IMG/VR virus record: IMGVR_UViG_3300022937_000060
Coordinates: 1-36,368 of that record
Direction: 5' to 3' (one strand)
DNA length: 36,368 nt
From: a virus
Positions 1-36,368 of this stretch are shown in pieces. Each line of letters starts with the position of its first letter. Position 1 is the stretch's first letter. A program made the position numbers and the translations under genes. The notes beneath the pieces were generated by a model. That model did not search any database. It worked only from the letters and a program-made list of their open reading frames with translations, and was not told the origin of the DNA.

Positions 1-3000
1 GCCATTTGTCAATTGCAAAACTTCTATCAGTACCTATAATAATTTTCTTCCTATAACCCGGATTTAATATTTTATTGTTAACTTGTACAACAATATTATT
101 TGCTAAAGGTTCTCTATTATATGGAAGGAGAACTTCTGCTTGTGGGTTAGCACCTGTTCTAAATATATGATAATTTTTTACACCATCAGGAACAAAAGAT
201 TCATCAACAACTATTTGACTAAAATCAGGTGTTGTACTATTATAAACTGTGTAATCAAAAATATCGCCTATTTGGCTTTTTGTTGTAAGCTCTATAAACA
301 AGTTACCATTAACATTTAGAGGTGTTGCTAGTTCAACATTTCCGTTTCTTGTAACAAACAAACTATAATTTGTATCGTACTTGATATCTGTATGCAATCT
401 TGTTGATTGATCAATAGCAACAATACGATCGCTGTCTATTACATCAAGACCATTATTATCAATTAATATAATGTTTAGATTTTTATTTGCAACTAAAGGT
501 GTACTATCAGCAAATTGGAATGTGTTTGTTTTCCAATCAATTGTGTACAACGATGGATCTAGTATTTCATAATCTAGTTTTGCAATTACATTTGATTGCG
601 ACTTTGCTGTTCCGCTTAGTGCATACTCGAGTGTAGCATCGTCGGTTGTAAAGTTGTGTACAGTTATAACACCCTGTCCATCTTGAACTCTGTTGTACAC
701 TGTAATATCTAGTGCATCAACTAATTGGCCAGGTACCTGTTCCTCAGGTCCTTTACTTGTAGTTGGTGTAACAAATCCATCACCGTCAACTGTAATATCA
801 CCTGCTTGAACTCCAGTAGCAGTTGATAGCGCAAAATCGCCACCACGTAGTTCTACATCAAAATTAGTAAAGTCTGGAGTAGTTGTACCATCACTAGATT
901 CTTTTCTAATAATAATAGTGTCACCGGCTTGGTTGGCAACATAAGGAATATCATCAAGAATGTTATATTCCTCAAGTATATCACTTAAAACAATACTAGT
1001 TGTAATACCGTCGCCGTTTATTGGACCCATTACAGCAAATGGTAATTTTTCATCTGCTGTTGGCCAACTATCGCTGTCTAGTCTAATTGGACTTTCGCTC
1101 TTAGGTGCAGCAACACTCTTGAAGTAAATGTTGTATGTAACGTTTGCTTCAAGAGGAGTAGCAAGATCAAGCACATTTGTACTACCATCTAATACAAATA
1201 TTTCATCATCAAATGCACTGTCGTATGTGTCAAAACTGTTTACACCAAATCCATCAGTATCAAACCCTAGAGTATTACCAAATGAAATTGTATCTATTTG
1301 AACTCCACCGTAATCAATGCCATCCATTACTTGTGCAAGATCGTTACCTGGCATGCCGTCTGTTGGCTTATAGAAATAGGTAATTCTATCTGCTGCTGTC
1401 AACATACTTGCATTTCTATAATAATCTACAATAACAACAGCACCTGTTGCAGGAGGTTCTGCAAAACTAATAACACCTAATTTTCTAGTATACCCTGTGC
1501 TTGTATCTTCTTTGTTGCTAGGTGTAAACTCACTGCTTAAACTTTCAACTCCGTCTACTGTTACTTTGATTTTTGAAACTCTAGTGTCAATTGGCCATTT
1601 CAATACAAAATCAGTTGACGCACCGTTTCCTGTAAATGTTTCAGTTGGAACATGTAAATCAGTGAAAACAAGATTTCCTGATACACGATCAAACTTCATT
1701 AGCATATGTGTTGCTTTTGCTTTGCTATTACCAATAATAGCATATGCTCTTGCTGGTGTACCTTCTTCAGATTGTGTACCGTCAAAAGTTACAGTAGGTG
1801 CTGTAATATATTTTGCACCTTTTACATCAACATCAATAAAGTTTACAACATCTCCAGCAAGTGTAGCTCTACCTTTTAATGTAGGACCTCCGCCACCGCT
1901 TACAGTTACATTTGGACCATCAGTCCAACCTGTGCCGCCATCATAAATCTTAAATTCAGTTATTTCAAAACCAACATTATCTAACCAATGCTTTTGAGGA
2001 TACGTTTCAACAAAAGGACTGTAAGTTTGTACTTCGCTATTGAACACACTTGTTCTTTCGGCAACAATACGTCCTTCTACTTCATCATAACGTGGCTGCA
2101 AATCAAAGTCAGTTACACTGGTTTGTGTCGGCTCTGTTTTTTGATAACTGCTTACGTATTCTCTAACTTTAGTTTTGTAAGGTTTTACTTCGTTTACATA
2201 ATCTTCATAATTAGGAAGGTTATCATTTTTGAATGTAATTTTTTGTTGTAGTTCGCCAACATTGTGTTTTGCTTTTACAAAACTTGTTTTGAATACCCAA
2301 TCAATATTAACTTGTTCACTTAATGCATATCTAATACTTGCAAAGAACAGTTTGTTCCACTCAACTTCTAGTTGGTCTACAAAAATTTGATTTTGTAAAG
2401 CCAACATAATGTTGCGTATTTCGTTTACAGGTTCTCTATCATACAAGTATGCATCAAATACTTGATTATCAAAGCCACTGGTTTGATTTTGATACAATAA
2501 TTTTGATAATTGAATTGTACCATTTTGTCTACCAATAGTTTTATAATTTACAGTATAATCTACTTCTGGTAAGTTGTCAATTTTTTCTAGTAGTAACCAA
2601 CCACCAGATCCAATGTTTTCAATCTTTACCACTTCGCCAATTAAATCGTTGGTTGCTTCTAATGCATAACTTCCAGGTACTAGATGATTGATAGCAGTAG
2701 TTTCATCATACCCTTCTGCATACCAGTCTGTATATTGCCAATATAATGTAGTATCATACGATTGTATTCTTTCTACACTCCATTCTTTTTGCTCCGGTGT
2801 GTAATTATACAATGCCCAGAATCCGCCAATGTTGCTATCATTTTCAACAAGCACTGTAAATCTTCTTACAATTAACAGTGTGTTATCACTGTAATTTTTA
2901 CCTTCTTTTTCTACTACTGCACTTGTAACTTGTCCTAGGTTATTGATGTAAAGTTGTATTTTTGCACCTGTACCTGTGCCTCTAATATCTACAGTAGGTC

Positions 3001-6000
3001 CTTTGCGCACACTGCCTTCTGTATAACTAGGATCAACATATCCTCTACCTGGATTTGTGATAGTTACACTTTTAATTCTTCCATCAATAATTGTAGGTGT
3101 AAGTGTAGCAGTTTCAATTCTAGCAACAGGAACAAATCTTAAAAGATTTTCGCTTGCAATTTTAACATCGTAATCATTGCTGTAAATGCTAGGCATTGGG
3201 TCTGCTTTTTGTAAACCACTTAAACTAAAATCATCTACAATTAAGTTATCTGCAAGAACACCATTGACTCTTTCAACTACTTGCTTTAGAGCCTCAGTTC
3301 TATTGATAAACATACTTTGATTTGGAGTATTTAGAACACCATACCTACGAGGTATGCTAATATCAATGTCTGGTAGCTGATTACTGTTTTTGTCATATCC
3401 TACTAAACTGTCAATCCATTTTTGCACTATATCTGCATTAGGCTTGCTTGTAGCAACGCCTTCAGTTAGAAGCTGATATTCACTGTGAATATTATTTTCA
3501 GTTTCAAACTTTTTCCATTCAACATGCAGAATTATATTTTCATCTTTGATAAGATTTCTTACGTTGTAAAGTCCAAACTTGTTGTTTTCATAGAATGCTA
3601 CAAATCTGTATCCTTGACCTGCAGGATCTTGAATAAGCAATGTTACATCATATGCACTAATGCTTCGTGTGTCAACTGCCGGAAGGGTTCTTTTGTTCTT
3701 TACCCAATAATAATATTTGTTTGAGAAGGTTCCTGTTACTGCATCATACACATCTGCAACAACATAACTGTCGTCATTGTATTTGGTTGTTCCACTAACA
3801 CCATCTGCTAGGCCTTCTACTGTATCTGCAATATCATCCCATTCGCTCGGTAGTAAGTCGCTTTCAACCCATTCGTAAACGTCTACTTCAAAACTTGGTA
3901 GCGGAGTATTCCAATTGTTAGTTTTATATTCAAGGCCACGCTGTCTTGTATTAAACCATTTGATTGTGCTTAGGTCCCACCATAGCTTTCCAACATATCT
4001 ACTGTCCCAAGGTGTTTTGTTTCCTGTATTTGTGCTGCCAATATTATACACAGCAGGATCATAATACAACTTGAAACTTAGTTCTTGCTCTGCAGGTCCT
4101 GCGATTTTACCTTGTACAGGATCAATATAATCCAAGTATGTTACAAGATCGCCGTTTGTTTTGTCGTACAAGAATACATTTTTAATCTGTGATAAATCAA
4201 CATAATCTTGTATCAAACTATTTGAAGTCCAAGCATTAGTATTTTTCTGTGCTCTAAAATCTACAACAAATCCAACGTTTGTATCTAGGCCAAGACTATT
4301 AGTAAACATACTGCCAGGTTGTCCAACAATAATGTGGTTATCAACTATTTTCACACTTGGGAATAGAGCTTTTGAAGTATCTCTTAGATATCTCATTTTT
4401 TCTGCATAAATCCAAGTATCGTTGTAGTTTTCAAAAATGTAAACTTGACCGTTATCTACAACACGATCTCTAAATGCAGTTGCACTATTATCAAATTGTG
4501 TTAGATTTGAATCAAATGTCATTTCTGCAATATTATCACCGTTGGTGCTCATTATTGCAAGTTTGTTTTTGCTAAAATCTAAGCTGTAACCAAAGTATTC
4601 ATTTTGCTGTCCTTTTGGAGAATACAATTCTTGTTGCAATTCAAACAAAGGATTTTCGCTGTCAAAATTGTATCTATAAAGATATACTTTACCATTGTTT
4701 AGACCTGTAAAGTCAGAGCCAATAGCACCTATTGCAATGTCTTTTCCATCATCTGATACTGCCAATGAATAAGCAAAATCGTCTTCTGCTGCTACATCGC
4801 CGTCAATGTTAGATTCGTAAACATAACGTCCGTCGTTGTTGTTGAATCTGTATACACTAACACGATTGATTCCTGTTGCATCTAAATAACCAGCAATAGC
4901 TATCACATTACCATCTTTTGATACATCAAAACTTTTACCAATATCAGATGCTGTGCCTAAACCTACACTGTCACTTTCTGTTTCTGTTACATCACCAAGA
5001 TTAGGTACAAAACCAACATAGTCAATATATTGATCAAGTTGTTGCCACTCGCTGTCAACACCAGGTAGTATTCCACTACTTCCAAATACATTTGTTGTTG
5101 CTTTGTATAAAATATATCCTGCAAATACTATTTCACCTTCATAGTATGTTTTTAGAGGATCAAATGTACCTTTGTAATTTGGATCTCTTGAATAGTTGAA
5201 AATGTTTACATTAGCAAGACTGTTTTCTAAGAAATATATTCTACCATTATCTGCTAAACTTCTCACATAAAACTTGTGTACTAAATCGCTAGTAAATGCA
5301 GACTTGATTGCAATACCAAACTGCTCTCCTGATCTAGCAACAGGTGATAAAATTGTTGCTTCTAGTTTATAAGCTGTAACATCTTTTTTGTAGACATGTA
5401 TAACACCTTGGTTTTGTAGATTACTTAAATATGCTGATTGGTCAGCAGTTAATACATCTACTAACTCCCAATCCTGTGACAAAGTACTGATTGTACTATC
5501 TGCTACACCAGCAGGAGTATCTCTTAGTGCTTGCCATAATGTACCTCTGTCAGATACAATATCATATTGTAAGTAGCTTGCAGTACCATCATATTCGCCA
5601 ACATATTTGCTGCGAACATCACTTGCATTAGGTGCACCAACAATAATGTATTGTCCGTTTTCAGTTACGTCAACACTAGTACCAAAACCTGAACCTATAT
5701 CATAAAGTGTACCAACAGTTAAAGTACCACTGTTTACATCGTGTGTGCCTAATGCTGTAGTATCTACAGGATTAGTTAACGCTTTATCTGTGTAAATTTC
5801 AAATGCAGTTGTAGTTGTTGGTTTTGCATAATAATAATTGTCGTTAAGAGCAGTAATACCAGTTGCATTTGAAATTAATATTTTTTCGCCTTCTCTAATT
5901 CCGTGTGCAATAGGTGTAGTAATTACACCAGGATTTGAATTTATTATACTTTCAATTGCTTGTGTTTTAATACCATCAATTTCTAAAGTTTGTAATAATG

Positions 6001-9000
6001 TGTATTCTAATGATTCACTTAATCTAGTATATACAGCAACACGACCATTTAATCCTGCACCAGGCATACCTACTGCCAACACTTGATTGCTACCACTTGC
6101 TGCAAAACTAGTACCATAACCTACATCTACTAATCCTTCTTCATTTGGAATTTCTGCTTGTAGATTAAATATTCTAGCATTATCAATTACTTCGCTTTTG
6201 CCAGTACCGTTATCGTCTAACCATAGGCGATCATTTTCAGTAACATCATAATCAATTAACAGTGAATTAATATCAGTGATATTGTTTAGTCTACGACCAT
6301 TTAATTGTGATACTATACCAAGTGTACTATCACTTAAATCAATGCCTTCTTCTCCAATGTCTTTGTTTGAATAAAATTCAACAACATTCAAACTTACATC
6401 TCTAGCAGTCCAAAATCCGTTAACATCGTCGTTAACATTGTTAATACCAATAATTTCGCCGACGCTAAAAGGAACAGCTCTATCAAAAGTTGCTGTAAAT
6501 CCAATATCTGTTTTGTCTATTCTAACAATTCTTACAGGAGATTGAATGTGTTTGTAAACACTCCATGATTGTTGTACTTCAGGTACCCAAATGTACTTGT
6601 TTAGATCAATACTGTTTATGTTGAAAGATAGCACATCTTTTAATGAACGTGCAATGAAGTTTACTTGATCAAGAGCAACGTATCCTGCTGTTTTGGTATA
6701 TTCTTCTAAATTATCAGCAACAGGAAATGGTGCATGATCATAGTCGTTATTTTTTAGATATACTTTTGCTTTAGGATATTGATACACTAGATCAGTTCTA
6801 GTATTGTCAACTGTGTTGACCAATTCAACTGTTTGAGGCTCAATCCTAAATTGCTTTTCATCTAGTTGATATTCAACTTCGTCAAATGCATCTGTAGCAC
6901 CGTATTGTCCGGTGCGTATTGCCCATTCTTCAAAAAATTCTAAACTGTCTTTATCAGCACTACCTAATTTGTCAAACAACTTTGTAAGAGCATTTTTTGT
7001 ACCCTTATCTTGAATCATGCCTTGATAGAATTTATATTGACTTACATCGTCATTGATTATATTTTCTAAATATTGACGTTTTTGATAACCAATCAAGTGC
7101 TGTGCTAAACGCTGTTGTTCACTGTCAAAATTATCAGTGTCTAAGTCATAAAAATCGGTAAACTGATTTGCTCTGTAATCCCAGTTTGGTTTTAAGCTGC
7201 TTTTTGGACGCTCTGATAATACGTTCCAATTACTAAAGTTAAATTCTTCAGTGCCGCTGTGGGTTACAACAGCAGTGTAATAAAATTGCTTGTATTTTAC
7301 TAGTTCTCCGATGTAATAATCTTTCCATGATTCCCATTCAGTAACCAATGCTTCATCATATGTAAAGCCGGGAATATTTAGACTACCGTTCCAATCGTCA
7401 GTTCTATAACCAACTACTTTTATGCGTTCTTGTCTATAGCCTGGTTCAGGATCATAAATTGTGTCATTGAAAACAGTTGTATTGTCAATCAATACAACAT
7501 GTTCCTTTTGTACTAATGGTAGTTTAATAAAGAAAATACCTTCAGCATTATTCTTTGGAGCAATGCCAAATCTATTTGTGTTATCTCTAATAATATTTGT
7601 GTAGCTGGTTCTCAATTTGCCTGTATCTGCTTTTAACACATCTAAACCGTAAAAGTTATCAAACACATCGTCAACTACAAAATAATCTCTGTTAAATTCA
7701 ACAGTGTTTGCACCAGGACTTAAAACAATTACACTGTTTGCAGCCCAGTTCTGTGTTGTCCAGAATAAGAATTCTTTGGTTGCTAATCTAAAATCTTCAA
7801 TAGTTTCAGTTTCACGGTTGTTGTATTCAAAGCTAAATCCTAGCTCAAGTAAAGATTGTTCGTAGCCTAGTAAAAAGTCAACAACCTCTTGAGACTTTGT
7901 TAATATAGTACCATAATCAATTGTTGATTTAACGCTTTCAAATCTACGTCTAAGAACTGCATTAGCACCGCCAGCAATAGGTAATTCTTTTAGAGCACTA
8001 TATAGTGTTGAATCAAACTCTGCACCTGTGATATGGTTTTCATTTGCTCTATAGAATCTATTGCTGTATTTTACAATTTTACCTGCAACAACTTGTTTAT
8101 TTTCATCCCAATCAAGGAAGCTATCACTGATACCACCAACATTAATACCAATGTCGTTTGCACTTTCTATTGGCTTGTAATATTCAAAATACGGATCTTC
8201 TTTGTCGTATCCTGAAATCTTATATCCACGACCAATTTTTTCTATAATCACACCACTGTAAGAAACTATTTCTTGAGCACTACTAGTGTTTAAGAAAATT
8301 TGATAATTTTCTTGAGGTACAAATACATTACCTTGATTCAACGGTGTTCTACTATCTAAAACAAGTTTTAGTTTGCTCTTGTCTGCAAACCCGCCTAGTT
8401 TCAAACCTATTTGTGAGTTTATTGTTTTTAATCTGTCAATATATTTTTCATAATTTGCAGTAATATTTGTTTGCAAATAATTTTCAATATAATTTATTAA
8501 ACCAAGAGTTTGATTTACTTTTCCGTTGGTTTTTGTTTTAGGAAAAATTAAATCTTTTGCTCTAATTGCTTTTTTACCATTGTATACATAATTGCCAGCA
8601 ATGTTTCTTGATGTTCTTGATCTATCAAAACCAATTGCAAATACTTGTGCTGGTCTGTTGATTATCATTGCAACCAGAAGGCTAAATGCATAATCACTGC
8701 TGCGTCTCCAAGCAGTTTCAATAGGTGCTTCGTCGCCAAACTTAAAGCCATCGTTTCTCATCATAGCGTAGCTGAATTCTTTTGCAAAACCACTGGCTAA
8801 TGGGTCAACAAGTTGGCCAAATTGATTTACTGGCAAATGTTTTGTTAATTGTGGGCGCACATATTTCTTTTTAACATATGCTGCTTTTCCAGGTTCTTTT
8901 ACTAAGCCTAGTTCTAAGTCTTTCCACATAATCAAGTTATCACTGGTGTAAGGAGCTGGACCATATTGTGTTTCCCACCAAGTTGGTTTGACACTAAATC

Positions 9001-12000
9001 CAAGCATTTCCCACGGTGTCATATGTGGACGATCTGTATCATATGCTTGCTTGTACACAGCTCTCCAATACCCTGGTAATTTTTCACCAGTTGCGCTAAT
9101 GCTGCGTGAATAATTGTATGTAAATCCATCACCTTGAGTCACAAATTCATTTGTAGTATAATCAGGGTTTCCTACCAATGGCAACCATGCAACAAAATCA
9201 CTTATAAGGATTCTGTCCATGCTTTCTTTTGGAACGTTTGAATTACGATATATGCCTTCGATATAATCATGAATATTGAAAACATTTTCATCATATACAA
9301 CTTTTAAGTTGTTGTAAATTCTTTTTTCTAATTCCAGTAAAAGATCATCTCTGTAGTCGTTGTATGCAACACTTAAACTACCGTCGTGTCCTCTAATTAC
9401 TTTTGTAGTAGTTGAATAACTATTATCAGTTTGTAATTCAGGCTCATAGGCAGGATACATACCTAGTTTTGTAGGTGTAGGAGGTAAAAAACTTCCTTCA
9501 GTATTTTCGTACTCGTAGATTTTAATAACATCGCCATTTTCATTTGCGGCTGTAATATCAATAAATCCGTTTTCTGTAAACGTATAATCAGTACCATATG
9601 TTAATTGTGCATCGTTTAGGTAAACGTAAACTGCTTTTTTGGTTAATTGTCTAATATTAAAAACTTTAGAAAGAGCATAATATCTATTTCTATTATCAAG
9701 CACAGTATATTCTAATAACTTTGCACCACCGAATCCAATCATATCTGTACTGTAAAATGGCATGGTTTTTGTTTTGTTTTTTGTTAATTCTTGTAATAAC
9801 AAATCAACATGCTCTTTTACAGGGCCTACAAACGTACTTGCTTTGGCTACTGATAAAAATTCTCTTTTGAATTTACTATATTCAGTTTTTGCAAATCTTA
9901 CTGCTTTTACAATATTTGCATTTTTATCGGTAAGATGATACAATGGCAAATTAATAGGTCCACTGTGTTGTACAAATTTTCTACCATATTTTGCAACTTC
10001 GCCTAAGTCTCTTAAATTTCCGCGGCCTGGTTGTTTACCATTAAATGCTGGTACTTCTGCAATCAATCCTTCTACATGGTCATTAACTTGGCCAAGTGTA
10101 AACTCTGTAATATTATTATTAAGAGGATTTCTTTCAAGATTGTAAGGTATTTCATAATGTCCAACAGAAGTTTTGTCAGCACTGCTTTTTGTTTTAATAA
10201 TACAAACATCTTCTGCACTCAACTCTTGAACAAGATTTATTTTGCGTACATTGTTATCATCTACAAAATTCCAATCAACTCCTTGTATTTTGAATTGATT
10301 GTTAACATATACTTTGCATACAAGATCTGTTAGATTTGCACTGTTATTGTAAACATCAATTGGAAAACGATTTACTATGTCATCGCCTGTGTATTTTCTA
10401 ATAACATACTGGCTGCTTAATTCGTTTGCTTTTGTCCATGCATTAACATAGTACACACCGTTGCTTTTGTTTTTCTTTAGGAAAAGTTCATCGCTAGGTT
10501 GAGTGTATACAACGTTATTTTGTTCATACTCATATGATTGTGTAAGTAGAGGAAAATCAAATACAATATCACCTACGTTGTTTATATTTTTATATGCTAG
10601 AGGAAATCCTAATTCAGAATCGTTTGCACCGGTGCCTACTCTATAAGCAAACAATCTATTACCTTCAAAATTATTAGAAGGATAGTAGTCTTCATCACCT
10701 ATACTGTAGCCACTGTTGTCAAACAAATCAAATCTTGGTGCTTGATTTAGAGCAGTTTTATCCTGTGCAATTTTCCATTCTGTTCCATTGTACCAAAACA
10801 TTCTGCCAGCATTTTTATTACCATCTTTTACAAGCACAGTTTGATCTAGTTCAGGATCAGTGTCTTCTGTTTCAACCAAACTAATCTGTGTTGTATTTGT
10901 GTGAAGAATAAATGTTACTTCATAAATTTTACCATTTACAAGAGGATCTGGATCAGCTGTGAAAAGTACTCTCATACCTTCAACAAGATCAATACCATCA
11001 ATGTTGTATCCACTTTGTCCTTCGATGTTACTAAAAACATCAGAAGTAAATGTATCAACTAGATCAACATAAGTTTTTGCAGTTGAACCGTGATTGTACA
11101 AACGTAAATTTGCTTCAAATTCAATAATAGGACGTTTTGCTCTGAGAGATTCATCTAACCCTGTTTCTTGATTGTTAATTCTTGCTGATTCTTCAATTAC
11201 ATCTTTGTGGAACCAACGGTTATATCTAGCCCAGCCATTCCTACTTTCATCTGCACGGTTCATACAGATATAATCTTTTGTACCGGCAAAACTTTTTGCA
11301 TCACCAAACGGTACTCTATCAAATCCGTTGGTATCAAAAGGTACAAGCGTGTCTTGTGTAAAAATAGCAGGCACTGCAAGATCTGTCAACGGCACAAGTT
11401 TGATTGCTTCACCTACACCTTCAACATAGAACAATCCATTGTCATAAGAGGCTGGTGTAACATTACCTTGGAAATAAACTTTCATACCATTTGAAAAATC
11501 CCAGCCATCGCTAGTTCTGTAAGTTTTTTTACCAAGTATTTCATCTTCAACATTTATTTCACTGTTTTCTTCAATGTCGTATATGTTGAAAACACCACTG
11601 GTGTTGATATTATTTTGTGAAATGTAGTAAAGTGTTTCAGGTGCGTTCATTGGAACTGTAAATTCAAGAACACCTTTTTCAACAAATCCTTCTTTAATAG
11701 CATATTCTCTTTCTTTAAGAGTGTCTGTATCATTAGGAGTTATTTCAACACCGTCTTCAAATAGTGTTGTTATTAAACTACTGTCTACATTATCTAAACC
11801 AGGCTGAAACGCTCTACTGATTGCTATACCAATTGGATGGCCCGGAGTGTCAATTTCAAATCTATATGTTTGTCCTCTGTAAAGTTTCAAAGACGGGTTT
11901 CTTGAAAATCCGTTTGGTGTAAAAACATAAGCAGTATTATCATCATCTACAACCGTTGAAATTGTATATGTGCTACGGACTTCTAAACTTTGTCCTCTAA

Positions 12001-12478
12001 CAGGAATTTCTTGTGGACCATTTGCTAACCAGTAATATTCACGGAAGTTGGTAAACTTGTCAAAGTTTATATGTGGATCCCATGCATAAAATTCTTGGCT
12101 GTTTAATTTACTGTGATCTTTTGTAGTTGATCTAAACGCAGTAAGTTGACCAATGTAGTCATTGTAGTCTTTGTAAAACTCTACATTGCCTATATTGTCT
12201 TTGATTACAACAGCAGGTTCTAACTGATAATTTTCTCTATTTGTGCTAACATCTGCAAGATATGTATCTGTAGATTTTACAGCCTTTGCTTCTCTACGTC
12301 CGGCAAAAGCATTGATTTTTTCTACAACACCGGGTGTTGTAACTTGATCTAATGTACTTCCTAAAAACTTTTTGTTAGCTTCAGTTCTAAAGTATCGAGG
12401 CAAAAAGTTAGCACTAGAAGGATTCTTTGAATCACCGGCTGGCAAAGGATATTCGTTCTGCTCGTCGTTATATGCCAT
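1..12478 (-). CDS. Giant virion structural protein, C-terminus outside window
   Basis: The minus-strand frame starts at ATG 12478 and looks open to base 1, giving at least 4159 codons with no stop in the stretches I checked. The start overlaps the gp6 stop (TAATG), and a GGAGG ribosome site lies in the end of gp6 (12488-12492). The protein begins MAYNDEQNEYPLP. Near residues 197-216 it has LYRGQTYRF followed by TPGHP, a motif I associate with giant structural proteins of marine T4-like phages. Residues about 2110-2740 hold repeated FG-GAP-like beta-propeller blades, and near residue 3613 there is an FTGNGASTDF segment of the kind common in phage tail structural proteins. The position right after gp6 is that of the wedge protein gp7 in T4 (about 1030 residues), so it may replace or extend gp7. 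It is probably a baseplate, tail-fibre or host-contact protein. The structural role is fairly sure; the exact role is inference. Confidence 0.85.
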   Translation of the reverse strand, partial: MAYNDEQNEYPLPAGDSKNPSSANFLPRYFRTEANKKFLGSTLDQVTTPGVVEKINAFAGRREAKAVKSTDTYLADVSTNRENYQLEPAVVIKDNIGNVEFYKDYNDYIGQLTAFRSTTKDHSKLNSQEFYAWDPHINFDKFTNFREYYWLANGPQEIPVRGQSLEVRSTYTISTVVDDDNTAYVFTPNGFSRNPSLKLYRGQTYRFEIDTPGHPIGIAISRAFQPGLDNVDSSLITTLFEDGVEITPNDTDTLKEREYAIKEGFVEKGVLEFTVPMNAPETLYYISQNNINTSGVFNIYDIEENSEINVEDEILGKKTYRTSDGWDFSNGMKVYFQGNVTPASYDNGLFYVEGVGEAIKLVPLTDLAVPAIFTQDTLVPFDTNGFDRVPFGDAKSFAGTKDYICMNRADESRNGWARYNRWFHKDVIEESARINNQETGLDESLRAKRPIIEFEANLRLYNHGSTAKTYVDLVDTFTSDVFSNIEGQSGYNIDGIDLVEGMRVLFTADPDPLVNGKIYEVTFILHTNTTQISLVETEDTDPELDQTVLVKDGNKNAGRMFWYNGTEWKIAQDKTALNQAPRFDLFDNSGYSIGDEDYYPSNNFEGNRLFAYRVGTGANDSELGFPLAYKNINNVGDIVFDFPLLTQSYEYEQNNVVYTQPSDELFLKKNKSNGVYYVNAWTKANELSSQYVIRKYTGDDIVNRFPIDVYNNSANLTDLVCKVYVNNQFKIQGVDWNFVDDNNVRKINLVQELSAEDVCIIKTKSSADKTSVGHYEIPYNLERNPLNNNITEFTLGQVNDHVEGLIAEVPAFNGKQPGRGNLRDLGEVAKYGRKFVQHSGPINLPLYHLTDKNANIVKAVRFAKTEYSKFKREFLSVAKASTFVGPVKEHVDLLLQELTKNKTKTMPFYSTDMIGFGGAKLLEYTVLDNRNRYYALSKVFNIRQLTKKAVYVYLNDAQLTYGTDYTFTENGFIDITAANENGDVIKIYEYENTEGSFLPPTPTKLGMYPAYEPELQTDNSYSTTTKVIRGHDGSLSVAYNDYRDDLLLELEKRIYNNLKVVYDENVFNIHDYIEGIYRNSNVPKESMDRILISDFVAWLPLVGNPDYTTNEFVTQGDGFTYNYSRSISATGEKLPGYWRAVYKQAYDTDRPHMTPWEMLGFSVKPTWWETQYGPAPYTSDNLIMWKDLELGLVKEPGKAAYVKKKYVRPQLTKHLPVNQFGQLVDPLASGFAKEFSYAMMRNDGFKFGDEAPIETAWRRSSDYAFSLLVAMIINRPAQVFAIGFDRSRTSRNIAGNYVYNGKKAIRAKDLIFPKTKTNGKVNQTLGLINYIENYLQTNITANYEKYIDRLKTINSQIGLKLGGFADKSKLKLVLDSRTPLNQGNVFVPQENYQIFLNTSSAQEIVSYSGVIIEKIGRGYKISGYDKEDPYFEYYKPIESANDIGINVGGISDSFLDWDENKQVVAGKIVKYSNRFYRANENHITGAEFDSTLYSALKELPIAGGANAVLRRRFESVKSTIDYGTILTKSQEVVDFLLGYEQSLLELGFSFEYNNRETETIEDFRLATKEFLFWTTQNWAANSVIVLSPGANTVEFNRDYFVVDDVFDNFYGLDVLKADTGKLRTSYTNIIRDNTNRFGIAPKNNAEGIFFIKLPLVQKEHVVLIDNTTVFNDTIYDPEPGYRQERIKVVGYRTDDWNGSLNIPGFTYDEALVTEWESWKDYYIGELVKYKQFYYTAVVTHSGTEEFNFSNWNVLSERPKSSLKPNWDYRANQFTDFYDLDTDNFDSEQQRLAQHLIGYQKRQYLENIINDDVSQYKFYQGMIQDKGTKNALTKLFDKLGSADKDSLEFFEEWAIRTGQYGATDAFDEVEYQLDEKQFRIEPQTVELVNTVDNTRTDLVYQYPKAKVYLKNNDYDHAPFPVADNLEEYTKTAGYVALDQVNFIARSLKDVLSFNINSIDLNKYIWVPEVQQSWSVYKHIQSPVRIVRIDKTDIGFTATFDRAVPFSVGEIIGINNVNDDVNGFWTARDVSLNVVEFYSNKDIGEEGIDLSDSTLGIVSQLNGRRLNNITDINSLLIDYDVTENDRLWLDDNGTGKSEVIDNARIFNLQAEIPNEEGLVDVGYGTSFAASGSNQVLAVGMPGAGLNGRVAVYTRLSESLEYTLLQTLEIDGIKTQAIESIINSNPGVITTPIAHGIREGEKILISNATGITALNDNYYYAKPTTTTAFEIYTDKALTNPVDTTALGTHDVNSGTLTVGTLYDIGSGFGTSVDVTENGQYIIVGAPNASDVRSKYVGEYDGTASYLQYDIVSDRGTLWQALRDTPAGVADSTISTLSQDWELVDVLTADQSAYLSNLQNQGVIHVYKKDVTAYKLEATILSPVARSGEQFGIAIKSAFTSDLVHKFYVRSLADNGRIYFLENSLANVNIFNYSRDPNYKGTFDPLKTYYEGEIVFAGYILYKATTNVFGSSGILPGVDSEWQQLDQYIDYVGFVPNLGDVTETESDSVGLGTASDIGKSFDVSKDGNVIAIAGYLDATGINRVSVYRFNNNDGRYVYESNIDGDVAAEDDFAYSLAVSDDGKDIAIGAIGSDFTGLNNGKVYLYRYNFDSENPLFELQQELYSPKGQQNEYFGYSLDFSKNKLAIMSTNGDNIAEMTFDSNLTQFDNSATAFRDRVVDNGQVYIFENYNDTWIYAEKMRYLRDTSKALFPSVKIVDNHIIVGQPGSMFTNSLGLDTNVGFVVDFRAQKNTNAWTSNSLIQDYVDLSQIKNVFLYDKTNGDLVTYLDYIDPVQGKIAGPAEQELSFKLYYDPAVYNIGSTNTGNKTPWDSRYVGKLWWDLSTIKWFNTRQRGLEYKTNNWNTPLPSFEVDVYEWVESDLLPSEWDDIADTVEGLADGVSGTTKYNDDSYVVADVYDAVTGTFSNKYYYWVKNKRTLPAVDTRSISAYDVTLLIQDPAGQGYRFVAFYENNKFGLYNVRNLIKDENIILHVEWKKFETENNIHSEYQLLTEGVATSKPNADIVQKWIDSLVGYDKNSNQLPDIDISIPRRYGVLNTPNQSMFINRTEALKQVVERVNGVLADNLIVDDFSLSGLQKADPMPSIYSNDYDVKIASENLLRFVPVARIETATLTPTIIDGRIKSVTITNPGRGYVDPSYTEGSVRKGPTVDIRGTGTGAKIQLYINNLGQVTSAVVEKEGKNYSDNTLLIVRRFTVLVENDSNIGGFWALYNYTPEQKEWSVERIQSYDTTLYWQYTDWYAEGYDETTAINHLVPGSYALEATNDLIGEVVKIENIGSGGWLLLEKIDNLPEVDYTVNYKTIGRQNGTIQLSKLLYQNQTSGFDNQVFDAYLYDREPVNEIRNIMLALQNQIFVDQLEVEWNKLFFASIRYALSEQVNIDWVFKTSFVKAKHNVGELQQKITFKNDNLPNYEDYVNEVKPYKTKVREYVSSYQKTEPTQTSVTDFDLQPRYDEVEGRIVAERTSVFNSEVQTYSPFVETYPQKHWLDNVGFEITEFKIYDGGTGWTDGPNVTVSGGGGPTLKGRATLAGDVVNFIDVDVKGAKYITAPTVTFDGTQSEEGTPARAYAIIGNSKAKATHMLMKFDRVSGNLVFTDLHVPTETFTGNGASTDFVLKWPIDTRVSKIKVTVDGVESLSSEFTPSNKEDTSTGYTRKLGVISFAEPPATGAVVIVDYYRNASMLTAADRITYFYKPTDGMPGNDLAQVMDGIDYGGVQIDTISFGNTLGFDTDGFGVNSFDTYDSAFDDEIFVLDGSTNVLDLATPLEANVTYNIYFKSVAAPKSESPIRLDSDSWPTADEKLPFAVMGPINGDGITTSIVLSDILEEYNILDDIPYVANQAGDTIIIRKESSDGTTTPDFTNFDVELRGGDFALSTATGVQAGDITVDGDGFVTPTTSKGPEEQVPGQLVDALDITVYNRVQDGQGVITVHNFTTDDATLEYALSGTAKSQSNVIAKLDYEILDPSLYTIDWKTNTFQFADSTPLVANKNLNIILIDNNGLDVIDSDRIVAIDQSTRLHTDIKYDTNYSLFVTRNGNVELATPLNVNGNLFIELTTKSQIGDIFDYTVYNSTTPDFSQIVVDESFVPDGVKNYHIFRTGANPQAEVLLPYNREPLANNIVVQVNNKILNPGYRKKIIIGTDRSFAIDKW
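4260..6140 (-). repeat. FG-GAP-like beta-propeller blades inside the giant protein
   Basis: Translated on the minus strand, about seven segments share a pattern of F-G-x-S-hydrophobic-x-V-x-x-(D/N)-G followed by a hydrophobic strand and (V/I)-G-A/G-P. Approximate positions are 6135, 5710, 5330, 4950, 4790, 4590 and 4370. Clear examples read FGTSVDVTENGQYIIVGAP and FAYSLAVSDDGKDIAIGA. This resembles integrin-type FG-GAP repeats, which form seven-bladed propellers and often bind ligands or sugars. Blade spacing is uneven (roughly 125 residues for the first blades, 50-75 for the later ones), so other material is inserted between early blades. Confidence 0.6.
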
Positions 12479-15400
12479 TAATAATCGCCTCCAATAATAA
12501 TTGTGCTTGCTTCTTCACTGCTTTGTACACCTGTGTTTAATACTTCATCGCTTGTTACAACATTACCTGTTGCTTTAAGTCTATTTGCTGTAATTGCATC
12601 AATAATTTCTACATCTTCAACTGTTGCAGCACTGATAAAGATTTCGTCATTTTCACTTTTTATTTCATACATGCTACCAAAACTTTGTGATTCTTGTCTA
12701 GGAACAAGTACAATACTGCTTAAATCAGGTGAAACTTGTTTAACAATATAGGCTGCTAATTCGCTAAAATAAAATGTTTCTCCAAAATCCCAGTTTTCTA
12801 ATGCAAAGAATTCGTTCACTGCATCAATTACTCTTGCTTTAATATCATTGTCATTTACAACTCTACCAGGATTTTTTACAATCTTAAATACTGCTTGCAA
12901 ATTGTTACTCGCTTTACTACCAAAAAGTGGTTTGTATTTTACAGGATGATAAATTACTTCATCACTGATACTTTTAATTTGTGTTATATCTGCACCGTAA
13001 CTTTGGAACAGGCTGTCACTACTCGGAGGTAAAACTACTTCAGTTAATTCTCCGCTTAAATATTTTCTATAATTTGTATCATATGTTTTTGTTAACATAT
13101 AAACGTCCATTATATTACTGCTGCTTGGATCAATTCTGCGATTTTCGTTTGCAGCATGACTATATCCAAAGCGTATTTTATCTCTACCTGTATAAACTTT
13201 GTAATTAGTGTTTAACACAAATTGATTTGCTGTTAAGTCTACGGTATAAAAAATATCTTTTTTATAATTGTAAATTATTGTACCATCTGCATAAGTTGTA
13301 ATAGCATTTGGATCTCCAAGTGCAGGCACTACAATGTTTTCAGATTCTGCATCAACATAATCATATACTTCTGTACCATTACGAGTATATTTTTTTGCAA
13401 ATATGTATTTTGTAGTTGTAGACACTGTAGGCTCAACCACCCTTCTAAATACATCAGGATTATCAATAACACCATCATCATCGCTGTCAAAGAATCCAAC
13501 TTCTAATTTTTTATTGTCAACATAACCGTCAACATCTCTATATTCTTTTACAACTTGCCATGTCCAGTCTTGTGTAAAAGCATTAAGACTATCAGGTTGA
13601 TTGTTGTTGCTTAAAATTGTAATTGTGTCTTTTACAATTTTTCCTGTTTTGCTGTCGTATATTCTATCAGTGCTATCATGATAAAAACGTATTTCATCAT
13701 CACTTTCAAAAACATAACGGTAAGAACGTGTTGTTACTGTATATTTTTCACCATTGGTTTCGAATAGCATCAACCAACTAGCATCCAACTGTTGATTAGT
13801 GTTATCACCTTGCTTACCTAAACTAAAGTCTGCTGATGCATTTAGGTTTGTATTCAATATCAATTTCCATTGACGTAAATCAACATCATAACGCAAACCA
13901 AAAGTTTTATAAGCAAATACTTGGTCTACAAGTTGTACAGTTACATCATTTGTTAATGCACCTACAATAGGAGAAATAATTTCAGCAACTTGTACAGTTG
14001 ATGGAATATAATCATTAAATGTAATAGGTCCTAAACCAGTTGTACCATCAATTTCAGTACCACCTTCAACAACACTGATTACTTTACTCCAAATATATTC
14101 CTTATCTCCGGAGGCAGTAGGAGAACCTTCTTTTAGTTTATTGTCTTTGTCAAAACAATATCCTGAAGGAGGTGTAAATTTAATCAATGCTTCTGGTTCA
14201 ATATACTTGGGTAAACCCTGTGTAAACGAGCTTACAGTTACAGGCAAACTGTACAAATCAGTAAAATAACCAGTTGTAATGTTTGTTCCTGATGTAGTTT
14301 GATTCCAAGTAATGTTTAGATTAGCAATACTGGTTTTTCGAGGAAACTTTTCATAGTAAAAATTCTTTACACTTGCTGTTTTAATTTTTGGTACAATTAA
14401 ATTGTTAATTGCTGCTTCAATATCAGTTTTTGTAATAAATTCAAAACTATCTAAATCTTGATATTCTTCAGCAAATACTACACCATCTGAACCATACATC
14501 AAAGTATTGCTATATTTTCCTGTAGCATCACGTAAATCATAATATCTACTAATACCACTGCTGGTTCTATTGATAGCTTTGGTTTTAATAATCTGTTGGT
14601 TTACACCTAGTGTACCGATATTATAATCTTCACCTGTGATTAATCTATTTTGTGTGTAATATGTGCTTGGAGCAGTACTCTTAATACTTTCGTTGCTTTC
14701 ACTTACACTAGAATTTTCAACAACACTTTTTAGTTCAAGGACTAAGTTCAATGTTTGTTGTTTGTTAGATCTGTCAATGTAAGGTATTTGTACATTGATA
14801 CCAATCAAATCAGATGGATTAATTCTATAATCTAGGTTTTTGCTTGTTCTATAATAAACTTTGAATTTGCCTTTTGGAATATTACCAAAAACACCATCGC
14901 TGAATATCAAACTAATTCTATCTTCAATTCTTGTTTGTACAGCATAAATGTCACGTATACCTTTTGATACGCTGTTGTAAATTATATTGTTACCTTCAAC
15001 AGAATCTACTCTAGTCCACAGTGATTCTTCATTGTTTTGTTTATCAAGTTTATACAGCCATACGTCTGAATTATTGATATTATCAGTATCAATGTTAACT
15101 ACTGTATTTGGCGCATTGTTTGTTATATCAAAAACATTGTTTTTTAGAGACCCTTGTCTAAAATGCATAAAGAAACCACTGTTGCTTGATCCTGCGCCTT
15201 GGCCGTTATCTCTATAAACAAATGCCATTTTATTACCTGGTAGAGGATCTTCTTCTACTAGTGTATTTGTATCTGTGTCAATACCTGTACTTACAATTTC
15301 AAACGCAGTGCTTACACTGTTAATCTGTTTACTAAAAGTAAAACTAGGAATATCTGTATTTGTACCGTTGAATCTATATTGTTCTGTAACAACACCGTTA

Positions 15401-15936
15401 ATAGATGCTTTTTTAATAGGTCTTCCAAAAGCAGTGTTAACAGGCAAAGACGCATTTAATACTTTGATAAACTGCTCATACCAATTAGGGTTAGTACCAT
15501 CATTCCAAATAATACTTTGATTTGACAAGTTGTTACCATTACTATCAATAACTTCTTCTGTTGTGCTAACACTTTCAATTTTTAACAAACCGTTTGCGGC
15601 TTGATTTCTTTTTGGATTGTAACTTATTAGTCTTGCAAGACGCAAAATACTCTCTCTGCGTTCTGCAACTTCAATAAAATTTTCACGTGCATTTAAGTCA
15701 GTACGGAAAGCAAGGTTTTGACCAAGGAAAGCAATAAGGTCGATCAGTGCAAGATATTCACTGCTTTCAATGTAGTCATTAAAATCCTCAGGATAATTTT
15801 GACGTATGTAATTGATCATTGTACGTCTAAGATTATCAAAGTCATAACTTTGAAAATCAGCGTACTTGAAACTCTGATATATTGTTTTCCAATCTTCTGC
15901 TAAGAGAAGTCTATTTTGACGTTCTGTACTTGACAT
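12478..15936 (-). CDS. gp6: Baseplate wedge protein gp6
   Basis: This 1152-residue protein is the gp6 wedge subunit, which forms the continuous ring of the T4 baseplate together with gp53 and gp25. The N-terminal 110 residues are typical of the marine gp6 family: YADFQSYDFDNLRRTMINYI, then an aliphatic LIDLIAFLGQNLAFR helix and a segment with RRESILRLARLISYNPKR. The C-terminal part has the baseplate-J-like stretch around VVNDNDIKARVIDAVNEFF. T4 gp6 is about 660 residues, so this one is much longer, with extra material in the middle. It starts at ATG 15936 with a GAGGA site 8 nt upstream. A CATAAATA late promoter lies at 15960-15967. It is followed with a 1-nt overlap by the giant structural gene, so the two are translationally coupled. 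Confidence 0.92.
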   Translation of the reverse strand: MSSTERQNRLLLAEDWKTIYQSFKYADFQSYDFDNLRRTMINYIRQNYPEDFNDYIESSEYLALIDLIAFLGQNLAFRTDLNARENFIEVAERRESILRLARLISYNPKRNQAANGLLKIESVSTTEEVIDSNGNNLSNQSIIWNDGTNPNWYEQFIKVLNASLPVNTAFGRPIKKASINGVVTEQYRFNGTNTDIPSFTFSKQINSVSTAFEIVSTGIDTDTNTLVEEDPLPGNKMAFVYRDNGQGAGSSNSGFFMHFRQGSLKNNVFDITNNAPNTVVNIDTDNINNSDVWLYKLDKQNNEESLWTRVDSVEGNNIIYNSVSKGIRDIYAVQTRIEDRISLIFSDGVFGNIPKGKFKVYYRTSKNLDYRINPSDLIGINVQIPYIDRSNKQQTLNLVLELKSVVENSSVSESNESIKSTAPSTYYTQNRLITGEDYNIGTLGVNQQIIKTKAINRTSSGISRYYDLRDATGKYSNTLMYGSDGVVFAEEYQDLDSFEFITKTDIEAAINNLIVPKIKTASVKNFYYEKFPRKTSIANLNITWNQTTSGTNITTGYFTDLYSLPVTVSSFTQGLPKYIEPEALIKFTPPSGYCFDKDNKLKEGSPTASGDKEYIWSKVISVVEGGTEIDGTTGLGPITFNDYIPSTVQVAEIISPIVGALTNDVTVQLVDQVFAYKTFGLRYDVDLRQWKLILNTNLNASADFSLGKQGDNTNQQLDASWLMLFETNGEKYTVTTRSYRYVFESDDEIRFYHDSTDRIYDSKTGKIVKDTITILSNNNQPDSLNAFTQDWTWQVVKEYRDVDGYVDNKKLEVGFFDSDDDGVIDNPDVFRRVVEPTVSTTTKYIFAKKYTRNGTEVYDYVDAESENIVVPALGDPNAITTYADGTIIYNYKKDIFYTVDLTANQFVLNTNYKVYTGRDKIRFGYSHAANENRRIDPSSSNIMDVYMLTKTYDTNYRKYLSGELTEVVLPPSSDSLFQSYGADITQIKSISDEVIYHPVKYKPLFGSKASNNLQAVFKIVKNPGRVVNDNDIKARVIDAVNEFFALENWDFGETFYFSELAAYIVKQVSPDLSSIVLVPRQESQSFGSMYEIKSENDEIFISAATVEDVEIIDAITANRLKATGNVVTSDEVLNTGVQSSEEASTIIIGGDY

Positions 15937-15959
15937 GTTGCACTGTCCTCACTTTTTAA

Positions 15960-15967
15960 TATTTATG
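15960..15967 (-). promoter_or_regulatory. T4-type late promoter for gp6
   Basis: On the minus strand this reads CATAAATA, one base from the T4 late consensus TATAAATA that gp55 recognises. It sits in the 51-nt gap between gp25 and gp6, 23 nt upstream of the gp6 ATG. No other -10-like motif competes in the gap. Confidence 0.7.
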
Positions 15968-15987
15968 TGATTTAATAAAGTGCGCAG

Positions 15988-16431
15988 TTAAATTAATCCT
16001 GCACTTTGATCGAATTTTAGTCGCATTGTTTCACTAATGCTATAAGGCAAATATGTCAAAGAACAATCAATTTGTATACCACTTTCGTAGGTATCAACTG
16101 TTATACTATCAACACTAACTCTAGGATCATAGTTAATAATATCAGTTACGTTTTGTATAATAGCATCTCTCAATCCATCAGTAAGTGGTTCAAACAAAAT
16201 ATCCCATATAATTGTACCAAAAGTAGGATTTTCTAATTTTTCACCTTGACGTATGTGGAAATGATTAACAATATCTTGCTTAATTAACGAAATATCATAA
16301 AGATTATAACTGCCACGATCTGCATCAACAGTGCTAATACCTCTATATTTTTTACTGCTCACAGGTCCGGTATCGTCATTTGCTGCTTTTACCGTAATGC
16401 TTTTATATAGGGGTTTGTCATTAGTAGCCAT
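15988..16431 (-). CDS. gp25: Baseplate wedge protein gp25
   Basis: This 147-residue protein belongs to the GPW/gp25 family, a small wedge component that nucleates tail sheath assembly in contractile tails and is shared with type VI secretion systems (TssE). The family signature is plain: RQGEKLENPTFGTIIWDILF with the following EPL, at about residues 78-100, then a helix and a beta strand (VSVDSITVDTYESGIQI). The length is close to T4 gp25 (132). It starts at ATG 16431 with TAAGG upstream. It lies between an unknown structural gene and gp6, the order expected for a baseplate wedge operon. Confidence is high from motif and context. Confidence 0.93.
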   Translation of the reverse strand: MATNDKPLYKSITVKAANDDTGPVSSKKYRGISTVDADRGSYNLYDISLIKQDIVNHFHIRQGEKLENPTFGTIIWDILFEPLTDGLRDAIIQNVTDIINYDPRVSVDSITVDTYESGIQIDCSLTYLPYSISETMRLKFDQSAGLI

Positions 16432-16443
16432 AACGTATTTACC

Positions 16444-18039
16444 TTACAGTCCATCCATGGTATATCGACTTTTACTACTACGATAAAACGTTAAAAATCT
16501 ATTTGCTAAGTCTTGTATTGTTTGTGCTTCTGCTGCACTTATTTGAACAATAAAGTTTCTTGTTTCAGGAGTAACCAATTTTTCAAATTCAACATATTCT
16601 CTATATGTAAGATTTGCAAGGATTTGACCAGTTGAACCATAAACTGCAAATTTGCCATCTATTATTCTTTCATATGTTTGAAAACTTTGTAATTGTACAT
16701 CATTTAGCGTATCTTCAAACATATTTGCTGGAGGTGTTATAGCATTGTTTTCAATAACTTTTGTATTGTTAACAGATGCTTGAGCTTGATCAGGATCTCT
16801 AACTAATACAAAGTTACCTTCAGCATTTCTTTGTACGTTTCCTTCCATTTCTCTAGCTGCTCTGCTTGCTGTACTAGCAATATTACTAAATGTTGGATCT
16901 CTTGTTTCACTGTAAGTTCTTTGATGTACTTCTTTAGCTCTTTCTGCAATTTGTCTCAATTGTGCAGAAGGATTATCTGAAAAACTAATAGCTGCTGTGG
17001 CTATTCCTGCGGCAGCAGGTGGTATTCTTGGTACGCCAGGTATGCCTACACGGTTGATTACGTTTGCGCCAACTGCTGCAATAGCACCATCTACACCAGC
17101 TTTTGCTATCGGTGGTAAATTGTTGTAAGCACCACTCAAATTACCTGCAAAATCTCCAATAGCACTGGTCATTCCGCTCAATGCTGGACCAACACCGGGT
17201 ATACTTTGTATAGCATTTCCTAAGCCTGACAATAATCCAGACGCTGCTTGGCCTAATGCATTACTCAAACCTCCAAGTGCATTACTTAAACCTTGACTAA
17301 GTCCGCTAACAAGTCCACCTAAAGCACCGCTTAAAGCTGTACTTCCTAGCAATTGTTGTATAGCACCTCCTAAAAGACCGCCAATACCTTGCGCTAAACT
17401 ACTTAAACTACCTTGTAAACCTTGTAAAAAACTATCAACAGTTATATCAACATCTGCTTGTGTAGGATCTTGAATATTTGTTCTCGCTGGTGAAGGGGCA
17501 TCTGTTGGTAGTGTACCTGCTCGTGTTACACCTGCCCTTCCTGCTGCTGCTGCACCTCCACTTGCACCGCTAGGACTTGCACCACCTAATGCAGGAATTC
17601 CTGGTACTGCTGGTAATTGCACACCTAATTGGCTAGCCATGTTGTTAAGCTGATCAGCAATACCGCTTTGTGCTATTGCTGCATTTAATGCACTGGTTAC
17701 ACCGCCTTCTATTGCACCTCTAAGGCCTCCAGAAAACGCACCTTCTATTGCACCTGCTATACCATTAACTCGTATTAAGTCAACACTGCCAAAATCTTGT
17801 ATTGCACCGGTTAAAGCAGTAGTTGCTTCGCCTAAATTTGCGCTATTAAACACACCAGATACAAATCTATTAATTTCACCTGCTTGTCCAATACCATTTT
17901 CTGTGACAGCCCAAGTTCTTGCACTATCTTGTGCAAAACTAGGAATATCACCATTTTGTTCACGTTCTCTAGCCAGTAGTTGCCTGTGTGCTTCAACTGC
18001 ACTGCGTGGTCTAGTAGACGGAATAGCTGCTGTAGTCAT
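16444..18039 (-). CDS. Gly/Ala-rich virion structural protein, unknown role
   Basis: This 531-residue protein has no T4 counterpart that I recognise. The N-terminus is polar (AHRQLLAREREQNG). Residues about 60-340 are rich in Gly, Ala, Ser and Leu in repeats such as GALGGLVSGLSQGLSNALGG, which suggests a flexible or amphipathic, possibly membrane-active, segment. Residues about 350-531 look like a folded domain, with FEDTLNDVQLQSFQTYERII and FVIQISAAEAQTIQDLANRF. It sits between gp5 and gp25 in the baseplate operon. It has its own consensus late promoter (18057-18064) and an AAGGAG site 6 nt before ATG 18039, so it is very likely a late virion protein. Its function is not known to me. Confidence 0.75.
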   Translation of the reverse strand: MTTAAIPSTRPRSAVEAHRQLLAREREQNGDIPSFAQDSARTWAVTENGIGQAGEINRFVSGVFNSANLGEATTALTGAIQDFGSVDLIRVNGIAGAIEGAFSGGLRGAIEGGVTSALNAAIAQSGIADQLNNMASQLGVQLPAVPGIPALGGASPSGASGGAAAAGRAGVTRAGTLPTDAPSPARTNIQDPTQADVDITVDSFLQGLQGSLSSLAQGIGGLLGGAIQQLLGSTALSGALGGLVSGLSQGLSNALGGLSNALGQAASGLLSGLGNAIQSIPGVGPALSGMTSAIGDFAGNLSGAYNNLPPIAKAGVDGAIAAVGANVINRVGIPGVPRIPPAAAGIATAAISFSDNPSAQLRQIAERAKEVHQRTYSETRDPTFSNIASTASRAAREMEGNVQRNAEGNFVLVRDPDQAQASVNNTKVIENNAITPPANMFEDTLNDVQLQSFQTYERIIDGKFAVYGSTGQILANLTYREYVEFEKLVTPETRNFIVQISAAEAQTIQDLANRFLTFYRSSKSRYTMDGL

Positions 18040-18056
18040 GACCCTCTCCTTATATG

Positions 18057-18064
18057 TATTTATA
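18057..18064 (-). promoter_or_regulatory. Consensus T4 late promoter overlapping gp5 stop
   Basis: The minus strand reads TATAAATA, an exact match to the T4 late promoter consensus. Its TAA is the gp5 stop codon (18060-18062). The next gene starts 18 nt downstream at 18039, with AAGGAG at 18046-18051, so the leader would be only about a dozen nucleotides. Confidence 0.8.
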
Positions 18065-19532
18065 GGTCATTCATAATAGTTCTATCTGTCTGCACTGTCC
18101 TATCTTCTGGATGTACATCTTGGCTTTCTGTAGTTACTGCTTCTGTTTTTTCTGGTTCAGTTTCAGGTGGGTTCCAGTTTTCATGTCCATTCCAAGGTTC
18201 ATGTTGTGGAACACGCTGTGGAAAACTTGCCTTTATTGCTTCAGTAGCAGCACCGCCGCCATTAAGTTGTACATCAGGGCCGCCATCAATCCAAGCAGTG
18301 CCGCCAGCGGTAATATAAGTATCGTCACCAGATAAACTATTGATTGTTCCGCCTGCTTGTATTTTACCATCAGCACCAACTTTTATTTCTAAATTTGCAC
18401 CTGCACTTTGAAAAATACTTTCATTAACAATCATATTGATATTTCTGCCAGCTTCAAAGTTAATATCTCTATCAGCAACAAAATTCATATCGACTTCTGT
18501 GTGAAAACTTATGCTATCTTGTGCATAAACATCCAGTTTACCATTGCTAGACATTTCAATCCAACAAGTTCCACGACTATTATTGATATAAATTAAATCT
18601 TCACTGGTGTGCATCAATATTTGTGCGCCAGTTCTAGTGCGCAAACGTATTAATTCGTTGTGAGGTCTAGTTACATCGCCGCCTTTGCCACTTGCTTCTT
18701 TGTTAATATATTCATAAGGTGTGTCTTGTGGAGCACCTTTACGTATTAATTTGTCATCACCGTCATCAATAACAAAACTACTGCTGCCCAAACGACTGGT
18801 ATGCACAGTTGCTTGGCTTTCTTTCAAACCAATTTTACCTTGTGGTGAGCCTCCACGCTTGTCTACAGGTCCAGGTGAGCTAAGACCTATAACAGCACTA
18901 GGAAATTCACGTTGTGCGCTACTTGAAGTAATACCTCTAATGTCATCTTCGACTAACCCTTGTTCTAATAATTGATTTACAAAGTCATCATTTACAGGAC
19001 GTTTGTATTTTATAACATTATTAGTTTGTGGTTTGGTAATTGTTTTATTATATTCACCTGCAGGTAATCTTTTTCCTTTTAATTCATTAGGAACAGGACC
19101 TGTCAACTGTTCTGTAGCAGGTTGTCCGCTAGGTAACATAAAAGTCATACCTTTTTCTGGTACACAAGCAAACCAATAACCAAATTCTCTAGTTCCTTCA
19201 ACAAATGTAACAAGAACTAAACTGCCTGGATCAGGAGGTATAGCCCAAAATCCGTAACTTTTTTGTGTATCGCTGTATTTGTCATTTTTACCAATATTGG
19301 CACTTTGTGTAATGCCATAAAACGGACTAGCATAATAAACTATAGCAGTTTGTCCTAGTGTTTCGCCTATATTACCTGCTTCAGTTGTTTTTAACAATTC
19401 AACTTCTAAACCGCCCAAATAATAAGGATCGGAATGTTTGATAACACGAGCAAGATAAGGACCTGCTTTGGATTCTTGAGGTCCTGGGTCAGCTGTGCGT
19501 TGATGTTCTGTTTGTCCTGTTGTATCTACCAT
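18060..19532 (-). CDS. gp5: Baseplate hub/needle protein gp5 without lysozyme domain
   Basis: This 490-residue protein is a gp5/VgrG-type hub spike. Residues about 25-135 form the OB-fold region (GPYLARVIKHSDPYYLGGLE, then PDPGSLVLVTFVEGTREFGYW). Residues about 260-430 are a triple beta-helix needle in VgrG style, with short alternating strands such as DINFEAGRNINMIV and IYINNSRGTCWIEM. The tail is Pro/Glu-rich and begins RVPQHEPWNGHENW, which I associate with marine gp5 proteins. T4 gp5 carries a lysozyme domain between OB-fold and needle; here the linking ~120 residues show no such domain, so peptidoglycan cleavage must come from elsewhere. The start ATG 19532 has GGA upstream, overlapping the stop of the preceding gene. 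Confidence 0.88.
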   Translation of the reverse strand: MVDTTGQTEHQRTADPGPQESKAGPYLARVIKHSDPYYLGGLEVELLKTTEAGNIGETLGQTAIVYYASPFYGITQSANIGKNDKYSDTQKSYGFWAIPPDPGSLVLVTFVEGTREFGYWFACVPEKGMTFMLPSGQPATEQLTGPVPNELKGKRLPAGEYNKTITKPQTNNVIKYKRPVNDDFVNQLLEQGLVEDDIRGITSSSAQREFPSAVIGLSSPGPVDKRGGSPQGKIGLKESQATVHTSRLGSSSFVIDDGDDKLIRKGAPQDTPYEYINKEASGKGGDVTRPHNELIRLRTRTGAQILMHTSEDLIYINNSRGTCWIEMSSNGKLDVYAQDSISFHTEVDMNFVADRDINFEAGRNINMIVNESIFQSAGANLEIKVGADGKIQAGGTINSLSGDDTYITAGGTAWIDGGPDVQLNGGGAATEAIKASFPQRVPQHEPWNGHENWNPPETEPEKTEAVTTESQDVHPEDRTVQTDRTIMNDL

Positions 19533-19537
19533 TGTTT

Positions 19538-21874
19538 TTATCCGTACGGGCTGTAAACTTCGTCTTGAGGTGTTGCATCTGTAACTTTTACTGCTTTATC
19601 CTGACTTGCAACCTGTTTAATATCACGTTCTTGATTGCGTCTACGTAAAAGTGTAAGTCTTTGCGTAAATCTACCGTTACTAAAGTTGTTTACAAGACTT
19701 GTTACTCTATATAATCCACTAAATGCGTCTACAGGTACAGTGTCTTCAGGAAAAACCATTGTTCCTATTTCTTCACTATAATCAACAGGTGTTCTAAAAT
19801 TAATTAAGATATCAGTTTCACCACGTTGATATTCTATATCACCATTTTCAGTTTCATTTTGATCAATATCTTTAGCAGTATAGTTGCCCATGCCGCTATC
19901 AAACACATAATAAGGGTCACCAAGTATTTCTAGCTCTAAACTTACTAAATCTACATCACTGTTAATAATTATGTCGTGGAACATACGTGCAGTTCTAATT
20001 TTATTGTTGTCAATGCCGGCTCCGCCGCCACCTTGTGAACTTGTTCTTAGTTTATCAACTGCAAGAACTGCTCCTGTGCTACTAATAGCACTTGTAGGAT
20101 CATTTAATGTAAGTTGCCCATCTTTCTCTTGAGTAACTTTCATTTGTGTACCACCGGTTTTGAAACTGGTATTGTTTTGACCTGAATCAGCCATAGTTGC
20201 TGTAAAGAATGCAGCGTTTATTTGAATATCAAAGTTTAATATATCTTTGCTCTCACCAGTGTATATGTAATTGTATTCTTTTACAACTTTTTCTTGTAAT
20301 GCATTGTAATTTAGCCCTGGATCTGTAGGTTTTTGGAAATGGCTTGAATGTACCATATAAGGAACAATTTTATAATGATATGTTTGCGCAGGATTACCAT
20401 TCAATTGTTCAGTTTGTGCTCCAGGTTTAATGTAAACTTCGCTGATTATCTTAAACCATTCAATCATTCCGTTTTCATCTGGTGCTCTTTCTTTAACATT
20501 CTTTGCCCAATCACTGGTTAGCATTACTTCTTCAATAATTCTTGTTACTTTAGCACCACTAGGAAATGAAAATACACGCTCATTTGGACTGATAACGTTT
20601 TTACCTCGAGTCATAACTTTGTTTTTACTGTCATACACTTGTCCAGTTTGTGCCATAGGTGCTTGACCCATGTCTTGGAAAGCATCAATTATCCTGCTTG
20701 AACCTAAACCATTAACACTACCTGCATCTTGAGACAATCTTGACAATCCTTCGCCGATATTGCTTCGTGTAAACACTTGTCCAGTAATCATACTGATAAA
20801 TGCTTCAAAATCTTGTGGTGCTTGTGCTCCTAAGAATCCTGTAATACCTTGGAATAGTCCATTTATGTCGCCTTCCTTAAAACTGGTAAGCAATCCGCCT
20901 ATACTTGCACTGAACCCGCCTCCAAAACCGCCTCCAAATGCTCCACCTAATGCTCCACCTAGTGCATTTTGCGCAATATTTTTATTTCCGCTTAGAGCGC
21001 CACCGATAATTCCTCCTACAGCTCCTTTTACAATGTTTCCAAATAATCCGCCACCTTTTCTTCTATTAGAAGAACCTGGTTGTGTTGCTCCTTGATCATT
21101 GTTACTTAAAGTTTGTGCTGGAGTTAAGCTGGTTGCAAAATCATTTGGAAAGCTAATAACAATTTCGTCAGCTGTGTTTTGTTTGTTTGCTTTTCTTAGT
21201 TCTTCAAAGCGGCCATTCATAATAGTTGTTAGACTTTGTTCACCACTTTGTAAGATTTCTACAACACTGCTACCTTTAATAGCTGTATCTGTTTTGGTTT
21301 GTTCAACATTATCTAAAAATGCTTGTTCATTCCAAGGAATACATTCAATAGTATAAGTTGATCCTTTGTCATTTATTGCAAATTCTACATTTGTAAATTT
21401 CAAAGGAAACATTCTTTTCAAATTGCGGCCGTCTTCAACTACAAGTATGTCTCCGTCGTCATCATATCCAATAAATTCAACTGTAAGCAAGAAAGGTGCT
21501 TGTAAATAGTTTGTATAACCTGCTGTTGTTGCTGCAATTTGCAAGGTTTGCAAAAATAAACCCATACTGTAAGGTTCTGTAACAGAAAATTCAATATATG
21601 TTGCGTTTGTAGTACGAGTTTTGCTGTTTGGAACCATCAAACCTTCAATACTAACATCATCTATAAAATATTCTAGTTTCTTTCCTATTAAATCTTCATA
21701 TGCTGTGGTAACTTTATTTTCTGCACCACCGCCACTGCGAAAGATTTGCAGTAACGGCTCGCTTACTCTATATGTTTCATCAGGCATGTTTACTTCATCA
21801 ACTGTTAATACTGACAAAGTAAAAACATTATTGAAACTTGCAAATTGATGCAACATATTAGGTTTTATAGCCAT
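19538..21874 (-). CDS. Probable baseplate hub protein (gp27-like) with Gly-rich insert
   Basis: This 778-residue protein is a virion structural protein and probably the hub tube component that binds gp5. The N-terminal ~210 residues are beta-rich (FSVTEPYSMGLFLQTLQIAA, then FLLTVEFIGYDDDGDI). The C-terminus ends in GLYRVTSLVNNFSNGRFTQR-LTLLRRR, a pattern seen in hub proteins of the gp27/gpD type, which bind just above the spike. Between them, residues about 270-331 are almost only Gly, Ala, Phe and Ile (IVKGAVGGIIGGALSG), like the low-complexity part of the protein encoded at 16444-18039. T4 gp27 is about 390 residues, so the identification is an inference from position next to gp5 and from the ends. 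The start overlaps the gp53 stop (TAATG). Confidence 0.6.
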   Translation of the reverse strand: MAIKPNMLHQFASFNNVFTLSVLTVDEVNMPDETYRVSEPLLQIFRSGGGAENKVTTAYEDLIGKKLEYFIDDVSIEGLMVPNSKTRTTNATYIEFSVTEPYSMGLFLQTLQIAATTAGYTNYLQAPFLLTVEFIGYDDDGDILVVEDGRNLKRMFPLKFTNVEFAINDKGSTYTIECIPWNEQAFLDNVEQTKTDTAIKGSSVVEILQSGEQSLTTIMNGRFEELRKANKQNTADEIVISFPNDFATSLTPAQTLSNNDQGATQPGSSNRRKGGGLFGNIVKGAVGGIIGGALSGNKNIAQNALGGALGGAFGGGFGGGFSASIGGLLTSFKEGDINGLFQGITGFLGAQAPQDFEAFISMITGQVFTRSNIGEGLSRLSQDAGSVNGLGSSRIIDAFQDMGQAPMAQTGQVYDSKNKVMTRGKNVISPNERVFSFPSGAKVTRIIEEVMLTSDWAKNVKERAPDENGMIEWFKIISEVYIKPGAQTEQLNGNPAQTYHYKIVPYMVHSSHFQKPTDPGLNYNALQEKVVKEYNYIYTGESKDILNFDIQINAAFFTATMADSGQNNTSFKTGGTQMKVTQEKDGQLTLNDPTSAISSTGAVLAVDKLRTSSQGGGGAGIDNNKIRTARMFHDIIINSDVDLVSLELEILGDPYYVFDSGMGNYTAKDIDQNETENGDIEYQRGETDILINFRTPVDYSEEIGTMVFPEDTVPVDAFSGLYRVTSLVNNFSNGRFTQRLTLLRRRNQERDIKQVASQDKAVKVTDATPQDEVYSPYG

Positions 21875-22176
21875 TAGATACCCAGTGCCTTTTGTAAAGA
21901 ACTTTGTTTTGGTAGAAATATTTTTGTTCCTGCTTTCATATCAAACACAGGATCTTTCAATACATCTAAATTACGTTGTGCAAAGACCCACCACAGTTTA
22001 GGTGTACCGTAAAGGTCAAATGCTAATAGATCTGGTCTATTGTTGTATTGTGCTTCTACTGTATAAAGAAAATCGTCGTCATCTGCAGGTACAGGACGTA
22101 TTTTAAGTAAATCTAGTTCGCCACTTGCTGTTACAGTGGTAGTTGCATACGGACTTGTTTTAGTATAACTTGCCAT
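21874..22176 (-). CDS. gp53: Baseplate wedge protein gp53
   Basis: This 100-residue protein matches the gp53 wedge family, which joins wedges into the baseplate ring. The core YNNRPDLLAFDLYGTPKLWW-VFAQRN at about residues 45-70 is the family signature, and DMKAGTKIFLPKQ near the C-terminus resembles the short LysM-like end seen in related proteins. T4 gp53 is 196 residues, so this is a short form with only the central domain. It overlaps both neighbours by one base, and both junctions read ATCTAATGGC, which implies translational coupling across the three genes. Confidence 0.85.
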   Translation of the reverse strand: MASYTKTSPYATTTVTASGELDLLKIRPVPADDDDFLYTVEAQYNNRPDLLAFDLYGTPKLWWVFAQRNLDVLKDPVFDMKAGTKIFLPKQSSLQKALGI

Positions 22177-23009
22177 TAGATAAATCCTTTATCTGTTAAG
22201 TCTCCATTTATAAACTTATCAAGGCTAAATTCTGCAATTCTACCTCTACTGTAAGTTGGACGTACTGTAATTGCTATTGTACTGTTTGTTGGAACCATTT
22301 GATATTGCGGAGCATAGGATCCTTCTTGCTGAGAATTAATAGGAACCCTTATATAATCAACGTTATTAGGTAAATCACTAACAAAACTTGTAATTACTAC
22401 TGGAACATTGTTCAAAACAAAGTCTCCATACCCATTTAATTTACATAAAGGCGGTGGAGCACCTTTGTTGCTGCTATCCCCGTAGAACATTTTTGTTACA
22501 GCACGGAAGAAATGTGTTGCTGCTAACCAATACTGTCCTTCTTCTTCGCTTTGAACAGGAAATTCACCTGTAATTGCAATCTCGTTTACACTACTATTAA
22601 CATATTGAGGATAAGTATAGTTAGTATGTACGGGTGCAATGCTGTCATAATTGGCCATGTATTGAACAGCAATAGTAGGAACTATAGGAAAGACAACATT
22701 ATATCCTGTGTCAGCTAAAGGAGACAACAAAGGACTAGATCTAAAAGTGGCAAGATCGGGTACGCTTATTTTTACACGCCAATCCTCACCTAAATCTGTA
22801 TTTAATGGAGCCATAGCAGCAACTTTTGCTTCACGTTTTACAGGTTCACCCCCAGGAGGAATGTTTCTTGCACGATGTCTACTCATTAATAGATTAGCAT
22901 TTGAGCCTGTAAAATCACTGTAGGATTGTTTGGTATACCTGCCAGAAGTTCCGAATTGCGATAATTCACTTCCTGTACTTCTAGGTGGTGTTTGAAATGT
23001 ATTTGCCAT
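22176..23009 (-). CDS. Tail tube cap/baseplate structural protein (gp48/gp54-like)
   Basis: This 277-residue protein is the first gene of the minus-strand late block. The N-terminal ~60 residues are polar and disordered-looking. The rest is beta-rich: DWRVKISVPDL, then VVFPIVPTIAVQYMANYDSI and VNEIAITGEFPVQSEEEGQY-W, then FFRAVTKMFYG and GAPPPLCKLNGYGDFVLNNV-PVVITSF. I associate this arrangement with a conserved marine T4-like tail protein often annotated as a gp48-like tube cap. Its place before gp53, the hub candidate and gp5 agrees with a role at the tail tube/baseplate interface. The exact T4 equivalent (gp48 or gp54) is not settled. The start is ATG 23009, with AGGAGA upstream and a late-type promoter at 23026-23033. 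Confidence 0.65.
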   Translation of the reverse strand: MANTFQTPPRSTGSELSQFGTSGRYTKQSYSDFTGSNANLLMSRHRARNIPPGGEPVKREAKVAAMAPLNTDLGEDWRVKISVPDLATFRSSPLLSPLADTGYNVVFPIVPTIAVQYMANYDSIAPVHTNYTYPQYVNSSVNEIAITGEFPVQSEEEGQYWLAATHFFRAVTKMFYGDSSNKGAPPPLCKLNGYGDFVLNNVPVVITSFVSDLPNNVDYIRVPINSQQEGSYAPQYQMVPTNSTIAITVRPTYSRGRIAEFSLDKFINGDLTDKGFI

Positions 23010-23025
23010 TGATGTCTCCTATACA

Positions 23026-23033
23026 TTATTTAG
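23026..23033 (-). promoter_or_regulatory. Late-type promoter for the baseplate block
   Basis: The minus strand reads CTAAATAA (ACTAAATA if shifted by one), sharing the TAAATA core of the T4 late consensus. It lies 17 nt upstream of the first gene of the minus-strand late block, with AGGAGA between it and the ATG. The same ACTAAATA form occurs before the gene at 27932. Confidence 0.55.
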
Positions 23034-23062
23034 TTGACAAAATTAAGTGCATAGTTTATTAT
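23034..23062 (+). promoter_or_regulatory. Sigma70-type early promoter for gp55
   Basis: TTGACA (23034-23039), a 17-nt spacer and TATTAT (23057-23062) form a near-consensus host promoter. Transcription would start about 12 nt before the TTG start of gp55, with AGGAG at 23071-23075. It abuts the oppositely directed late promoter at 23026-23033. Confidence 0.8.
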
Positions 23063-23081
23063 ATTATAAAAGGAGTCTATA

Positions 23082-23912
23082 TTGGCTAGAAAAGTAAACT
23101 ATTTGAACAACAAAGACATGCTTGCCGAGATACACAAGTCAAAAACTACATTTTGCAGTTATGTTTCGCCCGAGTATGCCGATTATGATATTATATTACC
23201 ATCAATAGATAAAATTAATATTAGAACAATAGCCGAAGCTAAAAGAGGTAAGGCTAAAAAACAAGGACAAGCTGCTTATGATGAAGCAAAAGCCAATGGA
23301 AAAAAGGTAAAACTTGCTGATTTTGAAGTAGATTACAGAACAATTGAAAAAACTGATTTAATTTTTCGTGTAATGATGTTTGATCACATTCCAGAGGAAC
23401 CAGGACGTAAGAAAAATCCTAAAACTGTCGCAGATCACAAGACAAAACTAAATTTTCCTCCATTTCAACATTTCAAATTCAATGATAACGACGAACTTGT
23501 GTGCGTAGGTAAGAGTCATTGGCAAGGTGGTATGGAAAATGGACACTTTAGCAAGGATCATGGCAAAGCAACCAACAAACTTGCAATGATGTGGCTGAAA
23601 CTAGTAGACAGATACGCTACTAGAGGCAATGTTCGCGGGTACACTTACAAAGATGAAATGAAAGGTCAAGCAATCTTACAACTTTCACAGATAGGACTAC
23701 AATTTGATGAATCTAAATCCAATAACCCCTTTGCTTATTATACCGCTGCTGTTACTAATAGCTTTGTGCGTGTTATTAACCTAGAGAAACGCAATCAAAA
23801 CATACGTGATGACATACTTGAAATGAACAATTACAATCCAAGTTATACAAGACTACACCAAGGCGAGTGGGAAGCTGCTCTAAAACGTCAAGAGGAACAA
23901 AAATCAGGTTGA
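23082..23912 (+). CDS. gp55: Late-transcription sigma factor gp55, with a large insertion
   Basis: gp55 is the phage sigma-like factor that directs host RNA polymerase to late promoters. Residues 6-20 (NYLNNKDMLAEIHKSK) align by eye with the start of T4 gp55 (YNYVNNKELLQAI). Residues about 155-240 align with its core: MMWLKLVDRYATRGNVRGYT-YKDEMKGQAI, then FDESKSNNPFAYYTAAVTNS-FVRVI. Between them lies an extra block of roughly 125 residues (about 22-150) with Lys-rich helix and PPFQHFKF segments that T4 gp55 (185 residues) lacks. The T4 C-terminal clamp-binding motif (hydrophobic-acidic, ending near DFLYE) is not visible; the protein ends KRQEEQKSG. The start is TTG 23082, 6 nt after AGGAG; no better start exists nearby. 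A sigma70-type promoter precedes it, as expected for a gene that must be made before late transcription. Confidence 0.87.
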   Translation: MARKVNYLNNKDMLAEIHKSKTTFCSYVSPEYADYDIILPSIDKINIRTIAEAKRGKAKKQGQAAYDEAKANGKKVKLADFEVDYRTIEKTDLIFRVMMFDHIPEEPGRKKNPKTVADHKTKLNFPPFQHFKFNDNDELVCVGKSHWQGGMENGHFSKDHGKATNKLAMMWLKLVDRYATRGNVRGYTYKDEMKGQAILQLSQIGLQFDESKSNNPFAYYTAAVTNSFVRVINLEKRNQNIRDDILEMNNYNPSYTRLHQGEWEAALKRQEEQKSG

Positions 23913-23937
23913 TTTTGTTAGATTTTCTTGCTATAGT
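23909..23937 (+). promoter_or_regulatory. Sigma70-type promoter for gp47-gp46
   Basis: TTGATT (23909-23914), a 17-nt spacer and TATAGT (23932-23937) lie at the 3' end of gp55 and in the 48-nt gap before gp47. Transcription would start near 23944, just before the CGGAG ribosome site (23949-23953). Each box differs from consensus by one or two bases. Confidence 0.65.
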
Positions 23938-23960
23938 AGTATTCAATACGGAGAAATCAT

Positions 23961-24974
23961 TTGTTTAAGAAAGCAGCAGTGTTCACTGACATACACTTAG
24001 GTATGAAGGGTAACTCACGAGTACACAATCACGATTGTGAACAGTATATCAACTGGTATATAGAACAAGCACAAGCAAATAATTGCGAGACAGGCATCTT
24101 TTGCGGCGACTGGCACCATAATAGGAACAGTCTTAACCTTACAACCATGGATACAACTATCAAGTTGTTAGAGAAGTTAGGTGAATCCTTTGAAAAGTTC
24201 TATATGTTTGCTGGTAACCACGACTTGTACTACAAAGACAAGCGTGATGTAAAGTCAACTGAGTTTGCAAAGCACATTCCAGGTATTACAGTGGTAGATA
24301 GCATTCAAGTTATCGAAGATGTAGCACTGGTTCCGTGGTTAGTAGGTGATGAATGGCGTAGGATAGAGAAGATACAGGCCAAATACCTGTTTGGACACTT
24401 TGAACTGCCCAGCTTTTATATGAATGCTATGGTACAGATGCCCGATCATGGTGAACTAAAGTCAGAACACTTCAAGAACCAAGAGTATGTGTTCAGTGGA
24501 CACTTCCACAAGCGTCAGAAGCAAGGTAAGATCCACTACATCGGTAATGCTTTTCCTCACAACTATGCAGATGCTTGGGACGATGACCGCGGTATGATGA
24601 TATTAGACCGTGAGAACAATGCAGAACCAGAATACCTTAACTGGGAAGACTGTCCTAAGTACCGTACAGTAAAGCTATCTCAGTTGATTGACGAACAGGA
24701 CACACTTATCAAGCCAAACATGTACTTGAGAGTTAACTTGGACATTGACATCAGCTACGAAGAAGCAAGTTTTATCAAAGAAACATTCATAGAACGCTTC
24801 GGTTGTAGAGAAATTACTCTTATTCCACAGAAACAACTAGAAGAAATTAATACAGACCTTGACATTACACAATTTGAGAGTGTCGATCAAATTGTAAGCA
24901 AGGAGATTCAAAGTATTGACACAGACAGTTTTAATAAAAAGCTGCTATTGGACATTTATAACGAGCTAGTATGA
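23961..24974 (+). CDS. gp47: Recombination endonuclease subunit gp47 (SbcD/Mre11-like)
   Basis: This 337-residue protein is the nuclease subunit of the gp46/gp47 complex, which resects DNA ends for recombination-dependent replication and host DNA breakdown. It shows the calcineurin-like phosphoesterase metal motifs in order: D10 and H12 in FTDIHLG, GDWHHN at 49-54, GNHD at 85-88, then FGHFE near 145 and SGHFHKRQ near 180. The length agrees with T4 gp47 (339). The start is TTG 23961 (leu codon), 7 nt after CGGAG; the metal motif begins only nine residues in, so no later start is possible. It overlaps gp46 by ATGA, the usual coupling of the two subunits. Confidence 0.95.
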   Translation: MFKKAAVFTDIHLGMKGNSRVHNHDCEQYINWYIEQAQANNCETGIFCGDWHHNRNSLNLTTMDTTIKLLEKLGESFEKFYMFAGNHDLYYKDKRDVKSTEFAKHIPGITVVDSIQVIEDVALVPWLVGDEWRRIEKIQAKYLFGHFELPSFYMNAMVQMPDHGELKSEHFKNQEYVFSGHFHKRQKQGKIHYIGNAFPHNYADAWDDDRGMMILDRENNAEPEYLNWEDCPKYRTVKLSQLIDEQDTLIKPNMYLRVNLDIDISYEEASFIKETFIERFGCREITLIPQKQLEEINTDLDITQFESVDQIVSKEIQSIDTDSFNKKLLLDIYNELV

Positions 24975-26749
24975 TAAAAATTAGAGACTTAACCGTAAAA
25001 AACTTCATGAGTGTGGGTAATGTTACCCAAGCAGTTGATTTTAACAAAGAACAACTCACTCTAGTACTTGGTGAGAACCTCGATCAAGGCGGTGACGACA
25101 CTGGATCACGTAACGGTACAGGTAAGACTACTATTATCAACGCATTGAGTTATGCATTGTATGGTCAAGCACTGACCAACATTAAAAGAAACAACCTAAT
25201 TAACAAAACCAATAGCAAAGGCATGTTGGTTACACTTAATTTTGACAAGGGCGGTAACAGTTATCGCATTGAACGTGGTAGATCACCTAATGTACTCAAG
25301 TTTTACATCAACAATCACGAGCAAGTTGATGCAAACATAGATGAATCACAAGGTGATAGTAGAGAAACACAAAAATCTATATCAGAACTGTTAGGTATGA
25401 GTCACGATATGTTCAAACATATTGTTGCACTTAACACTTATACCGAACCTTTCCTCAGCATGAGAGCAAATGACCAACGTGCTATCATCGAACAGCTACT
25501 TGGCATTACTATTCTTACAGAAAAAGCAGAACTACTTAAAGAAAAAGTTAAACAGACCAAAGATTTTATCACAGAAGAAACTCTAAAGATCAATGCTATT
25601 GAAGCAAGCAACAAAAAAATACAACAAAGTATCGAAACACTTGTGGGTAGACAACGTGCTTGGGAAGCAAAGCGTAGAGAAGATGTAAAAAAACTTGAAA
25701 CTGCTATAGAAGAACTGGAAAAACTAGATATTGAAGCTGAATTAGAAGCACATGACAAACTTACTAATTGGACTGAGCTTAATAATCGTATAACTAGTTT
25801 GAATAAAGAAAAAGCAACACTTGAAAGTGCATTATTAAGAGCAACTAAAGGTGTTGACAAAGCACAGAAGGATATTACAGATTTAGATGACGCTATTTGT
25901 TATACTTGCGGTCAAGAACTTCATGCAGACAAGAAAAAAGAAATTGAAACCCGCAAACAAAAAGAATTAAGCGATGCACTTGCTTATCAAACTGAAGTCG
26001 CTGACAAACTTGAAGCAACTATAGGCTTTTTAACCGAAATTGGACACATAAACGGACGTCCAAACACGTTTTATGAAAGTGCAAAAGAAGCATACGAACA
26101 CAGAAACAACGTAGATAATTTACGCAAAGCACTGATAAGTAAAACGCAAGAAGAAGATCCTTATCAGGCACAGATTGATGATTTGAATACCACAGCAATA
26201 CAGGAAATTGATTGGAATTCGGTTAATACTTTAACAAATCACAAAGAACATCAAGAGTTTCTCCTTAAACTTTTGACAAACAAAGACTCGTTCATTCGCA
26301 AAAAGATCATTGATCAAAACTTAGCGTACTTGAACAACAGGCTAACATATTATTTAGACAAACTAGGCTTACCACATCAGGTCAAGTTCTTAAATGATCT
26401 CTCTGTTGAGATTACACAACTTGGACAAGACTTAGACTTTGACAACCTATCACGAGGCGAACGCAACAGGCTAATACTAGGCATGAGCTGGGCATTTAGA
26501 GATGTTTGGGAATCATTGTACCAAGGCATCAACTTGTTGTTCATCGACGAGCTTATCGACTCAGGTATGGACACAGCTGGTGTTGAAAATGCATTGGCTG
26601 CTCTTAAAAAGATGGGCAGAGAACGTAGTAAAAATGTTTTCCTTATCTCACACAAAGACGAACTAGTTGGTAGAGTCAATCATGTTATGAAAGTTATCAA
26701 AGAGAATGGCTTTACTTCATATGAAAACGATATTGACATAGTAGAATGA
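24971..26749 (+). CDS. gp46: Recombination endonuclease subunit gp46 (SbcC/Rad50-like)
   Basis: This 592-residue ABC-type ATPase is the partner of gp47. The Walker A motif is GSRNGTGKTT at 45-54, followed by a long heptad-rich coiled coil (about 180-300 and 320-440) with a zinc hook CYTC at C310 and C313 in the middle. The ABC signature LSRGERNR is at about 493-500, Walker B LLFIDE at 522-527, and an SHKDE switch segment follows near 560. All catalytic elements of a Rad50-type protein are present and the length is near T4 gp46 (560). The start codon overlaps the gp47 stop and the stop overlaps the next start (ATGA both times), so it is in the middle of a tightly coupled operon. Confidence 0.95.
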   Translation: MIKIRDLTVKNFMSVGNVTQAVDFNKEQLTLVLGENLDQGGDDTGSRNGTGKTTIINALSYALYGQALTNIKRNNLINKTNSKGMLVTLNFDKGGNSYRIERGRSPNVLKFYINNHEQVDANIDESQGDSRETQKSISELLGMSHDMFKHIVALNTYTEPFLSMRANDQRAIIEQLLGITILTEKAELLKEKVKQTKDFITEETLKINAIEASNKKIQQSIETLVGRQRAWEAKRREDVKKLETAIEELEKLDIEAELEAHDKLTNWTELNNRITSLNKEKATLESALLRATKGVDKAQKDITDLDDAICYTCGQELHADKKKEIETRKQKELSDALAYQTEVADKLEATIGFLTEIGHINGRPNTFYESAKEAYEHRNNVDNLRKALISKTQEEDPYQAQIDDLNTTAIQEIDWNSVNTLTNHKEHQEFLLKLLTNKDSFIRKKIIDQNLAYLNNRLTYYLDKLGLPHQVKFLNDLSVEITQLGQDLDFDNLSRGERNRLILGMSWAFRDVWESLYQGINLLFIDELIDSGMDTAGVENALAALKKMGRERSKNVFLISHKDELVGRVNHVMKVIKENGFTSYENDIDIVE

Positions 26750-26985
26750 CAGACGATACACACGACTTGTTGATGCAAAAAGTTATGGACTACCTCAAAG
26801 CAAGTGAGGAGTTTGAAACACGGCCTAGTAAGAATACTAGTCGCACAGCAAGGCGTGAACTACGAGAACTAATGAGGCTGGCAAAAACAAGGCAAGACGA
26901 AATAATGGCTCACTATAATGAAGTACTAGAAGGCTTTCGTAAAGATCAAAAATGGCAAGGCAGAAGAAAATATCCGCTTATATAA
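26746..26985 (+). CDS. Small conserved protein downstream of gp46
   Basis: This 79-residue, charged, mostly helical protein (KVMDYLKASEEFETRPSKNT, then SRTARRELRELMRLAKTRQD) has no motif I can link to a function. Its placement directly after gp46 with an ATGA overlap, and its composition, fit a small protein I have seen at this position in marine T4-like phages. It may act with the recombination complex, but only the linkage suggests that. Confidence 0.75.
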   Translation: MTDDTHDLLMQKVMDYLKASEEFETRPSKNTSRTARRELRELMRLAKTRQDEIMAHYNEVLEGFRKDQKWQGRRKYPLI

Positions 26986-26988
26986 TGT

Positions 26989-27414
26989 ATGAGTTGGACA
27001 TACAAAGGTAAAGTAGTAGAATCAATACCAGATGAATACGAAGGCTTTGTATATCTAATTACAAACAAAAAAACAAAACAAAAATACGTAGGCAAGAAGT
27101 TAGCAAAATTCAAAACTACCAAGCCACCACTCAAAGGCAAAAAGAACAAACGTCGAGGTTACAAAGAAAGCGATTGGCGTGAATACTGGGGAAGTTCAGA
27201 TAGACTGAACGAAGATGTAAAAAACTTAGGCGAACAAAATTTTTCTCGTGAAATACTTTACTTTTGCAAAAGCAGAGCAGAAATGAGTTACATTGAAGCA
27301 CGAGAACAATTTGACAGGCGAGTATTAGAAACAGACGAATACTACAACGGCATCATCAATGTAAGAGTTGGTGGATCAGATAAACTACGCCAGGCACTAC
27401 TAGAACACAAATAG
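26989..27414 (+). CDS. SegE-like GIY-YIG endonuclease
   Basis: This 141-residue protein has a GIY-YIG nuclease N-terminal strand pair: GFVYLITNKKTKQKYVGKK at residues 19-37, followed by a Lys-rich linker, DWREYWGSS and a catalytic-type Glu region in SYIEAREQF. This is the pattern of the SegE-type free-standing homing endonucleases of T4-like phages, which cut a target locus and promote their own spread. The classical GIY triplet is degenerate (FVY). It starts 3 nt after the preceding stop and ends the replication operon. Whether it is an active homing enzyme or a domesticated nuclease cannot be told from sequence. Directly after it begins a 517-nt structured region. Confidence 0.8.
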   Translation: MSWTYKGKVVESIPDEYEGFVYLITNKKTKQKYVGKKLAKFKTTKPPLKGKKNKRRGYKESDWREYWGSSDRLNEDVKNLGEQNFSREILYFCKSRAEMSYIEAREQFDRRVLETDEYYNGIINVRVGGSDKLRQALLEHK

Positions 27415-27439
27415 GCAATATATTGAGCTCTAATAAAAC

Positions 27440-27640
27440 TCCAAGATCCAGCCGAGGTTATGCTCGTTGCCGGTGGTGTGGAATGCTCACGTGAAGAAGT
27501 ATACGATAGGCTTTGAAAGATTGCGGCTCTGAGAAAAAGCAACCGCAGGGTAAGTGTTTTCGCTTGTTAGGGAACAACTGCCTTCCGTTGATATGACGAA
27601 GCTAGAGTAGGGGGATACAGGTCAACCGCCTCCACTTAAT
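27440..27640 (+). ncRNA. Candidate structured RNA of unknown family
   Basis: Several helices can be drawn by hand. TGCGG (27522-27526) pairs with CCGCA (27543-27547). UAAGUG and CGCUUG (27551-27566) form a stem over a UUUU loop with two G-U pairs. CAAC and GUUG pair at 27575-27590. AGUAGGGG (27606-27613) pairs with CCUCCACU (27629-27636) with one mismatch. CGAG (27454-27457 region) pairs with CUCG just downstream. The elevated GC content in an AT-rich phage supports a structured RNA. It matches no tRNA, tmRNA, RNase P or group I intron core that I can recognise. The strand is taken from the neighbouring genes and is an inference. It could instead be a leader or a decayed gene. Confidence 0.35.
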
Positions 27641-27693
27641 GTTAAGTCAAAGTAACATTAATTTGTTTAGTGTTAAATTGAAATAACATTAAA
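27636..27693. repeat. Two tandem near-identical hairpins
   Basis: Hairpin 1 (27636-27661) has stem TTAATGTTA/TAACATTAA, 9 perfect pairs around an 8-base loop. Hairpin 2 (27666-27693) has stem TTTAGTGTTA/TAACATTAAA, 10 pairs with one G-T, also around an 8-base loop. They are direct imperfect copies about 30 nt apart. As DNA they could be paired protein-binding sites; as RNA, tandem stem-loops. Confidence 0.75.
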
Positions 27694-27745
27694 ATCTCTT
27701 TTAACAAGATGGCTGAAGCGACTCGAATAATGCTCAAAAGCTACC

Positions 27746-27765
27746 TTCGCCCGGCAACGGGCGAA
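27746..27765. other. 8-bp GC-rich hairpin with GCAA tetraloop
   Basis: TTCGCCCG (27746-27753), GCAA, CGGGCGAA (27758-27765) is a perfect 8-bp stem closed by a GNRA tetraloop. An outer TGAAG (27714-27718)/CTTCA (27772-27776) pairing may enclose it. No T-run follows, so it is not a typical intrinsic terminator. Confidence 0.65.
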
Positions 27766-27796
27766 TTATGACTTCACAATCTGAATAATACTAAAA

Positions 27797-27816
27797 GCAT
27801 ATGCATTCGCATATGC
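27797..27816. other. 8-bp hairpin GCATATGC
   Basis: GCATATGC (27797-27804), ATTC, GCATATGC (27809-27816) forms a perfect 8-bp stem with a 4-base loop. Each arm is itself a palindrome, so the element could also be two adjacent dimer-binding sites. Confidence 0.6.
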
Positions 27817-27834
27817 CTTAACTAATACTATAAT
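27806..27834 (+). promoter_or_regulatory. Weak sigma70-type promoter candidate
   Basis: A perfect -10 box TATAAT (27829-27834) lies 17 nt after TTCGCA (27806-27811), a 4-of-6 match to the -35 consensus. The -35 part is inside the GCATATGC hairpin. It would transcribe the gene at 27932. Confidence 0.4.
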
Positions 27835-27872
27835 CACAAACAAATAGTTCGTGTTGAGTGTAACGAAAACAC

Positions 27873-27892
27873 AGATGAACGTTAGTTCATCT
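27873..27892. other. 8-bp hairpin in leader of the 27932 gene
   Basis: AGATGAAC (27873-27880), GTTA, GTTCATCT (27885-27892) is a perfect 8-bp stem with a 4-base loop, immediately upstream of the candidate late promoter. Confidence 0.6.
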
Positions 27893-27898
27893 AATAAT

Positions 27899-27906
27899 AC
27901 TAAATA
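27899..27906 (+). promoter_or_regulatory. Late-type promoter candidate ACTAAATA
   Basis: ACTAAATA carries the TAAATA core of the T4 late promoter and is identical to the form upstream of the minus-strand late block (23027-23034). It lies 25 nt before the ATG at 27932, the distance seen at gp6. Confidence 0.5.
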
Positions 27907-27931
27907 CACTATACAGCTGGAACACTTACGA

Positions 27932-29239
27932 ATGAAAATCCTTGACGTTATAGAAAACAAAACCACTATTACATTTGAATCGAGAAAAGCAATTTTCGAA
28001 GATGCTAATCCACGACTTGAGTTTATGGTTGGAGAACTATATCCTATCCAAGGAGGACTGAATCAACCTGTACAACGTTATGCTGTTGGATTAGGTGGTA
28101 ACGATTACATTGAATTTGAAAGTGTAAGAGGAACTAGTGCAAGACAAGCAGCAGAACAATTTATCGAAGGAATCGACGAAGCTGATAGGACCAATACTCG
28201 AGCACTAAGACGAGCTGCTGGTAATAGACCTATAAGGAGTTTTGACGGGTTTCGTAACTTAGCAAGTAGACTAGCAGCAAAAGGTACAATCAGTCAATTT
28301 TCAGCGTTAGCCAATATTCCACGAGCAGGTCCAACTTTAACAAGGATTTTATCTAGTCCAGTATGGGCTGGCTTTTTTAGAATAATTAGTGCAGCAACAT
28401 TATCAGCTGACATTTATTTTTCTAGTATCGAAGTTATAAATGACTTAGAAAACGAAGCTAGAGAAGATCCTAATAGAGAAGAAGAACTTTTCCAACTTAG
28501 AAATATTCTTATTGCACAAATGCATGTTCAAATAGGATTAACACTATATCAAGTTATGAGAACAGCTAGTTTGTTCCGTAGAGCACTAAGTGCTATCAAA
28601 TGGACTGTTAGATCAATTCAAGGTGCTGCGGCATTATCAGGTGTTGGTACAGTACCTAGTCTTTTATCGTTAATAGTTACAGAAGCAGGCTGGTTAGTAG
28701 CAGGATTTGTTATAGCTAATCCTACTGTACAACGAGCAATAGCAGAGTGGATTCAAGATAGTATGTTTGCTGGAATTTTTGACATAGCAGGCCAAGGAAT
28801 ATCAGGGGCATATCAAATACTAGACACTGCATTAGACGGTGCTTTTGGTACTGATGCTATGAGACGTAACCTTGGCTGGGACAATGATCGAACAGAAGCT
28901 GCTGAAGGCGAAATGGTTACCAACAGTGAATGGGCAAAACTTGTGTTCCATGGATTACTGTTTCCACCGGGCGCAGAAAAACATCTAGTGCCTTATATCA
29001 ATCCTAATGAACGTACAAGATTGTTACAAGAAAAATTAGGAGTAACTGCAACTGATTCTGAACAACCAGAAGCAGGAGCCGAGCCTGGTATGGATACAGG
29101 AACACCGTTAGAAGTACCCGAGAATCCTTCGGACTTACTACCACCTACACCGACTCCTGAGCCTGCCGCTACACCTGCTCCTGCACCAGGACCAACTGAT
29201 GCAGAAGGTAGACGCAGACGACAACCGAGAGCTAGTTAA
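27932..29239 (+). CDS. Unknown protein with hydrophobic helices, probably virion-associated
   Basis: This 435-residue protein begins MKILDVIENKTTITFE. Residues 144-165 and 233-264 are hydrophobic enough to be membrane or buried helices (LLSLIVTEAGWLVAGFVIAN). Residues about 85-140 are Arg/Ala-rich. The last ~45 residues are a Pro/Ala/Thr-rich tail ending in RRRRQPRAS. I do not recognise a family. A GTG at 27851 opens the frame earlier, but the intervening codons fall over a hairpin and the late promoter, so ATG 27932 is preferred. The late-type promoter and the neighbouring tail genes suggest a structural or ejected protein. Its stop overlaps the stop of the converging gene by 4 nt. Confidence 0.7.
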   Translation: MKILDVIENKTTITFESRKAIFEDANPRLEFMVGELYPIQGGLNQPVQRYAVGLGGNDYIEFESVRGTSARQAAEQFIEGIDEADRTNTRALRRAAGNRPIRSFDGFRNLASRLAAKGTISQFSALANIPRAGPTLTRILSSPVWAGFFRIISAATLSADIYFSSIEVINDLENEAREDPNREEELFQLRNILIAQMHVQIGLTLYQVMRTASLFRRALSAIKWTVRSIQGAAALSGVGTVPSLLSLIVTEAGWLVAGFVIANPTVQRAIAEWIQDSMFAGIFDIAGQGISGAYQILDTALDGAFGTDAMRRNLGWDNDRTEAAEGEMVTNSEWAKLVFHGLLFPPGAEKHLVPYINPNERTRLLQEKLGVTATDSEQPEAGAEPGMDTGTPLEVPENPSDLLPPTPTPEPAATPAPAPGPTDAEGRRRRQPRAS

Positions 29240-29415
29240 AGCAACGGCATCTTAGCGTTTTTAGTATTTTCAATATTTTCTTTGATAATTTTATTCATTA
29301 TCTCTTGATCTTCTATGTCAGTATCGTAAAGTAAATCATGTACTGATATACCTCCACGTAGATACCAACTGAGTTTATAACAGAAATCTTTTATTTGTTT
29401 TATTTCGTTTTCCAT
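29236..29415 (-). CDS. Small conserved tail-hub-associated protein, start uncertain
   Basis: From ATG 29415 this gives 59 residues with the core FCYKLSWYLRGGISVHDLL and the end NTKNAKMPLL. I associate this pattern (Y/W-x-x-RGG, then E-D-x-E-I-M-x-x-I-I-K-E-N-I-E-x-T-K) with a small protein that follows gp26 in marine T4-like phages, perhaps a hub assembly factor. The ribosome site AAGGA touches the ATG, which is too close, and the in-frame residues upstream (LTSLTNDEINSLAKE) look like a genuine continuation with no ATG, GTG or TTG. Translation may therefore begin upstream at an unusual codon, coupled to the gp26 stop. The function is not established. Confidence 0.7.
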   Translation of the reverse strand: MENEIKQIKDFCYKLSWYLRGGISVHDLLYDTDIEDQEIMNKIIKENIENTKNAKMPLL

Positions 29416-29456
29416 TTCCTTGGCTAACGAGTTGATTTCGTCGTTAGTTAAACTCG

Positions 29457-30308
29457 TTAGCCTTTGGCGAAAAAATCCGATTGGTCCAGACTAACTAAGA
29501 TCTTGTGACTTTTTTTGCATTCCTCAGTACCACACACAACTGTTTGGCTAGGAGTTCTCCATATTCTACTTTGTTTTTCGATATGTTCTTTTACAGTTTG
29601 GAAAATTTTAGCATCGCTTTGTGTCATAAACTCAATTATTTCACCTCTATCAGTTTCAGTTTCACCGTCAACTGTGATGCTTTCAATGTTGTCAAAAATA
29701 ATTTTAATACTGTGTTCAGCTATTTGAGTCAGTATGTTATCAACAAATTGATTTTTTGCTTCTTCATTGTTTTCAAAATTTCTAACTTGTACATCCATTG
29801 CACGTTGTAGTTGTACAGATATTTTTTGATTATCAGTAAGCTGTCTATAGTTAATTGGATGTAGTTTAATTGTAAACTCATCAACAACCAATGTATCAGT
29901 GTATTCAATTGTTCTGTAGAAATCCAGCAAACCAGTGAGTTCAATATCGTAAGTGTGCGTACTTTTGCAATGAGGACACTTGCTTGATACTGTCATACTA
30001 CTACCGTATGTTGCCATGCGTATGGCTATTAACACAGTATCCAAGTCCAAAGTTGGCAAGTCCCAAGGATCCTGTATTGAAGGAATACAACTTTGTATAA
30101 CTCTTGCTGTGGCTTCACCGTTGATAAGCGCATCTGGAGTTTTGAATAAAATTTCGTCACCTGCTGTCATACTATACACAGCAAGTTGAGTATAAACATC
30201 GTTATTTAATGTACCAGTTGAAGAATACTTGCCTTGTGAAGGTAAATCTATAAACACTTTAGGCTGTCTTTTGTATTTCTTCAATGGACTTTCTTTAGTT
30301 AATTCCAT
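29457..30308 (-). CDS. gp26: Baseplate hub protein gp26
   Basis: This 283-residue protein belongs to the T4 gp26 hub family. Conserved blocks are visible: FIDLPSQGKY at 19-28, MTAGDEILFKTPDALINGEA at 47-66, then VIQSCIPSI, DPWDLPTLDLDTVLIAIRMA at 80-99 and ATYG. Two Cys pairs, CPHC at 111-114 and C..EEC near the C-terminus (CGTEEC), suggest a zinc site. The length is greater than T4 gp26 (208 residues). The start ATG 30308 follows AAGGA by 7 nt, and a CATAAATA late promoter lies at 30342-30349. It is read away from the tape-measure gene, so the two tail components share one promoter region. Confidence 0.88.
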   Translation of the reverse strand: MELTKESPLKKYKRQPKVFIDLPSQGKYSSTGTLNNDVYTQLAVYSMTAGDEILFKTPDALINGEATARVIQSCIPSIQDPWDLPTLDLDTVLIAIRMATYGSSMTVSSKCPHCKSTHTYDIELTGLLDFYRTIEYTDTLVVDEFTIKLHPINYRQLTDNQKISVQLQRAMDVQVRNFENNEEAKNQFVDNILTQIAEHSIKIIFDNIESITVDGETETDRGEIIEFMTQSDAKIFQTVKEHIEKQSRIWRTPSQTVVCGTEECKKSHKILVSLDQSDFFAKG

Positions 30309-30322
30309 GATTATTTCCTTAG

Positions 30323-30330
30323 GATAAATA
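30323..30330 (+). promoter_or_regulatory. Late promoter for tape measure and portal genes
   Basis: GATAAATA differs from the T4 late consensus by one base. It lies 45 nt upstream of the TTG start at 30376, in the gap between the divergent gp26 and tape-measure genes. Confidence 0.65.
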
Positions 30331-30331
30331 C

Positions 30332-30359
30332 AATACCCGTATATTTATGGGTATTTTTA
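30332..30359 (+). terminator. Inverted repeat followed by T-run, possible terminator
   Basis: AATACCC (30332-30338) and GGGTATT (30349-30355) form a 7-bp stem with a 10-base loop, followed by TTTA. It resembles an intrinsic terminator but spans the start sites of both late promoters, so a DNA-level role is as likely. Confidence 0.35.
30342..30349 (-). promoter_or_regulatory. Late promoter for gp26
   Basis: The minus strand reads CATAAATA, the same form as the gp6 promoter, 33 nt upstream of the gp26 start. It faces the plus-strand late promoter at 30323-30330, so each polymerase would run across the other promoter. Confidence 0.7.
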
Positions 30360-30375
30360 TTGCGGAGATATACTT

Positions 30376-32499
30376 TTGGCAGAAGAAGGTGACCTGTTAC
30401 GAAGTTTAGGCGGAGCGGCTAATTTCTTTGGTAGAGAACTTAGGGGTGCTGCTAGTGCCGGCATTGCTATGGCCGGGGAACTGCTTAATGCTAACCAAAG
30501 TTTAAGTGCATATACAGGTGCATTAGCTGGTAACAGTAAAATACTTGGTGAGTTTGGTAAAGTTATCAACGGTTTAACCAAGTTTGCTGAAGAAAGTTTA
30601 CAGGAATATCAAACACTAAGCGGCATTGGTGCAACCTTTGGCAAAGAAATGTCAAATATTAAAATTGCTGCTGCTGAAATGGGCATGAGTGTCAAAGACA
30701 TGACTGACATGTTGATGAACAATGCTGAAGGTTTAAGAACATTTGGTGGCACAACAGATCTAGCAATATCACGTTTCAATAGATTTAGTAAATCAATGTT
30801 AGACAGTCCTGCTGGTACTGAACTGCGTAGATTAGGTTATACTGCTGCTGATATTAACGAAACACTGTTGGTCTACAATGAATTAGCACAACAAGATGGA
30901 CTGAACAGAACAAGAAGCACAGACGCACAAGTTGCTAGTGCAAGACAATTTGCTGTTCAACTAGATGGACTTGCAAAACTTACTGGTAAGCAAAGAAAAG
31001 AACTTGCTGACGAAATGAAAGCAAGACGTAGAGAAGGTGACGTACAAGCCTTCTTAATGGGGCAAAGTGCTGAAACTCAAGAACAGTTTATGTTGGCTAC
31101 TCAGAAGATTAGAGACACTATGGGTCCTCAGTTTGAATCACTGTTCCAAGACTTGTTAATACGTGGTGCTCCGATTACTGAAGATACACGTAATGCATTT
31201 ATTGCATTAGGTGGTAGTGCTGACGAATTTGAATCAACTGTTGCAAGTTTCCGTCAAGGCATGAACAGCAATGACTTTAGTTCTTTTAATAATTCGCTTA
31301 CAGGCGCACAAGGTGCTTTCCTTGAAAACTTAAAAACTGACGAAGCTAGAACAATGGCTATGCAAAGTGGATTGAGCGGTGTTGCTGATGCTATGGCAAG
31401 TGCATATGAAAGCAGTTATAACTTTGCAAATGCAGTTGATGCAAGTGCTGAAGGTCAAGAATCAGCAACTCAAACTATACAAAATCTTCAAACACAAATA
31501 TCAGAAGAACAAGTAAGACAAATGCAAGCCACAGGTGGACTGCTTGATAAAACAATCCAAATGCAAGAAGCACTAAGAGAGTTCACTATTGCAGCAACCA
31601 CTGAAGTGTTGCCAAGACTAGAATCAATGGCTGTGCAGGGTATTGATATGTTCTTAGATAAACTTCCTCCTGCAAGTGAGATTGCAAGACAACTTACAAG
31701 TGGAGTTAACAGTTTATTCGATGCTGTATCAGGAGATAGAGGAATATTAAACGCATCAGTTCCTAATTTGATAGAAGCAGGTGACCAAGCCAACGTTGAT
31801 GCAACAGGTGCAGCAGCTGAATCCATAGGTGCAGCAGTAGCAGATGGAACAGCAGAAGAAATTGATGCTACAACACAAGCATTAGCAGCCACAGAAGAAG
31901 AACTTGCAGCAAGAGTTGATGCAGCTAATCAAGCAGTAGTAGATGCTGAACAGCAACTTGCACAATTAACCGCAAGACAAAACGAAGCGGTAATGACTGG
32001 TCAAACTCAACAAGCTGAAGCACTTGGACAAGAGATTGAAGCAACTAGAGCAGAACTGAATTCAGCAATACAAGCCAGCGCACAAGCATTTACAAATGCA
32101 AGAGTAGCAGAATACCAACGCACAGGAGCTGCTCCAAGAGGATTTGCCGAAGGCGGTAGAATTCGTCCAGGTGAAATTGGAATGGTCGGCGAAGCTGGTG
32201 CAGAATTTATTGCAGGACCTGCACAAGTTATGAGTGCTAGGACTAGCATGGGTGTAATGGACAATCTAATGAAATCTATTAGAGCATTGGATACAAATGT
32301 TCAAACTCAGAATGAACAAGCGCAAAGTAGCATAAGTAATACTACAAGTTATGGAAATTTAGAACCTAAGTTTGATGCTATGATTGGGTTGTTATCGCAA
32401 TTGGTAAATGTTGAAGTAGGATCAAGTCGTACAGCACAAAGAACATTCAAAGCAACACGAGGGTTACAAGGTAATATGTTAAGAGGAATAGGCGCATGA
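30376..32499 (+). CDS. Tail tape measure protein (gp29-like)
   Basis: This 707-residue, Ala/Gln/Glu-rich, mainly helical protein has the composition of a tape measure that sets tail length. The best evidence is near residues 590-617: FAEGGRIRPGEIGMVGEAGA then EFI, the common C-terminal motif of tape-measure proteins (GG..PGE.G.VGE.G.E). The N-terminal 120 residues include a Gly/Ala-rich segment, and residues about 500-580 form a strong coiled coil (AEQQLAQLTARQNEAVMTGQ). The start is TTG 30376, 8 nt after GGAG; no ATG is near. The stop overlaps the portal start (ATGA). T4 gp29 is 590 residues and encoded elsewhere, so the gp29 match is by function. Confidence 0.78.
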   Translation: MAEEGDLLRSLGGAANFFGRELRGAASAGIAMAGELLNANQSLSAYTGALAGNSKILGEFGKVINGLTKFAEESLQEYQTLSGIGATFGKEMSNIKIAAAEMGMSVKDMTDMLMNNAEGLRTFGGTTDLAISRFNRFSKSMLDSPAGTELRRLGYTAADINETLLVYNELAQQDGLNRTRSTDAQVASARQFAVQLDGLAKLTGKQRKELADEMKARRREGDVQAFLMGQSAETQEQFMLATQKIRDTMGPQFESLFQDLLIRGAPITEDTRNAFIALGGSADEFESTVASFRQGMNSNDFSSFNNSLTGAQGAFLENLKTDEARTMAMQSGLSGVADAMASAYESSYNFANAVDASAEGQESATQTIQNLQTQISEEQVRQMQATGGLLDKTIQMQEALREFTIAATTEVLPRLESMAVQGIDMFLDKLPPASEIARQLTSGVNSLFDAVSGDRGILNASVPNLIEAGDQANVDATGAAAESIGAAVADGTAEEIDATTQALAATEEELAARVDAANQAVVDAEQQLAQLTARQNEAVMTGQTQQAEALGQEIEATRAELNSAIQASAQAFTNARVAEYQRTGAAPRGFAEGGRIRPGEIGMVGEAGAEFIAGPAQVMSARTSMGVMDNLMKSIRALDTNVQTQNEQAQSSISNTTSYGNLEPKFDAMIGLLSQLVNVEVGSSRTAQRTFKATRGLQGNMLRGIGA

Positions 32500-34247
32500 G
32501 TTGGAAAAAATATTTTACACCAGTTCCAACAGCAGACAACAGAAGCGGTAGTTATAGCCCGTTTAGCTTAAAAGGAATGGGCAATCCAGGGCCTGCTGCG
32601 GCTAACTATTCGTCGCATTTGCCTGATGTTTATGTTGGGTCACCTAATCGTATTGAACGTTATAATCAATACAATACAATGGATAGTGACAGTGAAGTTA
32701 ATGCTGCATTAGATATTTTAGGCGAATTTACAACACAGAAAAACAAACAAAACAACACACACTTTAGTATTCATTTCAATGGAAAAGCGACAAATAGTGA
32801 AGTGCAAGTTCTTGGACAGTACTTACAACAATGGTGTAAATTAAATCAATTTGAAACACGTATGTTCCGTGTTATGCGCAATACTTTCAAGTATGGCGAC
32901 CAATTTTTTATTCGTGATCCAGAAACACAAAAGTGGTTTCATGTAGATCCAAGTCAAGTTACAAAAATTATTGTTAACGAAAGCGAAGGCAAACAGCCAG
33001 AGCAATATGTTGTAAAAAATCTAAACTTTGTATTTGAAAACCTAAGTGCAACACCTCTTAACACACAAAACAGTTATGGTCCAGGTGGCACCAATGGTTA
33101 TCAACAAGTTAAACAACAAGGTATGACTGGTAACAATCATACACCAAGTGGAAACACAAGTAGATTTGCAACAGAACAAGATGAAACCTATGTTGATGCT
33201 CAACACGTTGTTCATTTGTCAATGAGCGAAGGACTTGATCAAAACTATCCATTTGGCAACAGTTTGCTTGAAAGTATTTTCAAAGTTTACAAGCAAAAAG
33301 AATTATTAGAAGATGCGATTATTATCTATCGTGTCCAACGTGCGCCAGAGCGCAGAGTATTCTACGTTGATGTGGGCAACATGCCTTCGCACCTTGCTAT
33401 GCAGTTTGTGGAGCGTGTTAAAACGGAAATACATCAAAGACGAATCCCATCCAAGACAGGTGGTGGCACAAATGTTATAGACTCATCATATAATCCACTG
33501 TCAATCAACGAAGACTACTTCTTTCCACAAACTGCTGAAGGGCGTGGATCAAAAGTTGAAACTCTACCAGGTGGCACAAACTTAGGAGAGATTGATGATC
33601 TTAGATACTTCACCAACAAATTGGTTAGGGGTTTGCGTATTCCTTCAAGCTACCTTCCTACTGGGGCTGATGATGGTGCATCACAATACAATGACGGGCG
33701 AGTGGGCACAGCATACATTCAAGAATTAAGATTCAACAATTATTGTCAAAGACTACAAGCAAACGTTGAAGAAGTTTTCAATAGAGAATTCAAATTGTAT
33801 TTGCGTTCCAAAGGTGCAAACATTGATTATTCAATGTTTGACTTAAAACTTACACCACCGCAAAACTTCGCAGCATATAGACAAGCAGAACTTGACAACA
33901 ACAGAATAGGAACGTTTACACAAATGGCTGCTATACCTTATATTTCAAATAGATTTGCTATGTCACGTTTCTTAGGACTTAGCGAAGAGGAGATTGCTGA
34001 CAACGAACGTCTATGGAGAGAAGAGAATGATGAGAACCTAACTGATCTAGTTACAGATGACTTAGGTGGTGAAATGCGTATGGCTGGACTCAGCGGTGCT
34101 GACCTAGCTGGAGACGCAGGTGGACTTGAAACTGATTTAGGTGGTGACTTGGGCGGCATTGATGGCGGCACTGGAGAAGCACCGGCAACAAATACAGAAA
34201 ATGATTTAGGAGCGGCGCCCTCAGCTAATCCGGCGCAAACTATATAA
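32496..34247 (+). CDS. gp20: Portal vertex protein gp20
   Basis: This 583-residue protein is the T4-type portal, the dodecameric ring through which DNA is packaged and ejected. Typical blocks are visible: YVGSPNRIERYNQYNTMDSD-SEVNAALDILGEF near 50-90, then FKYGDQFFIRD, LLEDAIIIYRVQRAPERRVF-YVDVGNMP near 270-300, and FFPQTAEGRGSKVETLPGG, then LPTGADDGASQYNDGRVGTA. The length is near T4 gp20 (524) plus a Gly/Asp-rich C-terminal tail of ~50 residues. It starts in an ATGA overlap with the tape-measure gene. A consensus late promoter overlaps its stop. The marker regions used to survey marine myoviruses are intact. Confidence 0.96.
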   Translation: MSWKKYFTPVPTADNRSGSYSPFSLKGMGNPGPAAANYSSHLPDVYVGSPNRIERYNQYNTMDSDSEVNAALDILGEFTTQKNKQNNTHFSIHFNGKATNSEVQVLGQYLQQWCKLNQFETRMFRVMRNTFKYGDQFFIRDPETQKWFHVDPSQVTKIIVNESEGKQPEQYVVKNLNFVFENLSATPLNTQNSYGPGGTNGYQQVKQQGMTGNNHTPSGNTSRFATEQDETYVDAQHVVHLSMSEGLDQNYPFGNSLLESIFKVYKQKELLEDAIIIYRVQRAPERRVFYVDVGNMPSHLAMQFVERVKTEIHQRRIPSKTGGGTNVIDSSYNPLSINEDYFFPQTAEGRGSKVETLPGGTNLGEIDDLRYFTNKLVRGLRIPSSYLPTGADDGASQYNDGRVGTAYIQELRFNNYCQRLQANVEEVFNREFKLYLRSKGANIDYSMFDLKLTPPQNFAAYRQAELDNNRIGTFTQMAAIPYISNRFAMSRFLGLSEEEIADNERLWREENDENLTDLVTDDLGGEMRMAGLSGADLAGDAGGLETDLGGDLGGIDGGTGEAPATNTENDLGAAPSANPAQTI

Positions 34248-34250
34248 ATA
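34243..34250 (+). promoter_or_regulatory. Consensus late promoter overlapping gp20 stop
   Basis: TATAAATA is an exact T4 late consensus, and its TAA is the gp20 stop codon. The next ATG (34256) is only 5 nt away, so transcripts would begin at or after that ATG. It would then serve a leaderless message or the gene at 34504. Confidence 0.7.
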
Positions 34251-34255
34251 ATAAT

Positions 34256-34504
34256 ATGATACTACGTGAACTATATTACTTTGATGATAAAACAATGGAA
34301 CCTGTTGAGGATCATACCTATGATGCAGAAGACGATAAAAGTGTGATTAAAGTTGACGACGAACGTAAAAGTAGATTAACACTTAAAGATATAAACAAAG
34401 CACGTAAAGCAAGTGATAATCACAAAGTTGAAAGCGAAAAAGAATTAAACTTCATTAGACAAATGTACGGATTAGCAGCACAGGCAGCAGCCGGCGGAAT
34501 TTAA
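34256..34504 (+). CDS. Small conserved protein between portal and capsid genes
   Basis: This 82-residue acidic and basic mixed protein begins MILRELYYFDDKTMEPVEDH, has a central SRLTLKDINKARKASDNHKV helix and ends FIRQMYGLAAQAAAGGI. I associate this layout with a small protein that follows gp20 in marine T4-like phages; its function is unknown to me. No ribosome site is seen before ATG 34256. Its position matches that of the prohead core gene 67 in T4, but the sequence gives no real support for that name. The stop overlaps the next start (TAATG). Confidence 0.75.
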   Translation: MILRELYYFDDKTMEPVEDHTYDAEDDKSVIKVDDERKSRLTLKDINKARKASDNHKVESEKELNFIRQMYGLAAQAAAGGI

Positions 34505-35094
34505 TGAGCAACATAGCCTTTGTGTTAGGTAACGGCACAAGCCGTAAACATATACCATTAGAACCTTTGAAAAAACACGGAAAAGTATACGGATGCAATG
34601 CACTGTATAGAGAATTTGCACCTGACCATTTAGTTGCAGTTGATACAAAAATGATAATTGAAATATCAGAAACAAAGTATCAATTACAATATAATGTTTG
34701 GAGTAACGCTAACAAACTTACACAAAAAACTGCTGGAATTAAATTAATGGAACCTAATAAAGGTTGGAGTAGTGGACCTACTGCAATGCTACTTGCAAGC
34801 CAACATGGATACAGAACAATATATGTTTTAGGATTTGATTATGTTGGATTAGGTGACAAGCAAGAAAAAGTAAACAATCTATATGCAGGTTCAAGAAACT
34901 ACAAACAAACCAATGACAGAGCAACGTATTATGGCAATTGGACTAGGCAAACTATGCTGTGTGCAAATATGTTTCCAAAGACTAAATACGTTCGAGTAGT
35001 TCCTAAAGAAGACTTTTTTGTTCCTGATTATCTGAAAGGATTACACAATTTTGAACATATTACAAGCGAAGTTTTTAGGAAAACTTTCGCTTGA
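34504..35094 (+). CDS. GT42/DUF115-like Rossmann-fold protein
   Basis: This 196-residue protein starts with IAFVLGNGTSR (residues 4-14), a nucleotide-type loop, then GCNALYREFAPDHLVAVDT (30-48). Its central motif is SSGPTAMLLASQHGYRTIYV-LGFDYVG (about 89-114). This resembles the SG-x-x-A-x-x-LA-x-x-x-G-Y-x-x-I-Y-L-x-G-x-D-F pattern of sialyltransferase-like GT42 and DUF115/MAF proteins, which handle sugar nucleotides. A sugar-transfer or surface-modifying role is an inference. It is unusual in a prohead operon between the portal and the core protein. It starts in a TAATG overlap, and an intrinsic terminator follows directly. Confidence 0.6.
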   Translation: MSNIAFVLGNGTSRKHIPLEPLKKHGKVYGCNALYREFAPDHLVAVDTKMIIEISETKYQLQYNVWSNANKLTQKTAGIKLMEPNKGWSSGPTAMLLASQHGYRTIYVLGFDYVGLGDKQEKVNNLYAGSRNYKQTNDRATYYGNWTRQTMLCANMFPKTKYVRVVPKEDFFVPDYLKGLHNFEHITSEVFRKTFA

Positions 35095-35097
35095 TAC

Positions 35098-35125
35098 CTG
35101 CACATATTATAAAATGTGCAGTTTT
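35098..35125 (+). terminator. Intrinsic terminator after the GT42-like gene
   Basis: CTGCACAT (35098-35105), an 8-base AT loop and ATGTGCAG (35114-35121) form a perfect 8-bp stem followed by TTTT. A second hairpin just upstream (35065-35091, AGCGAAGTTTT with AAAACTTTCGCT, one bulged A) covers the last codons of the gene. Confidence 0.75.
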
Positions 35126-35157
35126 GACCCCATTTTAAGCGTATATTTCCAATAAAG

Positions 35158-35165
35158 TGTAAATA
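35158..35165 (+). promoter_or_regulatory. Late-type promoter for the acidic core gene
   Basis: TGTAAATA differs from the T4 late consensus by one base (G for A). It lies between the terminator and the gene at 35199, 33 nt before the ATG, and would restart transcription for the prohead genes. Confidence 0.5.
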
Positions 35166-35198
35166 TAATTGACAGCCTTGACAAAGAAGGAGAATGAC

Positions 35199-36146
35199 AT
35201 GACTGATCGCAACAAGTTTGAAGAAATGCTTGAGCGCCTAGTGAACGAAGATCGCGAAGGTGCAGAAGAGCTTTTCCATGAAATCGTGGTAGAAAAATCA
35301 CGTGATATTTACGAAACACTTCTATCTGAAGAAACAGAAGAAGAAGTAGACGAAGCTACTGATGAAGAAGTAGATGAGTCAGAGGAAGATCTAGACGAAG
35401 CAACTGACGAAGAAGTTGATGAGTCAGAAGATGACCTAGATGAAGCAACTGACGAAGAAGTTGAAGAAGGTATCTTTGACGAAGGTGATCCAGCAGATGA
35501 CCTAGGAATGGATATTGAAATGCCAGACGCAGGCGACGATATGGACATGGACATGGGCGGCGATGACGACATGGGTATGGACGACGACGAAGGCGATGTA
35601 GAAGATCGTGTTGCAGACCTAGAAGATGAACTAGAAGCACTAAAAGCTGAATTTGAAGCACTAATGGGTGACGAAGAAGGCGGCGAAGATGATATGGACA
35701 TGGATATGGACATGGATATGCCAATGGACATGGATTCAGAAGAAGGTGACGACGACGAAGAAGAAATGGAAGCGTTTGAAGCATCTGACGAAGAAGTCGA
35801 AGAGTCAAAAATGCCAAAGTCAGAAACAGAAATCATGCGTGAATACGTAACAAAAATGTCAGACGAGCCAAAGAAAGGTGACAACGGCGCAAACGCAAAA
35901 TCACCAGTAGCTGGCAAAAATGATATGGGTGGTACATCAGCAAATATCGCAAAAGGCGGCACAGCCGACAACGGCGGTACAGCTGGCGGTTTAGCTAAAC
36001 CAACAACCACTGAAGATGACGCAGGGAATGTTAACGTTCCAGGCGGTAACGGTGCTACTAAAATGGCATCACAACCTGGCCACGGCGCTGAGAAAAAGGG
36101 CAAGCCAGAGCAAGCAGCTAATAAAAAATCAACTATTGGCAGCTAA
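35199..36146 (+). CDS. Acidic prohead core/scaffold protein (gp67-like N-terminus)
   Basis: This 315-residue, very acidic protein starts MTDRNKFEEMLERLVNEDRE, then GAEELFHEIVVEKSRDIYE. The N-terminal segment (A-x-x-LF-x-E, then K/R-x-x-x-I) recalls the prohead core protein gp67 of T4, which is also acidic but only about 80 residues. Next come three tandem 15-residue DEATDEEVDESEEDL repeats, Met-Asp runs (MDMDMG, DMDMDMDMDMPMDMD), a short coiled coil (VADLEDELEALKAEFEALM), and a Gly/Asn/Lys-rich C-terminal tail. Position just before gp21 fits a core protein cleaved during head maturation; a gp22-type scaffold is the alternative. ATG 35199 is chosen over an in-frame TTG at 35169 because AAGGAG sits 6 nt before it. 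Confidence 0.7.
   Translation: MTDRNKFEEMLERLVNEDREGAEELFHEIVVEKSRDIYETLLSEETEEEVDEATDEEVDESEEDLDEATDEEVDESEDDLDEATDEEVEEGIFDEGDPADDLGMDIEMPDAGDDMDMDMGGDDDMGMDDDEGDVEDRVADLEDELEALKAEFEALMGDEEGGEDDMDMDMDMDMPMDMDSEEGDDDEEEMEAFEASDEEVEESKMPKSETEIMREYVTKMSDEPKKGDNGANAKSPVAGKNDMGGTSANIAKGGTADNGGTAGGLAKPTTTEDDAGNVNVPGGNGATKMASQPGHGAEKKGKPEQAANKKSTIGS
35349..35470 (+). repeat. Tandem 45-bp repeats in the acidic core gene
   Basis: Two full and one partial copy of a 45-bp unit encode DEATDEEVDESEEDL, at 35349-35393, 35394-35438 and 35439-35470. The copies differ mainly at third codon positions, so the repeat is kept at protein level. Confidence 0.8.
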
Positions 36147-36161
36147 TTAGAGGACTGACGT

Positions 36162-36368
36162 ATGAAACTACTAAACGAACACTTGAGTTTCGACCAGGCT
36201 AAAATTGTTGTTGAGTCTGCCAACGAAGGCAAAGATCTTTATATGAAAGGTATTTGCATTCAAGGCGGAGTACGCAACGCAAACCAGCGTGTTTATCCCG
36301 TTAACGAGATTGGCAGGGCTGTCACCACACTCAATGAACAAATTAGTGGTGGCTACTCAGTGTTAGGC
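36162..36368 (+). CDS. gp21: Prohead core protease gp21, partial
   Basis: The first 69 codons are in the window; the rest lies beyond the right edge. The N-terminus MKLLNEHLSFDQAKIVVESA leads into KDLYMKGICIQGGVRNANQR-VYPVNEIGRAV, which matches the start of T4 gp21 (GIFLQAEVVNRNKRLYPKRI, then an Ala-Val helix). gp21 is the serine-type protease that matures the prohead core and capsid proteins. The catalytic residues would lie further downstream and are not visible here. The start ATG 36162 follows GAGGA by 7 nt, 15 nt after the acidic core gene. Confidence 0.88.
   Translation, partial: MKLLNEHLSFDQAKIVVESANEGKDLYMKGICIQGGVRNANQRVYPVNEIGRAVTTLNEQISGGYSVLG

Follow-up and report, generated by a model that had tools for sequence, protein, structure and literature searches.

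Why should a viral genome in which adjacent genes overlap by about 4 nt leave several hundred nucleotides without any gene? The question is raised by the window, that is, the whole stretch of 36,368 nucleotides analysed here (positions 1 to 36,368 of IMG/VR virus record IMGVR_UViG_3300022937_000060). The ORF list and the sequence define in it a gene-free gap of exactly 517 nt (27415..27931), bordered by the end of a SegE-like ORF at 27414 and by the ATG of the next ORF at 27932; an in-frame GTG of the latter ORF at 27851 falls within hairpins. The original prediction considered this gap exceptional for a gene-packed genome, and compared to the overlaps of ~4 nt between other adjacent genes (24971/24974, 26746/26749, 32496/32499) it is. 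Four readings were offered there, a phage regulatory RNA, a mobile-element remnant, an origin and a packaging-related site; covariation and the absence of a spanning protein strongly favour a phage RNA, though not its regulatory character, and the second is not supported. Judging from comparative sequence analysis, the gap is probably an RNA gene encoding an independent ~470-nt non-coding phage RNA on the + strand, which would act in trans and have the SegE gene as a hitch-hiker.

The gene upstream of the gap (26989..27414, + strand) is predicted to encode a free-standing SegE-like GIY-YIG endonuclease. Residues 3-123 of its 141-residue product match the Pfam family PF19835 (SegE_GIY-YIG) with E = 2.8e-33, and the gap thus starts right after a SegE-like endonuclease gene, as had been claimed. 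The SegE homologues H6, H9 and H31 from cyanophage and rhizobium phage records are labelled "NAD synthetase", as is PHROG 447; the Pfam family name for these proteins is SegE GIY-YIG. The downstream gene (27932..29239, + strand) encodes a fast-evolving 435-aa protein with 24-48% identity to most of its counterparts and without a match in Pfam or PHROG. Of the 61 downstream genes, 50 belong to one diverged family; a different 233-aa family substitutes for this gene in 10 of the 61 contigs. The downstream protein and its counterparts mostly have an MKLxELLxE-like start, which resembles the capsid-targeting sequence of T4 internal head proteins. On the opposite strand, positions 2-12478 of the window are occupied by an ORF of at least 4159 aa that runs past the window edge.

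The number of distinct marine viral sequences that carry the same element is at least 129. Fifty IMG/VR contigs contain an exact 21-mer of the gap, 75 a second motif located ~140 nt beyond it, and 79 a third one. When a more distant SegE relative served as the query, 80 loci were retrieved; the covariance model recognises the RNA in 34 of them, with scores down to 25 bits. A SegE-independent search for just the conserved hairpin core found at least 119 contigs. Where the sequence suffices, the order of elements is shared: the SegE-like gene is followed by a ~220-nt domain, an optional hairpin, two repeats flanking a hairpin, more hairpins, a TAAATA motif in most close relatives, and the next gene. 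The islands of relatives mostly comprise 0.5-1.7 kb without a gene, and a conserved protein across the gap, which the original prediction had named as evidence against a structured RNA, was found in none of them. Seven matches to a 19-base pattern in cellular genomes were dismissed as chance, the model match there extending over at most 16-20 nt.

The structured RNA is assigned to positions 27422..27893 of the + strand, its ends being estimated from the conserved blocks and helices. Its ~220-nt domain, which contains an H-type pseudoknot, is followed by three to five tail hairpins. The G+C content of the domain (27413-27635) is 48%. Folding of the whole gap is more stable than that of shuffled sequences (z = -3.96; none of 100 shuffles equals it), and that of the first 286 nt alone is not above shuffles (z = -0.57); hence the evidence for the 5' part is comparative. 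It comes from an alignment, A1, of 32 distinct sequences from close and intermediate relatives that covers a 223-nt domain with 48 pairs in 8 helices. In A1, 97.0% of cells are paired (89.1% in shuffled alignments), both-side changes occur in 19 pairs (10.1 in shuffled), and the covariation score is 0.238 as opposed to 0.107 for shuffled alignments and 0.03-0.07 for slid partners; in these counts related sequences enter many times, and the nulls are column shuffles and slid controls rather than phylogeny-aware models.

The 5' hairpin domain (27424..27489) is closed by the outer stem TGAGC/GCTCA (27424-27428/27485-27489) and contains the inner stems TCCA/TGGA and GCCGAG. Both-side changes are seen in 4 of the 5 outer-stem pairs, one of which exists in CG, UA and GC versions. 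The next hairpin (27522..27547) has a covarying stem with both-side changes in 3 of 4 pairs and 100% pairing, and encloses a near-invariant internal sequence, CTCTGAGAAAAAGCAAC (27527-27543), with invariant columns. It is followed by a long hairpin, GGTAAGTGTTTTC/GAACAACTGCC (27549..27582), with 97.9% of cells paired and both-side changes in 4 of 12 pairs. The pseudoknot is formed by two crossing helices that are supported by both the close and the wide alignments. In stem S1, GUUGAU (27587..27592) pairs with GUCAAC (27621..27626), and in stem S2, GGGGG (27610..27614) pairs with CCUCC (27629..27633). S1 does not vary within the close set, but among 25 wider sequences 4 of its 5 pairs show both-side changes, with versions such as GUUGAU/GUCAAC, GCGUAU/GUACGC and GUAACU/GGUUAC. 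The pseudoknot covariation score of the wider set is 0.466 vs. 0.181. These 25 sequences were picked for a 5-bp S1, which accounts in part for their 100% pairing; with that selection removed, a 5-bp S1 is found in 114 of 122 distinct sequences and, by the same loose search, in 41% of shuffles. A helix AGGC/GCCT proposed by RNAalifold to close the 5' domain was rejected, being broken in L093 and clashing with the covarying S2.

The five clean hairpins reported for the gap are all perfect or near-perfect (27636-27692, 27746-27765, 27797-27816, 27851-27872, 27873-27892). The first of them corresponds to a variable hairpin (27635..27692), whose length in relatives ranges from 0 to 60 nt. It lies between the 220-nt domain and repeat R1 and has several versions that are unrelated to each other and common to different backgrounds, which suggests that the segment may be exchanged. 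Hairpin H2, TTCGCCCG-GCAA-CGGGCGAA (27746..27765), lies between the repeats, and H3, GCATATGC-ATTC-GCATATGC (27797..27816), is replaced by other hairpins in relatives. H4 (27851..27872) has an invariant tandem G.A motif, GAGYG..RCGA, enclosed by a covarying stem. In H5 (27873..27892), the probable 3' end of the RNA, all 8 pairs covary; the joint covariation score of H4 and H5 is 0.522 vs. 0.169. The covarying base pairs in homologous gaps that had been named as the supporting result are therefore present in the ~220-nt domain and in the 3' hairpins, and compensatory changes exceed both shuffles and slid controls, as expected for a conserved structured RNA. The alignments show a predicted fold kept by such changes throughout the 5' hairpin domain, the two conserved hairpins, the H-type pseudoknot, H4 and H5. 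A short ORF at 27711-27773 was discarded, its ATG being lost in L043 and L062.

The repeated motifs noticed in the gap are also real: they include TAATACTA-like 14-mers, one of which overlaps the second of two short direct repeats, R1 and R2, that flank H2. In the window, the core GAATAAT is followed by G in R1 (27725..27731) and by A in R2 (27783..27789), both on the + strand. Three sites of the repeats are polymorphic among close relatives and carry the same letters in R1 and R2 in all 83 of 83 close loci, in five combinations, whereas the flanks differ between the two repeats, as does one core base, which is G in R1 and A in R2. By a search pattern drawn from examples, an identical 7-mer pair is found in 118 of 129 distinct sequences with ~16 different cores, as compared to 2 of 129 shuffled tails; those of the remaining loci that were inspected have matched pairs too, built on other cores such as the GCCACAT of L232. 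Since R1 and R2 are identical and not complementary, they cannot form ordinary base pairs with each other. Pairing elsewhere within the RNA was rejected: complements to the repeats are as frequent for own (45%) as for foreign (46%) cores, and one apparent link to S1 follows clades. Nor are R1 and R2 hairpin loops, no stem around them being above shuffles, and no extra copies above chance were found in the window or in long relatives. A reading as a codon plus stop in translational bypass was dropped in view of the cores CGAGAT and GCCACAT of other lineages.

No described family was recognised for the RNA. A search of 27415-27931 against Rfam, which the original prediction had suggested, gave no match: with Rfam 15, none was obtained at the gathering score for the window or 18 relatives, nothing relevant appeared at E <= 10 / 2, and distant members likewise had no match. 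ARAGORN detected no tRNA in the window or 28 relatives and no tmRNA in the window. A group I intron or tmRNA was thus recognised by neither Rfam nor ARAGORN, and comparison by eye showed no likeness to group I or II introns, RNase P or tmRNA. The predicted RNA is previously undescribed, and Rfam 15 is without it.

The genomic position was surveyed in 204 loci besides the window, of which 15 are at contig edges and 189 have enough upstream sequence. SegE is directly upstream of the RNA in 173 of these 189 loci; 8 loci have it at another position or on the opposite strand, and 8 lack it; the adjacency to the endonuclease gene is real and frequent but not obligatory. In all three classes, as far as the contig permits, gp46 is the upstream neighbour and a gp26-like baseplate gene the downstream one, their sides being exchanged in ~20 inverted cases. 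In L130-L132, L137, L140, L151 and L159, SegE and the RNA have the reverse orientation with respect to gp46 and the baseplate gene. The RNA is single-copy: each of 10 long records has it once, and so, by the model, does each of 7, although records may be incomplete. On these comparisons, the predicted RNA would be a core element of a marine T4-like phage clade, and its place between gp46 and the gp26-like baseplate gene is fixed.

The promoters claimed for the gap were partly confirmed. Sigma70-like sites in 26900-28500 are at chance level (2 found, 4.4 expected). The T4-late-promoter-like element of the downstream gene, ACTAAATA (27899..27906, + strand), has better support: 35 of 40 close relatives have a T4-late-like TAAATA after H4, vs. 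14% of shuffled sequences. In other lineages, 13 of the 139 distinct upstream regions contain a sigma70 promoter that matches at least 11 of 12 positions and lies on the RNA strand, against 1 for the opposite strand and an expectation of 0.7; some of the 13 are within the SegE 3' end. No sigma70 promoter above chance precedes the RNA in the window lineage, so the RNA there may be the tail of a gp47-gp46-SegE transcript.

This last point, together with the location directly after SegE on the same strand and the strong conservation of the 3'-terminal hairpins H4/H5, would suit a cis-acting RNA, namely a structured 3' UTR of the gp47-gp46-SegE transcript or a leader or attenuator of the downstream gene, affecting mRNA stability or read-through. 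We consider it unlikely. The late-promoter-like element of the downstream gene sits after H5, a terminator or stabiliser needs less than a 220-nt pseudoknotted domain, and the RNA is retained where SegE is absent and where gp46 is inverted. Furthermore, the next identified gene in L217, L218, L250, L267 and L289 is the baseplate gene on the opposite strand, ~510-550 nt past the core, which contradicts a regulatory RNA in the sense of a leader of the downstream gene. The fixed place with or without SegE and the opposite-strand next genes argue that the RNA is its own locus, and hence neither a downstream-gene leader nor a part of the endonuclease.

The other two explanations are less probable still. 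A DNA element such as a replication origin, a recombination site or a packaging site, with R1/R2 as protein-binding or crossover sites and the hairpins as single-stranded DNA, appears improbable, even though a pair of direct repeats that are identical in their cores is reminiscent of iterons or recombination sites and a single copy per contig keeps a fixed place beside the recombination gene gp46. An iteron-type origin has an array of several direct repeats; here there are two copies only and none elsewhere above chance. Compensatory changes including G-U pairs, the pseudoknot and the tandem G.A motif point to an RNA of one strand, and an origin or packaging site would leave them unaccounted for. 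That SegE and the RNA together make one mobile element, for instance an RNA-guided or ribozyme-bearing homing unit, is suggested by their adjacency in 173 loci and joint inversion in ~20; we regard this as very improbable. The synteny of the RNA is unchanged in the 8 loci that lack SegE, and a further 8 have SegE at another place or on the opposite strand; beyond the gp46 context, SegE homologues are as a rule without a model match. Rfam gave no match to group I introns, HEARO or any other family. A mobile regulatory cassette would be expected in several copies per genome, and one per contig was found; with the RNA single-copy and holding its place without SegE, the mobile-element remnant is not supported either.

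The independent RNA could be transcribed alone or at the end of the gp47-gp46-SegE transcript, would work in trans, and would display a single recognition sequence twice, as R1 and R2, on the two sides of H2. The simplest hypothesis is that one partner, a dimeric protein or an RNA pairing with the 7-mer, recognises both repeats and is bound twice; the RNA would then be a scaffold or a sponge. As no partner of R1/R2 was found in the transcript or the genome, the bivalent-binding step is a guess. We speculate, with more doubt than confidence, that the RNA represents a new class of phage non-coding RNAs carrying the same short exchangeable "address" twice, lineage-specific and matched within each RNA. 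The SegE-like neighbour may promote the inheritance of the region in mixed infection, by analogy with SegB, a seg-type GIY-YIG gene beside the T4 tRNA region that promotes its preferred inheritance (PMC2988022). In both cases a free-standing seg-type GIY-YIG gene adjoins an RNA locus; here, however, there is one large RNA, found also without the endonuclease, and homing is putative.

Large structured RNAs conserved in phages are few, and none is known to have a clear function. GOLLD and ROOL often occur near tRNA islands, a context that the window RNA does not share according to ARAGORN, and form homo-oligomeric RNA-only assemblies. They are long pseudoknotted phage non-coding RNAs of unknown function (PMC12286853). 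The window RNA, by its predicted fold, is likewise large, pseudoknotted and phage-borne; in contrast to them, it is shorter, has no sequence or covariance match to either, is located between gp46 and the baseplate gene, and carries the matched R1/R2. T4-type mobile promoter/stem-loop cassettes consist of a hairpin plus a promoter upstream of a variable gene, an arrangement also seen in the window locus; whereas these cassettes are repeated and short, the window RNA is single-copy with a large conserved domain. CfrI, PhotoRC-II and wcaG are also non-coding RNAs of marine T4-like phages, acting as antisense or cis-regulatory RNAs (PMC9602691). Unlike them, the window RNA has no antisense partner seen, and its next gene is on the opposite strand in some genomes.

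A sister form of the RNA is apparently present downstream of SegE in L111, L118, L122 and L148, in the same context with another 5' domain and without the CTCTGAGAAAAAGCAAC core. By eye, L118 and L122 retain a matched R1/R2 pair (ACATGAAG twice in L122), and L122 also has an H4-like motif. Among isolated phages, blastn with four members gave no meaningful match. In the jumbo T4-like isolates Phosso, Atu_ph07, Callisto and CBB search model R1 was unconvincing (best 17 bits, in CBB), and search model R2 had no match in the searched stretches of Phosso, PA5oct, Atu_ph07 and CBB. Two isolates have a (nearly) gene-free island at the same syntenic place, between gp46 and gp26-like/portal genes: Sinorhizobium phage Phosso (PV764938, 229762-230692; L101), ~0.9 kb with a fold z of -4.9, and PA5oct (MK797984, ~75770-77000; L297, 12110-13430), ~1.3 kb and preceded by a perfect TTGACA-N17-TATAAT. 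Neither model nor repeats tie these islands to the window RNA family; they are possibly RNAs in isolated phages.

The predicted RNA is abundant in marine viral contigs, at a fixed place of the genome, and absent from Rfam 15. The seemingly empty 0.5-1.7-kb islands beside gp46 in marine T4-like phages would thus be RNA loci missed by annotation pipelines. The matched R1/R2 cores provide a sharp handle for finding its partner. If the address reading is true, this partner is specific to the phage lineage, might be a host RNA, and is recognised through base pairing at two sites.
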